Made by a program: the position numbers and the translations under genes
The notes under the pieces: model-generated
The model's database searches: none
Seen by the model: only the letters and a program-made list of their open reading frames with translations
What the model was told of the DNA's origin: nothing
Shown: positions 1-64,000 of the stretch, piece after piece
Layout of the letters: each line of letters opens with the position of its first letter
How positions within the stretch are numbered: position 1 is the stretch's first letter
NCBI RefSeq assembly: GCF_003268475.1
Contig: NZ_MCIF01000002.1
Location: 4,095,744-4,159,743, forward strand
Length of the DNA stretch: 64,000 nucleotides
Origin: Thermogemmatispora tikiterensis
GTDB lineage: Bacteria; Chloroflexota; Ktedonobacteria; Ktedonobacterales; Ktedonobacteraceae
Direction: 5' to 3'

Positions 1-19
1 GGAAAAATGGGAGGTACCT

Positions 20-382
20 ATGCAGGATTTGGCTCAGATGCGCTGTGTACCCTGCCGTGGCGGCGAACCGGCTTTGTCAGATGCGGAAATCAATAACTTG
101 CTATCTCAGCTCCCAGGCTGGCAGGTGGTCGAGGTGGATGGGATCAAGCGCATCGAAAAGACTTTCCACTTTGATAACTTTGCCCACGCTCTGGCTTTCA
201 CGAATGCGGTCGGTGCACTCGCTGAGGAACAGGATCATCATCCGCAGCTCGTGACTGAGTGGGGGCAGGTGAAGGTCGCCTTCTGGACTCACGCGGTGGG
301 TGGGTTGCATCAAAATGACTTTATTATGGCGGCCAAAACTGAGGCGGCTTTTGCTCAGGCCGAAGGTCGCAAGACGTCTTAG
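20..382 (+). CDS. 4a-hydroxytetrahydrobiopterin dehydratase (PCD/DCoH family)
   Basis: This 120-residue cytosolic protein matches the pterin-4a-carbinolamine dehydratase family, which dehydrates 4a-hydroxytetrahydropterin during recycling of the pterin cofactor of aromatic amino acid hydroxylases. The family signature is visible: an EEQDHHP motif with the two active-site histidines, followed by a THAVGGL stretch containing the third histidine and then NDF. Length is normal for the family, with a slightly long N-terminus containing a CVPC pair. A GGAGG-like ribosome site lies just before the ATG. No aromatic hydroxylase is visible in the window, so the partner enzyme is unknown. The assignment itself is firm. 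Confidence 0.93.
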   Translation: MQDLAQMRCVPCRGGEPALSDAEINNLLSQLPGWQVVEVDGIKRIEKTFHFDNFAHALAFTNAVGALAEEQDHHPQLVTEWGQVKVAFWTHAVGGLHQNDFIMAAKTEAAFAQAEGRKTS

Positions 383-842
383 GCACCTCGTCTGGCGATC
401 CGCTGGGCTTAGAGGCGCTCAATCCCCAGCTCGTGGCACCAGCATGCGGGAGGCGCGGTCTCGGCTCGCTCACTCGACATCGACCAGAGATCGGTCTCTC
501 GCCTTCGTGCTGGTGCCTTTGCCTCTCCTCTCTGGGCTACCTTTCTCTGCCTGCGCCAGGTACTTTTTTCCTGGTTGCTCTGTCGCCACTGCCTTTTGAC
601 GTCGCTAAATTGACATAGTATGATATTCAAAAAGATGATATAATCCACATAGAGAGGCAGCTTATCAGTAGAGTAAATCGCATACGTGCCTGTGCATGAG
701 GTCGAAAACGAAGGATTGGACTCCCCTGGCTGGTGCAAGCCAGCCTGGGCCTGACAGTGGCCAAGGCAAGGATAGCCAGCAGCGGCTCTGGCCAGTGGCC
801 TGGTCTTGGCGGCCTGGATCGCGGTCAGGCCAGTACTCTTGG
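383..842. other. intergenic region with promoter for GDSL lipoprotein
   Basis: No convincing gene lies here. The stretch becomes AT-rich near 600-660, where a promoter-like element sits. Open frames in the rest read as low-complexity Arg/Ser/Leu translations without ribosome sites. Confidence 0.5.
610..644 (+). promoter_or_regulatory. promoter with extended -10 element
   Basis: A TGATATAAT extended -10 box spans 636-644. A TTGACA lies at 610-615 but is 23 bases away, too far for a standard -35, so recognition may rest on the extended -10. It would give a roughly 190-base leader before the lipoprotein start at 843. Confidence 0.45.
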
Positions 843-1535
843 ATGAAAACCAGCCTGTGGCTGTTGGTCAGCCTCCTCTGTGGTCTCTGCCTGCTAAGCG
901 CCTGCGGCCCGACGAATGAAGCGCCCGCTGCTGCTGACGAGCTAGGAACTCTTCATAGAGGTCTCGTCTACGTCGCCATTGGCGCCTCTGACTCCTTTGG
1001 CTTTGGCACCGCTGATCCCTACGCCGATAACTGGCCTATTGATCTAGCCCATAAGCTTGGCCCATCCGTCCATCTGGTCAACCTCGGCATTCCCGGCGTC
1101 CACCTCCATCAAGCGCTGCGTCTGGAGTTGCCCATCGCGCTCGATGTCCATCCTGACATCGTGACGATCTGGCTGGCGGTGAACGATCTGGCTGATCAGG
1201 TGCCGGTGACGGCCTACGCGCGCGACCTGGATCTGCTCCTCACGCGCCTCCAGGCAGGGGCGCCGCGGGCCAGGATTGCCATTGCCAATGTGCCTGACCT
1301 GACGCTGCTCCCACATTTTCGCACCTTTGATCAGCAGTGGCTGCGCTCTCAGATCCAGCTCTATAACGCTGCCATTGCTGATAATGTGAGCAAGCATCAT
1401 CTGATTCTGGTTGATCTATCACAGCAGCGCTACAACCTGGCCCGTCATCCTGAGTATGTGAGTGACGATGGTCTTCATCCGAGCGACATCGGCTACGTGG
1501 CTCTGGCTGATCTCTTTTATCAGGCTCTGCGCTGA
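843..1535 (+). CDS. SGNH/GDSL-type esterase lipoprotein
   Basis: The ATG at 843 opens a protein of 230 residues with a lipoprotein signal peptide: a short basic start, a Leu-rich core and the lipobox LLSAC. It is therefore predicted to be anchored to the outer face of the membrane. The SGNH hydrolase blocks are present: IGASDSFGFG carries the nucleophile Ser, AVNDLAD the block-III Asn, and DGLHPSDIGY the catalytic Asp-His pair. The family hydrolyses ester bonds of acyl glycans, lipids or small esters; the substrate cannot be read from sequence. A longer reading frame extends upstream to 696 but gives an unlikely N-terminus without a signal peptide. Transcription probably starts near 650. Confidence 0.85.
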   Translation: MKTSLWLLVSLLCGLCLLSACGPTNEAPAAADELGTLHRGLVYVAIGASDSFGFGTADPYADNWPIDLAHKLGPSVHLVNLGIPGVHLHQALRLELPIALDVHPDIVTIWLAVNDLADQVPVTAYARDLDLLLTRLQAGAPRARIAIANVPDLTLLPHFRTFDQQWLRSQIQLYNAAIADNVSKHHLILVDLSQQRYNLARHPEYVSDDGLHPSDIGYVALADLFYQALR

Positions 1536-1674
1536 GGCCGGGCCTGACGCCTGGCTGAGCGGCAGGAACAGGAGGCGCGACCAGCTCAGGCGGCCAGTAA
1601 GGTAGGCTGCCAGGGAGGGGGGCAGCTGTGACAGGAGGTACCGGACAGGCTCAGTCAATTTGCAAGAAAGTAGC

Positions 1675-4600
1675 ATGACGGAACTTTTTGGTATCCCGCT
1701 TGATACGCTCAGCACGATCCTGCTGATCATCACCCTGGCGATTGTGGCGCTGGTCCTGGTACTGGCGTTGCGCAATCGGCTTTTTTTTAAGATCGGTGTG
1801 CGCAATATCCCGCGGCGGCGCACGCAGATGATGCTGATCATCTTCGCGCTCATGCTATCGACCACCCTGCTCTCTAGCGCCCTGGCGACCGGCGATGTCA
1901 TGACGGGAGCGGTGCGCAGCGTTGCAACCTATAATGTAGGCAACGTTGATGAGACGATAGAGGGCGGTTCCGGCGATCTGGGCTTCTTCGATGAAGCGAT
2001 CTATTACCGCCTGCGTGCGCAGGTGAGGGGCGATCCTGATATTGCCGCCCTGGGAGCGGCCATCATGGAACATGATCTGTTGGTGGCCGACCAGACCTCG
2101 CGCCAGGTGCGCTCAGGTGTGACAGCGCTGGCCGCTCTGCCGGGCAGCGAAGATGGTTTTGGGGGTATTGTCGCTGAGGATGGCAAGGGCCGCTTGCATC
2201 TTGCCTCGCTCGGTCGTAACGAGGTCTATCTGAATCGGACGCTGGCGCAGCTTCTAAACGCTCATGCGGGCGATCGCCTCTATCTCTACTCGCAACGCTG
2301 GCCGGGACGGCGCTATGAGGTGCGTGTGCGCGCTATTGCCGATAGCAGCGGTATGATAGGCGATACTCCTTTCATTGTGAGTCAGGTGCAGCTGTTTCGG
2401 CAGATTGAGCAGTGCGGCGATGCCATCACACAGATCTTTGTGGCCAATCGCGGTAGTGACGGGCCTGATAGCATCGCTATCTCCGATCGTGTCGAAGAGA
2501 AGCTAGAGCGGCTCATTCCGCGCAATGTCCACGTCATTGAGGTCAAGAAGCTGGCCATTTTGAATTCGGAGAAAGCGCAAGACATTTTCTCGCGCATCTT
2601 CGTTCTGTTTGCCCTCTTTATTGTAGCCATTGGGATGCTGCTGATCTTTCTCATCTTCGTGCTGCTGGCAGCAGAACGGCGGGTTGAAATGGGGATGGCG
2701 CGAGCTATTGGAGTGCTGCGTCGTCATCTGGTCTTGACCTTTCTCTTCGAAGGGGCGATCTACGATTTGCTGGCCTCTTGCGTCGGGCTGGCCTTTGGGG
2801 TGGCCATTGGGGCCTTGCTGGTGCTCTTGCTTGGGCCGGTGTTGGAACGCTTCGACTTCCCGCTCAAGCTGACCTTTCAGCCGCGCAGCCTGCTCATCGC
2901 CTACTGTCTTGGTACCATTTTCACCTTCTGCGCCGTCACAGTCTCCGCCTGGTTGGTAAGTCGTATGACTGTGGTGGAGGCTTTGCGCAATCTGCCAGAG
3001 CCGGAGCGGCGACCGCGCACCATTGCGGAACTGAGGGGGCTGCTTGGACTGGTGGGGAAAGCTCTGCGTCAGCGCAGTCGTCGCCTGCTCAGCTATCTCA
3101 GCGAGCTGCTCATCGAGGGTGGGCGTGCTCTGGTCCTGGCGGGCCTGCTCCCGCTGCTGGCGGGCCTCTGGCTGTTCTTCTATGGCCTGACAGAGCGGCT
3201 GGTAGCACCTTTCTCCCTGGGTCTCTCGCTCCTGGTCATTGGTGGCTGCCTGCTCCTCAAGACTGGCGTTATCGCGCTCAGTCCTGCCAGATACAGGCCG
3301 CAGATACGCCGTCTGAGCGATCGGCTGGTGCCAGCTATTGCTGGCCTGACCATCTGCGCCTACTGGGCTGTTCCCTTCGATCTCTTTGCCTCGCTGGGTC
3401 TGGTACGTTTCCGCTCCAGCATCGAAGTCTTCTTTCTCGCCGGCTTCATGATGACCCTGGGGATTGTCTGGGCCCTCATTGCCAACGGCGATCTACTTGT
3501 CAAACCTCTGTTATCGCTCTCGCGCGTACGCCCGCGCCTGCACTTGTTGGCGCGTCTGGTGGCCTCCTATCCGCTGCACTATCGCTTTCGCATGGGGCTG
3601 AGCGTGACGATGTTCAGTCTGGTCGTTTTTGCTTTGACTGTGATGACGGTGATCACGGCGGCCATGCAGCACAGTTATGCTGACATTAATCTACAGACGG
3701 GGGGCTATGACATTCAGGCCATTCCCTATTTTCGGCCCTTGCTCTCCAGTCAAGGAAAGGAGACTCCTGATGAGCAATTGCGGGCCATTCTGGCGCGGCA
3801 TGGCATTGATCCCGGGGCCTTCAGCGCCATTGGAGTGCGGACGACAACGCTGGTGGGGGTGATTCAGCCGACGGCTCCTCAGCCGGCCTGGCGGCTCTAT
3901 CCGGCTCAGGTGATCAGTGGGGGCTTTCTCCAGGGCTATGGCCTGCATTTGGTGGCGCGAGCGCGCGGCTTCAGCAGCGATGCTGCCGTCTGGCAGGCAT
4001 TGCAGGAGCATCCGAACTATGCCTTGATCGATAGCAGCGCGCTGGAGGCCAGTCTGGGTGCCCGTGGCTCGCCTGGGGTCTATGATCCCTCGGCGCCGAC
4101 GGCCAGTGAGGCCGGGGTGCCACTCACGCCGCCCGGTCTGGACCCTTACTATACCTTTGCCCTCAGCGGGATCTCGCTGGGAGAAACGAACTTCACGCCG
4201 CAAAGCATCTGGGTGACGCGCTCGCCGGGGGGCGACGGCCTCTCTGCCTTGCTCAATGCCTCGGTTGCCAAGCTGACCATTATTGGGGTGGTTGATAACA
4301 GCAACGGCGATCATTTTGGACTCTACATCTCGCAGCGGCTCTACGGTTCGATTGCGCCCGATCCGAATAATCCCGAGGTCCAGGCCTACTACTTTAAGGT
4401 GGCGCCGGGTCAGGACAAGCGCGCGCTAGCCCTCCGCCTTGGCTCGGCCTTTCTCGACGAGGGTCTTGAGACCACTGTCTTGGAAGATGCCATTTGGGAG
4501 GTGCGCGGGCCCCGCATCCTTCTCAGCGATATTATGATCGGAATTGTCGGGCTGGCGCTCCTACTCGGGGTTGCAGCCCTGGCCATTACCGGTACGCGCG

Positions 4601-4926
4601 CCGTGATTGAGCGGCGCCAACAGATTGGGATGCTGCGTGCGCTGGGGTGCAGCCGCCGTTTGATCAGGACGGCCTTTCTGGGTGAGTCTGTGCTGGTGGC
4701 GGTGCTTGGTAGCTTGATTGGTCTGGTGCTGGGTCTGCTGCTGGCGCGCAATCTGTTTGCTGCCAACTTCTTTGAGCGCTATCAGACTGGTCTGGTCTTT
4801 GTCATTCCCTGGGGCCAGTTGGTTCTGATTATTGGCTTTGCTCTGGTAGCCTCGCTGGTGGCGGCACTTCTGCCGGCCTGGCAGGCAGGACGCGTCACGC
4901 CGATCGAGGCCTTGCGCTATCAGTGA
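1675..4926 (+). CDS. large FtsX-like ABC transporter permease
   Basis: This 1083-residue membrane protein has two FtsX/MacB-type permease domains. The first runs from the N-terminal membrane segment through a large extracellular region into a three-helix block ending near LLGPVLERF, with the AAERRVEMGMARAIG motif. The second ends the protein with VIERRQQIGMLRALGCSRR and three hydrophobic helices. Several extra hydrophobic segments lie between them. These proteins act with an ATPase in lipoprotein or peptide handling and mechanotransmission rather than classical transport. No ATPase gene is adjacent, which is unusual, so the partner must lie elsewhere. A TTG 15 bases upstream at 1660 is an alternative start, but the ATG is preferred because AAGAAAG lies just before it. 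Confidence 0.88.
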   Translation: MTELFGIPLDTLSTILLIITLAIVALVLVLALRNRLFFKIGVRNIPRRRTQMMLIIFALMLSTTLLSSALATGDVMTGAVRSVATYNVGNVDETIEGGSGDLGFFDEAIYYRLRAQVRGDPDIAALGAAIMEHDLLVADQTSRQVRSGVTALAALPGSEDGFGGIVAEDGKGRLHLASLGRNEVYLNRTLAQLLNAHAGDRLYLYSQRWPGRRYEVRVRAIADSSGMIGDTPFIVSQVQLFRQIEQCGDAITQIFVANRGSDGPDSIAISDRVEEKLERLIPRNVHVIEVKKLAILNSEKAQDIFSRIFVLFALFIVAIGMLLIFLIFVLLAAERRVEMGMARAIGVLRRHLVLTFLFEGAIYDLLASCVGLAFGVAIGALLVLLLGPVLERFDFPLKLTFQPRSLLIAYCLGTIFTFCAVTVSAWLVSRMTVVEALRNLPEPERRPRTIAELRGLLGLVGKALRQRSRRLLSYLSELLIEGGRALVLAGLLPLLAGLWLFFYGLTERLVAPFSLGLSLLVIGGCLLLKTGVIALSPARYRPQIRRLSDRLVPAIAGLTICAYWAVPFDLFASLGLVRFRSSIEVFFLAGFMMTLGIVWALIANGDLLVKPLLSLSRVRPRLHLLARLVASYPLHYRFRMGLSVTMFSLVVFALTVMTVITAAMQHSYADINLQTGGYDIQAIPYFRPLLSSQGKETPDEQLRAILARHGIDPGAFSAIGVRTTTLVGVIQPTAPQPAWRLYPAQVISGGFLQGYGLHLVARARGFSSDAAVWQALQEHPNYALIDSSALEASLGARGSPGVYDPSAPTASEAGVPLTPPGLDPYYTFALSGISLGETNFTPQSIWVTRSPGGDGLSALLNASVAKLTIIGVVDNSNGDHFGLYISQRLYGSIAPDPNNPEVQAYYFKVAPGQDKRALALRLGSAFLDEGLETTVLEDAIWEVRGPRILLSDIMIGIVGLALLLGVAALAITGTRAVIERRQQIGMLRALGCSRRLIRTAFLGESVLVAVLGSLIGLVLGLLLARNLFAANFFERYQTGLVFVIPWGQLVLIIGFALVASLVAALLPAWQAGRVTPIEALRYQ

Positions 4927-4969
4927 AGGAGGTGCCGGACCCTGCCGCCCGCCCTGCCGGGTCTGCTGG

Positions 4970-7051
4970 CTAGCAGGTCCAGGTGACCTGCGTGGCAGTG
5001 CCGTCCTGGGTGCGAAAGAGCAGCTGACCCTGGCGCGGGCAGGAGGCGTAGATGTAGATGGTAATTTGCTGTTGACTGCCAGGCTCTAGCCAGCCCTGCT
5101 GTGGTGCGAAGAAAGCGCGCACATTGGAGCTGCTGGCCGACCATTGGGTAGTGTCGCTGGCCGCGGAGGAAAGCGAGAGGGTGACCTGACAGCGGAAGGT
5201 GAAGCTGTCGTGGCTGCAATCGTCTGATCCGTTAAGCTGGGCTGGACTGACGGTCAGCAGCGGCGGAGTGGGCGTCGGCGAGGGCGTGGGTGTCGGGTGC
5301 GGCGTTGGACTGGGCGTCGGCGAAGGTGATGGTGTCGGTGTGGCCGTCGGCGAGGGAGTAGGCGTCGGGCTGGGTGAGGGCGACGGCGTTGGCGCCACGG
5401 TGATGATGACGGTACTCGTTGGAACCGTGGGAGTCAGTTGGGCGGTCTGTCGCCAGAGGCCGGCTGACAGCAGTGGCAGCAGCAAAATGATGAGCAGGCT
5501 CAGGATGACCACGAGGCTGACCACGCCCATTAGAATCCAGCGTCCTTGCCTGGCCTCGCGCCGATAGCTCACGCCCTGGCCCGGGCTGCCGCGAAGACCG
5601 GCTCCCATGCCAGCGAGACCTGCTGCGCTGCCAACGGCTGGTCGGACGCTCTCGCTGATGACCGTGGGTTGCTCGTTCCACGGTAGGACGGGTGTGGCTG
5701 GGGCCTCTGCCTCCTCCGCTTCGCTGGCCTTCTGAGACACCCCATCTGCTGGTTCCAGGATGCTGCCGCTGCCAGCTGTCACAAACGTCAACTCAGGAGG
5801 AGAGCCGACAACAGGCTCCTGGCTTGGTGAAAGGGGCGCGGCCTGACCCTGCTCTGGGATCGACGGCTGACTCTGGCTGGACAGTGCTGGCTGTGGTATG
5901 GTCTCTTGCTCGTGGATCGAGATTTCTTCCTCTGTCGATGTGTGGCCGGTGAAAGTGCCTGCCTGCTCTTGGGAAATGCTGGCCTCTCCGCTCGCAGTTG
6001 AAGCGTCGGGGACGGCGGGTTGACCCCCCCCGGGAGCGAGAGGGTGGCCGAGATTGGAGCTGGAACTCTCGGGAACACGGGTAGCATCGCTGGGGCGGAG
6101 CAATTCGCTGCTCGCCGGAGAGAATTCAAGAGGGGACGGCCTGGTTCGTCCGGCTGATAGGAAACGCACTTCGCTGATCGCTGGCAGGTTCGGGGCGCTG
6201 CTGCTGGCAGAGGTGGGAAGGCTACCTGTGGGAGGGGAGGCAGCTGCCGGGAAGAGCGCATTGAGGAACTCCTTGACGGTAGGGAAGCGTTGGTCGCTCT
6301 CTTTGGCGAGGGCTTGCAGCAGCGCCTCATCCACCCGGCGTGGCAGCAGCAGGTTGAGCTGTGTCGGGGCCACTGGCTGCTCGTGGCTGTGCTGTCGCGC
6401 CAGCGTTGCAAAATCGGTGCCGCTGAAAGGGGGCCGCCCGGTCAGCAGCTCGTAGGCAATACAGGCCAGGGCGTACTGATCGCTGGCGCGACTCGTCATC
6501 CCTTCGAACTGCTCAGGGGCCATGTAAGGCCAGCTGCCAGGGCGCAGCTGTGGCTCACCATCGGTCGCTGTGGCCCAGCTGAAATCGGTGAGCCATAGCT
6601 CTCCCTTGGCGTTGAAGAGGATATTCTCCGGCTTCAGGTTGCCATGCATCACGTTGAAGTGATGGGCATAGGCCAGGGCCTCAGCGATCTGTTGTAACAA
6701 GGCACCAGCCTCGGCCACGCTCAGTGGGGTCGTCCCCTGGCGCGCCAGTCGCTGGCGCAGTGAGCCGCGCAGCGCGTATTCGCTCATTAAATAGACTTCG
6801 TCCTGGTCGACACCGCTCTCCAGCGGAGGGGGCAGATGCGGATGTCGCAGCATCCTCAGCAGGCGTACCTCACGGAAATATTGCTCGCGATGGCGAGGGA
6901 AAGGCGGGTGAAAGAACTTGATCACCACCGTGTGGCCGGGGGCTGTCAGATGCTGAGCCAGGTAGGCGCTGCTCGCTGGCCGGTTGCCGAGGCCAGCAAT
7001 GATTCGATAGTGACCGATCACTCTATCGATATAGCGATTGCGCTCGCGCAT
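4970..7051 (-). CDS. Ser/Thr protein kinase-like receptor with BACON-like ectodomain, predicted pseudokinase
   Basis: The 693-residue protein has a PknB-type kinase fold at residues 14-270, a Pro/Ser/Glu-rich cytosolic linker, one membrane helix near 504-532, a TPTPSP-repeat stalk and an extracellular beta-sandwich of the BACON type near 598-693. The beta-3 Lys (VVIKFF, K45), the lysine and asparagine of LKPEN, and the MAPE segment are kept. However, the catalytic loop reads HGN (136-138) instead of HRD, so the catalytic base is Asn. DFG reads DFS, and the glycine-rich loop is degenerate (GLGNRPASS). Catalysis is therefore doubtful and a binding or scaffolding role is more likely. The start is supported by GGAGGAG just before the ATG. 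The divergent gene at 7456 carries related BACON repeats. Confidence 0.85.
5258..5394 (-). repeat. Pro/Thr/Ser repeat-coding segment of the kinase stalk
   Basis: GGCGTCGGCGAGGG-type units recur here and encode TPSPTP repeats, the extracellular stalk between the membrane helix and the BACON-like domain. Such stalks are commonly seen in Chloroflexota receptors. Confidence 0.7.
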
Positions 7052-7455
7052 AGCTCCTCCACCGGGGCCCGAGGACTGTCATCCACAGCCGACCATTGCT
7101 GCTGCTGTAGGGCACTGCTCCATCTGACCAGGGGTGCTGTTCCAACCTCTTGCCACATCGTACTTCCCCCTTCTTTCCTCGCTTGCTTGCCTTTGGCGCA
7201 TACTCACAAGGCTGCCTCATTCCAGGGCAAAGAGAGTATAACTGGCACTTCTGCATGGTGTCAATGAAAGAGAGAAATGGGGGATGACAATCGCTCCCCG
7301 TGCCTGATAATATCAAGACGAATGGGCTGTAGCCTCTTCTAGAGTGACTCACCCGTGAATTCTTCGTTATCTATTCATAGCAGTACTAGAGCTGCCCATT
7401 TGGACTGTGTTGGTCATAGGATGCGGCTTGAGAGTGTAGGAAGGGTCTGGTGACA
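7052..7455. other. divergent intergenic region
   Basis: This region separates the divergent kinase-like and BACON-repeat genes. It holds the minus-strand promoter described at 7235-7264. No clear plus-strand promoter and no further gene are seen. Confidence 0.6.
7235..7264 (-). promoter_or_regulatory. sigma70-type promoter of kinase-like gene
   Basis: Read on the minus strand, TTGACA (7264-7259) is followed after 18 bases by TATACT (7240-7235). Transcription would start near 7228, leaving about 175 bases of leader before the kinase-like gene. Confidence 0.6.
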
Positions 7456-10305
7456 ATGAATCGGTGCCTCTACTGCAGCAGGCCATGTGAGCAAGGGGTG
7501 GTGTTTTGCGACGAGTGTCGGGCACTGCTGTTGCAACGTCATGCCCTCGCTGAGCAAGAAGTGCTTTTTCCACCGAGAGGTGAAGGACGGCAGGTGGCTG
7601 GGCTTTCAGATGCGAATGGCTGGCCGCCGCCCTCGCTACGTGGCTTCCCGACGGTGCCGATGAGTGCCGCTGATGGGGCTTGGGAGGAGGAAGGTAGCGC
7701 TGATCCACGGGCGCGCTCTGCGCTGGCTTCGGGATCAGAGCAGAGAACAGGTCGGGAGGGGACCCAGGGCAGTTTTCCCCCGCTTGAGCCAGGTGGTGTG
7801 AACCAGGACCTGGACCGGCCCGCGTGGCACTGGTCCTGGAAGGCCCGGCGTCAGGCCTGGTCTGAGGAACTGATCTCCTCCGCAGCAGCTGAGGTGCAGG
7901 GAGCGGGGTGGCCTCAGCAACGCGGCAGCGAGCCAGCCGGGAGGCTGGAATCGCTGCGAGCGACGTCGGAGGCGCATTATCTGCCTGCCTCCGGGGGGCG
8001 TGATAGCGCACCATCTGGCGGATCGCCATCTGGCATTCATCCCAATGGCTTGAGGGATGCCCGGTCGGGTCGCTGGCTCCTGGGGGACCGGAGCAGGTCG
8101 TCGTGGTGGAGACAGCCGGGGCGCAGGCCCTGGTTGCGCTGGCTCTTTGTAGGACTGACGATTCTGGCGCTTCTGCTCATTGGCTTGAATGGTTGGCTGA
8201 TCCGCTCACGTTTCGCTGGTGTCCATCAGCCGACCATGCCGGTAGGCCAGCCGCCGTTCTTGACGGCGGCACCGACGCTGGTCCATGCCGGTCAGGCGGT
8301 GCATCTCCATCTGGATCATTTCCCGGCTTTTGCTCAGATCTATTTTAGCTACGATGTTGGCCAGGCTCTGGCGCCCGTGGGTATGGCCTCTATTGTTCAC
8401 CTGGGGGCGGCGGGCAGCGCTGATGTGACAATCATCATTGGGCGCGACTGGAGTCCTGGCGGCCATACTATCCAGGCTGAGGATATCGCTACACACTATA
8501 CGGCCAGTACGACGGTTCAGGTCTTGGCCAGTGGTCCGCTGCGTTCGCCGATTCTGGAGGTCAGTCGCCGCAGTCTGGATCTGGGAGCGGCGGTGCAAGG
8601 TCTCAATAGCGTGGTGCCCTTCTGGCTGAGCAACGGTGGCGATGGAAGCCTCTCATGGACGGCGAGCAGCGATCAGCCGTGGCTACTGACTACCCCGACG
8701 CAAGGAGTGCTCAGTGAGCGCCAGGCGATCTTGATCGCAGGATCGCGTGCCAGTCTACGACCAGGGGTTTATCACGGGACCATCACCTTCAGCGCTGATA
8801 GTGGCCCCTCGATGCGTGTCCAGGTGACAATGCAGGTCGAAGCAGCCCCAGCTACCGCCAACGAGCGACAGACCTGGCCGCTCACGCTGACGCCAGCGGC
8901 TCTGGCCTTCTCGCTCAGCGATGGTGGCCCAGCGCCCGCGGCCCAGTTTGTCACTCTGGCTAATCCTGCACGTGGGACGGCGGTCTGGTCCAGCCACCTG
9001 GTGGTGCCGCCCGAGGCCAGCCAGGATGCGCCGCTGCCGGCGCGCGCCGATTGGCTCCAGCTCAAACCGGCCCAGGGGAGATTAGCCGCTGGTGAGAGTG
9101 TGCCTTTGGCGGTAACAGCCCAGGGGACGCATCTGCTGCCCGGCCTCTACCTGGCCATCGTCCAGGTGAGCAGCTCACCCTCTGCTGCCCCTGCGGCGAC
9201 AGCGACCCAGGTGCTGGCAGCCTCGCTCACAGTCCTGCCTGCCTGTCGCCTGACCTTAAGCTCCCAGGGCCTGACCTTCACCATTGGCTCAGGGCAGAGT
9301 ACGGCCAGCGATCAGTCGCTTGAGTTGGGGTTAGCACCGGGCTGTGCTTCCGGCTTGAACTGGCAGGCGTTTACCTCGGCGAGCTGGCTCAGCATCGATC
9401 CGACCAGTGGCCGTGTCGATGCGACCCACGGCATGAGCGTGCAGGTCAGTGTGGCCCTCAGCGAGTTAAATGCCGGTACCTATAGCGGTTTTATTCTCTT
9501 CTCGATGCAACAACGGACGCAAACGGTGTCGGTTCTCTTGAATTTGCTCACCTCAGCGATCCCGGGGGGCACCAGTAGCAGTGCTACCACAACAGCGGGG
9601 ACAGGGGGACCGGGTCGTACTCCTCTGGGGGCAACCCTTTCACCTGGCAGCCTGAGCTTTACGGTCGAGCAGGGGAGCCAGCCACCGGCAGCGCGCTCTG
9701 TCCTGCTGAGCGCTAGCCAGCATCCGCTGCTGTGGTCGGTGACGCTCAATACGGAGTCAACTCCCTGGCTGAGCGTGGCGCCCCTCAACGGCACACTGGC
9801 GGCTGGCCAGACAACGCAGCTGAGTGTCAGTGTCAACGTGACGAGCCTGACACCGGGGACCTATAGCGGCCAGCTCAGTGTCTCACTGGAGCCTGCCGAT
9901 GGAGTGCCGGCCAATCCCAGCCAACTGGTGCAGGTGGTGGTAGTTACCTTAACAGTCCTGGCTCCCTGTGTGCTCGAAGTGACCCCGAGCGGGTTGAGTT
10001 TTAGCAGCTCGCTACTGCAGCCGAATCCCCCCCCGCAGATGCTCTCACTGCGCATCGACGGAGGCTGCCCCCGCCCGGTGGCCTGGGTGGCCAGCGTCGA
10101 TAGCGATAGCGCGTCGTGGCTCCATCTGAGTCAGGCGAGTGGCAGCGAGAGCGGTTCGGGAACGACCATCGCAGTCTACGTCACACCTCCGCGCCTGCTG
10201 CTGAAGACGCTGCGGGGTCAGATCACCATTACGGCCAGCGATGGCGGACAGAACCCGCTGCAGAGCAGCCCCCAGGTGATCACCGTCACCGTCAGTCCAG
10301 GCTGA
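7456..10305 (+). CDS. zinc-ribbon / single-pass membrane protein with BACON-like repeats
   Basis: The protein of about 949 residues starts with a cytosolic zinc-ribbon-like motif (CLYCSRPC then CDEC), continues with a disordered linker and has one membrane helix (LFVGLTILALLLIGLNGWLI). Outside, it carries an Ig-like domain and about five BACON-like beta-sandwich repeats, recognisable by the pattern L-SP--L-F, W----S--PWL, P--G-L--G and PG-Y-G. BACON domains are extracellular, often glycan- or mucin-associated modules. Two repeats begin with Cys (CRLTLSS, CVLEVTP), suggesting disulfides. The start is ATG 7456 with AGGAAGGG ten bases upstream; a GTG at 7450 is possible. Function is unknown. The shared ectodomain type and divergent arrangement suggest it works with the kinase-like receptor at 4970, but this is inference. 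Confidence 0.75.
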   Translation: MNRCLYCSRPCEQGVVFCDECRALLLQRHALAEQEVLFPPRGEGRQVAGLSDANGWPPPSLRGFPTVPMSAADGAWEEEGSADPRARSALASGSEQRTGREGTQGSFPPLEPGGVNQDLDRPAWHWSWKARRQAWSEELISSAAAEVQGAGWPQQRGSEPAGRLESLRATSEAHYLPASGGRDSAPSGGSPSGIHPNGLRDARSGRWLLGDRSRSSWWRQPGRRPWLRWLFVGLTILALLLIGLNGWLIRSRFAGVHQPTMPVGQPPFLTAAPTLVHAGQAVHLHLDHFPAFAQIYFSYDVGQALAPVGMASIVHLGAAGSADVTIIIGRDWSPGGHTIQAEDIATHYTASTTVQVLASGPLRSPILEVSRRSLDLGAAVQGLNSVVPFWLSNGGDGSLSWTASSDQPWLLTTPTQGVLSERQAILIAGSRASLRPGVYHGTITFSADSGPSMRVQVTMQVEAAPATANERQTWPLTLTPAALAFSLSDGGPAPAAQFVTLANPARGTAVWSSHLVVPPEASQDAPLPARADWLQLKPAQGRLAAGESVPLAVTAQGTHLLPGLYLAIVQVSSSPSAAPAATATQVLAASLTVLPACRLTLSSQGLTFTIGSGQSTASDQSLELGLAPGCASGLNWQAFTSASWLSIDPTSGRVDATHGMSVQVSVALSELNAGTYSGFILFSMQQRTQTVSVLLNLLTSAIPGGTSSSATTTAGTGGPGRTPLGATLSPGSLSFTVEQGSQPPAARSVLLSASQHPLLWSVTLNTESTPWLSVAPLNGTLAAGQTTQLSVSVNVTSLTPGTYSGQLSVSLEPADGVPANPSQLVQVVVVTLTVLAPCVLEVTPSGLSFSSSLLQPNPPPQMLSLRIDGGCPRPVAWVASVDSDSASWLHLSQASGSESGSGTTIAVYVTPPRLLLKTLRGQITITASDGGQNPLQSSPQVITVTVSPG

Positions 10306-10334
10306 GGCCAAATTCTGCCTCTCAGGGGGCTTGT

Positions 10335-11648
10335 TCAGGATAGGGGTGGGCGAGCGCCTGGCTCGGCGAGACGACGAACGGCTGGGCGCCCGCCGACGAG
10401 CAGGAGACTGAGCAGGCCGACGATGGCCCCAGCTAGGGCTACGGTCGGGGGACCACCAATGAGCGCAATCAGGCCACTGGCGCAGAAATCTCCCAGGGGC
10501 CTGATTGCCATGATCATCAGCGTGTTGAGGCTCATGACCCGTCCTCGCATCTGAGCAGGAACGCGTGTCTGCATCAGCGTGATCGTAGTGGCGGCAATCA
10601 TATTCTGCATAGCGCCGACAAGGAAGAGGGTCAGCAGCGAGAGCCAGAAGAGATGGCTCAGGGCAAATGCAAGCAAGGCCACGGTCCAGAGGCTGAAAGC
10701 CAGGATGAGTGCCCGCCCCTTGCGCTTGACTTCTCCGAGGGAGGCCAGCCCCAGTGCCCCCGCTACCGTGCCGACGCCAGAAGCGGAGAAGAGGAGGCCA
10801 AGCTGCAACGGCGTGAGATGAAGCACCTGCACGGAGAAGTAGGGTAAGATGATGGCCGCCGAGGGATTGAAGAAGAGCAGGACTCCGTAGGCTGCGATTA
10901 CCCAGGGCAGGACAGCGTCACGCCCGATAACCTGCAGCGATTCACGGATCGAGTCCAGCAGATCGCTGGCAGGCGCGCCCGACGCCGCGGTCTGACCTTC
11001 ACCTGCCGGAACACGCATGAGGAAGAGAACGATGAGTACTCCCAGATAGCTCAGGGCGTTGAGGAAAAAGTTGCCCGCGTAGTGGATGAGGCCGATGGTC
11101 AGGCCGGCTAACGAGGGACCGATGACCGCCGCTCCGTTAAAGACGGCAGATTGAAGGGAAATAGCGTTCATGAGGTCTTCGCGCGGCACCAGTTGCGGAA
11201 TGAGGGAGGAGCGCGCTGGCTGGTCGAAGCTCAGGACGACGCTGTTGCAGAAGGCAATCAGGACAATCATCCAGACCTGAATGACGCCAAAGTGGGTCAG
11301 CAGCCCGAGCAGGAAGGCCAGCCCCATTGAGCTGCTCTGCGTGCAAAGAAGCAGCCGGCGACGATCAAGGCGATCGGCTACTCCTCCTCCGATAAGAGCA
11401 AAGAGGAGAAAAGCGCCGGCCTGAGCCAGGGAAACGATCCCCAGGGCGAGGGCCGAATTATGGGTCAGCTTGAGAACAAGCAGGCTCTGGGCAACAATCT
11501 GCATCCAGGTCCCAACAGAGGAGACAACCAGGCTGATCCAGAGCAGGCGATAGTTGCGATGGCGCAGGGCGCGAAAGGTGTTGAGCCGCTGGCGTTTGCT
11601 GGCGAGCGCGTTGCCTTCTGATGTGGCAGTGGTAGGCGATCTGTTCAC
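10335..11648 (-). CDS. MFS transporter, EntS/MFS_3-like
   Basis: This 437-residue protein has about twelve hydrophobic helices and the conserved loop 2-3 motif GGGVADRLDRRRL typical of the major facilitator superfamily. It resembles the MFS_3/EntS group of exporters, which use the proton gradient to expel small molecules such as siderophores or drugs. The start is a GTG with a poor ribosome site, so the N-terminus is uncertain. It converges with the BACON-repeat gene, with only 29 bases between stops. No biosynthetic cluster lies beside it to suggest a substrate. Confidence 0.9.
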   Translation of the reverse strand: MNRSPTTATSEGNALASKRQRLNTFRALRHRNYRLLWISLVVSSVGTWMQIVAQSLLVLKLTHNSALALGIVSLAQAGAFLLFALIGGGVADRLDRRRLLLCTQSSSMGLAFLLGLLTHFGVIQVWMIVLIAFCNSVVLSFDQPARSSLIPQLVPREDLMNAISLQSAVFNGAAVIGPSLAGLTIGLIHYAGNFFLNALSYLGVLIVLFLMRVPAGEGQTAASGAPASDLLDSIRESLQVIGRDAVLPWVIAAYGVLLFFNPSAAIILPYFSVQVLHLTPLQLGLLFSASGVGTVAGALGLASLGEVKRKGRALILAFSLWTVALLAFALSHLFWLSLLTLFLVGAMQNMIAATTITLMQTRVPAQMRGRVMSLNTLMIMAIRPLGDFCASGLIALIGGPPTVALAGAIVGLLSLLLVGGRPAVRRLAEPGARPPLS

Positions 11649-12261
11649 GGACGTGGGACGCTCTTTCTTTCGTACTCACCGGCGTATCTCTGCATCTGAT
11701 AATAATTATACGTTTTGGTACTCTCCCTGATGCTGTGTGAGACGCAGGACGCCGGGAAGCCAGAAGCTGCCAAAGGCTGACACTGGCTGCGCGCTCCTCC
11801 TCCTCTTGGTCTCCTTGCTCTTTTTTAGCGTTTCTGTGCAAACGGAAGAGATGACGGTATCTCTGTCCGGGTCCTATATACTTGACAGACGTGATCTGCA
11901 TCGGTATTATTAACTATAGGCTCGTCTTGTATAAAGGAAGCAAGCGGGGACGCGTGGCTCCCCGGTGCCAGCTGCTTCCAACGCGTGGACCACCAGTAGA
12001 GCTTCTTCTATGTCTGTAGCCTCTTCTGCTACGGATATTCAGCTGTCTGACGAGCGAGACTGGTGTTCTGTGAGCAAAGGAGGTGTTTTTTCCCCAACCC
12101 CTGGAGTCTATCCCTGTGTCTGGTGGAGGTTGTCCGTTGGTCGACCTCTTATCCAATCCACCTTTTGCCTGTACTACCTAATGATAGGCTGTCTCTGACC
12201 ATGTTGTCCGGCCAAGTCTAGCGGTACACAGTCGTACCGATCTTACAAGCTAGAGGTGCCG
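11649..12261. other. intergenic region with long leader of protease gene
   Basis: The left part is upstream of the MFS gene and includes a minus-strand TATAAT-like sequence near 11700-11715. The right part is the probable 345-base leader of the sedolisin gene. A short open frame at 11965-12198 has no support as a gene. Confidence 0.5.
11882..11910 (+). promoter_or_regulatory. sigma70-type promoter upstream of sedolisin gene
   Basis: TTGACA at 11882-11887 and TATTAT at 11905-11910 are separated by 17 bases, a near-ideal arrangement. Transcription would start near 11917 and leave a leader of about 345 bases before the protease gene at 12262. Confidence 0.6.
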
Positions 12262-14529
12262 ATGAACATCGCAACATTCTTCCGATCTGCGCGCCGCCTT
12301 GCCATTCTCCTGCTTGCGCTCAGCGCCAGCGGCGTGGCGGCTCTGCTCCTTCTGATGGTGCCATCCGCTGCCTATGCCCAGCTACATGGAGAGGCTCCGA
12401 CCAATCGGAGCTTGATCCGTGGGCACATGGTCCCGCTGCTAAGGAATCACAAGCCACTCCACAGTGAGAGTGCCAACCGCACCCTTCAGCTTTCGATCGC
12501 GCTCCAGCTACGCAACGAAGCCCAACTCGATGCCCTGCTCGCGGCGCAGAATGACCCGCAGTCCCCGCTTTACCACCACTACCTGACGCCGCAGCAGTTC
12601 ACTGAGCAATTCGGGCCAACGCCCGAGACTGTCAACCGCGTGGTGGCCTACCTGCGGTCCCAGGGTTTGCGTGTCAACGGTGTCTCGCCCAACCGTACAC
12701 TGATCAGCGCCAGCGGTAGTGTGTCCCAGATTGAGCAGGCCTTTGCCATCACGCTGGCCGATTATCAGGTGGGCAATCGCACCGTCTACGCCCCGACCAA
12801 CGAGCCATCTGTGCCGGCGCAGCTAGGCGGCCTGATTCTCAACATTGCTGGCCTCGATAACGTTGCCCACTATCATCCCCTGGGCCTGCAGCGTCTCAGC
12901 CGCAGTCAGGTGCCTCACACCGGTCCTGGCGGTGGCTACACGCCGAGCGAGCTGCGCACCGCTTATGACATGAACTCGCTCATCAACGGGGGAAGCAACG
13001 GGAGTGGCCAGACCGTAGCCATCTTTGAGCTGGACGGTTACCGGGCCGCTGATGTCAACGCCTACCTGAGCTATTATGGCCTCGGATCAGCGAAATATTC
13101 CAATGTGCTGGTCGATGGGGCGACCAACACCGCTGGCTCGGGGGCGATCGAGGTCGAGCTGGATATGGAAGTCGTCTCGGCGATCGCGCCTGGAGCGAAC
13201 CAGAAAATCTATATTGGACCCAACACGAACACTGGAGTCAACGACACCTATAACCGCATTGTGACCGACAACCTGGCTAAGGTTGTCAGCATCAGCTGGG
13301 GCGAGTGTGAAGCGGCGGCGGGCACCTCAGAGCTGGCCACGCTTGACAACATCTTCAAGCAGGGGGCGGCCCAGGGCCAGGCCTTCTTCGCGGCCTCCGG
13401 CGACTCGGGCGCCTACGACTGTGATAACAACAGCCTGGCCGTGGACTCGCCCGCCGATGATCCCTATGTAGTGGGCGTTGGTGGTACGCATCTGGTCACT
13501 GGAAGTGGTGGCACCTACAGCAGCGAGTCGGCCTGGTCGAATCCTAACGACACGCAGCGCAGCCCACATGGCTCGGGTGGCGGTGGTGGCATCAGCTCCT
13601 ACTTCGCCCGTCCTTCCTATCAGACCGGCCCGAATCTGACCAATGCCAATCGCATGGTGCCGGATGTCTCGGCTGACGCTGATCCGGCCACGGGCTACTC
13701 AGTCTACTGCACGGTCACTGCGGCAGGCTGCGCCAGCTCCGGCTGGCTGACTGTCGGCGGTACGAGTGCTGCCGCGCCGCTGTGGGCCGGTGTGGCGGCT
13801 GATGTCAATCAATACCTGACTTCGCAGGGCAAAGCCACCCTCGGCTCGGCCAGCGCTACCATCTACCGCCTCTACAATACGACCCAGACCTATAGCGCCT
13901 ACCACGATATCACCAGCGGTAATAACCTCTACTACTCGGCCACCACCGGCTACGATCTGGCAACCGGCATTGGCTCGCCCGATGTCTGGAACTTTGCCCG
14001 TGATGTCGCTGGCACCTCCGGCGGTGGTGGCGGTGGTGGCGGCGGTACCACCACGCAGCTACTAAGCAATCCCGGCTTCGAGAGCGGCAGCGCCCCCTGG
14101 CAGGAATCTTCCTCCGGAGGCTATGAGATCGTCGACCCTACGAATCCTCATACGGGCAGCTACAGCGCCTACCTCTGCGGCTATAACGGCTGTAATGATC
14201 AGATCTGGCAGACGGTCACCCTGCCCAGCACCACGACCAAGGTGGTTCTGAGCTACTGGCTCTACATCAGCACGCAGGAGTCGGGCAGTACCTGCTACGA
14301 CTACTTCTACGCGCGCATTCGTACCTCCAGTGGCTCGACGATCACGACCGTGCAAACCAGGTGTAACGCCAATGCCTCGGGCTGGACGCAGTACACCTTT
14401 GATCTGACCTCGGCGCTGAGCAGCTACTACGGGCAACAGATTCAAGTCTACTTCCAGGGGACGACCGATTCGTCACTGGTCACCAACTTCTTTGTCGACG
14501 ACGTTGCCTTGAACGATACCCATTCCTAA
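12262..14529 (+). CDS. secreted sedolisin (S53) serine-carboxyl peptidase with C-terminal beta-sandwich
   Basis: The 755-residue preproprotein has a Sec signal peptide ending near AAYAQ, a pro-kumamolisin activation domain (roughly residues 45-195), the S53 catalytic domain, a poly-Gly linker and a C-terminal domain resembling carbohydrate-binding beta-sandwiches (NPGFESG start). The catalytic residues are visible: E297 and D301 in IEVELD, D381 in ASGDSG, and S502 in GGTSAAAP. The calcium site is seen in YHDITSG...GYDLATGIGSPD. Sedolisins are acid-active endopeptidases that mature by autoprocessing, so this is probably a secreted scavenging protease. The ATG at 12262 has AGAGG five bases upstream; a GTG six bases earlier is less likely. 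The gene has its own promoter. Confidence 0.93.
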   Translation: MNIATFFRSARRLAILLLALSASGVAALLLLMVPSAAYAQLHGEAPTNRSLIRGHMVPLLRNHKPLHSESANRTLQLSIALQLRNEAQLDALLAAQNDPQSPLYHHYLTPQQFTEQFGPTPETVNRVVAYLRSQGLRVNGVSPNRTLISASGSVSQIEQAFAITLADYQVGNRTVYAPTNEPSVPAQLGGLILNIAGLDNVAHYHPLGLQRLSRSQVPHTGPGGGYTPSELRTAYDMNSLINGGSNGSGQTVAIFELDGYRAADVNAYLSYYGLGSAKYSNVLVDGATNTAGSGAIEVELDMEVVSAIAPGANQKIYIGPNTNTGVNDTYNRIVTDNLAKVVSISWGECEAAAGTSELATLDNIFKQGAAQGQAFFAASGDSGAYDCDNNSLAVDSPADDPYVVGVGGTHLVTGSGGTYSSESAWSNPNDTQRSPHGSGGGGGISSYFARPSYQTGPNLTNANRMVPDVSADADPATGYSVYCTVTAAGCASSGWLTVGGTSAAAPLWAGVAADVNQYLTSQGKATLGSASATIYRLYNTTQTYSAYHDITSGNNLYYSATTGYDLATGIGSPDVWNFARDVAGTSGGGGGGGGGTTTQLLSNPGFESGSAPWQESSSGGYEIVDPTNPHTGSYSAYLCGYNGCNDQIWQTVTLPSTTTKVVLSYWLYISTQESGSTCYDYFYARIRTSSGSTITTVQTRCNANASGWTQYTFDLTSALSSYYGQQIQVYFQGTTDSSLVTNFFVDDVALNDTHS

Positions 14530-14586
14530 GCGAGCCTCCTGATCGGTAGTGGTGGCTCATCACGAGCCTGCCTCCAATCCATTCGG

Positions 14587-14616
14587 CGAGGGCGGAGCAA
14601 TGGCGCTCCGCCCTCG
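14587..14616 (+). terminator. hairpin terminator after sedolisin gene
   Basis: A perfect 12-bp stem (14587-14598 with 14605-14616) closes a six-base loop and is followed by TTTC. It lies about 60 bases after the sedolisin stop. Confidence 0.6.
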
Positions 14617-14815
14617 TTTCATGGCTGGGCTGGTGGGTGTAGCCGATGATGATCGCTGTGGGCCATCCATCTCTGCTCTGGCCTTGGGATGGTCAACTAT
14701 ACTGGCTGTAGTTCATCTAGCTGGTGCGCCGCTGCTGGGCGGGCGATCAGCCAACCCAGTCACGCAGGCCATAGCGACGGTCACACACCCATCCCTGAAG
14801 CCAGGAGGCATGGCA

Positions 14816-15919
14816 ATGTCGCATCTTGAGAGCAGAGGCCGGCAATGGCTGCCGGCCATTCTCTTCTCGCTCACGCTCTCGGTTCTCCTCCAGCCGCTAC
14901 TGTCGCCGGGCGCGGGAGCAACAGCCCTGATGGCGAGTCAGTCGCCTGCCGTCCACCTCTCCTCTCTTCCGGTTGCTGTTGCGCCCGGTCCTGGGGTCAA
15001 GGGGGTTCAGATCTTTGTCGAGCCGCAAGCTGGCGAGCAGGTTATTCTGCAGGCTATCTCTGAGGCTCAGCGCTCGCTGGCTGTTGAGATCTACCTGCTC
15101 ACCGACCGCAGCGTCATTCAGGCCCTTGAGAGAGCGGCCAGGCGAGGCCTGACGGTCCGCGTGATGCTAGAGCCTCATCCCTACGGTGGAGGCTCTCCCG
15201 ATGGAACCATGCAGCAACTGCGCGCTGCTGGCGTTGAGGCGCGCTATGCGAATCCTGCTTTCCCGCTCACCCATGCGAAACTGATGATTGTGGACGGAGA
15301 GCGCGCCTATATCATGACCGGCAACTTCACGCGGGCGGCCCTGGGAGGAAATCGCAATGTTGCCAACCGCGAGTATGGCATTATCGATCCCTGGCCCAAG
15401 GACGTGAGCAACCTGGAGGCGCTCTTTGAGGCCGACTGGCAGCGCACGGCCAGCGGCTCCCTGATCGACGATGCCAACCTCGTTATTAGCCCGGGCAACG
15501 CGCGGACCTCGCTGCAAGGACTGATTGGCGAGGCGCAACAGACATTGCTCGTTGAAGAGGAAGAGATGCGGGATCAGCAGATCGAGGCTGCTCTGGTCGC
15601 GGCGGAGCGGAGGGGTGTGAGAGTGCAAGTTGTTTTGCCGGCCCCGCGCGGAGGGAATGATCCCAATGCCGAGGGCATTGCCAGGCTGCTGCAGGGGGGA
15701 GTAGCGGTACGCGAGGATGACCAGCTCTATATGCATGCCAAAATGCTCGTTGTAGACGGGCGAGAGGCCTTTGTCGGCTCGGAAAACTGCTCTCCGCCGG
15801 GCCTGGAGAGCAATCGCGAGGTGGGCATCCTGGTGGCCGATGGGAAGGTGCTGGCGACATTACAGACGACCTTTCAGGCCGACTGGAGTGCATCGCAGGT
15901 TGTCTCCAGATTGTCTTAG
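14816..15919 (+). CDS. secreted phospholipase D-like protein
   Basis: This 367-residue protein has a Sec signal or anchor (LPAILFSLTLSVLLQPLL) and two HKD motifs that define the phospholipase D superfamily: H153-K155 in THAKLMIVD and H307-K309 in MHAKMLVVD, each followed by the conserved Asp and a GNFT or SEN strand. The superfamily cleaves or transfers phosphodiester bonds through a phosphohistidine intermediate; members include PLD, cardiolipin synthases and nucleases. Export suggests an extracellular lipid or nucleic acid substrate. ATG 14816 is chosen because AGGAGG ends seven bases before it. ATG 14810 is too close to that site, and an upstream extension lacks a ribosome site. Confidence 0.88.
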   Translation: MSHLESRGRQWLPAILFSLTLSVLLQPLLSPGAGATALMASQSPAVHLSSLPVAVAPGPGVKGVQIFVEPQAGEQVILQAISEAQRSLAVEIYLLTDRSVIQALERAARRGLTVRVMLEPHPYGGGSPDGTMQQLRAAGVEARYANPAFPLTHAKLMIVDGERAYIMTGNFTRAALGGNRNVANREYGIIDPWPKDVSNLEALFEADWQRTASGSLIDDANLVISPGNARTSLQGLIGEAQQTLLVEEEEMRDQQIEAALVAAERRGVRVQVVLPAPRGGNDPNAEGIARLLQGGVAVREDDQLYMHAKMLVVDGREAFVGSENCSPPGLESNREVGILVADGKVLATLQTTFQADWSASQVVSRLS

Positions 15920-16389
15920 AGAGCGTCTGGAGAGCGGCCAACGTTGGGATGTCTCTGGCCGCCTCGGCTCGGCTCGGCTCGGCTTTGCTCAGTGGAGGTA
16001 GCCAGCCAGTCGGCCAGCTATTAGATTGTCCGGGTCGCCCAGGAAAGAAGCGGCTGCCGTCATGCCAGTAAGTGACGCAACCTTTCCTTGCGGACGCGAG
16101 CCGGCCAGGGGCTGTGCCAGGACAGGGATTGAGGCCAGGCGGCAGCCTGGGCAGCCTGGGCGAAAAGCGAGGGCAGGACAGAGGTCAACTCCCTCTGTCC
16201 TGCCTCCTGAGTTCTGCTGTGAGCGGATCAACCAGCTGTGTAGGATAGCTCGTTCCTGCCTGCTGTGGAGGTTGAGGGACTGCTGGTGACGGGCGGAGCC
16301 AGGCGGCGCCAAGAGGCGCTAGAGCAAATGCCGGCTGTCGCCAAAGAGACAGGACCTCAGCCAGACAGCGAGAAAGGCGGGAGCGTTAG
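15920..16389. other. intergenic region with CTCGG tandem repeat
   Basis: No convincing gene is seen between these converging genes. Four tandem CTCGG units occupy 15963-15982. The open frames on either strand lack ribosome sites and recognisable domains. Confidence 0.5.
15963..15982. repeat. tandem CTCGG x4
   Basis: Four exact five-base units lie directly downstream of the phospholipase D-like gene. A comparable five-base repeat lies downstream of the polymerase gene at 22328-22357. Confidence 0.8.
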
Positions 16390-16797
16390 CTACCAGCGGC
16401 GCCCACCGCGGCGCTCACGCCCGCGTCCGTGGCCTCCCTCATAGCTGCCCGAGTAGCTATAGCTCCGGCTTTCATCGCGACGCCCGCCACGGGAGGAGCG
16501 AACCTCCTGGTAACAATCGCTGCAGTAGACGGGACGATCCTCGCGGGGGAGGAAAGGTACGGTCGTTTGACGTCCACAGTTGGAGCAGACAGCCTCGTAC
16601 TGCTCCCGAGAGGAACGGGGCGAAGACTGACTTCGGGAGCCGTTGCGGCGGGCGGCGCGGCAGTCAGGGCAGCGCGCCGGGGGATTGGTTAACCCCTTGC
16701 TGGCGAAGAAGGCCTGCTCGCCGGCAGAGAAGACAAAGTCCTGACCACAATCACGGCAGGTAAGAACACGATCCTGGTAATCCTCGTAAGACATCAT
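16390..16797 (-). CDS. zinc-ribbon protein with CxxC-x17-CxxC domain
   Basis: The 135-residue protein has two zinc-binding units. The first is a zinc ribbon (CRDCGQDFVFSAGEQ...CPDC), typical of the 'probable zinc-ribbon' family, and the second has exactly 17 residues between its CSNC and CSDC pairs, the hallmark of the CxxC-x17-CxxC domain. A basic Gly/Ser/Arg-rich tail (SRGGRRDESRS...GRGRERRGGRRW) follows, resembling RNA-binding RGG tails. Such proteins are abundant in Chloroflexota but lack a proven role; nucleic acid binding is a reasonable guess. The start is the double ATG at 16797/16794, with GAGG about eleven bases upstream. A strong minus-strand promoter lies near 17009-17036. Confidence 0.8.
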   Translation of the reverse strand: MMSYEDYQDRVLTCRDCGQDFVFSAGEQAFFASKGLTNPPARCPDCRAARRNGSRSQSSPRSSREQYEAVCSNCGRQTTVPFLPREDRPVYCSDCYQEVRSSRGGRRDESRSYSYSGSYEGGHGRGRERRGGRRW

Positions 16798-17008
16798 GGG
16801 TAAAAAAACCTCTTCTGTACTCTGTGTTCGCTCCTCTGAACACACTGGGCTGAATGAACCGACTGTTACGGTCCGGCTGCAGTTATTATTCGCCTGGTTC
16901 CCGCCAGAAGGTCTGCCTGTGGTGATCTCTTATGGGGAAGTCCTGAGCGGCAGGTGAGGAGCACCTGAGCTGCTACTGAAGGATTGTTAGATCCCCGATC
17001 ACACTCAC

Positions 17009-17036
17009 ATTATACCACGCCCATCCTAAAATACAA
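17009..17036 (-). promoter_or_regulatory. promoter of zinc-ribbon gene
   Basis: On the minus strand, TTGTAT (17036-17031) precedes TATAAT (17014-17009) by 16 bases. It would produce a leader of about 205 bases. Confidence 0.5.
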
Positions 17037-17375
17037 TCAGCCAGGGCGTTAACTTTTCATGAATTTCGAGATTGGCCTGGTGGTGCTCAGGCACACAAGG
17101 TTAGCCTGGACGAACCTGTTCCCCCTGGATAGATGGAAAAACAGGTTTCCTCTCCGACTCTGCTCTCGATTGATCAACCGTTTTGTAGGCGCGCCGCTGG
17201 GTGATCAATCCGATGCCCCGGTCCTCCCCTATCACCGCCATCAGGCCCGGCCTCTGCTGGCATGCGCTCCTGCGCTCGCGTTGCCAGGAGGCAGCTCTCT
17301 TTACACGTTCAAGTTGCGGTTCCTTTACAGGAAATTTTTCCCTGGTACTGCTTTCCTGAAAAAACGAGGGGAGAG

Positions 17376-17404
17376 GTTAAGATTTCTTAACTCTGTACCG
17401 GTAC
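17376..17404. promoter_or_regulatory. two adjacent palindromes, candidate operator
   Basis: GTTAAGATTTCTTAAC has 7-bp perfect arms with a TT centre and is followed four bases later by GTACCGGTAC, itself a perfect palindrome leading into a T-run. The pair could be an operator or a terminator remnant. Confidence 0.35.
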
Positions 17405-17698
17405 TTTTTTATTAGCTTCGGATTGATAGATGCATATAGATCGTATCACCTGCTCTATGCTTGTATAGGGCTAGCTGAACAGGAACCAGACTGTGTCGTA
17501 GTGCTCTCTGCCGGCTCGGGGTGGGGTTGTGAAAGGTGGGAGGCCAGTGGTTGAACAGGGGGCGGCGGAGTGCGCTGCAGTGAAGGTTCTCGTTGTTCTT
17601 ACCTTTTGTGTATTTACCTACCAGGTGTCTCGTATGACACTGGCGATATCCGCTGAGGGGCGGCATCATCCTGTGGAAAGGAAAGGTAACCAGCTACT

Positions 17699-19192
17699 AT
17701 GTCCCGGAAGCAAGCACCGTTATCGATGTACGAGGGATCACGGAGAGCACGTCGCCGCTGGCCGATTCTGGTGGGGGTCAGCATTCCCTTGCTCCTGCTG
17801 CTGATTGCGGCGGGGGTTGTGGTGCTGCCACACCTGACCTCGCGGGCGGCTGACGACAATACCGATTGTTCGCTCATCGTGCCGCCTAATCCACTGAGCG
17901 CCCAGGGGCTGGCGACGCCCTACCAACTGGTTGCCACCAATCCCGCCAATGGGCCATGTCATGAAGCCAACCCGGCGCAGGCGGCCTTTGTCCAGGGGGC
18001 CGTTCTGGACCCCCGTACTGGGCAGATCTCTATCTATAATCCGCTTGTTGTCGACCAGGGCACGCAGCCGGCGATCCAGCCGACCCCGCCCAAGCTGCCA
18101 CAGGGGGCGGTGGTTGCGCTCTGGTTCGGCTTCAATGGCAACAATCTGACCCTGGTTGATAACAACGGCAGCCTGAGGCAGGGGCGCTGTGTCAACGGAG
18201 TCAACGGTAGTATCTTTGGCCAGTTTGCTTACTGTAACGCCCCGGCCTTCTTCGCCGCTGCCAATTATGCGATCCGCAGTGGACGGCTGAAGGTTCCTCC
18301 GATTGGTACAGCCAAAGACGGCCAGCCCTGTCCGACGACGCGCGATTTCAGCCTGGTCGATCAGGATCAGAGCGACAATGTGGTGACTGAGTATTTGGTG
18401 ACCGCTGATGGGCGCATTGCTCAGATGACTGCCGCCAATGCGGCGGCCCTGCAGGGAGCGCAGGTGCAAACCAACGGCAGCGATGAGCGGCTGCTATCGA
18501 TTGGCCTTGACAGCGCTCTCGGTTGCACCCCCTGGATGGCGCCCGATCTGGCTGATCCTGGCCATACGGTTGCTGCTTTGCCGCTCAACGAGCTGCAGGC
18601 GGCCCTCTATCAGAAACAACCTGTGGCTCTGGTGCCCGCCGGTGATCCGATGGTGCTTAACAACGGCCAGCCCGATCTGCGCAAGCTGAATGCCTATCGC
18701 GTTGGGGTGGACCAGGCTCCTGTGGGTTCACTCAATCAGGCCAGCACGACTACCTACTGTCAGAATCTGGTCAATGTGGCGCCGGCGCGCCTGAAACTGG
18801 ATCAGCAATTTACCCAGGCCAGTCCTTCGCCCGATGCGGGAGCGGCCAATTCGCTCTTCACCTTCCTGGCCCAGCGCTTTGTGACTACCTATCAGGAGCT
18901 GAACTGTCAGGCGCTGATTAACCTGCCCGATCCGATTACGGTGACGACCGATGCCAATGGCGTGGCGGTGGATGCCACCATTAATGTCCCCAATGGGGGC
19001 GGCAATGGTGGGGATAACGGCAACGGCAATGGCCAGGGAACAACCGTGAATTGCTCGGTCAATGGTCGCGTCATTCAGGGCTGCTCTGGCACGGTGACGA
19101 TCAATGGCGCTCCGTGTACGTTGGCGCTGGATCAGGCCAACCATCAGGTGGTCATCCAGTGTACGCGCCGGGGCACGGTCCAGCCACAGTAG
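17699..19192 (+). CDS. membrane-anchored extracellular protein of unknown function
   Basis: The 497-residue product has a short basic cytosolic start, one membrane helix (ILVGVSIPLLLLLIAAGVVVL) and a large extracytosolic part. No catalytic motif is recognised. The body contains many Asn, Gly and Gln residues and several widely spaced Cys (CSLIV, GPCHE, QGRCVN, FAYCNAP, QPCPTT, LGCTPW, TYCQN, LNCQAL) that could form disulfides. Near the C-terminus a Gly/Asn-rich linker precedes a small domain with further Cys (VNCSVN, QGCSG, APCTL, IQCTR). It appears to be a lineage-typical surface protein. The ATG is preceded by AAGGAAAGG about 12 bases upstream. Confidence 0.75.
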   Translation: MSRKQAPLSMYEGSRRARRRWPILVGVSIPLLLLLIAAGVVVLPHLTSRAADDNTDCSLIVPPNPLSAQGLATPYQLVATNPANGPCHEANPAQAAFVQGAVLDPRTGQISIYNPLVVDQGTQPAIQPTPPKLPQGAVVALWFGFNGNNLTLVDNNGSLRQGRCVNGVNGSIFGQFAYCNAPAFFAAANYAIRSGRLKVPPIGTAKDGQPCPTTRDFSLVDQDQSDNVVTEYLVTADGRIAQMTAANAAALQGAQVQTNGSDERLLSIGLDSALGCTPWMAPDLADPGHTVAALPLNELQAALYQKQPVALVPAGDPMVLNNGQPDLRKLNAYRVGVDQAPVGSLNQASTTTYCQNLVNVAPARLKLDQQFTQASPSPDAGAANSLFTFLAQRFVTTYQELNCQALINLPDPITVTTDANGVAVDATINVPNGGGNGGDNGNGNGQGTTVNCSVNGRVIQGCSGTVTINGAPCTLALDQANHQVVIQCTRRGTVQPQ

Positions 19193-19633
19193 CCTCAGGC
19201 TGCGCTGTGACTTAAAGCAGATTTCACCAGCCATAGTGGGCAGACCGCCTTTGGGGGTGGAGGTCAAGCCAGCAGCTCAGCTCTGTAGATGACCTGCGCT
19301 GGTCTGGTGGCTTTGGGCTGGAAGGTAAGCAGATTTCTTACTCCTTTCACTGGTTTCTCGGCGGTCTGCCTCCCTCTCCACTGCCGGAGTAGAAGTTTAC
19401 TCACACCTGCTGTGAGCCTTCTGCTCCGGCTACCCTGCCCTTCTCCTCTCTTCTCCCGTCAGTATCTCGCCTGGCGTCTCTCGGGCTTGCTTCTCTCAAG
19501 CGAGCTGCCTGCCAGAGAGTTGACAAAACGTCTGGTCTCTTGCGCGCTGACGCCTGGACGTGTTAAGCTTAGAACAAAAGTTAAAGGCTTTCTACTGGAC
19601 TCTCGCCAGCGAGTGGTGGGAGGAGCAACGGCT
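19193..19633. other. intergenic region before DNA polymerase gene
   Basis: The frame of the polymerase is open back to 19289, but the upstream codons give an unlikely Ser/Leu/Arg-rich sequence. A TTGACA at 19520-19525 is not followed by a convincing -10. No other gene is seen. Confidence 0.5.
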
Positions 19634-22171
19634 ATGGCTCCTGTTGAGAGTGCTGTCGGCAATAGTCCGGCGGCCTTGCTCTGTTCGCAAGAGCAAGAAG
19701 ATGCGTACCTCTTTGGCTGGAATCCAACGCCAGGTATCGTTTCGGTCTGGGCGAATCGCCAGGGTGAGGCGGTGGTCTGGCGTCGCGAAGGCGAGCGCGT
19801 TCACTGTTCGCATGAGCGTTTCTGGCCGTGGGTGCTGGCGACCTCTCTGACGGACCTGACCGCCGTGGGTGGGCGTTTGTGCCGGGTCGCAGTGCTACCT
19901 CCACCGCTGTCGGAGGCGTCACCAGGGCTGATCTACTATCGCGAGCTGGATGGGCCGGAGGGAACGTATCGTTTCCTGCTGTTCTGCGCTGATCAGAGCC
20001 GTCTGGAGCGCATGCTGCTGCGGGGGGCGGCGCGTCGTCTGGGGCGACGGCTGGCGTCGCTTGCTGAGCTGGAGGATTACTACGCGGTCGGGCCGGTAGA
20101 GCAGTATTTGATGCAGACAGGCCAGGTCTATTTTCGTGACCTGGCCTATGAACATCTCCATCGCTTACAGTTGGATTTGGAGACCACGGCGCTTGATCCT
20201 CATCGAGGACGCATTTTCCTGGCGGCAGTGCGCGATAGTCGCGGCCTGGCGACAACGCTAGAGGCGCCGCGTGAGGAGGATGAGCCTCGTCTGATTCGCG
20301 ATCTGTGTGACTTGATCTGCCAGCGCGATCCTGATGTGATTGAGAATCATAATCTGTTTGGCTTTGATCTGCCGTTCTTAGAGGAGCGAGCGCGGGTGCT
20401 GGGAGTGCCTCTGATGCTTGGGCGCCAGGGCGCGCCGGAGGCAGCGCGCCGGCTGCGTCGCTATCAGGAGACGCTGGCGATTGGGCCGGAGGCGCGTCGG
20501 CGCCTGCGCTATAGTGTGGCGGGCCGTGAGCTGGTTGATACGCTCGATGCCGTGCGTCGCCATGATTTTGTGGTGCGCGATATGCCGAGCTATGCCTTGA
20601 AAGATGTGGCGCGCTATTTCGGTATTGCCTCGGCGGAGCGCACCTACATTGCCGGGATGGATATTGTAGAGACCTATCGGCGTGATCCTGAGCGGGTGCG
20701 TCGCTATGCGTTGGATGATGTGGAGGAGGTGGATGGTCTGTCGCGTCGCCTGCTGGGGGCCCCTTTCGCCTTGGCGAGTATGGCGCCACGCCGCTACGAG
20801 CGCCTGGTCTCGGCGGGGCCGGCGATGGGCGTGCTGGAGCCAATTCTGGTGCGCAGCTACCTGCGCGCCGGGGCGGCGCTGCCGCGCCCTTCAGAGCAGG
20901 AGGCCGGGAGTGATGGCCTGTACGAGGGGGGAGCGGTGCATCTCTTTGCCACGGGCGTGGCTGAGCATGTGGTCAAGGCGGATGTGGCTTCGCTCTATCC
21001 TTCGCTGATGCGCACCTTTGCTATCGGTCCGCGCTGCGATCGCCTGGGGGTGCTCTTGAGTATCCTGGGACGTCTGACAGATCTACGCCTGCAACATAAG
21101 GAGGCGGCCCGTCAGGCTCCGCCAGGCTCGATCGAGGCCAATCATCATGCCGCGACTCAGGCGGCGATGAAGATCCTGATCAATGCGGCCTACGGCTATA
21201 TGGGGGCGGGCAAGATGGCGCTCTTCGCCGATGCTCAGGCCGCGGCTGAGGTGACGCGCCGTGGGCGGGCGATTCTGGATCAGGTGGTGGAAGCGTTGCG
21301 AAGGCGCGGGCTGGCTTTGATTGAGGCCGATACCGATGGCGTCTATTTCGCGGTTCCGCCCGAGTGGAGCGAAGAGCAAGAGCGGGCCCTGGTGACCGAG
21401 ATCGGGGCAGGCTTACCGTCGGGCATTCGCCTGGAGTACGAGGGGCGCTATCGGGCGATGTTCAGCCACGAGGTGAAGAATTATGCCCTGCTGACCTACG
21501 ATGGCCGCTTGATCGTCCACGGGGTGGCCCTCCGCTCTAGCCGCGCGGAGCCGTTCGGTGAGCGCTTCTTGCGGCGTGCTCTGCTGGCAACGATGCTGGG
21601 GAGGGTCCATGAGGTGCGGACCGCCTATCTGGAGACGGTCGAGGCGCTGCGCGCGCGGGCGCTGCCGGCGGCAGATGTGGCGACCCAGGTGCGCTTGACG
21701 AAGACGCCTGAGACGTATTTTGCTTCGCGCCAGTCCCATCAGGAGCCGGCCTATGAAGCGCTGATCAAGGCGGGCCGGCGCCAGTGGTTCCCGGGCGAGC
21801 GCGTGCGCTTCTACCGGACCGCTGAGAAGCAGTATGTCTGGCTGCCCGATGAGAACACGGAGGAGGTGCCCGCTGGTCAGGAATGGTTGGCGCTGGCGCC
21901 GACCTCGGCTGAGGGGGAGACGCCGCTGACGACAATGGAGCGCGTGCGCCAGAGCAGTAAGGAGCTGGCTGAGCGCCGCGACTACGATGTCGAGTACTAT
22001 ATCCGCTTGCTGACCAGCTCCTACGCCGCGCGCCTGCGTAAGGCGTTTGCGCCCGAGGATTTCGAAGCACTCTTTCGTGAGGACCGTCAGCTCTCGCTGT
22101 TCGCCGAGACGAAGCCGCTGGAGCAGATTCAACCGCGCTGGATTCGCTGTCAGCTGCCACGGTCTGACTAA
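19634..22171 (+). CDS. family-B DNA polymerase with 3'-5' exonuclease
   Basis: This 845-residue protein carries the full set of family-B polymerase motifs. The proofreading exonuclease has Exo I LDLETTALD (D181), Exo II ENHNLFGFDLPF and Exo III YALDDVEEVD. The polymerase has motif A KADVASLYPS (D450), motif B KILINAAYGYMG (K513) and motif C EADTDGVYF (D566, D568). In motif C the usual DTDS reads DTDG. Overall length fits archaeal-type and Pol II-type enzymes, and a replication-restart or repair role is likely, since bacteria replicate with family C. The start ATG at 19634 follows GGGAGGAG by nine bases. A tandem GGCGA repeat follows the gene. Confidence 0.92.
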   Translation: MAPVESAVGNSPAALLCSQEQEDAYLFGWNPTPGIVSVWANRQGEAVVWRREGERVHCSHERFWPWVLATSLTDLTAVGGRLCRVAVLPPPLSEASPGLIYYRELDGPEGTYRFLLFCADQSRLERMLLRGAARRLGRRLASLAELEDYYAVGPVEQYLMQTGQVYFRDLAYEHLHRLQLDLETTALDPHRGRIFLAAVRDSRGLATTLEAPREEDEPRLIRDLCDLICQRDPDVIENHNLFGFDLPFLEERARVLGVPLMLGRQGAPEAARRLRRYQETLAIGPEARRRLRYSVAGRELVDTLDAVRRHDFVVRDMPSYALKDVARYFGIASAERTYIAGMDIVETYRRDPERVRRYALDDVEEVDGLSRRLLGAPFALASMAPRRYERLVSAGPAMGVLEPILVRSYLRAGAALPRPSEQEAGSDGLYEGGAVHLFATGVAEHVVKADVASLYPSLMRTFAIGPRCDRLGVLLSILGRLTDLRLQHKEAARQAPPGSIEANHHAATQAAMKILINAAYGYMGAGKMALFADAQAAAEVTRRGRAILDQVVEALRRRGLALIEADTDGVYFAVPPEWSEEQERALVTEIGAGLPSGIRLEYEGRYRAMFSHEVKNYALLTYDGRLIVHGVALRSSRAEPFGERFLRRALLATMLGRVHEVRTAYLETVEALRARALPAADVATQVRLTKTPETYFASRQSHQEPAYEALIKAGRRQWFPGERVRFYRTAEKQYVWLPDENTEEVPAGQEWLALAPTSAEGETPLTTMERVRQSSKELAERRDYDVEYYIRLLTSSYAARLRKAFAPEDFEALFREDRQLSLFAETKPLEQIQPRWIRCQLPRSD

Positions 22172-22327
22172 GCGGAAGCTGAGAGGGCTGATGAGACGCG
22201 ACAAGAAAGAGACGGCATCTCGCTCAGCCTGGTGCCATCCTGGCCCTGACGGCGGGAAGAATTCGCTCCTGGCAGGGCCTCGCCTGTGGCTCCGTCCTGT
22301 CCAGGCTGGCTTGCCAACGAGCTGACA

Positions 22328-22357
22328 GGCGAGGCGAGGCGAGGCGAGGCGAGGCGA
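22328..22357. repeat. tandem GGCGA x6
   Basis: Six exact five-base units lie between the converging polymerase and XRE-TPR genes. A slippage-prone repeat; no coding role is evident. Confidence 0.85.
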
Positions 22358-22373
22358 GCTGATCTATACTGGC

Positions 22374-23582
22374 CTACTGGGATGCCTGACTGCGAGCTTG
22401 CTCTAGCTGCTCCAGCAGCTCCTGACGGAAGGCTCGCACGATGACCAGGTCGCCATAGCCAGCGCGCTCGATCTCACTCAGCAGCTCATAGCCTTTGGCG
22501 AGGCGGTGAGGCGATTGCCAGCCGGTGACAGCCTGCAGAAAGGCTCGGGCTTCTTCGAGGCTGGCTTCAATTTCGCGCAGCCGCAGAAGGGCCTGGGCCC
22601 GGTAAAGATGGAGACGATAATCAAGCCAGAGGTTCCTGTCAAGGGAGATTTGCCGGCGTAGTTCTTCGTATCTCTCCAGCACTTTCTGCGGCTGGTTGGT
22701 GTAGAGGTAGCCGCGGCAGCGCAGGAGGAAGATGCCGCTGAGCTTGTGAAAGACGAAGTCGGTCCCGTCACCGTAGGCACCTTTGAGCGGCTCGGCCAGG
22801 GCAATGGCGTGCTCGATGGTACGCTCAAAGCGCAGCGCGTCCCCAGCGATGGCGTACATCTGACTGAGGTAGGCGCTGGTGAAAGCCGCTAGCGGCCTGC
22901 TGATCTTGAGGGCGAGGTCGCGCGCCTCCTCCAGTGCATTGATGGCCTCGCTGCGGCGCCCGATACGCTTAAGCTCTACACCTAGCTTTTGCAGGGCGTG
23001 AGCCGTCAGCACCGGGTCCTCAGCCTGCCGCGCCGCAGTAAGCATCTCTGCAAAGCTGCTGCGGGCGCGCTCATAGCGACGATGCTCGTAGTGCATGAGG
23101 CCAACGAGGCTGTAGTACTCAATGACCAGCTTCTGCAGGCGACGCTCTAGACGCAGGGGTGGGGGCAGCTCGCTACGACTGGCCTCTAGAAAGCGCCCGA
23201 GACGCTGCACTTGCTGCTCTACTTCCGTGAGGGGAGCCAGGCGCCTCATGGCCAGCGTCTGACTGAGCAGGGCCTCGGCTACAGAGAGGCTCTCTTCAAA
23301 AAGATGGTTTTTGCTGGGGAGGGAGTCCTGGGGATTGAAGGGATCATAGGAGGATAGCCCGAATTCCCACGGAGGGATCTCCAGCAGCTCGCAGAGACGA
23401 CGAAGGGTGTTCGGGTCGGCAATGCGTTTCTTGCCATATTCAATGGCCTGCACATAGCGCCAGTCGACGCCCACTCCTCCGCGAGCCCGTGGCCAGCGTT
23501 CCGCCAGTTCTTGCTGCGTCAGGCCGCGTCGCTCGCGATAGTGCCTGATGGTTTTGCCGTAATGGTAGCCACCCGCGCTCAT
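22374..23582 (-). CDS. XRE-family HTH regulator with TPR-like helical domain
   Basis: The 402-residue cytosolic protein begins with an XRE helix-turn-helix (residues 8-75: TIRHYRERRGLTQQELAERW through ALRRLCELL-type ends) and continues with an all-helical domain of TPR-like repeats, including LTAHALQKLGVELKRIG and YERARSSFAEML. This architecture matches the RRNPP-like group, whose TPR domain can bind peptides and control DNA binding, though peptide sensing is not shown here. AAAGGAG lies six bases before the ATG. A perfect palindrome at 23699-23714 in the divergent upstream region is a candidate autoregulatory operator. The divergent small gene at 23804 may be its target. Confidence 0.85.
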   Translation of the reverse strand: MSAGGYHYGKTIRHYRERRGLTQQELAERWPRARGGVGVDWRYVQAIEYGKKRIADPNTLRRLCELLEIPPWEFGLSSYDPFNPQDSLPSKNHLFEESLSVAEALLSQTLAMRRLAPLTEVEQQVQRLGRFLEASRSELPPPLRLERRLQKLVIEYYSLVGLMHYEHRRYERARSSFAEMLTAARQAEDPVLTAHALQKLGVELKRIGRRSEAINALEEARDLALKISRPLAAFTSAYLSQMYAIAGDALRFERTIEHAIALAEPLKGAYGDGTDFVFHKLSGIFLLRCRGYLYTNQPQKVLERYEELRRQISLDRNLWLDYRLHLYRAQALLRLREIEASLEEARAFLQAVTGWQSPHRLAKGYELLSEIERAGYGDLVIVRAFRQELLEQLEQARSQASQ

Positions 23583-23698
23583 GCCGGTCTCCTTTCTTCT
23601 CTTCTGCTCGCTTGACCAGATAGCAGGTTTGTTGTTCCCCAGGGGCCTTCTCCGTACTAACTAGTCTGTTTGTATGCAAAGATGTAAAGGGATTCTAT

Positions 23699-23714
23699 GC
23701 TTCTGTATAGAAGC
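23699..23714. promoter_or_regulatory. palindromic operator candidate GCTTCTGTATAGAAGC
   Basis: Six-base perfect arms flank GTAT. The element lies between the divergent XRE-TPR gene and the small coiled-coil gene, where an autoregulator would be expected to bind. Confidence 0.4.
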
Positions 23715-23803
23715 CATCGCATGCTCCGATGAGGATTGTAGCATAGTTGGCGATGATAGGAAAGTTATGCTTTCTGTGGGCATCTTGTGTAACAGGAGGC
23801 AAA

Positions 23804-24022
23804 ATGATGTATGAGAGCGAGATCGCACGGCTCAGAAAGCGCCTGGAGGACGAGTATGAGGCCGCTCGTCGCGGCCTGACGGGCCTGGCTGCAGGGGCAG
23901 CCCAGCATCGCTTTATTACAGCCCGTATTCGCAACATGGAGCGCTGCCACAAGCGCCTGGCCCAACTGGTTGGCGAGGAGCGTGCGACGGCGATCGCTCT
24001 GGAGGTCTGGCGGGCCAGATAG
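23804..24022 (+). CDS. small helical (coiled-coil) protein of unknown function
   Basis: A 72-residue, strongly helical and charged protein (RLRKRLEDEYEAARRGLTGL ... MERCHKRLAQLVGEERATAI) with no signal peptide. AGGAGG lies four bases before the first ATG and seven before the second (23807), so either may be used. It stands divergent from the XRE-TPR regulator across a palindrome. The pattern fits small conserved Ktedonobacteria proteins without known role. Confidence 0.65.
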   Translation: MMYESEIARLRKRLEDEYEAARRGLTGLAAGAAQHRFITARIRNMERCHKRLAQLVGEERATAIALEVWRAR

Positions 24023-24821
24023 AACTCCCAGAGCTGACCCTTGCTCAGAAGTCCCCGCCTCGATGCTCTCGCTGTCCATTCCTCTATTTCACCGATTCCA
24101 TGATTATTGCCAGGTCTCGCGCTGCTGATCAACAGAGGGGATCACCTGCTTCACACGGCTCGCCATCAGGGGACAGGAAAGAGGACGGACGCTGTCGGGG
24201 CGGTGATCCCCGCTCACTTCCGGCCATCTCCAGCGGTGAAAAGCCTGCAGGCTCCCCAGGCCAGCTGACTCATTTGGGCAGCCGTTGCTGAGAGATCGGC
24301 GGGCGACCGCAGAAGGAGCCAGAGCAGGATGGGCCCAGGGCAGCCTGGCCTGGCTCCTGCACAGCCCAATCTACACCTGCTTCCCGGCCCCCTCTTCTTG
24401 ACGCTGACTCCTCCGGCTGATCCCTGTAGCCTGGACAGACCGCTCGCCAGCGGCATGCTGGCAGAAGGCCGGCTCCGGTTGGACGATACCCTTCCGATCG
24501 CTCTCCGGGCCTTGTGCCTGGTGAGTGATCATCGGCGCTCTGATCAGCAGCCGATTGCGGGCCGTGGCCAGGCAGCTTGCGCTGATCAGCCTGGCTGCTA
24601 CCTCCTCGCGCAACCATGCAGATCGGATCATAACGCTGTTCCCCTGGTTTCTCTCCGCCAGCCCGGCATTGGTTGCTGCCTTCCCTTCATGCCTGCTCCC
24701 CTGCGGCTGCTCATGCCTGAGCTGGCGACAACCGAGCGAGCTTAACTTGAAGCCGGTCGGCAGGAAGAGGCTATAATTGGAGCAGGCAAAGAACTATGCG
24801 GCCATACAAAGGAGACCCCAG
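24023..24821. other. long intergenic region
   Basis: About 800 bases with no supported gene: open frames here have no ribosome sites and give Pro/Ala/Arg-rich low-complexity translations. The only recognisable element is the promoter at its right end (24747-24777). Confidence 0.5.
24747..24777 (+). promoter_or_regulatory. promoter of dienelactone hydrolase gene
   Basis: TTGAAG at 24747-24752 and TATAAT at 24772-24777 are 19 bases apart. The start point would lie about 38 bases before the gene. Confidence 0.55.
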
Positions 24822-25544
24822 ATGGCTCAACCTGTGACGCAGATGGTCACATTCCCTTCGGAAGGGCGAGATCTCGCCGCCTTTCTGGCGCTGCCAGGAG
24901 GTAGCGACCAGGAAGAGAGAGCGTATCCCGGCGTAGTGGTCATCCACGAGATCTATGGTCTCAACGATAACATCAAAGACATCGCTCTGCGCCTGGCTGC
25001 CGAGGGCTACGCAGCTCTGGCTGTCGACCTCTTCTCGGCAGGAAACCGCACCGTCTGCATGTTCCGTATGATGAGCGGCCTCATCCTCAATTCGCTCAAT
25101 CATCGCGGTGTGCGCGACCTGCGGCATGCCCTCGATTTCCTGGCGCAGCAGCCGGCGGTCGATGGTCAGCGGCTGGGAGCCATTGGCTTCTGTATGGGGG
25201 GGAGTCTGGTCATCGCCTGGGCCTGTACCGACAGCCGCCTGCGGGCGATCGCCCCCTTCTACGGCATGAATCCGCGCCCCCTGGAAGCCGTCAGGCGCGC
25301 CTGTCCAGTGGTTGGCTCCTATCCCGAGCAAGACTTCACGGCGGCGGCTGGTCGCAAGCTCGACGAGGTCCTCGATCGCTACCAGATCCCGCACGATATC
25401 AAGATCTATCCAGGAGCCAAACACTCCTTCTTCAACGATCGTGGTTCCAACTATCACCCCGCCGCTGCGCAAGACTCCTGGCAGCGCGTACTGAGCTTCT
25501 TCCGCGAGCATGTCCTGGCGCCTCGTTCCCAGGCGCTCCAGTGA
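24822..25544 (+). CDS. dienelactone hydrolase family protein
   Basis: This 240-residue alpha/beta hydrolase has the dienelactone hydrolase triad: C124 in GFCMGG, D171 in YPEQD and H201 in AKHSFFND, with the conserved Glu in VIHEIYG. The family opens the lactone ring of dienelactones during catechol breakdown, but many members hydrolyse other esters. The start at 24822 follows AAAGGAG by seven bases. The acyl-CoA dehydrogenase gene begins 83 bases downstream on the same strand, so the two may be co-transcribed. No ring-cleavage dioxygenase is nearby, which weakens a specific role in chlorocatechol breakdown. Confidence 0.9.
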   Translation: MAQPVTQMVTFPSEGRDLAAFLALPGGSDQEERAYPGVVVIHEIYGLNDNIKDIALRLAAEGYAALAVDLFSAGNRTVCMFRMMSGLILNSLNHRGVRDLRHALDFLAQQPAVDGQRLGAIGFCMGGSLVIAWACTDSRLRAIAPFYGMNPRPLEAVRRACPVVGSYPEQDFTAAAGRKLDEVLDRYQIPHDIKIYPGAKHSFFNDRGSNYHPAAAQDSWQRVLSFFREHVLAPRSQALQ

Positions 25545-25627
25545 GTGGGCCAAACGGAATTGAGGCATAGGCTTGCGCATGGCATTGCGAGGTATGTTCC
25601 GTCCCCCAATAAGGAGAGCAAGAAGCA

Positions 25628-26845
25628 ATGGATTTCACCTATTCGGAGAGAGTCAACGAGCTGCGACAGCGTCTCCTTGACTTCATGGAGCGCTATATTT
25701 ATCCCAACCAGGAGACCTACCGGCAACAGATTGCGGCCTCTGGCAATCCTCATCACCACGCCGAGATCGTTGATGAACTCAAGCAAAAAGCCAAAGCTGA
25801 GGGCCTCTGGAACCTCTTCATGACCGATCCGCGCTACGGGCCGGGCCTGAGTAACCTGGAATATGCTCCACTGGCCGAGATCATGGGACGCGTCAGTTGG
25901 GCCTCGGAGGTCTTCAACTGCGCTGCGCCCGATACCGGTAACATGGAGATCCTGGCCGAATTCGGCACACCGGAGCAGAAGGAGCAATGGCTCAAACCGT
26001 TGCTAGAGGGTGAGATTCGCTCGGCTTTCGCCATGACCGAGCCGGATGTGGCCAGCTCGGACGCCACCAATATTCAATTGACCATTGAGCGTCAGGGAGA
26101 CGAATACGTCCTTAACGGGCGCAAATGGTGGATCTCGGGGGCGGCGCGCCCGCGCTGCAAGATCTTCATCGTCATGGGCAAGACCGACCCTCATCACCCC
26201 GACCGTCACCGCCAGCAGAGCATGATTCTCGTGCCGCGCGACACGCCAGGCGTCACCATTGTACGCAGCCTGCCGGTGATGGGCTATCTCGATAACGAGA
26301 GCCACTGCGAGGTCCGCTTTGAGAATGTACGCGTGCCAGCGAGCAACCTGCTTGGCGAAGAGGGCAGCGGCTTCGCCATTGCCCAGGCGCGCCTGGGGCC
26401 GGGCCGCATCCACCACTGCATGCGAGCCATTGGAGCGGCCCAGTATGCCCTGGAACTGATGTGCCGCCGGGCCCAGGCGCGGGTCGCCTTTGGCAAGCCG
26501 CTGGCGGAGCAGGGCGTCATTCAGGAATGGATTGCCCAGTCGCACCTGGAGATTGAACAGGCGCGCCTGCTGACGCTCAAGGCTGCCTGGATGATGGATA
26601 CCCTGGGCAAGAAAGCGGCGCAGAAAGAGATCGCCATGATCAAGATTGTCGCGCCCACTGTCATGACCAACGTTGTAAATCGGGCAATCCAGGTTTTTGG
26701 TGCAGCGGGCCTCTGCGATGACTTCCCGCTGGCCTCGATGTGGGCCCACGGACGTACCCTGCACATCGTCGATGGCCCCGATGAAGTGCACAAGCGCTCG
26801 CTGGCGCGTCTGCTCCTGCGCGAGCAGCGCCTTCCGCAGGCGTAG
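25628..26845 (+). CDS. acyl-CoA dehydrogenase, ACAD10/11-like
   Basis: This 405-residue flavoprotein shows acyl-CoA dehydrogenase motifs: [16 protein letters not shown] (flavin-binding signature region), [24 protein letters not shown] and [15 protein letters not shown], with a C-terminal [18 protein letters not shown]. The WWISGA form and the DGPDEVH ending resemble the ACAD10/11 subgroup, which acts on branched or hydroxylated acyl-CoA. The enzyme introduces a trans double bond next to the thioester, passing electrons to electron-transfer flavoprotein. Start ATG follows AAGGAGAG. It is followed by a clear bidirectional terminator. Confidence 0.93.
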
Positions 26846-26887
26846 CCGAGCGGACTGGAGGCGGCTGCGGCCACGACCTTCACCAGT

Positions 26888-26917
26888 GCTGAGACCGGCA
26901 CCTTCGCCGGTCTCAGC
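26888..26917. terminator. bidirectional terminator between converging genes
   Basis: A perfect 12-bp stem (26888-26899 with 26906-26917) with a six-base loop separates the acyl-CoA dehydrogenase and acyltransferase genes. It overlaps the last codon of the latter. A second small GCCCGC/GCGGGC hairpin follows near 26924-26939. Confidence 0.75.
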
Positions 26918-28289
26918 TTGCCTGCCCGCTTTGGCGGGCGGTGCTGGTGCTGGTACTGGTACTGGTACTGGTACTGGCAGCGGAGACCGAGGCGGCGCTG
27001 GCCAGGCCGACACTGAGCAGGTCCTGGAGCTCATTCCAGGCATAGGCCAGGGGGGCCTGACGATAGCCTGCCTCGCCGCGTCCCACCTGGATACTGAGGC
27101 TACCGATGGTCGCCTTCCAGGTGCGTCGCCCCGTCCGGCGCACAAGCTGCTTGTGGGCGGCATATTTGAGATAGTGGCGGGCAAGCCGGCGCACGCTGTG
27201 GGCCTTGAGCAGACGCCGATCGACCTGCCTGCCGGCCCGCTTCAGCTGCAGCGCCTGGCGGTTGATGGCCGAGACCAGCTCCTCCAGGGTGAAAGAAGCA
27301 CGCCCCTCCTTGCTGCGCTGGACGAGGAAGCCGCTGGCGAGCTGGGTGCAGGTGAAGTGCGCGCTCAGCAGCCAGGCGCGGCGGATACGCTCGTGCAGCT
27401 CGCGCTGTGGGAGCTGTGGGGCGCGCTCGATGCTCGGGGCCAGGCTAACAAAGACGCGCTTGCGACGTCGTACGGTCATAAAATCATACATGATAGCAAT
27501 AGGCACCACGCGAGTTTCGGGCGGCCCCCCGCGCAGGAGGCGATGGGGGGCTGCGGTAATTGGACCAACACGGCCATCAGGCGAGAGCTGACCCTCCGGC
27601 GCTCCCCAGAGCGAACCGCCACGGGCGAGCCAGGCTGAAAGAACGGTAAGCTGCTGCCTCAGTTCTTCCAGCACCCGGTTCTTGACGCGTAGATAGACCT
27701 CTGGCTGGAAGATTTCGGCTCCGCTCAGGTGGCGCAGAATGGTTCGATAATGCCAGGAGAGGAGGCGCGATAAGGGTGCGGAGGCCAGGCGCTGTGCCTG
27801 CTCGCCAACGCTGTGCGCCCACTGCTGCAAGAAGGCAGGGCTGAGCATCTCGCCCGCCGGGCGATCTCCCTCGCTCTGAAGGGCATTGCGCAGCCAAAGT
27901 TCGATTGGGCGCAGGTGAATGTTTTCAATCGGACGCAGACCGATGAAACGCAGGAGGCCCCCCAGCGACAACAGCCCCAGCAGGCGCGAGAGCCAGCCCG
28001 GCTCTGGAACGATGCGGCTGAGAAAGCGTGGCGCAAAGGCGTCGCTGCGGATGGCAAAGAGCACATCGTGGGTGACGGCCCGCCAGCTCCAGCGTGCCAG
28101 GATGGTGGGGACCTCGATCATCGGGTCGACGTCGCGTTTGTGGGCCATTGCAAAGTAGACAGGCCCACGTGCAGGTAGGTGCTCCAGGCCGTGAAATTCG
28201 ATCTTGTGGAAGAGCCGGACACCTATCCAGAGGATGCCTGCGATCAAAACCCGGCTGCAGGCGGCAAGCACTGCTGCAAGATGTCTCAT
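26913..28289 (-). CDS. PlsC-like acyltransferase with Ser-Thr repeat tail
   Basis: The 458-residue protein begins with a hydrophobic segment and carries the glycerophosphate acyltransferase signature HKRDVD (the H-x4-D motif) after the FHGLEHLPARGPV strand. It also has an APEGQLS motif corresponding to block III of the family. It probably transfers an acyl chain to lysophosphatidate or a related acceptor at the membrane. The central region is longer than in typical PlsC proteins. The C-terminus ends in a Ser-Thr alternating tail encoded by CTGGTA hexamer repeats near 26950-26975. The ATG at 28289 follows AAGGAGT by four bases and is better than the upstream in-frame ATG at 28307. Confidence 0.8.
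   Translation of the reverse strand: MRHLAAVLAACSRVLIAGILWIGVRLFHKIEFHGLEHLPARGPVYFAMAHKRDVDPMIEVPTILARWSWRAVTHDVLFAIRSDAFAPRFLSRIVPEPGWLSRLLGLLSLGGLLRFIGLRPIENIHLRPIELWLRNALQSEGDRPAGEMLSPAFLQQWAHSVGEQAQRLASAPLSRLLSWHYRTILRHLSGAEIFQPEVYLRVKNRVLEELRQQLTVLSAWLARGGSLWGAPEGQLSPDGRVGPITAAPHRLLRGGPPETRVVPIAIMYDFMTVRRRKRVFVSLAPSIERAPQLPQRELHERIRRAWLLSAHFTCTQLASGFLVQRSKEGRASFTLEELVSAINRQALQLKRAGRQVDRRLLKAHSVRRLARHYLKYAAHKQLVRRTGRRTWKATIGSLSIQVGRGEAGYRQAPLAYAWNELQDLLSVGLASAASVSAASTSTSTSTSTSTARQSGQAS
26944..26976. repeat. CTGGTA hexamer repeat encoding a Ser-Thr tail
   Basis: Tandem CTGGTA-type units encode the (Ser-Thr)n tail of the acyltransferase. The unit count could vary between strains without shifting frame. 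Confidence 0.8.
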
Positions 28290-28654
28290 GATGACTCCTT
28301 GCTTCACCAGCTAGCTGGCGGAGTTGGTTGATGTCGCAGGATGGGCTATCTGGCTGTGAGTGTGCTGTGGTGGTTCACTGCACGGCGCCGGGCCGCGTGC
28401 CTGCAGAGATCAGGCATTTGCGCGCTTTCAAGCGCTTCTTCCTTCAGGATAGCCGATGCAGACGAACAGCGTCAACCTTGGCCACAGATGCGCTGCTGCT
28501 TATGGGGCAGCGCAGGGCAATACCAAAGGCTGCAGGCGTCCGATGCAGATGACCTCGCCAGAGGTGGAGTGGGGATGATCAGGGCCTGGAAGGGCAGGTA
28601 TCACCAGGGACTGAGGCCGCTGGTACCTGCCCGTGGCGCTGGTATCTATCAGTA
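28290..28654. other. intergenic region with hairpin
   Basis: No gene is supported here. A bulged inverted repeat near 28592-28630 (GGCAGGTA...CCAG with CTGGTACCTGCC) lies just after the SDR gene on its strand and may act as its terminator. Confidence 0.45.
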
Positions 28655-29452
28655 TCAGGACATGACGCCGCCGCCATCAATGTTGATGGCCTGTCCGTTG
28701 ATGCCCTTGCTGCTATCCAGGGCCAGAAAGACGGCAATGGCGGCCACTTCCTCTGGCTCGATGAGACGGTTCTGAGGACTGCTGCGCGCCAGGCTCTGGC
28801 GGGCCTGCTCTTCGCTCATGCCCGTACGGGCCATGATGTTGCTGACACTGGCATCGGTCATGGGCGTGTTGACATAGCTGGGGCAGATGGCGTTGACCGT
28901 GATGTTGTAGGGCAGCAGCTCGACGGCGAGGGCGCGAGTCAGGCCAAGGACGCCGTGCTTGGAGGCCGTGTAAGCGGCAATGTAGCGCCCGCCAACGCGC
29001 GAGGCGATGGAGGCGATGTTAATAATGCGCCCGTAGCGCTGCTCGACGAGCGTTGGCACAAAGGCTTTGCAGACATAGTAGACCCCAGTCAGATTCACCG
29101 CGAGCAAGCGATGCCAGAGTTCGTCGGGGTGGTTGAGGAACTTGTGACTGCCAGCAATGCCGGCGTTGTTAACCAGGATATGGACGCCGCCCAGACCTGT
29201 GCGCAGCTCGTTGGCCATACGCTCGACCTGGGCCGGGTCGGTCACGTCGCAGGTCGTAAAGACGCAGCGCCGACCCTGGGCCTCAATCTGGGTTGCGAGC
29301 TGCTCAAGTTCGCTGCTGCTGCGTGCGCAGAGGCCCACATCGGCCCCGGCCTCGGCCAGGGCCAGGGCGATGGCGCGCCCGATGCCTTTGCTGGCTCCTG
29401 TGACAACGGCTCGCTTGCCGGCCAGTGGAAGGTGCTGCAGTAACTCAGTCAT
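28655..29452 (-). CDS. SDR-family oxidoreductase
   Basis: The 265-residue protein is a classical short-chain dehydrogenase/reductase. It has the NAD(P) motif TGASKGIGR, the acidic or Arg-tuned strand-2 region CARSSSELE, NNAG in strand 4, catalytic Ser in NIASIASRVG and the YTASKHG Tyr-Lys pair, plus the ICPSYVNTPM loop. It interconverts alcohol and ketone groups, most like the 3-oxoacyl-ACP or 3-hydroxybutyrate dehydrogenase groups; the substrate is not determined. ATG 29452 is chosen over the more upstream frame because it begins at the usual SDR N-terminus. The neighbouring decarboxylase genes lie on the opposite strand across a repeat-rich spacer. Confidence 0.9.
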   Translation of the reverse strand: MTELLQHLPLAGKRAVVTGASKGIGRAIALALAEAGADVGLCARSSSELEQLATQIEAQGRRCVFTTCDVTDPAQVERMANELRTGLGGVHILVNNAGIAGSHKFLNHPDELWHRLLAVNLTGVYYVCKAFVPTLVEQRYGRIINIASIASRVGGRYIAAYTASKHGVLGLTRALAVELLPYNITVNAICPSYVNTPMTDASVSNIMARTGMSEEQARQSLARSSPQNRLIEPEEVAAIAVFLALDSSKGINGQAINIDGGGVMS

Positions 29453-29968
29453 CGTTGGCTGATCCTCTCCTGTCCAATGAGTAGTCGCCGTGACATGCCT
29501 CGGTGAGGCAGGCACGCTGGACTGACTGGCTAGGGCTGGTTCGGCTCGCTGAGTAGGCCCCGCTGGCTCGTCAGAGTGGGGGAACCGAACCGAGCGAAAG
29601 TGTGGGGAGCCGCCTGCGCTGCGCGTCGTGCATGCTGGCTGTATGAGCTTGAGGAGAGAAGGCCCTGTCAGCCAGTTCCTCCTCTGAGGCGGCGCTCGCG
29701 GTTGCTCCTCTTGCAGTATGCCACAGGGAGCGCTGCTTTTCCAGTTGGCGCCTGGCTCTGTTGAAGTGCGGTGCCGCCTGGCGGGTCATGCGCCGATGTT
29801 CTATACTAGCCAGAGAGAAAGCGAGAGTTAAAAGCTGCTGCCTCTCTCTGCCCTTCATGCATGCATGTATGCATGAAGGTATCCTATATAGCTGATATAG
29901 CTATAGCTGATATAGCTGACAGACTCTCGACTCACTCAGGCTTCGCTGTGAGAGAGGAGGACGGTAAG
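29453..29968. other. divergent spacer with palindrome and tandem repeats
   Basis: This spacer separates the SDR gene from the decarboxylase pair. Its right half contains the palindrome and 15-base tandem repeats described separately. No additional gene is supported. Confidence 0.6.
29852..29919 (+). promoter_or_regulatory. 28-bp near-perfect palindrome followed by two 15-bp tandem repeats
   Basis: Positions 29852-29879 form a palindrome built on CATGCATG with one mismatched pair. Two exact copies of TATAGCTGATATAGC follow at 29887-29901 and 29902-29916. The AT-rich units lie 50-115 bases upstream of the decarboxylase start and are good candidates for an operator and promoter overlapping region. 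Confidence 0.6.
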
Positions 29969-30490
29969 ATGCCAGTCTCTTTGGAGGGGGCGCGCCGCAT
30001 TTACGAGGCCCTCAAGGCCTGTGATATCAGGCTGGTCTCGGCTTTGCCTGAGACCTGGCTCGTCCCCTTGCTGCGTCTGGTAGAAGCGGATCAGGAGATG
30101 CGCCTTGTGCAGGTGGCCAGAGAGGAGGAGTCGATCGGCATTGCGGCAGGGGCCTACTTTGCTGGCCTGCCTTCAATCCATGTGATGCAGAACCACGGCT
30201 TCCTGGCGGCCATTAATCCGCTGGTCTCGCTGGCTATGCTGTATAAAATCCCTGTGCTGCTGCTGATCAGCTATCGTGGCTCCTGGGGCGAAAGGGACCC
30301 CTGGCAGACGCAGGGAGGGCTGCTTACAGAGCCAGTGCTGCGAGCTTTGACGATCCCCTACTACTGCCTGCGCCGTGAGGATGATCTGACCCGGCGTCTC
30401 AAGGAGGCTCAGGCGCTGGCTCTCTCGGCCCTGCATCCGGTGGCGGTCCTGTTGACCCGTGAAGTGCTCTGGGAAGATGAGGAGCCGTAG
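29969..30490 (+). CDS. ThDP-dependent decarboxylase, PYR-domain subunit (ComD-like)
   Basis: The 173-residue protein corresponds to the isolated pyrimidine-binding domain of thiamine diphosphate enzymes. The conserved glutamate that activates the cofactor is in REEESIGIAAGAYFAG, and MQNHGFLAAINPL matches the sulfopyruvate/phosphonopyruvate decarboxylase group. It should pair with the PP-domain subunit at 30556 to make an active heteromer. ATG 29969 follows AGGAGG by eight bases. The upstream codons, which translate the tandem repeats, are not part of the protein. The 2-oxo acid substrate (sulfopyruvate, phosphonopyruvate or another) cannot be told from sequence alone. Confidence 0.85.
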   Translation: MPVSLEGARRIYEALKACDIRLVSALPETWLVPLLRLVEADQEMRLVQVAREEESIGIAAGAYFAGLPSIHVMQNHGFLAAINPLVSLAMLYKIPVLLLISYRGSWGERDPWQTQGGLLTEPVLRALTIPYYCLRREDDLTRRLKEAQALALSALHPVAVLLTREVLWEDEEP

Positions 30491-30555
30491 CCAGTGGTCT
30501 TCTCGTGTGTGGATGCTGTTCAAGTCAGATGACGAGCGGAAGGGGAGCAAACAAC

Positions 30556-31131
30556 ATGTTGCGTGTGGACGCCCTACGGGAGATTTATCCCGAGCTAGAG
30601 CGGCATATTGTGGTCACGATTATGGGGGCGGTCGCCGCTGAGCTGTATGCCCTTGGCCATCGACCCAACTTTTTCTATATGGAGCATTCAATGGGATTGG
30701 CCTCGTCCTTGGGTCTGGGCCTGGCCCTTGCCCTGCCGGGGCAGCAGGTGATCGTTCTCGATGGCGATGGCTCGCTGTTGATGAATCTTGGCACTCTCAC
30801 GACGCTGGCTCGCTATCGGCCCCCGAATTTGCTCCATATTGTCTTTGACAATAGCAGCCTGGTCTCGGTAGGAGGCTTCCCCACAGCGACCGCCAGCGGC
30901 ACTAATCTGGCAGAGATGGCTCGGGCGGCTGGCGTGCCGCGCGTGCTGGAGGCAGAGACACCTGCCCAGTTCCGCGCGGCGGTGACGCAGGCCCTGGCTC
31001 GTCCGGGGATGACAACCCTGGTGGCCAGAGTGGAGGCGAGCGGTCCGGCCTCGTATCGACTCGATCTGGATTTATTGGAAAACCGTTTTCAGTTCAAGCG
31101 CTATCTCGACTCGCTGCGCTCTTCCTCCTGA
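30556..31131 (+). CDS. ThDP-dependent decarboxylase, PP-domain subunit (ComE-like)
   Basis: The 191-residue protein is the diphosphate-binding half of the enzyme. The ThDP motif starts at VLDGDGSLLMNLG and ends at IVFDN, with the expected spacing for the magnesium-binding GDG...N pattern. EHSMGLASSLGLGLALALP matches the sulfopyruvate decarboxylase beta subunit. It follows the PYR-domain gene by 65 bases on the same strand and is presumably co-transcribed. AGGGGAG lies eight bases before ATG 30556, which is preferred to two upstream in-frame starts. The split two-gene form is known for ComDE of methanogens, where it serves coenzyme M synthesis; no coenzyme M genes are seen here. Confidence 0.86.
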   Translation: MLRVDALREIYPELERHIVVTIMGAVAAELYALGHRPNFFYMEHSMGLASSLGLGLALALPGQQVIVLDGDGSLLMNLGTLTTLARYRPPNLLHIVFDNSSLVSVGGFPTATASGTNLAEMARAAGVPRVLEAETPAQFRAAVTQALARPGMTTLVARVEASGPASYRLDLDLLENRFQFKRYLDSLRSSS

Positions 31132-31377
31132 CTGACCGATGGCAGACACTCAGGGTACCGGGCCAAGCTCTTTCTTGCTTTGGACGATAGGGGGAGCCAG
31201 GCCTTGTCATTGTACGCCTCTGCTGTCTGCCTCATCAGCCACTCCCCATAAAAATGGAATAGCCTGAAAGGGGGCGCGCTCACGTGCCAGCAGTAAGACT
31301 GCTGAGCAGCCAGGGGTGGGCGCGCCCCGGTGTGCCCTTGGGCTGTGGTATCGGGTCAGGGTCCGGCAGGGTCCGGC

Positions 31378-33732
31378 TCAGGTCGACGAGCGTGCCGTCT
31401 GCAGCGTGCGCCAGATCTTTTCTGGCGTTAGCGGCATGTCGATCTCCTTGATGCCGAGGGGGGCCAGGGCATCGAGGACAGCGTTCACAATGGCCGGTGG
31501 GGCGCCGATAGTGCCCGATTCGCCGATGCCCTTGGCGCCGAGCGGATTATTCGGAGAAGGCGATTCCACAAAATCGCTGGTAAAGGGAGGGAGCATCGTC
31601 GCCAGGGGCAGCGCATAGTCCTGTAGAGTTCCGCTAATGAGCTGGCCATGCTCATCGTAGAGTACCTGCTCATAGAGAGCCTGGCCGATGCCCTGAGCCA
31701 GGCCGCCGTGTAGCTGGCCCTCTGCCAGTGTATGGTTGAGAATGCGGCCCGCATCGTCGACAGCCACGTAACTCAGCGGGTGCACCTCGCCAGTCTCGGT
31801 GTCGATCTCGACGACCGCCATATGGGCGCCGAAGGAGAAGGTGGGACCGGAGGCGAAGTCACGGCGGGCCGCCAGACCCGTGATCGACTGACCGGTCAGA
31901 GGGTCGGGAGGTTCTGGCTCAAGCAGAGCGGGCTGTTCCTCGGCCAGGCGCGCCAGCTCTCCCAGCGTCAGAGAGCGTGTTGGCGCCCCCTGGACCATCA
32001 CGCGTCCGTTCTGAAGCACCAGATCGGCGGGGGCGGCTTCCAGCACGTGCGAGGCCAGGCGCAGGATCTTCTCGCGCACAGCCTGTGCAGCCAGTAGCAC
32101 TACTGAGCCGCCCATCTGGGTCACGCGGCTGGCAAAGGTTCCGATGCTGAAGGCTGGCAGTCGGCTATCGTTGAGGTGTACCTCAACGTGTTCGGGCGCT
32201 ATCTGCAGGACCTCGGAGGCGATCTGCGTGAAGGCTGTCACGTGGCCCTGGCCGGTGGAGGAGACGCCGCTTTCGACCACAACGGTGCCGTCGGGCCGAA
32301 TGCGCACGGTGGCCGCCTCGCGTGGCTGGCTTCCTTCATCGCCAGAGATTTCAGTAAAGGTCGCCAGTCCGATACCGAGCAGGCGCGGATCGCCAGAGGC
32401 CCGGCGCTGGCGCTGCCGGGCCCGCCAGCCCTCATAGTCGGCCAGCTCCAGCAGACGGTCAAAGGCAGCCTGATAGTTGCCGCTATCGTAGCGCTGGCCG
32501 GTGACGGTCTCGTAAGGGAAGGATTCGGGCGAGATCATGTTGCGCCGTCGCACCTCGACGGGATCAAGGCCCAGCTCGGCGGCGATGCGGTCGATGACGC
32601 GCTCGATGATATAGGTCGCCTCGGGGCGGCCTGCGCCGCGGTAGGCCATCGTCGGAACCTTATTGGTGAAGACGCCGATCACTGTGCTCTCGACGGCCTC
32701 CACCTGGTAGGCACCGCAGACGAGGCGTGGGGTACGGATCGGAACAAGGGCCGTGATGCCGAGGAGGAAAGCGCCCAGGTCAGCAATGTTGCGCAGGCGC
32801 AGGGCCAGCAGCCGCCCATCATCTTGATAGGCTGCCTCCACGTAATTGATCTGACCACGCCCGTGGGTCTGAGCTTGCAGATTCTCGCGCCGTGTTTCGA
32901 TCCATTTCACCGGACGGCCCAGGCGGTGAGCGAGGGCTGCGCAAACCAGTTCTTCGCCGCCGAGGCGCGTTTTGGCACCGAAGCCGCCGCCACTCATGGC
33001 ATTGTGCACATGAACATGGCGATGATCCAGACCCAGCGCTTCCGCCAGGACCTGGTGAGCCTGGTAAACCGCCTGCGAGGAGAGCCAGGCGCTCAGCTGG
33101 CCCGTCTCTGGATTGTAGTCAAAGAGACAGGCACGGTTCTCTAGCGAGGAAGGGGCCAAACGCTGGTTCTCCAGGCGCAGACGTGTGACATGGCTGGCAC
33201 GGGCAAAGGCCTCCTCGACGTTGCCGGCCTTCAGCGGCATCTCGAAGGCCACATTGCTGCCAAACTCTGGGTACAGTAATGGGGCATCGGGGGCCAGAGC
33301 GGCCTCGGGGTCGCTGACCGCCGGCAGCGGCTCGTAATCGACCTCGACTAGGTCAAGGGCATCGGTGGCAACGGCCAGGCTCTCGGCGACGATGACCGCC
33401 ACTGGCTCTCCAACGTAGCGTACCCTGTCCTTGGCCAGCGGCTGCTTCTCCGGACGCTTGACGCCAGGCACAGGTACGGCAAAGATCGGCGGCAGCTCTG
33501 TCAGATCGGCGGCGCTGAAAGCCGCTACCACGCCCGGCAGGCTACGTGCCTCGTCGAGGCGGATACCCTCGATGATGGCATGGGCATAAGGACTGCGTAC
33601 GAAAACTGCATGCAGTATGGGCGGGCGTCCGTTCAGCCTGATGTCATCCACAAAGCGTGCACGCCCGGTGATCAGGTCGTAGTCCTCTAGGCGGCGTCGG
33701 ATTTCTGCCGGCTGCTTCATGGTCATGCTCAT
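31378..33732 (-). CDS. xanthine dehydrogenase/CODH-family molybdopterin-binding subunit, form II type
   Basis: This 784-residue protein is a full-length large subunit of the xanthine dehydrogenase/aldehyde oxidase/CO dehydrogenase superfamily. It has the N-terminal hammerhead domain (GRARFVDDI...[16 protein letters not shown]) and the molybdopterin-binding domains. The active-site loop reads AYRGAGRPE, the AYxGAGR signature of 'form II' proteins; true CO dehydrogenases carry AYxCSFR. The catalytic glutamate is present in [12 protein letters not shown]. It is thus probably an aldehyde or heterocycle hydroxylase. The FAD and 2Fe-2S subunits that normally accompany it are absent on both sides. 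The ATG has AAGGAT seven bases upstream. Confidence 0.9.
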
Positions 33733-34165
33733 GCAAATGATCCTTCTGCGTGATGTTTCTCTGGCCAGAGGTGGAATCCATCCAGGGGCTGTAGTTTATT
33801 ATAAAATATCAATCCGGTCTCTCCTTAGCAGCAACCTGGCTGAACACTGTCCCTTCTCACTCAGCTCTCCCGCTGGCTGTCTGTCGCCACCCGCTGAGAA
33901 CAGAGTACTGCATCTTGAAACGTATGATATGATCGAACTGATCCACGGGAAGAACAGGAATCCTGACTAATCTTTCAGCCGTTGCAACGTGTCAGCATAG
34001 GGGGCGGCTCCTGTGGAGGTGCCACCACAGGGGGCCGCAAGGGAGGAGCAGCCTTTTGTCCTTCCAGCCTCCTATCTGCTGCACGGAGCAGAGGCAGGAA
34101 ATGCCTGTCATTATAAATGACGTATTGAGCAAAGAAAGAAGAGCGAGAAAAGGAGCGTAGGAAGC
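33733..34165. other. divergent intergenic region
   Basis: Separates the molybdoenzyme and FGGY kinase genes. It contains AT-rich segments near 33795-33815 and the palindrome at 34107-34121. No gene is supported. Confidence 0.5.
34107..34121. promoter_or_regulatory. palindrome GTCATTATAAATGAC upstream of FGGY kinase
   Basis: Six-base perfect arms flank ATA, and the centre includes TATAAA. It lies 45 bases before the kinase start, so it could be an operator overlapping the -10 region. An AGGCA/TGCCT inverted repeat lies directly upstream. Confidence 0.4.
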
Positions 34166-35692
34166 GTGAAAGGTGCCAGATCGAGAGATACGCTGGCCGA
34201 GCCGACAGTGCTGGCCATCGATGTGGGGACCTCTTCGGTGCGAGCCATGCTTGTTGATGCGCGGGGCGAAGCGGTACCGGGAACACTGACGCAGTATCGT
34301 TATCAGCTCAGCACTTCAGCCGAAGGGGAGGCCACGATCGATGGCGATAGGCTTGTTGAGCTGGTTGCCAGGACGATCGATGGGGTACTGGAGGCCGCTG
34401 GAGTGATTGCCCAGACCATTGCCGCGGTGGCGACCGACACCTTCTGGCACAGCCTGATCGCTGTTGATGGCCAGGGGCAGCCTTTGCTGCCGCTCATCAC
34501 CTGGGAAGACACGCGCGCGCATGCGGCGGCGGCTGAGCTGCGCGCTCTGCTTGACGAGCGGGCTATTCACCGTCGCACGGGGGCTCCGCTGCAAAACAGC
34601 TACTGGCCGGCCCGGCTACGCTGGCTGGCGCGAACGCGTCCTGCGCTCCTGCAGGAAAGTGCCCAGTGGCTTTCCTTTGGCGAGTTTCTCCATCGGCGCT
34701 TGTTAGGGCACTCGGTCTGCAGCCTCTCGATGGCCTCGGGGACGGGTCTGCTGAATCTGCGGAGCCTCAGTTGGGATGAGGACCTGCTGCAGGCCCTTGC
34801 GGTTCGTCGCGAGCAGTTTCCGGCGCTCGGTGATCTGCGCAACGCCTTGCAGGGACTGCGTCCTCTCTATGCTCAGCGCTGGCCGCTGCTGAAAGATGTG
34901 CTCTGGTTTCCCGCTGTTGGTGATGGGGCGGCGGCAAACGTTGGTTCGGGCTGTGTGGTGAGTGCGCGCTATGCTCTGACCATTGGTACCTCCAGCGCGC
35001 TGCGGGTGACCGTGCCGGCGGACAGCGTTGAGCCGCCGCTTGGTCTCTGGCTCTATTTGCTGGATGCGCGCCGGGCCTTGCTAGGGGGGGCATTGAGTGA
35101 GGGTGGCAACCTGTTATCCTGGCTGGCGGAGGTGCTGCGTCTCCCTCCTCTAGACGAAGTGGAGCCGCTGGTCTCAGCTGTGCCGCCTGATAGTCACGGT
35201 CTGACCATCTTGCCGTTTCTGGCGGGCGAGCGCAGTCCTGGCTGGCATGCCGAGGCCCGCATGACCATCTCGGGTCTGCATCTGAAGCTGCGCCCGGTGG
35301 ATCTTCTGCGGGCGGCGATGGAGGCCCTGGCCTACCGCCTGGCCGTTGTCTACCAGCGCCTCAATACTCAGCCGCAACTGCGCGAGGGAGGAGCGCAAAT
35401 CATTGGCAGTGGGGGCGCGCTCTTGCGCTCGCCAACGCTACAGCAGATCATTGCTGATGTACTGGGTGAGCCTCTCTATCCCTTGCGCGTTCGTGAGGCT
35501 GCCGTGCGTGGGGTCGCACTGCTGGCGCTAGAATCGCTGGGACTCGTCCCCGACGTGGCTCAGCTCCCTCCGCCTCTAGCGGCCCCTGTAGTGCCTGATC
35601 GCGCACGCGGCGAGCGCTATCGCCAGGCCCTTGCGCGCCAGCAGCAGCTCTACAATCTCCTTCTGGCCGGCGATGGCCAGACCTCACCCTGA
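34166..35692 (+). CDS. FGGY-family carbohydrate kinase, gluconokinase-like
   Basis: The 508-residue protein has both FGGY ATPase-fold halves. The N-terminal phosphate loop is AIDVGTSSVRAML, the linker region includes WEDTRAH, and the C-terminal half has TIGTSSALRVT, GGALSEGGNLLSWLAEVL and the adenosine-binding IIGSGGALLRSPTLQQII. The WEDTRA and GGALSEGGN motifs resemble gluconokinases more than glycerol kinases. It would phosphorylate a sugar or sugar acid in the cytosol. The start is GTG, with AAGGAG ten bases upstream. The DUF488 gene follows 39 bases later, probably in one operon. Confidence 0.88.
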   Translation: MKGARSRDTLAEPTVLAIDVGTSSVRAMLVDARGEAVPGTLTQYRYQLSTSAEGEATIDGDRLVELVARTIDGVLEAAGVIAQTIAAVATDTFWHSLIAVDGQGQPLLPLITWEDTRAHAAAAELRALLDERAIHRRTGAPLQNSYWPARLRWLARTRPALLQESAQWLSFGEFLHRRLLGHSVCSLSMASGTGLLNLRSLSWDEDLLQALAVRREQFPALGDLRNALQGLRPLYAQRWPLLKDVLWFPAVGDGAAANVGSGCVVSARYALTIGTSSALRVTVPADSVEPPLGLWLYLLDARRALLGGALSEGGNLLSWLAEVLRLPPLDEVEPLVSAVPPDSHGLTILPFLAGERSPGWHAEARMTISGLHLKLRPVDLLRAAMEALAYRLAVVYQRLNTQPQLREGGAQIIGSGGALLRSPTLQQIIADVLGEPLYPLRVREAAVRGVALLALESLGLVPDVAQLPPPLAAPVVPDRARGERYRQALARQQQLYNLLLAGDGQTSP

Positions 35693-35731
35693 CGCAGTCC
35701 TGAGCTGATGAGAGGAAAGGAGTGCCCTGCC

Positions 35732-36106
35732 ATGTCTGGAGAGGCGCCACTGATTCGCCTCAAGCGCGTCTACGAGGAGGCGATGGAGAGTGATGGAACG
35801 CGGGTACTGGTCGAGCGGCTCTGGCCGCGTGGTCTCTCTCGGGAGCGGGCGCGGATCGATCTCTGGCTCAAAGATGTGGCTCCCAGTGATGAGCTGCGCC
35901 GCTGGTTTGCCCATGATCCCCAGAAATTTCCCGAGTTTCGTCGGCGCTATGAACAGGAACTGCGCGACCAGGAGACGGCACGTGCCGCGCTGGCCCATCT
36001 TCTGGAGCTGGCCCGGCGCGGGCCGCTGACCCTTGTCTACTCGGCACGAGATAGCGAGCATAACAATGCGGTGGTCCTGCGCGACCTCTTAGAGCGTGGC
36101 TCATAG
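35732..36106 (+). CDS. DUF488 family protein (YeaO-like)
   Basis: The 124-residue protein has the DUF488 signature: IRLKRVYEEA, RVLVERLWPRGLSRERA, WLKDVAPSDELRRWFAHDP and the ending TLVYSARDSEHNNAVVLRDLL. The family is widespread, small and cytosolic, without an established reaction. Length is typical. ATG 35732 follows AAAGGAG by nine bases; the frame is open further upstream but without a ribosome site. It is probably co-transcribed with the FGGY kinase. Confidence 0.9.
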   Translation: MSGEAPLIRLKRVYEEAMESDGTRVLVERLWPRGLSRERARIDLWLKDVAPSDELRRWFAHDPQKFPEFRRRYEQELRDQETARAALAHLLELARRGPLTLVYSARDSEHNNAVVLRDLLERGS

Positions 36107-36616
36107 GCCCCGAGCTGAGTTGTGCTAGAGGCTAGGCGAATTCCGGCTGCCGGCTGACTGCAGATCCCTGGCCTGATCCGCTGCAGGTGGGCAGTCAAGA
36201 CCACGGCAGGGCTGCTGCTCACTAGGGTACGAGCAAGTGATTGCAGACTGCCTGGGCTGTGCTCCTCCCTCCACTTCTGCTGTCCTGCTGCCAGTGTAAG
36301 ACTTTTGTTTTGGGCTCTTCCCCGGCTGGGTGGCGGCTCACGTCCAATAATAATGGATGCTCCTTTTCCTACGGTGCTCTCTAACTCTAATGGAAGGTCT
36401 CTCTCGCTTCAGGCGCTGCACCAAAGGAGCAGGCTCTCTGGCGCAGCGCCTGAAGCGAGCACGGTGGCAGCGTCCTTCTCAGAGAGAGGTAGTACTGTTA
36501 TCCCTCTGACCAGTTAAATGTTGGATTCTGGAATTTCTCTCGGTAGACTCACGAGTGGCGCCAGAGAGAGTGTGGTTGATGCACTGGTGAAGCAACAGCA
36601 CGAAAGGGAGAAAATT
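36107..36616. other. intergenic region with long inverted repeat
   Basis: No gene is supported. The stretch holds the 17-bp inverted repeat at 36403-36459 upstream of the small gene at 36617. Confidence 0.55.
36403..36459. repeat. 17-bp perfect inverted repeat, 23-base loop
   Basis: Arms 36403-36419 and 36443-36459 are exact reverse complements. The loop includes AAAGGAGC. There is no T-run after it, so it is not a standard terminator of the upstream DUF488 gene, which ends 300 bases earlier. It lies about 160 bases before the start of the 65-residue gene. Confidence 0.8.
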
Positions 36617-36814
36617 ATGAAAATCCAGCAATTCAAGTACCTCCACTGCTCAGAGGATCATGAAGAAGGAATTATTCTGGTTGATCCCGAGACCGAGTCC
36701 ATTCCGGTCACGGATGAGCGTGGAAACGTACTCTATTATTGCATGGGAGGACAGCACGTATTTTCTTCCGATATGAATGGGCTGATCATGCAGAGCCTCC
36801 TGGATGATGAGTAA
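36617..36814 (+). CDS. small protein of unknown function
   Basis: A 65-residue acidic protein (KIQQFKYLHCSEDHEEGIIL ... SSDMNGLIMQSLLDDE) with no signal peptide and no recognised domain. AAAGGGAG lies six bases before the ATG, and a strong terminator lies 100 bases after the stop, both supporting a real gene. It contains two Cys, one His pair region and many Asp and Glu. An unusual 17-bp hairpin lies upstream in its probable leader. Confidence 0.7.
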   Translation: MKIQQFKYLHCSEDHEEGIILVDPETESIPVTDERGNVLYYCMGGQHVFSSDMNGLIMQSLLDDE

Positions 36815-37115
36815 GTCGCAGATTTATCGATCTACGATAGAACAAGGACAGAGAAAGCCCGTCTCTCACCCATCATAGACGCCACATCATACCCACTTCT
36901 GGCCACACAGCCGACGCGCAGGGCTGAGCGCCCGACCCTGCGCGTCTCTTTCTTTCTCTGTCGCGCTTTCATGTCTGAAGCTGCCTGCTTGGCCAGTCAG
37001 TACAGCGGGATTGATGAGGCGAAGGGGCTCTGAACCTGAACTGCGTGCCCTGGCCCCAGAGAGCGGTGGGCAGTGATGGTGAAAACGAGCGCTGTGGTAG
37101 GCACGCCGGCGCTGC
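36815..37115. other. intergenic region with terminator
   Basis: Holds the terminator at 36913-36946. Nothing else is recognised before the convergent sigma-like gene. Confidence 0.6.
36913..36946 (+). terminator. Rho-independent terminator
   Basis: A perfect 11-bp GC-rich stem (36913-36923 with 36936-36946) is followed by a T-rich tail (CTCTTTCTTTCTC). Confidence 0.75.
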
Positions 37116-37802
37116 CTAATCGATGCCCAACAGCCAGCGCAGACGCTCGCGGTTGCGGCGCAGGCGGTCGATCAGATTATGATTGAGACGATAGATTTCC
37201 TTGATATCGCTAAACTCATCGGAGCAGCGCAGGACGATCTCGCGAGGTTTCAGGCCGCAGTAGTAGAGCAAGTAGGCGAGGCGCCGCTCGCGCTCATGAG
37301 GGAGCAGGCTCTGGATCGATTCCCAGGTATAGCTTCTTTCTTCATCGTCGAATTCCTCCTCTTCATTGAGGAGCACTGAGGTCTCTGGTTGAGGCAAGGC
37401 GATCTCCTGCCGACGTTGATAGCTGCGCAGTATGTCGATGATGACGCCGTGGAGCGTGGCGTGCAAGTAGCTGAGCACGGCCTTCAGGCTGGGGAATTCG
37501 GGGGGATGTTCCTGTACTGCCTGCCAGAAACGGCTGAAGGTCAAAGCGACATAGTTTTCTTCAGAATCATGCTGCAGCGCCTGGCCCATACCTGGGTGGG
37601 TGCGCAGCCAGAGGCGAACGGTTTCGCTCAGACATTGCTGCAGCAAGGTCCAGGCCTGGTCGGTCTGCTGCTCAACCGCCCGGCGAAATAGCTCCAGGCA
37701 ATAGCCTTCATCCCCTGGTTGGTGCCGGCGCGCACGCTGCAATTCCAGGGTGCAGTAGTTGGCCAGCACGGTGAGGTTGAGTTCGCTTAGCGTCTCTTCC
37801 AT
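37116..37802 (-). CDS. sigma-70-like protein (ECF-type)
   Basis: The 228-residue cytosolic protein resembles ECF sigma factors. A region-2-like helical segment reads LTFSRFWQAVQEHPPEFPSL followed by LSYLHATLHGVIIDILRSYQRR, and a region-4-like end reads LLPHERERRLAYLLYYCGLK with LNHNLIDRLRRNRERLR. An acidic linker lies between them. Similar proteins are numerous in Ktedonobacteria and not all are proven sigma factors. The ribosome site is weak. An ATAAGATC/GATCTTAT inverted repeat lies about 110-135 bases upstream. A second, different member sits at 60815. Confidence 0.65.
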   Translation of the reverse strand: MEETLSELNLTVLANYCTLELQRARRHQPGDEGYCLELFRRAVEQQTDQAWTLLQQCLSETVRLWLRTHPGMGQALQHDSEENYVALTFSRFWQAVQEHPPEFPSLKAVLSYLHATLHGVIIDILRSYQRRQEIALPQPETSVLLNEEEEFDDEERSYTWESIQSLLPHERERRLAYLLYYCGLKPREIVLRCSDEFSDIKEIYRLNHNLIDRLRRNRERLRWLLGID

Positions 37803-38327
37803 GTTTGTTGTCCCCGCTGTTCTCGCTCAGCAGCCCTATAGTACGATGCATTGCCATAATCAGCAGTCTCTGCTTAGCCGGTTCTGTGGAGTGGAAGGAT
37901 CTACCGGTAGAATAAGATCTGCATCTATGGATCTTATGACGGAAGATCCATTTCAAAAATACAATAGCTCATCCATTATAGGCATAATAGTGCTCACCCC
38001 AGATTTGAAGAAGAGAAGAGTAGAGCGAAGCGGCGCCCCCGGTCCTGCTCTGGTATTTGGTCAGTTAACGACAGAACTTTCTTCGAGAATAACCGAATGT
38101 GCAAGAGTTTGTCAAGCGAGGACTGTCTGCAGGAAATAACGCTTTTCTTCTCTGTCAACGCTCTGGGAGAGCCGGGCCTTGGAAAACTATTGTACTTTAG
38201 CAGTATTTTGTGGGAAAATTGTATTATGGTTGGAAGTGTGAGGCGTTCCCCGGCCTCGGCCTCGGGAGCGCCGGTCTGGTTCGGTGAGTCTAAGGAAGGA
38301 AGGAAGGAAAGAAGGGTGGAAAGAGAG
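37803..38327. other. divergent intergenic region with AAGG repeat
   Basis: AT-richer than its surroundings. It contains the inverted repeat at 37912-37937, and four AAGG units at 38292-38307 directly upstream of the lipoprotein start. An open frame running into the lipoprotein from 38097 is not favoured. Confidence 0.5.
37912..37937. promoter_or_regulatory. ATAAGATC/GATCTTAT inverted repeat
   Basis: Eight-base perfect arms are separated by ten bases. The position upstream of the sigma-like gene suggests an operator; this is unproven. Confidence 0.35.
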
Positions 38328-38915
38328 ATGCGACGGTGGAACTTGTACCTGGTGCTTCTCTGGTGGGCGACGAGCCTTGTGCTCTTGAGCGGTTGTGGCA
38401 GTGCTGCATTGCCGGCCTTGCCTGGATCGGGGAGGGGGACTTCGCCGACGGTGGAGTCGGGCGTGAGGCCGAAGATTGTGGCCTCTGCGCCTGTTGGTGG
38501 GGAGGGGCCGACGCCGACCGCGGCTCCGATCTCAGCTCCTCTGGCTTCGCCTACGGCGACAGCGGCGCCGACGAGGCCGGTGCAGGCCTCGATTGTCAGC
38601 GTGGCTCTGAGCTTTTATGCCGCTGTCCAGGCCCAGGACTACGCTCGGGCCTATAGTTACCTGGCCAATGATGTTACCATTAATCCCACGGGTGATCGTC
38701 CTCAGCCCCTGACCAGGGATCACTTTGTGCAGACGGCGCGCTCGCTGGATGAGACGATGGGCAAGGTCACGGCTTTTTCGGCTGAGGTTGATGCCAATAG
38801 TCCTACGATCATTATCATGACGATTTCTCGTAGCAATCTCGCGGCCTATCACTCGCATTTGGTTTTCAAGGATCTGGGTGGGAGTTGGAAGATTGCCTCG
38901 CTTGATAGAATCTAA
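38328..38915 (+). CDS. lipoprotein with NTF2-like (DUF4878-like) domain
   Basis: The 195-residue protein has a lipoprotein signal ending in the lipobox LLSGC, a Pro/Thr/Ala-rich stalk, and a domain beginning SIVSVALSFYAAVQAQDYARAYSYL and ending GSWKIASLDRI. That pattern is typical of NTF2-like folds that accumulate in surface lipoproteins of this phylum. The membrane protein at 54160 has the same domain (YYSAIQQQNYSQAYSYLAID...SEWKITQLDNI), so they are paralogues. Function is unknown. ATG 38328 lies after a purine-rich ribosome region that contains tandem AAGG repeats. Confidence 0.78.
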   Translation: MRRWNLYLVLLWWATSLVLLSGCGSAALPALPGSGRGTSPTVESGVRPKIVASAPVGGEGPTPTAAPISAPLASPTATAAPTRPVQASIVSVALSFYAAVQAQDYARAYSYLANDVTINPTGDRPQPLTRDHFVQTARSLDETMGKVTAFSAEVDANSPTIIIMTISRSNLAAYHSHLVFKDLGGSWKIASLDRI

Positions 38916-39050
38916 GCCGGGGCGGCGCCGCTGCTGGTGTTCAGCTCTGGCCAGCCGCGGTGGGGTAGGGGTGAAGGGGCTGGCTGGTCGGCTGACTGTC
39001 TGATGGGGTGCTGCCCGGATTCTGCCTGCTAGTAAAGGAGCGAGCTGATC

Positions 39051-39536
39051 TTGTTTCGACCGGTTTTGGCAACGCTCGGCTATATTCTGTCGCCGGATCG
39101 CCAGCAGGTGCTGATGATTCAGCGCAACAAGCGTCCTGATGACCTGCATTTTGGCAAGTACAATGGCCTGGGCGGACGGCTGGAGCCGCATGAGGACATT
39201 GTAAGCGGGATGCGGCGTGAGATCCGCGAGGAGTCTGGCCTGGAGGCGGAAGAGCTGGTCCTGCGGGGGACGATCTCCTGGCCAGGTTTTGGCAAGAATG
39301 GCGAGGATTGGTTTGGCTTTATTTTCCGCATTGAGCGCTGGTCTGGGCAGCCACATGCTGGCAACCATGAAGGGACACTGGTGTGGGTGCCGTTGGCCGA
39401 GCTGGAGAGGCTGCCACTCTGGCCTGGCGATCGCTACTTCCTGTCGATGGTTTTCGATGATGATCCGCGGGCTTTTCATGGCTGCATGCCTTATCACAAT
39501 GGTCAGCCACAGAGCTGGTCGTATGTGCGGGTTTAG
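39051..39536 (+). CDS. Nudix hydrolase, MutT/8-oxo-dGTPase-like
   Basis: The 161-residue protein contains the complete Nudix box (G-x5-E-x7-REIREESGL) within GGRLEPHED...MRREIREESGL. The N-terminal RPVLATLGYILSPDRQQVLMIQ and the late segment WFGFIFRIERWSGQP match 8-oxo-dGTP diphosphatases, which cleanse the nucleotide pool. The catalytic glutamates are intact. The start is TTG at 39051 with AAAGGAG ten bases upstream, an unusual but well-supported start. Confidence 0.88.
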   Translation: MFRPVLATLGYILSPDRQQVLMIQRNKRPDDLHFGKYNGLGGRLEPHEDIVSGMRREIREESGLEAEELVLRGTISWPGFGKNGEDWFGFIFRIERWSGQPHAGNHEGTLVWVPLAELERLPLWPGDRYFLSMVFDDDPRAFHGCMPYHNGQPQSWSYVRV

Positions 39537-39861
39537 GTGAGGGTAGTGGTAGGGTGGTGGTCCGCCGGCGGCTTGGCCTGAAGGAGGTATCTTGTTCCGC
39601 CTGCGGCCTGCCCGCTGTAGCGGACCGCCGGTGAGCCAGCCAAGACCAACAGAAGGCTGCTCACCTTCCCCATCGGTCCGGCGGGGGGCCGAACGCGAGG
39701 TGAGCAGCCTTCTGCCTCGGGTCGTCGGGGGAGAAGGGAGAAGTATCTGCTCATCGTGGTTGGGGGGCTTCCCCGTCCTCGCCGGTATGTTCTCTTCTCT
39801 CCCCGAAGAGGGCCAGCAGATTAGGCTGGCGCTGCTACGGACGTGTGAGTTGGTGGGCCTC
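39537..39861. other. intergenic region with long inverted repeat
   Basis: No gene is supported. It contains the 17-bp inverted repeat at 39650-39714 and related GGTCCGCCGG motifs on either side. Confidence 0.55.
39650..39714. repeat. 17-bp perfect inverted repeat, 31-base loop
   Basis: Arms 39650-39666 and 39698-39714 are exact reverse complements (beginning CAGAAGGCTGCTC). Its GC-rich loop itself can fold. It lies between converging genes and could be a terminator, a REP/MITE-like element or an RNA. Confidence 0.75.
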
Positions 39862-40362
39862 TCAGGCGACCGTGCTTGAGGCCGGCGCCGGGGCCGCTTT
39901 GAGTATATAGCCAGTCTCTAAGATGGAGACGATGTTAATGCCAAAGATGCGCAGCTTGATGCGCACACGCGAAAGGACGTTGCGAATAGGGCGCGTGGCC
40001 TGTTCCCAGGTGCCGTCTTCGAGGGACTTGAGCAGGTTGGCGCGGCAGCGCTCAATGGTGCGCTCGTTGACCTCGCCGTGGTAGAAGTGGGCGAAGAGCA
40101 CCTCGTACGGACAGTAGTAGGGGTAGGAGTCCAGCAGCGGACGAAGGACGTTCATCTCGTTGTTGGTGAACTGCTGCTGAAGCACCAGCGCTGGTTGTTT
40201 GTCGAGATAGGTGAGGCAGGAGAGGGTGCCGAAGGCCGTATTGAGGGCGAGGACGTATCCTTCTGAGAGCACGCCATGCAGCGTGTAGTGCTTGATGTGC
40301 TCGCGATCGTGGACAAGTTTACGTGCGACGCGGGCCTCTTCTCGGCAAGCGATCATTTGCAT
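39862..40362 (-). CDS. orphan OmpR/PhoB-type winged-helix DNA-binding protein
   Basis: The 166-residue protein ends with a winged-helix resembling the output domain of OmpR/PhoB regulators: LVLQQQFTNNEMNVLRPLL, then TRPIRNVLSRVRIKLRIFG and SILETGYILKAA. The N-terminal part is a short region that does not look like a receiver domain, as no Asp-containing phosphoacceptor motif is seen. It may therefore act without a partner kinase. ATG 40362 follows AAGGAG by seven bases; the upstream frame continues but lacks support. It is divergent from the STAND regulator at 40869. Confidence 0.7.
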   Translation of the reverse strand: MQMIACREEARVARKLVHDREHIKHYTLHGVLSEGYVLALNTAFGTLSCLTYLDKQPALVLQQQFTNNEMNVLRPLLDSYPYYCPYEVLFAHFYHGEVNERTIERCRANLLKSLEDGTWEQATRPIRNVLSRVRIKLRIFGINIVSILETGYILKAAPAPASSTVA

Positions 40363-40868
40363 GGCGATTCTCCTTGTTCGTTGCTGCATATGACTGGACA
40401 GTACTCCCTGACCGGTAGACGCGCGGATCGGGGCGTGGCGCCGCGGATGCGACGCGGCGATGGCAATCCCTCGCGCTTGTGGCTGGCCAACTACTGGGCC
40501 ACAGCTGGTGGCCATGATTACGGGTACAATCCGCTCCTGCTCCTGCTGCCTGGCGAGCTGCTAGGAGGCGCCAGAATGCACGAGCGAGTGAGCACGTGAC
40601 AGGTAAAAGAAGAAGAGCACGCAGGGGGCGAGGTCAATGGTAGGGTCCCTGGGGTGAGACGCGCCGTGGTCCTGCGGCGGGTGGCATTGGCCTCACCTGG
40701 CGGCGGGCGCCCCGTCCCTGAAAGGGCGTCCACCGTTTCCCTACGTGTTCTTTACTTTATTATGCCGAGCGACCATGTACATCAGAAAGTACTTATGTTA
40801 TCATTTCCCTAGACATCTTTATCATTTCGAGGGGTTCTCTTCTTTTGGGCGTCGGGGGAGGCCTGTCC
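40363..40868. other. divergent intergenic region
   Basis: Contains an AT-rich stretch near 40740-40810 that probably holds the promoter of the STAND gene; boxes cannot be assigned confidently. No gene is supported. Confidence 0.5.
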
Positions 40869-43556
40869 ATGAGTAGCAACCGGTCGGTGGAGGAGCCACC
40901 GCGGCCCCGCGTGCGTCTCGTGGAGGCTCGCATGAGCCGTGGCTGGTCGCAGCAGGAGGTGGCTGAGCGACTGGGGACGACGCATGTCAATGTGAGCCGT
41001 TGGGAGCGCGGGGTAACGAAGCCCAATCCATATTTCCGGCGCAAGTTGTGCCGGCTGTTCGGGTTAACGGAGGAGGAGCTGGATCTGGCGCCCGCTGGGC
41101 CTGAGATCCCGGGGCGGGGGGCGCAGGTAGGGGATGGGGTGGCGGTGGAGACGGGTGGTGGTGGAACGGGACGGGGTGAGCAAGATCTGCAACGTGGCCC
41201 TGACTCTGGTCCGCTGGGGGATGCCGCGGGTGGGCGTCCGGCTGAGGCGGTTATTGATCCGATGATCCCTCTGCCGCCGCCGGTGCGCCTGGTGGGGCGC
41301 GATGCCGAGCTGCGGCGTATTAAGGGGCGTCTTTTTGCCGGTGAGGCGGTGGCGCTGAGTGCCTTGAATGGGTTGCCTGGGGTGGGCAAGACTTCGCTGG
41401 CGGTGGCGCTGGCGCATGATCCCGAGGTGCGTGCTTATTTCAAGGATGGGATTCTCTGGGCGGCGCTCGGGCCGCGTCCCAATATGACGGGGTTGTTGAG
41501 CCGTTGGGGGGCGTTGCTGGGTTTACCGGCGACGGAGGTGGCTGGGTTGACGAGCCTGGAGGCCTGGGCCAGGGCTTTGCGTACGGCGATCGGGCCGCGG
41601 CGGATGTTGCTGGTGATCGATGATGCCTGGCGGATTGAGGAGGCGCTGGCGTTGAAGGTGGGCGGGGCCCAGTGTGCGCATTTGTTGACGACGCGCTTTG
41701 CGCATGTGGCGACAGAGTTCGCGGTGGAGGGAGCGGCGGCGATCGCGGAGTTGGGGGAGGAGGATAGTCTGCAGCTCCTACGTTTGTTGGCTCCGACGGC
41801 GGTGGATCTGGAGCCGGAGCGCGTGCGGGCTTTGGTGCGGGCGGTCGGCGGTTTGCCGTTGGCGCTGACGTTGATTGGGAATTATTTGCGCAAGGAGAGT
41901 TATACGGGGCAGGTGCGGCGTATTCGGACGGCGCTGCAGCGGCTGAGCGATGCGCGGGTGCGCCTGGGGTTGACGGAGCTGCGGGGACCGGTGGAGGTGC
42001 ATTCGAGCCTGCAGGGGGAGCCGGCGCTGTCGCTGCAGTCGGTGATTGCGGTGTCGGATGAGCAGTTGAGCGCGGCGGCGCGCGCGGCGCTGTACGCGCT
42101 CTCGGTTTTTCCGCCGAAGCCAGCGAGTTTTTCTGAGGAGGCGGCTTTAGCGGTGGCGGCCTGCTCGACGGATGAGCTGGATGCGCTGGTGGATGCCGGC
42201 TTGCTGGAGAGCAACGGGGGCGATCGCTATCTATTGCATCAGGTGATTGCCGATTATGCGCGGGCGCGCCTGGAGGCCCAGGAGGAGGCGAGGGCGCAGG
42301 CCCCTTTTGGGCGCCTGGTGGAGTATGCGATCGCTTATGCTGAGAAGCATCGCACGGACTACGAGTTATTGGATCGAGAGAGCGCGGTGATTGTGGCGGG
42401 GCTGGAGGCGGCCTATATGCTGGGACGGCAGGAGGAGCTGGTGCGTGGGGTGGTGACGTTTGCGCCGTTCTTGCTGGTGCGTGCTCTGTATGGTGTGGCC
42501 GAGCAATGGCTGCAGCGCGCGCAGACGGCGGCCCAGGCCCTGGGTGATCAGCGCGGGCTGACAGGGGTACTGCTCTACCGTGGGCAGATTGCGCTGCGCC
42601 AGGGGGATTATACGAGCGCAGAGAGCTACTATCAGGAGGGGTTGCAGCTGGCCCGCGCCCAGGGCGATCAGGAGCGTATTTGTGCACTGCTGGCGGATTT
42701 GGGAATGGTATCGTGGAAGCGCGGGGAGTATGGTCATGCAGAGAGCTATCTGCAGGAAGGTTTGTGGCTGGCCCGCAGCATCGGGAATAGGGAACAATTG
42801 TGTGAAGTGCTTGCGACTCTAGGGGCCCTGGCAGCTCGCCAAGGAAACTATGTCCGGGCCGACACCTATCTGCAAGAGGGCTTGCTGTTAGCCCAAGCAA
42901 TTGGTGATCGAGAGCGTATATGTACACTGTTGTTAAATCTTGGCGCTTCGGCTTCTGAACAAGGAATGTTTATTAGTGCCAAAAAGTATTTTGAACAAGG
43001 CTTGTCTATTGCTAAGGATATAGGTCATAGAAGTTTAATGAGCGCTCTATTAAATAATCTAGGTGATATTTGCTTGGGTCAAGAAGACTATAATGAGGCA
43101 GAGCACTTCTTTATAGAAGCTTTGCAATTAGCACGTCAAATAGAACATCCAGAGTACATTAGTGCTTTCCTTCTTAACATTGGGCTTGTGGCCCGGAAAC
43201 GGGGAGATTATCAGCGAGCAGAACTTGCTTTTAAGGAGGGATTGAATATTGCCAGAAATTTAGGAATATCTTATCTTCTTTACGAAGGTCTCTATGAGTA
43301 TGGAAATCTCTGCCTCTTCCTTAGGCGTTTTGATGATGCAAGGAATGCTTTTGTTGAAATAATTAGTATTGCTCCAAGGGGAGGAATCGATGCTATAGCT
43401 CTTGCTAAGTATGGCCTAGCGAGGGTAGAGGCTTCTGAGGGGCATCTTGAGATTGCTCGCCAACTCGCTAATGAAAGCGTCGCGATACTGAAAGCTCTTG
43501 GCCACAGAAGTGCCAAGGAGGTACTTGAGTGGTTAAAATCATTAAAGAGTATTTAG
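40869..43556 (+). CDS. STAND regulator: XRE HTH - NB-ARC - TPR
   Basis: The 895-residue protein starts with an XRE helix-turn-helix (RLVEARMSRGWSQQEVAERL ... VNVSRWERG). A Gly-rich linker and an NB-ARC NTPase follow, with Walker A GLPGVGKTSLA (K174), Walker B MLLVIDDAW, HLLTTRF and the GLPLAL motif; then a winged-helix and about ten TPR units. STAND proteins use nucleotide state to switch after ligand binding to the C-terminal repeats, here probably altering DNA binding. From about 42850 the DNA becomes strikingly AT-rich (residues about 660 onward) although the TPR frame is unbroken. The ATG at 40869 follows GGGGGAGG by seven bases. A 42-residue exported-peptide gene faces it across a shared hairpin. 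Confidence 0.88.
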   Translation: MSSNRSVEEPPRPRVRLVEARMSRGWSQQEVAERLGTTHVNVSRWERGVTKPNPYFRRKLCRLFGLTEEELDLAPAGPEIPGRGAQVGDGVAVETGGGGTGRGEQDLQRGPDSGPLGDAAGGRPAEAVIDPMIPLPPPVRLVGRDAELRRIKGRLFAGEAVALSALNGLPGVGKTSLAVALAHDPEVRAYFKDGILWAALGPRPNMTGLLSRWGALLGLPATEVAGLTSLEAWARALRTAIGPRRMLLVIDDAWRIEEALALKVGGAQCAHLLTTRFAHVATEFAVEGAAAIAELGEEDSLQLLRLLAPTAVDLEPERVRALVRAVGGLPLALTLIGNYLRKESYTGQVRRIRTALQRLSDARVRLGLTELRGPVEVHSSLQGEPALSLQSVIAVSDEQLSAAARAALYALSVFPPKPASFSEEAALAVAACSTDELDALVDAGLLESNGGDRYLLHQVIADYARARLEAQEEARAQAPFGRLVEYAIAYAEKHRTDYELLDRESAVIVAGLEAAYMLGRQEELVRGVVTFAPFLLVRALYGVAEQWLQRAQTAAQALGDQRGLTGVLLYRGQIALRQGDYTSAESYYQEGLQLARAQGDQERICALLADLGMVSWKRGEYGHAESYLQEGLWLARSIGNREQLCEVLATLGALAARQGNYVRADTYLQEGLLLAQAIGDRERICTLLLNLGASASEQGMFISAKKYFEQGLSIAKDIGHRSLMSALLNNLGDICLGQEDYNEAEHFFIEALQLARQIEHPEYISAFLLNIGLVARKRGDYQRAELAFKEGLNIARNLGISYLLYEGLYEYGNLCLFLRRFDDARNAFVEIISIAPRGGIDAIALAKYGLARVEASEGHLEIARQLANESVAILKALGHRSAKEVLEWLKSLKSI

Positions 43557-43564
43557 AGAAGAGT

Positions 43565-43602
43565 GGAGGTCCGAAAGGCAAAATACTGGGATTCGGACCT
43601 CC
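43565..43602. terminator. bidirectional hairpin between STAND and peptide genes
   Basis: A perfect 11-bp stem (43565-43575 with 43592-43602) encloses a 16-base loop. It lies ten bases after the STAND stop and 22 bases after the peptide stop on the other strand. Confidence 0.65.
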
Positions 43603-43624
43603 TCCTGTCGTTCTTTGGAGAATC

Positions 43625-43753
43625 CTAACGGGCCCATACGACAATATTCGGGCTTGCCGCGTGTGTCGCCAGCGGTGTAATCGTCAGAGCCAGAGCGACG
43701 ACGGCCAGCAGGACAACCAGCGGAACGATCCAGCGCAGATTCTTCTTCAGCAT
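43625..43753 (-). CDS. 42-residue Sec-type small exported peptide
   Basis: The tiny gene encodes two Lys, a long Leu/Val/Ala membrane core, an Ala-Thr-His-Ala-Ala cleavage-like region and a terminal SPNIVVWAR. GGGGAGG lies seven bases before the ATG, a stronger ribosome site than most genes in the window. If signal peptidase cuts, the mature peptide would have only 9-10 residues, the size of a signalling peptide. It ends 70 bases from the stop of the XRE-NB-ARC-TPR gene, on the opposite strand. In RRNPP systems of Firmicutes, a TPR regulator senses such a peptide encoded beside it; this analogy is inference. Alternatively it is a small membrane protein. Confidence 0.55.
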   Translation of the reverse strand: MLKKNLRWIVPLVVLLAVVALALTITPLATHAASPNIVVWAR

Positions 43754-44046
43754 TGTAAAACCTCCCCAATCGATAAATAACGGAATCTCGACAGAGTGAG
43801 CCGTAGACCCTCGCAGGAACGCGAGGTGAATGGTATGGCAAACAGGCGTACCTAGTGAGTAAGCGAGCTGCGACTGGCCTGCCTGATCCAGGCTCTGGCC
43901 AGGGCCGGCGGCGGTGGCGCGCACGGATAGCCCTCCTCGCAGCGTTAGCGGTCAGGCCCTGCCTGGTTCGTCCCACGTCCCAGGCGCTCAGCTTCTCAGC
44001 TCTCAGGCACTCGACGCCCTGCTGGAGAAGCCTGCTTGTTGCTCAA

Positions 44047-44062
44047 TGAGTGAGTGAGTGAG
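44047..44062. repeat. tandem TGAG x4
   Basis: Four exact tetramers in non-coding sequence, followed by GCGA-rich units. Confidence 0.8.
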
Positions 44063-44242
44063 CGAACGGACGAGCGAGCGGATCAGCTGAGCTGAACTGA
44101 GTCAAGCAAAGGTAGCGGCCCCTCGGCTGTAACGAGCCCCACTGCTCTGCTGCACCATCAAGGCGCGACGCGACCACTTTCCGTAACCAGCGGGCTGTTC
44201 TGTGGTAATGATGCACTGGCTTACGACTGGTTCAGGCGACTC

Positions 44243-44262
44243 GACCGACCGACCGACCGACC
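44243..44262. repeat. tandem GACC x5
   Basis: Five exact tetramers followed by AACC units, in non-coding sequence. Confidence 0.8.
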
Positions 44263-44691
44263 AACCAACTTATGGCCTGCCCTTTGGTTACGTGACGGCC
44301 TGGCAAACGCAGTTGCAATTGCGAACGAGGGCCGGTATTGCCTGCTCACCCTGCTCAGCTGACTGGCCAGCCCTTTACCTCGGCCTGATCCCGGCTGCCC
44401 ATTGGCTGCCCCTGGAGCCAATGGGGCGAAGATCTTATACCACCGTGGCGCGAACCACTGACGACAGGCCCCTGCGAGGAGAGCTAGCCGCCGCGCCACC
44501 GACGACCGACCTGCAAACTGAGCCACAACGATGCAATCGTCTTGTTCAAGGTACTCTGGTCTGGACGGACCGGCTATCCTGAGCGGGTGGGGCAGCGCTA
44601 TCGGCACTGCACCCTGGATAGCTGGCCCCGACTGACCAGCACGAGCGGCCTTTCTCCTCCCCACCGATAGATCCGGGCCGCTCAGTCCTTC

Positions 44692-44844
44692 CTAGCAACC
44701 TGGCGTACCGTTTTCTCGATACGCACATCTCTCACACTCGGGAAGATTACCCGATGATTCGCCAACCTTCAGGATCTCCCCCAAGGAATCCATCGAAAGT
44801 ACTATCGCCTTCACGAAGAATCTTGAAGAAGACAGCCTGGCCAT
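44692..44844 (-). CDS. possible 50-residue Cys-rich peptide
   Basis: This open frame lies on the same strand as the methyltransferase array and 157 bases past its last stop. It has a plausible leader (MDSLGEILKVGESSG) and a Cys-containing end (CERCAYRENGTPGC). The ribosome site is weak (GGGGTG), an alternative TTG start lies at 44901, and codon use is less biased than in the neighbours. It may be a ribosomally made peptide substrate or a chance open frame. Confidence 0.22.
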   Translation of the reverse strand: MARLSSSRFFVKAIVLSMDSLGEILKVGESSGNLPECERCAYRENGTPGC

Positions 44845-45001
44845 CACACCCCGCTCGTTCAGCTTGCCAGGCTGAGCGAGCGGAGCCAGGGAAGGAATCA
44901 AGGGGGTGCGGTCCCGGAGGAGATGGTCCTCACCCAGACCCAGGTGGTTGCATTACTGCATTGGGCAATAGCATCGCTGTGAATCAGGGAGGACCCACTG
45001 C

Positions 45002-45949
45002 TCAACCGTGATACGGTTTCTGGCCATAAGCGGCGACGACATGGTAGCGCGTCTGCAGCGTATTCCACTCCTGACCTGCCTGTTCGATGAGGGCGAGGAC
45101 CTCTTGCTGCTCCATCTGGAAGCGAGCTGCGATGAGAGAGCTGATGGCCTTACCGGCCTCGCGCAGATCCAGAGAGAGTAAAGAACCGACGCGCCCGCCC
45201 CAATCACCAAGTGGAATATCGATATCCTGGCGGTTGACCTGGATCAGCCCGGCCTGTTGCAGGAAAGAGTCTAGAGAGCGGAGGACTCCACCCTCGTTGT
45301 CGAGGCCGCGCAGGGCACCCAGTTGGCCCATGAGGTAGAGAAATTGCTGGGTAGCTGGTCCAGCTGGATTGAAATGACTGACATGGGTACCCGCCTCGAC
45401 CAACTCGACCCAGCCTCCGGGGACGGTGACGCGAGCAAGTTCTCGCACAACATTCGGCCAGGCCGCGAGGGGAATAGCCAGCACGAGCAGGCGTTGATGG
45501 ACGAAGTCGAAGATCTCATCTTCAAAAGGGAGGCCCTTGAGGGCGTCGCCCTGGACAAAGCGGTAGTTAGCTGGTGGAGTGGTGGCTTTGGCTCTGGCCG
45601 GCTCCAGATCGAGGCCAATGACCTCGGCCTGGGGGAATTGCTGAGCGATTTCAATGGCCCATTGGCCGGTGCCGCAGCCGACATCGAGAATGCGGCGGGG
45701 TTGGACGATGGGTGCTAAATAGTTGCCGCGCAGCGCGGAGCGCAGAACGTAATGTTGAAAATCGAGGCGATTAACCTCTCCCAGATCTTTGGGGAGCAGA
45801 TAAGGTTGCTCGTCAAGATAGCGGCGCGAGGCCAATGAACCTGTCTGGGGCGCCTCGCTAACTGTGGGACGAGGCGTAGGCTGAACCGAATCAGCAGGAG
45901 TGACGGAAGCGTTTGTCACGCGGCGCTGGCGAAAGAACCACCAGGGCAT
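45002..45949 (-). CDS. SAM methyltransferase, array copy A
   Basis: The 315-residue class-I methyltransferase begins with the array-specific MPWWFFRQRR motif. It continues with RRYLDEQPYLLPKDLGEVNR, LDFQHYVLRSALRGNYLAPI and the SAM motif ILDVGCGTGQWAIEIA, followed by IGLDLEP, FVQGDALKGLPF and FDFVHQR. The LPxDxxExxRLDxQH start resembles LaeA-like fungal methyltransferases, recalled from general knowledge. Substrate unknown. It is the most diverged copy and the last in the transcription direction. The ATG at 45949 follows AAGGAGG by eight bases. It is separated from copy B by a decayed gene fragment. Confidence 0.85.
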   Translation of the reverse strand: MPWWFFRQRRVTNASVTPADSVQPTPRPTVSEAPQTGSLASRRYLDEQPYLLPKDLGEVNRLDFQHYVLRSALRGNYLAPIVQPRRILDVGCGTGQWAIEIAQQFPQAEVIGLDLEPARAKATTPPANYRFVQGDALKGLPFEDEIFDFVHQRLLVLAIPLAAWPNVVRELARVTVPGGWVELVEAGTHVSHFNPAGPATQQFLYLMGQLGALRGLDNEGGVLRSLDSFLQQAGLIQVNRQDIDIPLGDWGGRVGSLLSLDLREAGKAISSLIAARFQMEQQEVLALIEQAGQEWNTLQTRYHVVAAYGQKPYHG

Positions 45950-46028
45950 GAGACATTCCTCCTTGCGGGCAAGTTTAACCTCATACGAGCTAAATAGTAC
46001 AGCATTAGGCAACGCCTTGTTCATCGCG

Positions 46029-46210
46029 TGAATGGGCTTGGCCCATAGGTCACAGCGAAGTAACAGCGTGTTCGGAGCTGGTTTCAGACCTGACAGGCAT
46101 GGTCAATGATGGCTAGCACTTCCTGCTCAGATCTGCTGAAACGACCTGCTCGGCTACACTGATGATCTCTCGGGCTTCACCCAGGGCGAAGGCGGTCAAG
46201 AAGCGGCAAT
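46029..46210 (-). pseudogene. decayed 3' end of a seventh methyltransferase
   Basis: Minus-strand translation gives LTAFALGEAREIIS, then in a shifted frame EQEVLAIIDHACQV, a TGA stop at 46086-46084, then NQLRTRCYFAVTYG. These match the C-terminal region of copies C-F (for example EQAVLQLIEQAYQEWNQFRTQFHFAVAYG of copy F read in order), with the Trp codon changed to a stop and a frameshift near 46129-46135. Weaker similarity may extend to about 46350. The catalytic core is missing. Confidence 0.75.
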
Positions 46211-46426
46211 GTCCCCTGACTCGCCCCCGGGAAGGGCGAGAAGCTGCTAGTGAGTGGCGGCAAGATCTCTTGCCGCTGAAGGCGAGCTAAGGGAGGCGTG
46301 AAACCTTGCAGTCGCTATTCGATCGAGAGCCTCAGCCTCAAACTGGGCCTTCTGCGAGGAATCTGGCCTAACCACCAGGATGGGACGGGGCCAGCCAGCT
46401 CCTGTGGCACTCTCATGAGCGTGAGT
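46211..46426. other. spacer with short hairpin beside pseudogene
   Basis: Contains a 9-bp perfect hairpin at 46257-46276 (GCGGCAAGA/TCTTGCCGC), which could end transcription from copy B. A faint remnant of the pseudogene may extend here. Confidence 0.4.
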
Positions 46427-47356
46427 CTAGGTAGTGGTTGGTGGTTTGTTCCCATAAGCGACGGCCAGCCGGTAGCAAGTATGGAATTCATCGAACTCTC
46501 CTACGGCTGCTTCGATCAGGTCAAGGACTTCCTGCTCTGAGATCTGGAAATGGGCCGCTATAGTGCCGCTGAGTCCCTTTGAACTCTCGCGAAAGTCGAG
46601 CGCTAGCAAAGAGCCAAGACGTCCTCCCCACTGGCCCAGTGGTACCTCAAAGGATTGAGACTGCACGCTGACCAGTCCGGCATCGCGCAAATAGCGGTCG
46701 AGAGAGCGCATGATCACTCCCTCAGTGTCAAGACCGCGCAGGGCTGCCAGCTGCCCTGCCAGGTGTAGATATCGCTGTGTGGCAGGACCAGCGGGGGTAA
46801 AATCAGCGGTTCCTGTTCCAAACTCGACGAGTTCGACCCAGCCGCCAGGAGCGGTGAGGCGAGCCAGCTCCTGGACAAGGCCCGGCCAGGCCCTCAATGG
46901 GATAGCCAGCCAGAGAAAACGCTGGTGAACGAAGTCGAAGGTCCCATTTTCAAAAGGGAGGCCCTTGAGGGCGTCGCCCTGGACAAAGCGATAGTTAGCT
47001 GGTGGAGTGGTAGCTTTAGCGCTGGTCGGCTCTAGATCGAGGCCGATGACCTCGGCCTGGGGGAACTGCTGGGCGAGTTCGAAGGCCCACTGGCCGGTGC
47101 CGCAGCCGACGTCGAGAATGCGGCGCGGCTGCCCGATGGGGGCCAGATAATTGCCGCGCAGGATGGCGCGCAGGATGTAATGCTGGAAGTCGAGGCGGTT
47201 GACTTCGCCCAGGTCCTTGGGGAGCAGATAGGGCTGCTCGTCCAGATAGCGACGGGCAGCCTCATCGGAGGCCGGGCGGGCTACAGACGGTTTGGCAGCG
47301 CTAGCATTGACGGAAGCGTTGGTTGCACGACGGCGGCGGAAGAGCCACCAGGGCAT
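46427..47356 (-). CDS. SAM methyltransferase, array copy B
   Basis: The 309-residue protein shares the array architecture: MPWWLFRRRR start, LPKDLGEVNR, QHYILRAILRGNYLAPIGQP, ILDVGCGTGQWAFELAQQ and IGLDLEP. Its C-terminal half differs from the others (ending VAYGNKPPTTT), where substrate choice is likely to be set. GGAGG lies eight bases before ATG 47356. The spacer to copy C (47357-47434) is almost identical to that between copies D and E. Confidence 0.86.
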   Translation of the reverse strand: MPWWLFRRRRATNASVNASAAKPSVARPASDEAARRYLDEQPYLLPKDLGEVNRLDFQHYILRAILRGNYLAPIGQPRRILDVGCGTGQWAFELAQQFPQAEVIGLDLEPTSAKATTPPANYRFVQGDALKGLPFENGTFDFVHQRFLWLAIPLRAWPGLVQELARLTAPGGWVELVEFGTGTADFTPAGPATQRYLHLAGQLAALRGLDTEGVIMRSLDRYLRDAGLVSVQSQSFEVPLGQWGGRLGSLLALDFRESSKGLSGTIAAHFQISEQEVLDLIEAAVGEFDEFHTCYRLAVAYGNKPPTTT

Positions 47357-47434
47357 AGTACAGACCTCCATTCTATGTCGTCGATGAGTGGCAGCCGGAC
47401 AGGCTGAGCGCTGGGAGCAGGCAGCGTCAGCGGG
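47357..47434. repeat. 78-base duplicated spacer, copy 1 (B/C)
   Basis: By eye it differs from the spacer at 49353-49430 at only three positions, and includes the copied ribosome site GGAGGTCTGTACT. It marks the unit that was duplicated. Confidence 0.85.
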
Positions 47435-48364
47435 TCAAGGCTTCTGGCCGTAGGCCACTATGAAAGAGCAGCTGGAATGCAGCTCATTCCATTCCTGGCA
47501 GGCCCTGTCAATGAGTTGGAGCACGTCCTGCTCAGGGATCTGGAAGCGAGCCGCCAGCGGGGCACTGATTGCTGTCCACATCGTGCGGAAGTCCAGAGCG
47601 AGTAGAGAGCCGATGCGGCCTCCCCATTCCCCTACAGGGATCTTGATGGGATGACATTGGATCTGGTTCAGACGAGCCTGGGCCAGATACTGATCGAGGG
47701 AACGTGCGACGACGCCCTCGCTATCCAAGCCTCGCAGAGCAGCGAGCTGGCCTATGAGAGATGCTACTTGCTGATTGGCTGGCCCAGAAGGAGTAAGGTT
47801 ACTGATATGGATGCTTGTCTCAACGAGTTCGAGCCAGCCGCCGGGGGCAGTGACCCGGGCCAGCTCCTGGACAGCCGCCGGCCAGGCCGCTTGAGGAATG
47901 GCTAGAACAAGGAGGCGTTGATGGACGAAGTCGAAGGAGTTGTCGTCGAAAGGGAGGCCTTGCAGGATGTCCCCCTGGACGAAGCGATAGTTGGGAGGGG
48001 GGGAAACAGAAGGCTTGACCTGTTCGAGGTCGAGGCCGATGACCTCGGCCTGGGGGAACTGCTGGGCGAGTTCGAAGGCCCACTGGCCGGTGCCGCAGCC
48101 GACGTCGAGAATGCGACGCGGCTGCTTGATCGGTGCCAGGTAGTTGCCGCGCAGGATGGCGCGCAGGATGTAATGCTGGAAGTCGAGGCGGTTGACTTCG
48201 CCCAGGTCTTTGGGGAGCAGATAGGGCTGTTCCTGCAGGTAGCGGCGGGAGCCTTGCAGGCGAGGCAGGGCGACCTCGCCCAGGCGCCAGCCACCGGAAG
48301 ACGAAGCGGGGGTAGCTGGGCGAGAGCCGCTGCGGGAGCGGCGGCGGAAGGGCCACCAGGGCAT
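47435..48364 (-). CDS. SAM methyltransferase, array copy C
   Basis: The 309-residue protein begins MPWWPFRRRSRS and shows ILDVGCGTGQWAFELAQQFP, GLDLEQVKPSVSPPPNYR and FDFVHQRLLVLAIPQAAWPA. AAAGGAGG lies eight bases before the ATG. At its 3' end a one-base deletion relative to copies D and F removes three codons, so it ends GQKP; copy E shares this deletion. A 293-base segment is identical to copy D. Confidence 0.87.
   Translation of the reverse strand: MPWWPFRRRSRSGSRPATPASSSGGWRLGEVALPRLQGSRRYLQEQPYLLPKDLGEVNRLDFQHYILRAILRGNYLAPIKQPRRILDVGCGTGQWAFELAQQFPQAEVIGLDLEQVKPSVSPPPNYRFVQGDILQGLPFDDNSFDFVHQRLLVLAIPQAAWPAAVQELARVTAPGGWLELVETSIHISNLTPSGPANQQVASLIGQLAALRGLDSEGVVARSLDQYLAQARLNQIQCHPIKIPVGEWGGRIGSLLALDFRTMWTAISAPLAARFQIPEQDVLQLIDRACQEWNELHSSCSFIVAYGQKP
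47946..48238. repeat. 293-base identical block, copy C
   Basis: Identical by eye to 48925-49217 in copy D. It covers the SAM-binding core from the LPF motif back to the QPYLLPKD region. Confidence 0.85.
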
Positions 48365-48404
48365 GTGCAAGACCTCCTTTCTATTTCCTCGGTGAGAGGC
48401 AGCA

Positions 48405-49352
48405 TCAGCGGGTCAAAGGTTTTTGGCCGTAGGCGACAGCGAAATGCCATTCGGTGTGGAACTCACTCCACTCCTGGTACGCCTGGTCAATTAGTTGGAG
48501 GATAGCTTGCTCAGAGCGCCCGAAGCGGGCAGCGATAGGGGCGCTGATGGCCTTGCAGGCTTCGCGCAGGTCCAGGGCCATCAGGGAGCCGATGCGTCCG
48601 CCCCATTCGCCCAGGGGAACGGAGAAGGGCTGGTAGCGGATGTTGACAAGGCCTGCCTCCTCCAGATAGCGACCTAGGGAACGCAGAACGATGCTCTCAG
48701 TGTCGAGGCCTCGCAGAGCAGCAAGCTGAGCTCCGAGCCTGTTGATCTCTTGGGTGGCGGGGCCAGAGGGCAGATAGTCCTGCAGAGCGGTGCCGACTTC
48801 CAGGAGTTCGGCCCAGCCGCCGGGAGCGGTGACGCGGGCGAGTTCCTGGACGACGCCCGGCCAGGCGGCCAGGGGGATGGCACCCACCAGGAGGCGCTGA
48901 TGGACGAAGTCGAAGGAGTTACTCTCGAAAGGGAGGCCTTGCAGGATGTCCCCCTGGACGAAGCGATAGTTGGGAGGGGGGGAAACAGAAGGCTTGACCT
49001 GTTCGAGGTCGAGGCCGATGACCTCGGCCTGGGGGAACTGCTGGGCGAGTTCGAAGGCCCACTGGCCGGTGCCGCAGCCGACGTCGAGAATGCGACGCGG
49101 CTGCTTGATCGGTGCCAGGTAGTTGCCGCGCAGGATGGCGCGCAGGATGTAATGCTGGAAGTCGAGGCGGTTGACTTCGCCCAGGTCTTTGGGGAGCAGA
49201 TAGGGCTGTTCCTGCAGATAGCGGCGGGACCCCTGCAGGCGAGGAAGAGCGACCTCACCAGGCAGCCAGCCACTGGAAGGCTGAGCGAGGTCGGCGGCGC
49301 GAGCAGCGGAGAGAGAACCACGAGAGCGGCGGCGGAAGAACCACCAGGGCAT
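48405..49352 (-). CDS. SAM methyltransferase, array copy D
   Basis: The 315-residue protein begins MPWWFFRRRSRGSLSAARAA, nearly the same as copy F. The SAM-binding core is identical at the DNA level to that of copy C over 293 bases, while the C-terminal half (LEVGTALQDYLPSGPATQE) resembles copy F. It is therefore mosaic. It ends GQKPLTR. GGAGG lies eight bases before ATG 49352. Confidence 0.87.
   Translation of the reverse strand: MPWWFFRRRSRGSLSAARAADLAQPSSGWLPGEVALPRLQGSRRYLQEQPYLLPKDLGEVNRLDFQHYILRAILRGNYLAPIKQPRRILDVGCGTGQWAFELAQQFPQAEVIGLDLEQVKPSVSPPPNYRFVQGDILQGLPFESNSFDFVHQRLLVGAIPLAAWPGVVQELARVTAPGGWAELLEVGTALQDYLPSGPATQEINRLGAQLAALRGLDTESIVLRSLGRYLEEAGLVNIRYQPFSVPLGEWGGRIGSLMALDLREACKAISAPIAARFGRSEQAILQLIDQAYQEWSEFHTEWHFAVAYGQKPLTR
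48925..49217. repeat. 293-base identical block, copy D
   Basis: Partner of 47946-48238. Flanks differ between the two genes, as expected for gene conversion or a recent recombination. Confidence 0.85.
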
Positions 49353-49430
49353 AGTACAGACCTCCATTCTATGTCGTCGATGAGAGGCAGCCGGACGGGC
49401 TGAGCGCTGGGAGCAGGAAGCGTCAGCGGG
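49353..49430. repeat. 78-base duplicated spacer, copy 2 (D/E)
   Basis: The near-identical partner of 47357-47434, same length, three differences seen. Confidence 0.85.
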
Positions 49431-50363
49431 TCAAGGCTTCTGGCCATAGGCGACAGTGAAGGTACCGTAGGAGTGGAGTTCGTTCCATTCCTGTCTGGCT
49501 CTATCGATGAGTTGGAGGATCTCCTGCTCGGGGAGATGGAACCGTGCGGCCAGGGGAGCGCTGATCGCCTTCCATGCTTCGTGAATGTCAAGAGCGGACA
49601 AGGCGCCGATGCGTCCAGCCCAGTCGCCGATCGGGACCTGGATGGGATGGCGCTGGATATTGATGAGGCCAGCCTGGGCCAAATACTGGTCGAGGGAGCG
49701 CATGACCGTCCCTTCACTGTCGATCCCGCGTAGGGCGGAGAGCTGTCCCAGGAGCGATACGAACTGCTCATTAGCTGGACCTGCTGGGCTGATAAGGTCG
49801 CTGATATGAATGCTCACCTCGACGAGTTCGAGCCAGCCGCCGGGGGCAGTGACCCGGGCCAGCTCCTGGACAGCCGCCGGCCAGGCCGCTTGAGGAATGG
49901 CCAGAACAAGGAGGCGTTGATGGACGAAGTCGAAGGAGTTGTCGTCGAAAGGGAGGCCTTGCAGGATGTCCCCCTGGACGAAGCGATAGTTGGGAGGGGG
50001 GGAAACAGAGGGCTTGACCTGTTCGAGGTCGAGGCCGATGACCTCGGCCTGGGGGAACTGCTGGGCGAGTTCGAAGGCCCACTGGCCGGTACCGCAGCCG
50101 ATGTCGAGGATGCGGCGCGGCTGCTGGATGGGGGCCAGATAGTTGCCGCGCAGGATGGCGCGCAAGACATAATGCTGGAAGTCGAGGCGGTTGACTTCGC
50201 CCAAATCTTTGGGGAGCAGATAGGGCTGTTCCTGCAGATAGCGGCGGGACCCCTGCAGACGAGGGAGAGCGACCTCACCAGGCAGCCAGCCGGAAGAGGG
50301 CTGGGCAGAGGGAGCTGTGCGAACGGTGTTACGGGAGCGGCGGCGGAAGAACCACCAGGGCAT
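49431..50363 (-). CDS. SAM methyltransferase, array copy E
   Basis: The 310-residue protein begins MPWWFFRRRSRNTVRTAPSA and has the same SAM core as copies C and D. Its middle (LLVLAIPQAAWPAAVQEL, GGWLELVEVSIHISDL) matches copy C, while its C-terminal end diverges (RARQEWNELHSYGTFTVAYG). It shares the truncating one-base deletion with copy C. AAGGAGG lies nine bases before the ATG. Confidence 0.87.
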   Translation of the reverse strand: MPWWFFRRRSRNTVRTAPSAQPSSGWLPGEVALPRLQGSRRYLQEQPYLLPKDLGEVNRLDFQHYVLRAILRGNYLAPIQQPRRILDIGCGTGQWAFELAQQFPQAEVIGLDLEQVKPSVSPPPNYRFVQGDILQGLPFDDNSFDFVHQRLLVLAIPQAAWPAAVQELARVTAPGGWLELVEVSIHISDLISPAGPANEQFVSLLGQLSALRGIDSEGTVMRSLDQYLAQAGLINIQRHPIQVPIGDWAGRIGALSALDIHEAWKAISAPLAARFHLPEQEILQLIDRARQEWNELHSYGTFTVAYGQKP

Positions 50364-50427
50364 AATCACAATCCTCCTTACTAGTCGATGAGCAGTCGAG
50401 AGGCAGAGAGCCTGAGTGCAGGCGGCC

Positions 50428-51375
50428 TCAGCGTGTCAAGGGCTTCTGGCCATAGGCGACGGCGAAGTGAAACTGTGTTCGGAACTGGTTCCACTCCTGA
50501 TAGGCTTGCTCAATGAGTTGCAGGACGGCTTGTTCAGAGCGAGCGAACCGGGCAGCGACTGGAGCACTCACAGCTTTCCTGGCTTCGCGCATGTCTAGGG
50601 CCAGCAGGGAACCGAGACGCCCGCCCCATTCGCCCAGGGGGACATCGAAGGGCTGGTAGCGGACGTTGACGAAGCCAGCCTCCTCCAGATAGTGGGCTAG
50701 GGAGCGCATCACAAGGCCCTCAGCGTCAAGTCCCCGCAGGGCGAGAAGCTGAGCTGAGAGTGTGTGGAATTCTTGGGTCGCGGGGCCAGAAGGAAGAAAA
50801 TCCTGCAGAGCAGTGCCTGCCTCAACGAGTTCGATCCAGCCGCCGGGGGCGGTGATGCGAGCCAGCTCCTGGACAGCCGCCTGCCAGGCCGCTTGAGGAA
50901 TGGCCAGAACAAGGAAGCGTTGATGAACGAAGTCGAAGGAGTCATTGTCGAAAGGGAGGCCCTTTAGAACATCCCCCTGAACGAAACGATAGTTGGGTGG
51001 TGGGGAAGCCGAGGGCTTGACCTGTTCGAGGTCGAGGCCGACGACCTCGGCCTGGGGGAACTGGTGAGCGAGTTCGAAGGCCCACTGGCCGGTACCGCAG
51101 CCGACGTCGAGGATGCGGCGCGGCTGCTCGATCGGTGCCAGGTAGTTGCCGCGCAGGGCAGCGCGGAGGGCGTAGTGCTGAAAGTCGAGGCGGTTAACCT
51201 CACCTAAATCTTTGGGGAGCAGATAGGGCTGTTCCTGCAGATAGCGGCGGGACCCCTGCAGGCGAGGAAGAGCGACCTCACCAGGCAGCCAGCCACTGGA
51301 AGGCTGAGCGAGGTCGGCGACGTGAGCAGCGGAGAGAGAACCACGAGAGCGGCGGCGGAAGAACCACCAGGGCAT
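50428..51375 (-). CDS. SAM methyltransferase, array copy F
   Basis: First gene of the array in transcription order. The 315-residue protein begins MPWWFFRRRSRGSLSAAHVA and ends GQKPLTR, like copy D. Core motifs are intact (ILDVGCGTGQWAFELAHQFP, GLDLEQVKPSASPP). AAAGGAG lies eight bases before the ATG. A candidate promoter with a TTGACA box lies about 420 bases upstream on the minus strand. Confidence 0.87.
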   Translation of the reverse strand: MPWWFFRRRSRGSLSAAHVADLAQPSSGWLPGEVALPRLQGSRRYLQEQPYLLPKDLGEVNRLDFQHYALRAALRGNYLAPIEQPRRILDVGCGTGQWAFELAHQFPQAEVVGLDLEQVKPSASPPPNYRFVQGDVLKGLPFDNDSFDFVHQRFLVLAIPQAAWQAAVQELARITAPGGWIELVEAGTALQDFLPSGPATQEFHTLSAQLLALRGLDAEGLVMRSLAHYLEEAGFVNVRYQPFDVPLGEWGGRLGSLLALDMREARKAVSAPVAARFARSEQAVLQLIEQAYQEWNQFRTQFHFAVAYGQKPLTR

Positions 51376-51994
51376 GAAACAGACTCCTTTCTTCTTCAAA
51401 GCACTCCTGAGTCTACTCTTAATCGCTTGCGTAAGAGTAACAGCGATAGCTCTCTATGAAACAGATCAGGCAATTGAAGAGACTCCTCTGGTCATCTGCG
51501 TTGCTTGCGGTCCAGGACAGCTCGTGTACCGCTGCTGAAAAAAGAGAAGCCAGGCTCTGCTACTCGCGGGAGAATCATGCGTGATTCGTCTGGTCCCGCC
51601 TATAGCTTGCTGCCTGGCCTGAGCCGTATCTGAGAATTCGATAGTCTGGCACCAGAGACTGTTGCCTCTCCACAGAAACGCCCACACTCCCAATAGAGCC
51701 AGTGTGGCCATAGATATCGCTTGCTCTCGCCGAAAACGGATAGCCTTGACCGGTACGGCTTCTTCGCTTAGAGTTTAGAAAAGATGAATGTCATCTGTCA
51801 ATTTGAATATAATGAAAACGAGGGATGCGATCAATTTTAACAGATTTTTAATGCACCGTTGCCAGAGATATGGAAGCGGGGACAGGACGGCTTCACATGA
51901 GAGTGCACGTGGCCGGTGGCAAAGCAATGCAAAACAATAACTGGGAGATGAGCAGGCACCTGCTTTGTAACTGGTATGACAGAGTAGCTTAGAA
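51376..51994. other. intergenic region upstream of the methyltransferase array
   Basis: AT-rich right half. A minus-strand TTGACA (51801-51796) with weak -10 candidates (TCTAAA) could drive the array through a leader of about 400 bases. A plus-strand TATAAT lies near 51808-51813. An open frame at 51466-51711 is not supported strongly. Confidence 0.4.
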
Positions 51995-54058
51995 TCACTG
52001 TGGCTGCTGAGTCACGGCAGCGCTAATGCGACGAGCAATACTCACGAGCGCTTGCTCCCGAGCCGCAGGAGGTAGAGTAGTAAGCGGCTTCTGGGGATCG
52101 TTAGCAGGCTCGAAGCTCTGCAGCTCGCTCTCTTCAAAGAGGCAGGGGCTGACAATAATAGGGATAATCAAGGTGCCAGCAAGGCGGGCCTTCTCCAAAA
52201 GCCTTGGCAACTGCCTAGTCATGATAGTGTCGGACGCCAGGAGCGTGGCACTGACCAGGACAACGGCCACGCCCGCGCGCAAGATGGCATCCTCCAGTGT
52301 CTGCTCCCAGCGGCTGCCAGCGCTGATCAGCGTATCGTCCCAGACATCGAACACTCCCTTCTGTTCAAGAGGAGCCAGATGGCTACGCAAACGCTCCAGC
52401 CACCGCTTATCTTTACGAGCATAGCAGATAAAGATTTGCTGTCTGCTTGGTGCAGGGCGTTTGCCGACCTTACGAGCCAGCTGCTCCAAATTGCTGTGGC
52501 GTAGATAGAAAATAAGGGTCGGATCTTCCGCCAGCAGCACACCAACGGTGGGATCACAGAAGAGATGATACGCCAGATCGGGATAGGAAGCGATGGCTTG
52601 AGGCCAGCTTTCCTTGAAGAAGCGCTCCAGGTCGTGGGCGCGAGCGCGTCCTGGCTCCTCCTGCTGTAAAAGTGAAGGCCAGAGCACTCCCTCACGGCTC
52701 TGGCTCAGCTCTTCCAGCAAAGCGAGGCTGGTCTGATCGTAAGGCCCGCCAGCAGCGGCGAATTGCTTGATGGCAAGGTCAAATTTTCTCTCCAGCGTTT
52801 CCATCACATTCTGAACGGCCTTAGCAAGGTGATGCCGAATAGCAACTGGTGATGGCTGCGTCTGGATAATATTATTTTGCATGCAAAGATAATAGCAGAG
52901 GAATTGAGCCAGAATAAAGCTACCATCAACCAGGCGAAGAATATCCTCCTTACAGTCAAAGATCACGTTGAGAGCCTGCTCTCCCTGCCTGATCAGTTGC
53001 AAAATCTCCTCATCGCTGGCGTGGCCCATCTTAAAGCGATCGAAGCGCATAGCCGTATCGAAAGAGACGGAGCTGATGAAGCTCTGGCCCGTTCCTGGAA
53101 TACCGATGATCACCAGCTTACGATCTTTGGGTTGGGTATCCGCCAGCAGCTTCAAATAATCGACCAGCTCCTGGCGCAAGTCAGGCTCCAGGCGATGGAA
53201 GTCATCGATAATCACCACACCGCGATGCCACTCTGAGAGAGTGCGGAGCCGCTGGCGGTCAGCGGGCGCACGGGCACTCAAGAGAGTGATCGTCGGTCGC
53301 TCTGCTCTAAGTATCTCTTCCTCTCTGAGTTGCTGGACGGCTTTTTGCACCGCCGTGGTCTTGCCGATGCCCGAAGGCCCCTCGATGACCACGCTGCGCC
53401 CCGGCTCAACAAGAGCCAGCTTCAGGTGCTCGAAGATGGAAGGCGGCACAAAGGTCACTGTGGGCAGACCCGTACGCTTGAAGACCTCATCCAGGCGGTA
53501 GCTCGTAGGAGGCAGCCCTGACGCTGTCAATCCGCGTGTCCTGCTCTCCGAAGAAGCAGCCAGTGAGGGAGGCGAAAGGCGTCGCCGGTTCTGAAGCTCT
53601 CTGCAGATCAGGAGGACCTCATGAAGGATTTCCCGCAGCGCCTGCTCCCTGGCAATTTCTTCGCTCAGAGGACGCCCCGTGCGAGGGAGCAATTGCAAAG
53701 AAGCGAACGGTGTTCCCTCAAGCGGGGTAGGCCGGGCAAGAATGGGGAACAGCTGTAGCTCACCCCGTCGCGCGCGCTCTAATCCTAGCGAGATGGCTCT
53801 TGCGTAGATCGGCGATGCCAGCAGGTCGGGACTGATCAACAGCAGGAGCACATCGGCGGACTCGATATGCCGACGTAACTCCGCCTCCATGTGAGCATCG
53901 GGCCGTAGATCTGTGGATATGCGGAGAACGGAGCCCGGCAAGAACTCTAAGTAGTTCATAAATGGGAGGAGCAGGTAGAGAAGACGATGATCCTCGCGAG
54001 CGCAGATTACAAAAGTAAAGATAGTGGCTTGACGGTCAGGCTGCTCCGTTCTATCCAT
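51995..54058 (-). CDS. TIR - ATPase - TIR protein
   Basis: The 687-residue protein has an N-terminal TIR-like domain (residues about 10-155: TIFTFVICAREDHR, ADVLLLLISPDLLASP), and a P-loop ATPase with Walker A EGPSGIGKTT (226-234), Walker B VVIIDDFH and a LVIIGIPGTG strand. A second TIR domain follows (540-687: IFICYARKDKRWLERLRSHL, VWDDTLISAGSRW, VAVVLVSATLLASD, IIPIIVSPCLFEE). Bacterial TIR-STAND proteins often act in antiphage defence by NAD cleavage or signalling. Where active TIRs of this style carry Glu (NELP, VEM), these domains read RQLP and RAISL, so NADase activity is doubtful. The ATG follows GAGGAGGGAG by about ten bases. Confidence 0.82.
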   Translation of the reverse strand: MDRTEQPDRQATIFTFVICAREDHRLLYLLLPFMNYLEFLPGSVLRISTDLRPDAHMEAELRRHIESADVLLLLISPDLLASPIYARAISLGLERARRGELQLFPILARPTPLEGTPFASLQLLPRTGRPLSEEIAREQALREILHEVLLICRELQNRRRLSPPSLAASSESRTRGLTASGLPPTSYRLDEVFKRTGLPTVTFVPPSIFEHLKLALVEPGRSVVIEGPSGIGKTTAVQKAVQQLREEEILRAERPTITLLSARAPADRQRLRTLSEWHRGVVIIDDFHRLEPDLRQELVDYLKLLADTQPKDRKLVIIGIPGTGQSFISSVSFDTAMRFDRFKMGHASDEEILQLIRQGEQALNVIFDCKEDILRLVDGSFILAQFLCYYLCMQNNIIQTQPSPVAIRHHLAKAVQNVMETLERKFDLAIKQFAAAGGPYDQTSLALLEELSQSREGVLWPSLLQQEEPGRARAHDLERFFKESWPQAIASYPDLAYHLFCDPTVGVLLAEDPTLIFYLRHSNLEQLARKVGKRPAPSRQQIFICYARKDKRWLERLRSHLAPLEQKGVFDVWDDTLISAGSRWEQTLEDAILRAGVAVVLVSATLLASDTIMTRQLPRLLEKARLAGTLIIPIIVSPCLFEESELQSFEPANDPQKPLTTLPPAAREQALVSIARRISAAVTQQPQ

Positions 54059-54159
54059 CGGTAACCGGCTCCCTCCTCGCGTCTCCGCGTTGCCGAGGCT
54101 GATGTGCGTGCTCGTGGCTATGCTATGCTGGCCTGCCTTAAGCGTGCGGCTGACCAGGA

Positions 54160-54840
54160 TTATATATTATCTAGCTGAGTAATTTTCCACTCGCTATTGA
54201 TCTTGGTCAGCCGCAGATGCACATCATAAGCCACGCCGCTGGAACGAGTGACATGGACAACCACTGTTGCCGTATCGCCGTTGGTACTGCTGCTTGTGAT
54301 CGAATAGCTGGTCACAGGCCCAGCCTGTTGATCGATAACCTGGGCTACCAGCGCGAAGCTCCCCTGTGTTGCGCTAATCTGCTCCCCCTGGATAGTCAGC
54401 GTATCGATCGCCAGGTAGGAATAGGCCTGGCTATAGTTCTGCTGTTGAATAGCTGAGTAATAGTCATTGACGGTCGAATTGGCGTTGGTCGTAAGAGCAG
54501 CGATGAAACCCACTAAGGTACAGCCGCCGCAGGCAAGCACAATGACCCCGGCGATAATGGCCAGAGTAATCCAGAGCCAGCGCCAGGACCGGCGTGGCGG
54601 CACCGGATATGGTATCCCATACTGGCCGGCCCTGGGAGAAGCAAAGACCCCTTCTGGATAGACCGGCGGTGGTGGTGGTGGAGTCTCGTATAGTGATCCG
54701 TACTGCGTCGGGCCGGCGTACTGCGTTGGCCCGTAGCCTCCCGGAACAGGCGGGGGCGGCGGGGTCTCATCTCCTCCCTTTCCTGCTGGCTGGAACTCTT
54801 GCCCGTAACCGCTCTGCGGCTGGTGAGGATCATTGCCCAT
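54160..54840 (-). CDS. single-pass membrane protein with NTF2-like domain
   Basis: The 226-residue protein has a cytosolic Pro/Gly/Tyr-rich N-terminus (ETPPPPPPVYPEG), one membrane helix (WITLAIIAGVIVLACGGCTL) and an extracellular NTF2-like domain beginning NDYYSAIQQQNYSQAYSYL and ending SEWKITQLDNI. The domain is paralogous to that of the lipoprotein at 38328. The N-terminus resembles zinc-free proline-rich leaders of this phylum. Role unknown. AAAGGAG lies nine bases before the ATG. Confidence 0.75.
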   Translation of the reverse strand: MGNDPHQPQSGYGQEFQPAGKGGDETPPPPPVPGGYGPTQYAGPTQYGSLYETPPPPPPVYPEGVFASPRAGQYGIPYPVPPRRSWRWLWITLAIIAGVIVLACGGCTLVGFIAALTTNANSTVNDYYSAIQQQNYSQAYSYLAIDTLTIQGEQISATQGSFALVAQVIDQQAGPVTSYSITSSSTNGDTATVVVHVTRSSGVAYDVHLRLTKINSEWKITQLDNI

Positions 54841-55294
54841 CTCAGTTCGCTCCTTTGGCTCAAAGCACTCTCTCTAACGAACAGTGCAGGCAGGACTGCG
54901 GGAGGCAGTCTACCCTGCCCCTCTGGCTTTGCACGAGCACGAGACTGTCAAAGGTTTCTTTCCCCGTTTCTAAAAAAGGAAACGTATCTACGTATAGAAA
55001 TTTGTATCTTTCTGCCCTCGCTAGCTCAGCAGGCTTGAGGGGAGGGCTTGCTTCAGCTAAAGGAGAACGCTTCAGTACTATTGATGACCCCTGAGATCAA
55101 AGAAAAATTCAGAATTGTCAAGATCAGCAAGAAGGTGGAAGCCAGCATATACAAAGAGTGGCAGAGCGTAGTGAGACGCTAGAAACATGCCGTCAAGCGG
55201 CTAGTGATATGGTCTTGACCGGCGCGGGCGGGCAAGTTATGCTCATAAGCAAAGGAGCGACGTTCTTTTGGCCTTTGAAGAAAGGACTTCAGGC
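54841..55294. other. intergenic region with acyl-CoA ligase promoter
   Basis: Divergent spacer. It holds a good plus-strand promoter (55215-55243). No gene is seen. Confidence 0.55.
55215..55243 (+). promoter_or_regulatory. promoter of acyl-CoA ligase gene
   Basis: TTGACC at 55215-55220 and TATGCT at 55238-55243 are 17 bases apart, placing the start about 45 bases before the gene. Confidence 0.5.
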
Positions 55295-56923
55295 ATGGTC
55301 GACAAGCAGACTGCTCCCGAACTCTTCCGCCCACCGCTGGGCTACCCCGAAGCTCCCTATGATACCCTGGTCCGAGCCGTGGCAGAGCGGCAACCCGAGC
55401 GGCCCGCCATTATCTACCACAACCTCAGCCTGACTTACAGCGAAGTCATTGCCATGACCAATAGTCTGGCCAACGGCTTACGCGCGCTGGGCCTGGGCAA
55501 AGGGGACATCATCTGTCTCTTCACCTTCAACCGTCCCGAATATACCATCGCCTTCCTGGCGGCCTCCTCCATTGGCGCCGTCATCAGCCCTATGAACCCC
55601 TCCTACAAGGAGCGAGAAATCGCCTATCAGCTAGAGAATAGCGAAGCGAGCGCTATTTTGGTTCAACGCGAGCTTGTGCCCATGCTCAAGAGTGCTCTAG
55701 AGGGGCAGACCTTCCCGGCGCTGCGCCATATCATCGTCACCGGGTCCCAGGTGCCTGAAGCGCTGCCGCAGGCCGTCCCCTTCGCTCGTCTGCTGCGCGA
55801 ATCCTCGCCGCGGCGTCCTGAGCCTGTTGACATTGCCCCCGATGACCTGCTGGCTCTCCCCTATTCATCGGGCACCACCGGCCTGCCACGCGGTGTCATG
55901 CTCTCACACCGCAATCTGGTCTGCAATCATCTCCAGGTCGTGACCGCGGCCAACCTCTCGCCCGTGGATGCCACCCTGATCTTCCTGCCTCTCTACCACA
56001 TCTATGGCGTCCTGCTGACCGGTACCTTTCTCATCGCCGGCGGCAGGCAAATCCTCATGGAACGCTTCGAACTGGATACGGCCCTGGCCCTCTGTGAACA
56101 GCAGGCCGTCACCTGGTTCTTTGCCGTTCCGCCGATTGTCCAGACACTCCTCAACGCCAGCGACGAGCAGCTTGCCAGGCTGAGGACAGTCAAATACCTG
56201 ATGTCTGCTGCTGCCCCCTTAGCGCCCGAGCTGGCGATCCGGCTGCGCGAGCGTACCGGTATCAACGTCATTCAGGCTTATGGCCTGACCGAAACCTCGC
56301 CCGATACCCACTTCTCCCCGCTTGATCCCGCGCGCATTCGCCCGGCCAGCGGCGGCCTGCCGGTCTATGACACTGAACAGAAAATCGTCGATATTGAGAC
56401 TGGAGAGCGTGAGCTGCCGGTCGGCGAGGACGGCGAGATCGTCGTGCGCGGCCCCCAGGTCATGCTTGGTTACTGGAAAGATCCGGCTGAGACGGCACGT
56501 GTCCTGCGCAACGGCTGGCTCTACACCGGTGATATCGGCCACATCGATGCTGACGGCTACCTCTACATCGTTGATCGCAAGAAAGAGATGATCAAGTACA
56601 AAGCCTTCAGCATTGCCCCTGCCGAGATCGAGGCCGTCCTGCTGGAGCATCCTGCTGTTCTCGATGCTGCCGTCATTGGTGTTGATGATCCTGAAGCCGG
56701 AGAGATTCCCAAGGCCTTTGTTGTCCTCCGCCCCGGCCAGACGGCCACGTCCGAGGAACTGATGGCCTTTGTCAACAGCAAGGTAGCGGGCTATAAAAAA
56801 CTGCAGCGGGTGGAATTCATCGAGGCTATACCGCGCGTGCCCTCGGGCAAGATCCTGCGCCGCCAGCTCAAAGAGCGTGAGCGTGCGCGCCGCCTCACCA
56901 GCACCCAGGAGCCTCTGGTTTAG
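55295..56923 (+). CDS. AMP-dependent acyl-CoA ligase (4-coumarate/fatty-acid type)
   Basis: The 542-residue enzyme has the ANL-superfamily P-loop PYSSGTTGLPRGVMLSHRN, the adenylate-binding AYGLTETSPDTHF, the hinge region GWLYTGDIGHIDADGYLYIV followed by DRKKEMIKYKAF and the C-terminal lysine motif VPSGKILRRQLKERE. It activates a carboxylic acid as an acyl-AMP and transfers it to CoA. The sequence style matches 4-coumarate-CoA ligases and medium/long-chain fatty-acid ligases; the substrate is not determined. ATG 55295 follows AAAGGA; an in-frame start at 55268 is less likely. Confidence 0.93.
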   Translation: MVDKQTAPELFRPPLGYPEAPYDTLVRAVAERQPERPAIIYHNLSLTYSEVIAMTNSLANGLRALGLGKGDIICLFTFNRPEYTIAFLAASSIGAVISPMNPSYKEREIAYQLENSEASAILVQRELVPMLKSALEGQTFPALRHIIVTGSQVPEALPQAVPFARLLRESSPRRPEPVDIAPDDLLALPYSSGTTGLPRGVMLSHRNLVCNHLQVVTAANLSPVDATLIFLPLYHIYGVLLTGTFLIAGGRQILMERFELDTALALCEQQAVTWFFAVPPIVQTLLNASDEQLARLRTVKYLMSAAAPLAPELAIRLRERTGINVIQAYGLTETSPDTHFSPLDPARIRPASGGLPVYDTEQKIVDIETGERELPVGEDGEIVVRGPQVMLGYWKDPAETARVLRNGWLYTGDIGHIDADGYLYIVDRKKEMIKYKAFSIAPAEIEAVLLEHPAVLDAAVIGVDDPEAGEIPKAFVVLRPGQTATSEELMAFVNSKVAGYKKLQRVEFIEAIPRVPSGKILRRQLKERERARRLTSTQEPLV

Positions 56924-56943
56924 AGCGCCAGGGGGTCAGGTGG

Positions 56944-59900
56944 TTAGCTGGGCGTGGTCTCCGAGCGGGCCCCTTCAACAGCGCCCAGCGCGAGCAGGGC
57001 CTGTTTCTCCAGGGCGCTCAGGCCCTGCACTCCCTCGATGTTCATCCCTTCATAGGGGCGCGGCAGGCTAAGAATGCGCTCCAGGCGCCCGGTTGCGGCC
57101 TCCCAGAGGCGGATCTCTCCCTCGTTGCCGCCGCTGGCCAGCAGAGAGCCTGCCTTAGCCGGTGCAAAGCCCAGTGCGCGCACCATATACTCGTGACCAC
57201 TCCTTAGCACATGGTGCAGCCTGCCATTGCGCTGCCAGAGGCAGAGCCTCAGATCATCGCCGCTACTTGCCAGCCACTGACCATCGCCGCTAAAAGCAAG
57301 GCAGCGCACCCGCCCGCGATGGCCCTGGAGACGTTGCGGGCGGGCCTCGCCCTCGATCTCCCAGAGCAGCACCTGGCTATCTTCGGCCCCGCTGGCTAGC
57401 AAGCGACCATCGGGGCTGAAAGCCAGCGCGCGCACCGGGCGGCTGTGGCCCGTCAGCGTACGCACGCAGCTGCCGCTATTGACGTCCCAGAGGCGCAAAA
57501 GTGTATCGTCGCCCCCGCTGACGAGCAGACAACGGCCCCCCTCGTCTCCCGGCCTGAAGGCCAAAGCCCGAATCCAGCAGCCGGCTCGCAGCTCATGCAC
57601 CATCTGGCCGCTGGCCAGATCCCACAGGCGCACAATCTCATCCTCGCTGCCGCTGGCCAGCCAGTGGCCGTCAGGGCTGAAGGCCAGACTATGCACCCAG
57701 TCGCGATGACCGACGAATTGTCGTTGCGCCTGGCCGTCGGGCATCGACCAGAGCCAGATTACCTCATCCTGTCCACCGCTGGCCAGCCATTGCCCGTCGG
57801 GACTGAAAGCCAGACTCAGTGGTTCATGCCGCGACTTGTGGAGTAGTCGCGACAGGTGTCCGCTGCTCCAGTCCCAGATCGCGATTCCTTCCCCCTCATA
57901 GGCTGCCGCCAGCCAGCGGCCCACAGGATCAAAAGCCAGCGACCGAATGCGGCGCGTATAGCCGTGCAGGCGTGTCAGCACATGTCTCTTTGCCCAGTCC
58001 CATAGACAGATCGTCTGATCATCACCGCCGCTCACCAGCCAGGGCCGCCGGCTCGCAGGGTGGAAGCTGACCGTACGCACGCCATGAGTATGGCCCGCCA
58101 GCGTAGCAACCTGCTCTCCCGTCTGCGTCCGCCAGAGGCGAACGGTCGTATCCTCGCTGCCGCTGGCCAGCCACTGGCCATCAGGACTAAAGGCCACCGT
58201 CCAGACACGATTCGCATGGCCGCGCAAGATGGCCCGTTCTGCCCCGCTCGTTACCTCCCACAAGCGCACCGTGCCGTCGTCGCTGCCGCTAGCCAGCAAC
58301 GTTCCAGCCGCCCCAAAAGCCAGCGAACGTACCTGATCGCGATGTCCCTGCAACATATGCAAAGGCTGCTCCCAGCCTGGCAGCTGCCAGATCCGCAGCG
58401 TGCCCGCGCCGTCGCCGCTAGCCAGCCACTGGCCATCAGCACTCAACGCGACCGCCCAGATTCGCCCCTGATGCCCCTCCAGCGTGCGCAGGCACTGCCC
58501 GGTGTCCAGGTCCCAGAGACGCAAAGTCTGGTCATCGCTGCCGCTGACCAACAGGCGATCGTCGGGACTGAGCGCCAGGGCCCGCACCCGATTAGTATGC
58601 CCCTCCAGCACACTCAGACAGCGACCACTCTCCAGGTCCCAGAGACGCAGCGTCCGGTCATCGCTGCCGCTGACCAGCCGTCGCCCGTCATGAGTAAAAG
58701 CCAGGGCCCATACTCCATCGGTATGGCCTTCCAGCTGCTGGAGCAAATGCTCGCAATCGCCATCATACAGACGGATCTCGCCGCTCGCCGTCCCCACAGC
58801 CAGCCGCTGCCCGTCGGGACGAAAAGCGCTGGCCAGAACATTGGTCAGAGTACTCTGGAAGACCGTCGCCACGAAGCGAGCGAAGGCAAAATTCACCTCC
58901 TGCAGGCGTGCTCGTTGCAGATAAGCCTGGCGGATCGTCAGTCTTGAGAAATCAAACTCGCGCAGATCCCACTGGAGGTAGATCAGCAGCTGAAGCACAT
59001 TGCCAGCAAGATAGCCGCCATGCGGGTAACGCGCCTGCCGCTCTCGTTCGAGCGCCCGCTGGAGCCGCTCCTTAAGAGCCGTCTGGCCCAGCTCGCTGCA
59101 CACCATCTCGGCCAGCGGCGCCAGGAGCATGCGCACCTGGCTCTCGCGCACATAGGTACGTGCCTGCGCTTTCACAAAAGCAAACTGTTCCCAGGTCAGG
59201 AACGTCTCCTGCAAGCAATCCTGACAGGCGCGGCGCACCAGCTCATCCTGGATATATTCCATGATCACCGGTTGCAGCGTAAACTGCCCTTGCTCATGAA
59301 CCTCGATCAGCGAACGGCGGCGCAACGAATCCAGCGTCTCGATCAGCTCTCGCTGAGCCTCTGGTCGCAGCAGGTCGGCTCGCAACTCTTCCAGGGTAAC
59401 CGCCTCCTGCTCAATTGCCAGCCACGAGAGTACCTCATGTTCGCGCGGCGCCAAACGCCGGAGCTGCTCCTCCAATACCTCACGAATATCGCCGAAGGCG
59501 GCCTGGTTTTCGGCGAGGAAGGCCGCAATCTGGCCAGCGAACAACTCGCGGATCGTCTCCGCCACCAGGCGCAGCGCCAGAGGATTCCCCCCATAGCGGC
59601 GCAGCAAACTGGCCACCTCTTCCGCGCTGCCAGAGACGCCCTTTTCCTCAAGAATAGCTCGCCCGGCCTCACCACTGAGACCCTGCAAGGTCAGTGAGCG
59701 CACCGGACTGCTCTGGCCCTTCAAACGCTCAACCTCGCGCAACTTCTCACGGCTCGTCACCAGAATCACGCTTTGATGTGCCTCACTGCCCAGGCGCTCT
59801 AATAAGCGACCGTAGACCTCGTACTCGGGGCGATAGGCGCCGGCCCGCTGGCCACTTTGCAGGAGGGCATCGAAATTATCGAGCACCAGCAAGCAGCGGC

Positions 59901-60435
59901 TCTGGCGTAACAGCTCCATCAAGAGCGAGAGCTGCTCCTCCACTGAAGAAGGTGGAGCACTCAGCTGCTGATTGGAAAAGAAGAGCAACCAGTCCTTCAG
60001 CACCTGACTCAGCGGCGGTGCACTGCGCAACGAGCACCAGTAGCCGTACTCAATCTCAGCTTCCACCTGCTCAACCAGGCGCGCAACAAGCGTCGTCTTC
60101 CCGATGCCCCCCAGGCCACAGACCGCAATCAGGCGGCATTCTGCAAACCACTGGCGCAACGTCTGTAGCTCTTGCGTACGACCAAAGAAGTGGACAGGGG
60201 CAGGTTTCGCCCCCCACTGCGTGCGGGGCTGCTCGATAAGCCCTAGCTCTTCAGGACTCTTCTCCAGCACCTCGCACAGCTTACGCAACAGAGCGGGGCG
60301 AGGCAGACCATCGCCGGTCTCCCAGCGCTGCACTGTTTTCTTGTCCGAGCCGATGAGCGCGGCGAGATCCTCCTGTGACCAGCCCCGGCGCTGTCGCTCA
60401 CGCCTGAGCTGCTGATGAAATGTGATTCGAAGCAT
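56944..60435 (-). CDS. STAND protein: XRE HTH - NB-ARC - WD40 x14
   Basis: The 1163-residue protein has an XRE helix-turn-helix (residues 5-62), an NB-ARC NTPase with Walker A CGLGGIGKTTLV (K113) and Walker B RCLLVLDNFDALL, the TSREK and GGNPLAL motifs, a winged-helix, a short pentapeptide-like stretch (FDFSRLTIRQAYLQRARLQE) and 14 WD40 repeats from about 560 to the end. Fourteen repeats would make two seven-bladed propellers. As in APAF1-like proteins, the propellers probably hold the NTPase off until a ligand binds; here the output is probably DNA binding. GAGGGGA lies eight bases before the ATG. Confidence 0.9.
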   Translation of the reverse strand: MLRITFHQQLRRERQRRGWSQEDLAALIGSDKKTVQRWETGDGLPRPALLRKLCEVLEKSPEELGLIEQPRTQWGAKPAPVHFFGRTQELQTLRQWFAECRLIAVCGLGGIGKTTLVARLVEQVEAEIEYGYWCSLRSAPPLSQVLKDWLLFFSNQQLSAPPSSVEEQLSLLMELLRQSRCLLVLDNFDALLQSGQRAGAYRPEYEVYGRLLERLGSEAHQSVILVTSREKLREVERLKGQSSPVRSLTLQGLSGEAGRAILEEKGVSGSAEEVASLLRRYGGNPLALRLVAETIRELFAGQIAAFLAENQAAFGDIREVLEEQLRRLAPREHEVLSWLAIEQEAVTLEELRADLLRPEAQRELIETLDSLRRRSLIEVHEQGQFTLQPVIMEYIQDELVRRACQDCLQETFLTWEQFAFVKAQARTYVRESQVRMLLAPLAEMVCSELGQTALKERLQRALERERQARYPHGGYLAGNVLQLLIYLQWDLREFDFSRLTIRQAYLQRARLQEVNFAFARFVATVFQSTLTNVLASAFRPDGQRLAVGTASGEIRLYDGDCEHLLQQLEGHTDGVWALAFTHDGRRLVSGSDDRTLRLWDLESGRCLSVLEGHTNRVRALALSPDDRLLVSGSDDQTLRLWDLDTGQCLRTLEGHQGRIWAVALSADGQWLASGDGAGTLRIWQLPGWEQPLHMLQGHRDQVRSLAFGAAGTLLASGSDDGTVRLWEVTSGAERAILRGHANRVWTVAFSPDGQWLASGSEDTTVRLWRTQTGEQVATLAGHTHGVRTVSFHPASRRPWLVSGGDDQTICLWDWAKRHVLTRLHGYTRRIRSLAFDPVGRWLAAAYEGEGIAIWDWSSGHLSRLLHKSRHEPLSLAFSPDGQWLASGGQDEVIWLWSMPDGQAQRQFVGHRDWVHSLAFSPDGHWLASGSEDEIVRLWDLASGQMVHELRAGCWIRALAFRPGDEGGRCLLVSGGDDTLLRLWDVNSGSCVRTLTGHSRPVRALAFSPDGRLLASGAEDSQVLLWEIEGEARPQRLQGHRGRVRCLAFSGDGQWLASSGDDLRLCLWQRNGRLHHVLRSGHEYMVRALGFAPAKAGSLLASGGNEGEIRLWEAATGRLERILSLPRPYEGMNIEGVQGLSALEKQALLALGAVEGARSETTPS
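57000..58860 (-). repeat. 14 WD40 repeat-coding units
   Basis: About 126-base units encode the consensus GHxxxVxxLAFSPDGxxLASGSxD..LRLWD. The DNA of neighbouring units is similar, which favours unit loss and gain. Confidence 0.8.
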
Positions 60436-60814
60436 GGCAAGTTCCCCTCTCGTCTCAAAGCTGGCGGCTTCTCGCTTGTCCCATTGTCAGAGCGCAGCTT
60501 CATTTGAGACCTGGCTCCTTCCTCCTCTTCCCCGCCTCCGGCTCGCTACGGATGCCCTCCTCTCTTGCGCGGACCAGTGAGGCGCTCTGTCGCCCTGGTG
60601 GTCTCGGAATGTCCGGCCAATGGCCTCTAAGAGGGACTGCAATGTCTCCGGTTTTGGATTTCTCTGCGGCCTTTTTCCAGCTATCTTTTATCTCGGTACA
60701 GAAACACATTCAATACATCTTGATAGAGAAAAGAGGTGTATTGATCGAAATTCTCTTTAGTTATACAGGAGAGCGAGTAGCCCTCACTCTTGCTTGCCGG
60801 GAGGAGAAGGACAG
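60436..60814. other. divergent intergenic region with inverted repeat
   Basis: Contains the inverted repeat TCAATACA/TGTATTGA (60710-60717 and 60737-60744) and an AT-rich stretch with TTATAC near 60761-60766, the probable promoter of the sigma-like gene. No gene is supported. Confidence 0.5.
60710..60744. promoter_or_regulatory. inverted repeat TCAATACA/TGTATTGA
   Basis: Eight-base arms, partly extended inward, lie 70-105 bases upstream of the sigma-like gene. Candidate operator. Confidence 0.35.
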
Positions 60815-61459
60815 ATGGGCAGTCCACACCCGTTGGCTCTGAACTGGGAAGAACTCTATGCTCGACTGCGTCGTCTGGTACGGCGGCTGATTGCGCGCTA
60901 TAGCGTCGCGGCCTGGCGCGGTCAAGAAGAAGATCTGGTCGAAGACATCGTCCAGGAGAGTGTCAGGCGCTTCATCGAGCGTCAGCCACGTGTTGAGCGT
61001 GGAGAGATCGAACCTGTGCGGTCGCCGGAGCATCTGCTGTTCACCATTGCCTGCAACTGTTGCCTGGACCTCTATCGGCGCGAGCGACGCCTGATTCACA
61101 CAGGTGGGGAGTATTTGCCTGTGCTCAGAGGGATGGAGGCAGGGGAAGCGACAGAGCAGGCCCTGGAAAGAGTTTATCAGCAAGAGCTGTTTACCATTGT
61201 GGCTCGCGAAGTAGAGCACTTCCCCCAGGGGCAGAGGCGGGCCCTGCTTATCGACCTGGCTGAATTGATGAGCTTTGATGAGGAGCCGACAGCGCTCCAG
61301 AATGCCTTTCTGGAGCAGGGCATCGATCTCAGCCACTATCGTGACTGGCCGGAGGACCGGCGGCAACATGAACAGCGCGTTGCACTGCGCAACCACGCCT
61401 ATCGGCGTCTGGCGCGATTGCCCAGTATCCGTGCCTATATTGCGGGCCATGAGCACTAG
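60815..61459 (+). CDS. sigma-70-like protein
   Basis: The 214-residue cytosolic protein has a region-2-like start (LVRRLIARYSVAAWRGQEED, DIVQESVRRFIE, FTIACNCCLDLYRRERR), resembling ECF sigma factors. The C-terminal half is helical but its region-4 helix-turn-helix is not obvious. It may be an atypical regulator rather than a true sigma factor. ATG 60815 follows GGAGGAGAAGG. Its last four bases overlap the end of the convergent methyltransferase gene. Confidence 0.62.
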   Translation: MGSPHPLALNWEELYARLRRLVRRLIARYSVAAWRGQEEDLVEDIVQESVRRFIERQPRVERGEIEPVRSPEHLLFTIACNCCLDLYRRERRLIHTGGEYLPVLRGMEAGEATEQALERVYQQELFTIVAREVEHFPQGQRRALLIDLAELMSFDEEPTALQNAFLEQGIDLSHYRDWPEDRRQHEQRVALRNHAYRRLARLPSIRAYIAGHEH

Positions 61460-62337
61460 CTCCGCGGCTTATAACCCCAGACCGTCAAAAAGAACTGCAG
61501 GCCGCAGAAGCTCTCATCCGCTGCCTCGGCGCGCGCCTGTTCATAGAGGCGATTGAAGGCCTCATGGCTCAAGCCGACCACCTTCAGATAGAACGGTTCG
61601 AGCAGCTTAAGAGAGACAAGGCCATTCTGATACCAATCCTCGTAGCGAGGCGTGCCGGCGGAAATGCTCTCGGCATAGGCGCGCATCTGGATCGAGACAC
61701 AGCCGGCCTCGCGTAGCAAGCGCTCCAGCATGGGCAACACATCGAGGTGGTGCCGTGTCTCCGAGAAGGTATAGCCAGCGCGTGTCAGTCCGAGGGCCAG
61801 CAAGAGAGACAGCTCCTCGCAAGCCGGTTTATTGCAGATCGGCAGATCTGCCTCTGTCAGACGGATAATGCCGCCGGGGCGGCAAATGCGCATGCACTCC
61901 TGTAGAAAAGCGGGCCATGAGCGGGCCGGCATGAACGTTGAGATGAAGCGAGCATTGATTAAATCAAAGCTCTCGTCCTTAAAAGCCAGCGGCTTTAAGG
62001 CATCCATGACCTGGAAAGAGACGTTGGGCAACTGCTGAGTCGCGGCCAGTGTGCGAGCGAACTCGATCATCCGCTGACTGATATCGATACCGACCACACG
62101 TAGATGGCGATAGGTCTCAGCCAGCTCCAAAGCCCAGCCACCAGGGCCGCAGGCCACATCAAGCACATCCTGCAGGCCCGAGACATCTGTCAGCTCCGGC
62201 AGGGGGCCGCCCATAGCCCGGCTTGCCAGCTGGCCATGATGCAGCAGGCGAGCCAGCTCAGCCGTATTTTCCGCGTCGATAATATAGGTGCCGCTGCTGT
62301 TCAAGAGGGTCTCAACCTGCTGGAGACCGGTCAACAT
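61456..62337 (-). CDS. SAM methyltransferase (UbiE-like), not of the array family
   Basis: The protein of about 293 residues has a class-I SAM motif DVLDVACGPGGWALELA, VVGIDIS, FQVMDALKPL and a CRPGGIIRL strand. It starts MLTGLQQVETLL and contains YIIDAENTAELARLLHHGQL, a start seen in many Ktedonobacteria methyltransferases; the MPWW and LPKDLGE motifs of the array are absent. The gene frame is open to a GTG at 62400 that overlaps the stop of the regulator gene, so translational coupling is possible; ATG 62337 has AAAGGA eleven bases upstream. It probably forms an operon with the GAF regulator. Confidence 0.8.
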   Translation of the reverse strand: MLTGLQQVETLLNSSGTYIIDAENTAELARLLHHGQLASRAMGGPLPELTDVSGLQDVLDVACGPGGWALELAETYRHLRVVGIDISQRMIEFARTLAATQQLPNVSFQVMDALKPLAFKDESFDLINARFISTFMPARSWPAFLQECMRICRPGGIIRLTEADLPICNKPACEELSLLLALGLTRAGYTFSETRHHLDVLPMLERLLREAGCVSIQMRAYAESISAGTPRYEDWYQNGLVSLKLLEPFYLKVVGLSHEAFNRLYEQARAEAADESFCGLQFFLTVWGYKPRS

Positions 62338-62396
62338 AGCCCATGCGATCCTTTCTTTTCTTCCCTGGAGCGTGGCATGCGCTGAGCTGACTGTGC

Positions 62397-63404
62397 TCAC
62401 TCAGGGGCCTGCTCCGTCGGCGACTGCACAGGAGTGGCCAAGAACGCCGCCATCACCTGCTCCTCAGCCTCGCGACGTGTCAACGGCTGGCCCCGTCGCT
62501 CGGCCTGACTCAGCAGTTCATTCACGCGTTGATTGAAGGTTGCCATATAGGCATTCTGGACAGATTCAGAGGGCATCAGGCGCAGCTCAATGTCTTTGAT
62601 ATCATAGAACTCATCATCACGAAAAGCCAGGCTCAGCAGATAGGCGTAGTTTTGGATGAGCGCCTGCCGTCCGTGCAAGAAGTAGTCGCGCTGCGTACTG
62701 ATGATCAGTAAGGCACCGGCCACCTGGCCCGCGCGCTGCAGGGGGTAAGCGGCGGCACTGCGGGCCTCGCTGACTAGAGCCTGGGGAATGACAAAGTCGG
62801 AGGCCTCCTGCAGATTCTGCACCACGATCGGGCGGCATTGGATGACTGCGTAGCCGACCAGCGACTCGGCCCCCAGAAAGTAGCCACGGCGGGCGATGCT
62901 TGTCAGGGCCTGACTCTTCTCCAGAAAGACCTCCCGGAGACAGGTCACCTTCTGCTGGGGAGGAAGCGGACGTTGACACTGGGCAATGCTGGCGGCAATA
63001 CCGATATGCTGCGGATCGAGCTGGCGAATCAGCTGCTGCATCACCAGGTTCATAATCGTCCAGGAGCGCAGGCTCTCCACGACCGTCGCGTGGGCTTCGA
63101 GGATACGCGCATAGAGCACCGGCGGTACATCCTTCACCACCGGGTCGATGAAAACCGAGCCGGGGTCATCCTCCAGCGCGTCCGGGAACTCCTGGCGGAT
63201 CAGCTGGATCAGCTGCTCGCGATGGGGCGGTAGCGCCTCAACCAGGCGATTGAGCAGCGAGCGTGGCCGCGGAGACGATTCGTGCGTCGCCCAGCGGGTG
63301 AGCGTGACCGGGTCAACGCCCATTTCGTTGGCTATGCGCTGTTTCTCTTTGGTATCCCGAATAACAGCAGCGAGGAACTCGCGCCAGGTTCTGGGTTCTT
63401 GCAT
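62397..63404 (-). CDS. HTH - GAF-like regulator
   Basis: The 335-residue protein starts with a helix-turn-helix (LAAVIRDTKEKQRIANEMGV, DPVTLTRWATHESSPRPRSL) and carries a GAF-like domain near residues 130-265 (SIARRGYFLGAESLVGYAVI, QCRPIVVQNLQEAS, SAAAYPLQRAGQVAGALLII). It probably senses a small ligand and regulates transcription. The C-terminal tail is helical. The methyltransferase gene follows immediately, with a four-base overlap (GTGA) at its alternative start. The ribosome site is weak. Confidence 0.72.
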   Translation of the reverse strand: MQEPRTWREFLAAVIRDTKEKQRIANEMGVDPVTLTRWATHESSPRPRSLLNRLVEALPPHREQLIQLIRQEFPDALEDDPGSVFIDPVVKDVPPVLYARILEAHATVVESLRSWTIMNLVMQQLIRQLDPQHIGIAASIAQCQRPLPPQQKVTCLREVFLEKSQALTSIARRGYFLGAESLVGYAVIQCRPIVVQNLQEASDFVIPQALVSEARSAAAYPLQRAGQVAGALLIISTQRDYFLHGRQALIQNYAYLLSLAFRDDEFYDIKDIELRLMPSESVQNAYMATFNQRVNELLSQAERRGQPLTRREAEEQVMAAFLATPVQSPTEQAPE

Positions 63405-63533
63405 GGCTTCTGCCCCATTTTAGAGAGACTGCCATCCAATTATAGCCTACTCTCCCCCGCCTTGTCGATCCTGTCCACTCTCCGCGAGTGAATTATGTGA
63501 CTTCTGTACAGAAATTTCTCCCTACAGACTATG

Positions 63534-63572
63534 CAATTGGTATTGACAATTGTAAATGGGGAATGGTATATT
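63534..63572 (+). promoter_or_regulatory. promoter with CAATTG half-sites
   Basis: TTGACA (63543-63548) and TATATT (63567-63572) are 18 bases apart. Two CAATTG hexamers (63534-63539 and 63547-63552) flank or overlap the -35, a candidate operator. Transcription would start near 63579. Confidence 0.6.
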
Positions 63573-63634
63573 CAGCAAAGCAGGAAGTGCCTGCAAGAGT
63601 AGCACCCCTGCCGATACCAGAAGAGGGGTACGCT

Positions 63635-63673
63635 GTGCCCGAGGGGGTAAGGGGGAGAGAAGCTCTCGGGCAC
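63635..63673 (+). promoter_or_regulatory. hairpin in leader of HTH gene
   Basis: Nine-base arms (63635-63643 with 63665-63673) enclose a G-rich loop about 35 bases before the start codon. It may affect translation or transcript stability. Confidence 0.45.
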
Positions 63674-63706
63674 CCGGCACGACATTCTACAAAGAAAGGA
63701 CAGATC

Positions 63707-63889
63707 ATGGAGGAACTACTGACCATTAGCGAGGTTGCCAGAGTCTTGCGCGTTGATGCGACTACCGTGCGCCGTTGGGTAAAACATGGTGTCCTTGATG
63801 CTGTGTTGCTGCCCCATAAGGGTCGTCGCCACTGCTATCGCATCAAGCGAACTACGCTCAATAAGGTCATGAACTCGACCAACGTGTAG
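63707..63889 (+). CDS. MerR/BldC-type helix-turn-helix protein (excisionase-like)
   Basis: The 60-residue protein is a single DNA-binding domain: MEELLTISEVARVLRVDATT, VRRWVKHGVLDAVLLPHKGR and YRIKRTTLNKVM. This resembles BldC-like regulators and phage/plasmid excisionases. AAGGA lies six bases before ATG 63707. No integrase lies nearby, so a regulator is the more cautious reading. Confidence 0.8.
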   Translation: MEELLTISEVARVLRVDATTVRRWVKHGVLDAVLLPHKGRRHCYRIKRTTLNKVMNSTNV

Positions 63890-64000
63890 CGCAAGCCCTG
63901 GTGTCTGGCCGGTGCTGCACGACCGGCGGCCTCTGCCCTCTCGTTGCTGCCAGGGCCGCGGTAGTGCCAGCGCGGTGCTCACAGCACGCACATGTGATTA

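What the first reader, a model, noticed from the sequence alone, without database searches (positions are those of the whole stretch)
45002..51375. Six-gene tandem array of paralogous SAM methyltransferases with a shared MPWW-FRRR start
Seen: six consecutive minus-strand genes of 309-315 residues, each with a good ribosome site, share an N-terminal MPWW motif, a PYLLPKDLGEVNR segment, an intact SAM motif VGCGTGQW and divergent C-termini. Known: large local expansions of one methyltransferase family are rare in bacteria. Inference: a set of enzymes with related but different substrates, possibly a diversification locus. The LPxDxxExxRLDxQH start resembles LaeA-like proteins from memory.
Basis: partly seen in the sequence, partly recalled or inferred. 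Interest (0 to 1): 0.8.

Follow-up and report, generated by a model that had tools for sequence, protein, structure and literature searches.

The report
Methyltransferase array with swappable specificity halves
A heat-loving bacterium carries a row of six related methyl-transferring enzymes whose cofactor-binding halves are kept alike by recombination within each species while their other halves form distinct types shared between species, which looks like a natural way of keeping one enzyme chassis with many specificities.

Summary
In detail: six intact, distinct class I SAM methyltransferase genes (309-315 aa) lie in tandem on the minus strand, with a decayed copy between genes 5 and 6. The genus is Thermogemmatispora (Ktedonobacterales). 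The locus, with the same flanking genes, occurs in three relatives with 7, 9 and 10 intact copies.

The new result is how the array evolves. Residues 40-178 (SAM half) tend to cluster by genome; residues 179-312 (C half) cluster by type across species. Each half rejects the other's tree. Synonymous divergence is lower in the SAM half in 117 of 117 within-genome pairs. 45 of 117 pairs show a significant conversion-like tract. C types kept between species are under purifying selection (dN/dS at most 0.24 in 33 of 34 pairs) and occur in different orders. I read this as one SAM-binding chassis homogenised by recombination, with retained and exchanged acceptor-side halves. Substrates are unknown.

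Next to the array lies a 42-aa exported-peptide ORF with invariant leader and variable tail, convergent with an HTH-NB-ARC-TPR gene whose TPR half differs between species with different tails. The pairing recurs in nine genera and looks like an undescribed peptide-signalling system.

The parts
50428..51375 (-). MT gene 1 (most upstream), 315 aa; C half (aa 179 on) 50428-50841
   Evidence: Methyltransf_25 6.2e-19
49431..50363 (-). MT gene 2, 310 aa, C type 'B' (with G005 copy 7 and a G001 copy cut by its contig end); C half about 49431-49838
48405..49352 (-). MT gene 3, 315 aa; C half about 48405-48818
47435..48364 (-). MT gene 4, 309 aa, C type 'D' (with G005 copy 1, G002 copy 5, G003 copy 5); C half about 47435-47839
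46427..47356 (-). MT gene 5, 309 aa, C type 'E'; C half about 46427-46843
46021..46158 (-). Decayed remnant of a further MT copy (C-terminal end recognisable; frameshifted traces continue upstream)
   Evidence: family D6; aa 271-315, 53%
45002..45949 (-). MT gene 6 (most downstream), 315 aa, C type 'Z', both halves follow orthology; C half about 45002-45415
51995..54058 (-). TIR/AAA protein, conserved upstream flank of the array
40845..43556 (+). HTH-NB-ARC-TPR protein, conserved downstream flank; TPR half differs between species
43625..43753 (-). 42-aa exported-peptide ORF, near-invariant leader, variable last six residues, convergent with the NB-ARC-TPR gene

Best explanation
The locus is a tandem family of SAM-dependent class I methyltransferases built as one chassis with many specificity modules. 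Shown by sequence: the SAM-binding half (up to about the end of beta-5) is homogenised among the copies of each genome by recombination, while the C-terminal half (after beta-5: helices, beta-6 and beta-7) exists as distinct types, most of them kept by purifying selection, shared between species and found in different orders. Inferred mechanism: every C half in an N-C-N-C array is flanked on both sides by similar N halves, so ordinary homologous recombination can convert N halves and duplicate, delete, move or import C halves without a dedicated recombinase; C halves of one genome have mostly diverged to about 63% identity, too far to convert each other readily. Inferred function: genes 1-5 are 40-78 nt apart and probably co-transcribed, giving a set of enzymes that bind SAM alike but methylate different acceptors. 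The aromatic-basic N-terminal tail plus a disordered linker may dock them on the membrane, which would favour lipid-like or membrane-associated acceptors.
For: SAM half versus C half within four genomes: mean nucleotide identity per 20-codon window 0.75-0.93 versus 0.59-0.69; mean pS 0.23-0.34 (aa 40-119), 0.42-0.49 (aa 120-178), 0.68-0.72 (aa 179-312); N pS below C pS in 117 of 117 within-genome pairs. AU test: N data reject the C tree (p 1.3e-6), C data reject the N tree (p 7e-59). Genome labels on 37 array tips change 14 times on the N tree (shuffled mean 22.4, minimum 17 in 2000 shuffles) but 26 times on the C tree (P 0.999). Longest-run test on synonymous codons: 45 of 117 pairs pass a per-genome threshold (W 5/15, G003 23/45, G005 12/36, G002 5/21). 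Upper quartiles of pairwise changepoints lie at aa 184-186, beta-5 being 175-186. Between species, types D and J show C halves of 90-100% in nearly all 60-nt windows, over N halves of 62-98% (examples in the full report). Five of seven dispersed tandem comparisons show the contrast. C-type dN/dS at most 0.24 in 33 of 34 pairs. Class I fold. N-terminal motif in 28 of 42 non-array family members versus 8 of 113 other proteins.
Against: No substrate, activity or expression data. Only the eight strongest pairs per genome were printed, and one of those (G002 copies 2 and 4, aa 260-308) lies in the C half, so C halves also convert at times. Deep nodes of the N tree are weak (support 19-58) and G003 copies are not a clean clade. 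Divergence differs between loci in this genus (29 G003-G005 baseline genes, pS 0.10-0.69; 0.10-0.49 without the five family genes; TIR gene 0.08-0.10), so low C-half divergence between species may be part of general interspecies recombination. For types H and I the flanks are also similar. Types E and Z mostly follow orthology in both halves (N pS exceeds C pS in 6 of 16 pairs, against 14 of 18 for the other types; counted). Genes 1 and 3 have no clean orthologues. The old L090 and L091 pairs show little contrast. Changepoint medians scatter (aa 155-184). The C types were defined on the C tree itself.
Confidence: 0.65

Rival explanations
1. Cassette replacement comes first: recent duplicates of one gene received divergent C halves from elsewhere, including other species, so N halves look alike because the duplicates are young, not because of conversion.
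For: C-half identity between species that falls off in the N half for types D and J; C types in different order in each species.
Against: Short partial tracts inside N halves and scattered changepoints indicate conversion within N halves; E and Z types keep their own N halves in most genomes, but G003 copy 8 has an E C half on a resident-type N half.
Confidence: 0.25
2. Simple tandem duplication followed by faster or relaxed evolution of the C half, without recombination.
For: C halves of class I methyltransferases generally vary more than SAM halves (general knowledge, recalled).
Against: Synonymous sites show the same contrast, and the two halves support different trees.
Confidence: 0.03
3. 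Gene dosage: all copies do the same reaction and C-half differences are drift within one pocket.
For: No substrate known; copy number varies from 6 to 10; a remnant and broken copies exist.
Against: C types are conserved between species with low dN/dS while differing widely from each other.
Confidence: 0.2
4. A regulator-like, LaeA-type role rather than small-molecule methylation.
Against: No call links the family to LaeA; the fold matches natural-product and phosphobase methyltransferases, among many others.
Confidence: 0.07
5. Assembly artefact.
For: None seen.
Against: Copies are 65-83% identical to the first gene and the array occurs in independent assemblies, one in a single contig.
Confidence: 0.01

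Closest known systems
Concerted evolution by gene conversion in prokaryotes (PMC6053082; abstract and found passages seen)
   Same: Paralogues of one genome resemble each other more than their orthologues; recurrent conversion.
   Different: Here only the SAM half behaves so; the C half of the same gene keeps orthologous types. The abstract counts 26 genes, and the passages name archaeal corrinoid-system methyltransferases among them; I saw no half-gene case in them but did not read the whole text.
Recombination of NRPS adenylation domains that changes specificity (PMC9205934; found passages seen)
   Same: Intragenomic recombination inside an enzyme moves the specificity-giving part on a conserved frame.
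   Different: Here the units are free-standing enzymes in a tandem array, not modules of an assembly line.
Cassette-type specificity families (type I HsdS target domains, Rhs tips, pilin cassettes; recalled, not compared)
   Same: Conserved anchor with interchangeable variable part.
   Different: All six copies are full genes with ribosome sites; no recombinase was recognised among the ten window proteins scanned, four of which had no Pfam match.
3mgg methyltransferase of Methanosarcina mazei; LahSB; phosphoethanolamine methyltransferases
   Same: Class I fold; among the best sequence or structure matches.
   Different: 12-21% identity in the structure alignments; no shared function can be claimed.

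Membership tests
Class I SAM-dependent methyltransferase (Methyltransf_25/11) | Profile score above the curated cut-off | tested here: met
   All six, 67.3-70.5 bits against 27 for Methyltransf_25
Class I SAM-dependent methyltransferase (Methyltransf_25/11) | Glycine-rich SAM motif and class I fold | tested here: met
   D-V/I-GCGTGQW in all six; model of gene 1 with pLDDT 80.9, best Foldseek match 3mgg 1.1e-16
Class I SAM-dependent methyltransferase (Methyltransf_25/11) | Methyl transfer from SAM | not testable with these tools
   Needs assay
MenG/UbiE, BioC and other named equivalogs | NCBIfam curated cut-off | tested here: not met
   Best row per protein 39.7-44.3 bits against cut-offs of 155-235; the best 25 rows per protein were listed, none reaching its cut-off
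LaeA/UMTA-like | Sequence similarity to fungal LaeA | not tested
   No LaeA sequence or model was compared
Gene family under concerted evolution | Paralogues closer than orthologues | tested here: inconclusive
   Met for aa 40-178 of most copies, not met for aa 179-312 and not for types E and Z
Gene family under concerted evolution | Conversion tracts | tested here: met
   45 of 117 pairs
Recombinase-driven cassette system | Recombinase gene nearby | tested here: not met
   None recognised among ten window proteins scanned; four of the ten had no Pfam match, and not all window proteins were scanned
Recombinase-driven cassette system | Silent cassettes with one expression site | tested here: not met
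   All six copies are full genes with ribosome sites; expression itself unknown
RRNPP-type peptide signalling (for the neighbouring locus) | HTH plus TPR receptor beside a short exported propeptide | tested here: met
   HTH_3, NB-ARC and TPR in one protein; 42-aa leader peptide beside it; an NB-ARC domain is not part of the RRNPP definition as I recall it
RRNPP-type peptide signalling (for the neighbouring locus) | Peptide export, re-import and binding to the receptor | not testable with these tools
   Needs experiment; the signal peptide is judged by eye

The most novel reading that the evidence does not exclude
The region is one diversification island. The methyltransferase array keeps exchangeable acceptor-side halves on a homogenised SAM chassis, and the adjacent exported peptide with its HTH-NB-ARC-TPR receptor is a pherotype-like pair that exchanges its specificity (TPR half plus peptide tail, about 1 kb) between conserved flanks in the same manner and may control the array, so that kin groups tune which methylated products they make.
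Probability: 0.2. Interest if true: 0.87.

Novelty: new variant of a known kind. Interest (0 to 1): 0.62.

Why it matters
If right, nature already runs the chassis-plus-cassette experiment that enzyme engineers attempt: a fixed SAM-binding half and many acceptor halves, with a natural crossover zone ending at about the end of beta-5. It gives ready-made chimera boundaries, a set of enzymes for substrate discovery in a little-studied thermophilic lineage, and a bacterial case in which recombination homogenises one half of a gene while the other half is kept diverse. The neighbouring peptide/NB-ARC-TPR pair, if functional, would be peptide signalling in Ktedonobacterales with an NB-ARC (STAND-type) receptor; the papers listed by the searches run here (capped listings) include none on such a receptor.

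Tried and rejected
Very long open frames around some partial family matches (922, 1488, 1580 aa) looked like multidomain fusions; they adjoin runs of N in withheld stretches that read as open frame, so rejected, and partial matches near them may be cut by masking. Recurrent neighbours of dispersed copies were sought in 13 loci: one cluster (14 ORFs) occurs in 7 loci and one (6 ORFs) in 6; these ORFs were not annotated by any search and gave no substrate. Defence link: PADLOC, run on two of the six array proteins and the two flank proteins, gives for the former the generic methyltransferase stretch of mad2 (and for one of them weak type II methyltransferase matches), and mainly TIR or TPR matches for the flanks; not pursued. 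Literature searches on Thermogemmatispora methyltransferases, LaeA with Ktedonobacter, Ktedonobacter methyltransferases/duplication, and methyltransferase or polyketide-synthase gene conversion were seen as listings only (apart from the two papers named under Closest known systems), several of them capped at 10-15 papers; none of the listed titles or abstract starts describes this locus. Arrays outside the genus were judged only from the positions listed, whose match lists were cut. C-half transfer between species as sole cause of low C-half divergence was weighed and left open because baseline genes vary.

Rows dropped before counts: searches use copies scoring above 540 bits plus G003 copy 10; left out were the broken G002 copies, a cut G001 copy at L070 2968-3450, and the dispersed copies L073 6907-7845 and L076 389-1351. 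Within-genome counts use only W, G002, G003 and G005; the G001 fragments were not counted there. The trees also hold six dispersed copies as outgroup. Alignment A2 for the model holds 50 sequences; of the 52 found, two were left out. Of 46 N-termini printed, two array genes and two duplicates were left out.
Full report
WHAT IS THERE. Six complete minus-strand genes of 309-315 aa occupy 45002-51375. All score well above the Pfam cut-off for Methyltransf_25 (67.3-70.5 bits against 27); the best NCBIfam row per protein is 39.7-44.3 bits against cut-offs of 155-235. The best solved relative by sequence of gene 1 is 3mgg (6.6e-12). Genes 1-5 are separated by 40-78 nt with a ribosome site each; between genes 5 and 6 lie 477 nt with a frameshifted remnant of another copy. 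In its own 5.97-Mb genome the first gene's protein has 76 matches at E up to 0.001, itself and the array included and many distant or partial, with 26 at E up to 1e-40.

WHERE. The array is flanked by the same genes in G002, G003 and G005: TIR/AAA, DUF4878 and AMP-ligase upstream and HTH-NB-ARC-TPR downstream. Intact copies: window 6, G002 7 (plus two broken), G003 10, G005 9; G001 has family genes on two short contigs, one of them (L071) tied to the locus by its downstream flank. In G004 the NB-ARC 3' end, the peptide and the 3' part of one methyltransferase lie on one 3861-base contig that ends inside the gene, so whether G004 has an array is open. Beyond the genus, relatives are common in the class (39 of 47 genomes and 22 of 26 genera have a match at E up to 1e-40, the genus included); those listed outside the genus are 41-48% identical (list cut).

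C HALVES ARE KEPT AND MOVE. For the 34 between-species pairs of one C type, C-half dN/dS is at most 0.24 in 33 and 0.54 in one that rests on few changes. For types B, D, H, I and J the N half is the more diverged at synonymous sites in 14 of 18 pairs, for E and Z in 6 of 16 (counted). Profiles are clearest for D and J: G005-1 with G002-5 has 92-98% over the C half, 53-73% in the 180 nt after it, and 80-92% over the N half except its last window (97%); G005-6 with G003-7 has 92-100% over the C half and 80-83% in the three windows before it. For H and I the flanks are also similar, and gene 6 with G005-9 is even throughout. The order of types differs between species. Against over-reading: the TIR gene is also unusually similar between G005 and G002/G003 (pS 0.08-0.10, against 0.31-0.33 for the AMP-ligase), and 29 G003-G005 baseline genes range from 0.10 to 0.69 (24 without family genes: 0.10-0.49), so interspecies recombination seems general here.

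MECHANISM. In an N-C-N-C array each C half has similar N halves on both sides. Homologous recombination alone can then convert N halves and gain, lose, move or import C halves; no recombinase was recognised among ten window proteins scanned, four of which had no Pfam match. That N halves are still similar enough to recombine and C halves mostly are not is inference from the identities.

FUNCTION. The model is a class I methyltransferase with residues 1-40 of low confidence (below 50), read as disordered. In eight C-type representatives the elements up to beta-5 are largely invariant and those after it vary. Acceptor binding by the C half is general knowledge of the fold, not shown here. The array proteins start M-P-W-W-x-F-R-x-R, and an aromatic-plus-basic start (at least two aromatic and three basic residues in the first 14) is found in 28 of 42 distinct non-array family N-termini against 8 of 113 other proteins (the 42 are related to each other, and starts were chosen by rule, some doubtful). 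I read it as a docking tail, perhaps for membranes; this is inference.

THE NEIGHBOUR. Between array and HTH-NB-ARC-TPR gene lies a 42-codon ORF, minus strand 43625-43753: a signal-peptide-like leader, then SPNIVVWAR. In G005 it ends SPNVTWWTY, in G002 and G003 SPNIYWWPL, in G004 NPNWVWWTL. In its own genome only one further match, at E 5, was found. Of 20 leader matches in 31 genomes I inspected 16, from nine genera; all lie beside an HTH-NB-ARC-TPR relative on the opposite strand, 3' ends facing, with these limits: in G004 only the receptor's 3' end is on the contig, in one G012 locus only TPR-part matches were found, and in another G012 locus the receptor's last part did not align. The four not inspected are weak (E 0.05-0.09). 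In 13 of 16 the tail has P-N or P-D followed by tryptophan within a few residues; 15 of 16 tails hold a tryptophan. Between species the receptor's aa 151-300 is 98-100% identical but aa 701-900 only 32-54% in 50-residue windows, except G002-G003, which share one peptide tail and keep 90-98%; these two are also the closest pair by the AMP-ligase (pS 0.19), so relatedness contributes. At DNA level G005 and G002 are 89-100% identical from about nt 400 to 1800 of the compared stretch, 36-77% for about 1 kb covering TPR half, gap and peptide tail, 97-100% for some 300 nt over the leader, and lower again beyond. A pair from another genus with different tails shows a similar protein profile (0.86-0.98 at aa 151-600, 0.36-0.60 at 651-900; L121/L122). 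Only 1 of the 11 loci from other genera has a methyltransferase-family match within the fetched stretch, and that a distant one, so a link to the array is unproven. The papers listed by three searches (1, 10 and 15 shown) include none on an NB-ARC receptor of peptides.

VERDICT. Observation confirmed, interpretation partly supported and sharpened: a new variant of a known kind (partial concerted evolution with retained specificity modules) in a stand-alone enzyme family.

Noticed in passing
window 43625-43753 (-) and 40845-43556 (+); L067-L069, L119-L130: A 42-aa exported-peptide ORF with near-invariant leader and variable tryptophan-containing tail sits convergent to an HTH-NB-ARC-TPR gene whose TPR half differs between species except between G002 and G003, which share the tail. 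The pairing was seen in all 16 leader matches inspected (of 20), from nine genera, two of them with only part of the receptor matched. It looks like an undescribed pherotype-like peptide-signalling system.
   Followed up: partly
window 51995-54058: Protein with two TIR stretches and an AAA domain directly upstream of the array, ThsB-like TIR match 1.2e-31; its synonymous divergence between G005 and G002/G003 (0.08-0.10) is much lower than that of the nearby AMP-ligase (0.31-0.33), suggesting interspecies exchange.
   Followed up: partly
window 61459-62400: A further, distant methyltransferase of the same broad family (37% identity over query residues 79-230), next to a GAF-domain protein.
   Followed up: no
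G000 C2, about 0.40-0.60, 0.75, 2.4-2.5 and 4.8-5.0 Mb: Many dispersed relatives of the array genes; some partial matches adjoin withheld stretches.
   Followed up: partly
L067 5434-5859 and 7415-8226: Two broken array copies in G002: one with an internal deletion, one split over two frames.
   Followed up: no
L095: A relative with MPWW start (45% identity) in a metagenome-assembled record titled Proteobacteria; transfer or mis-binning not examined.
   Followed up: no
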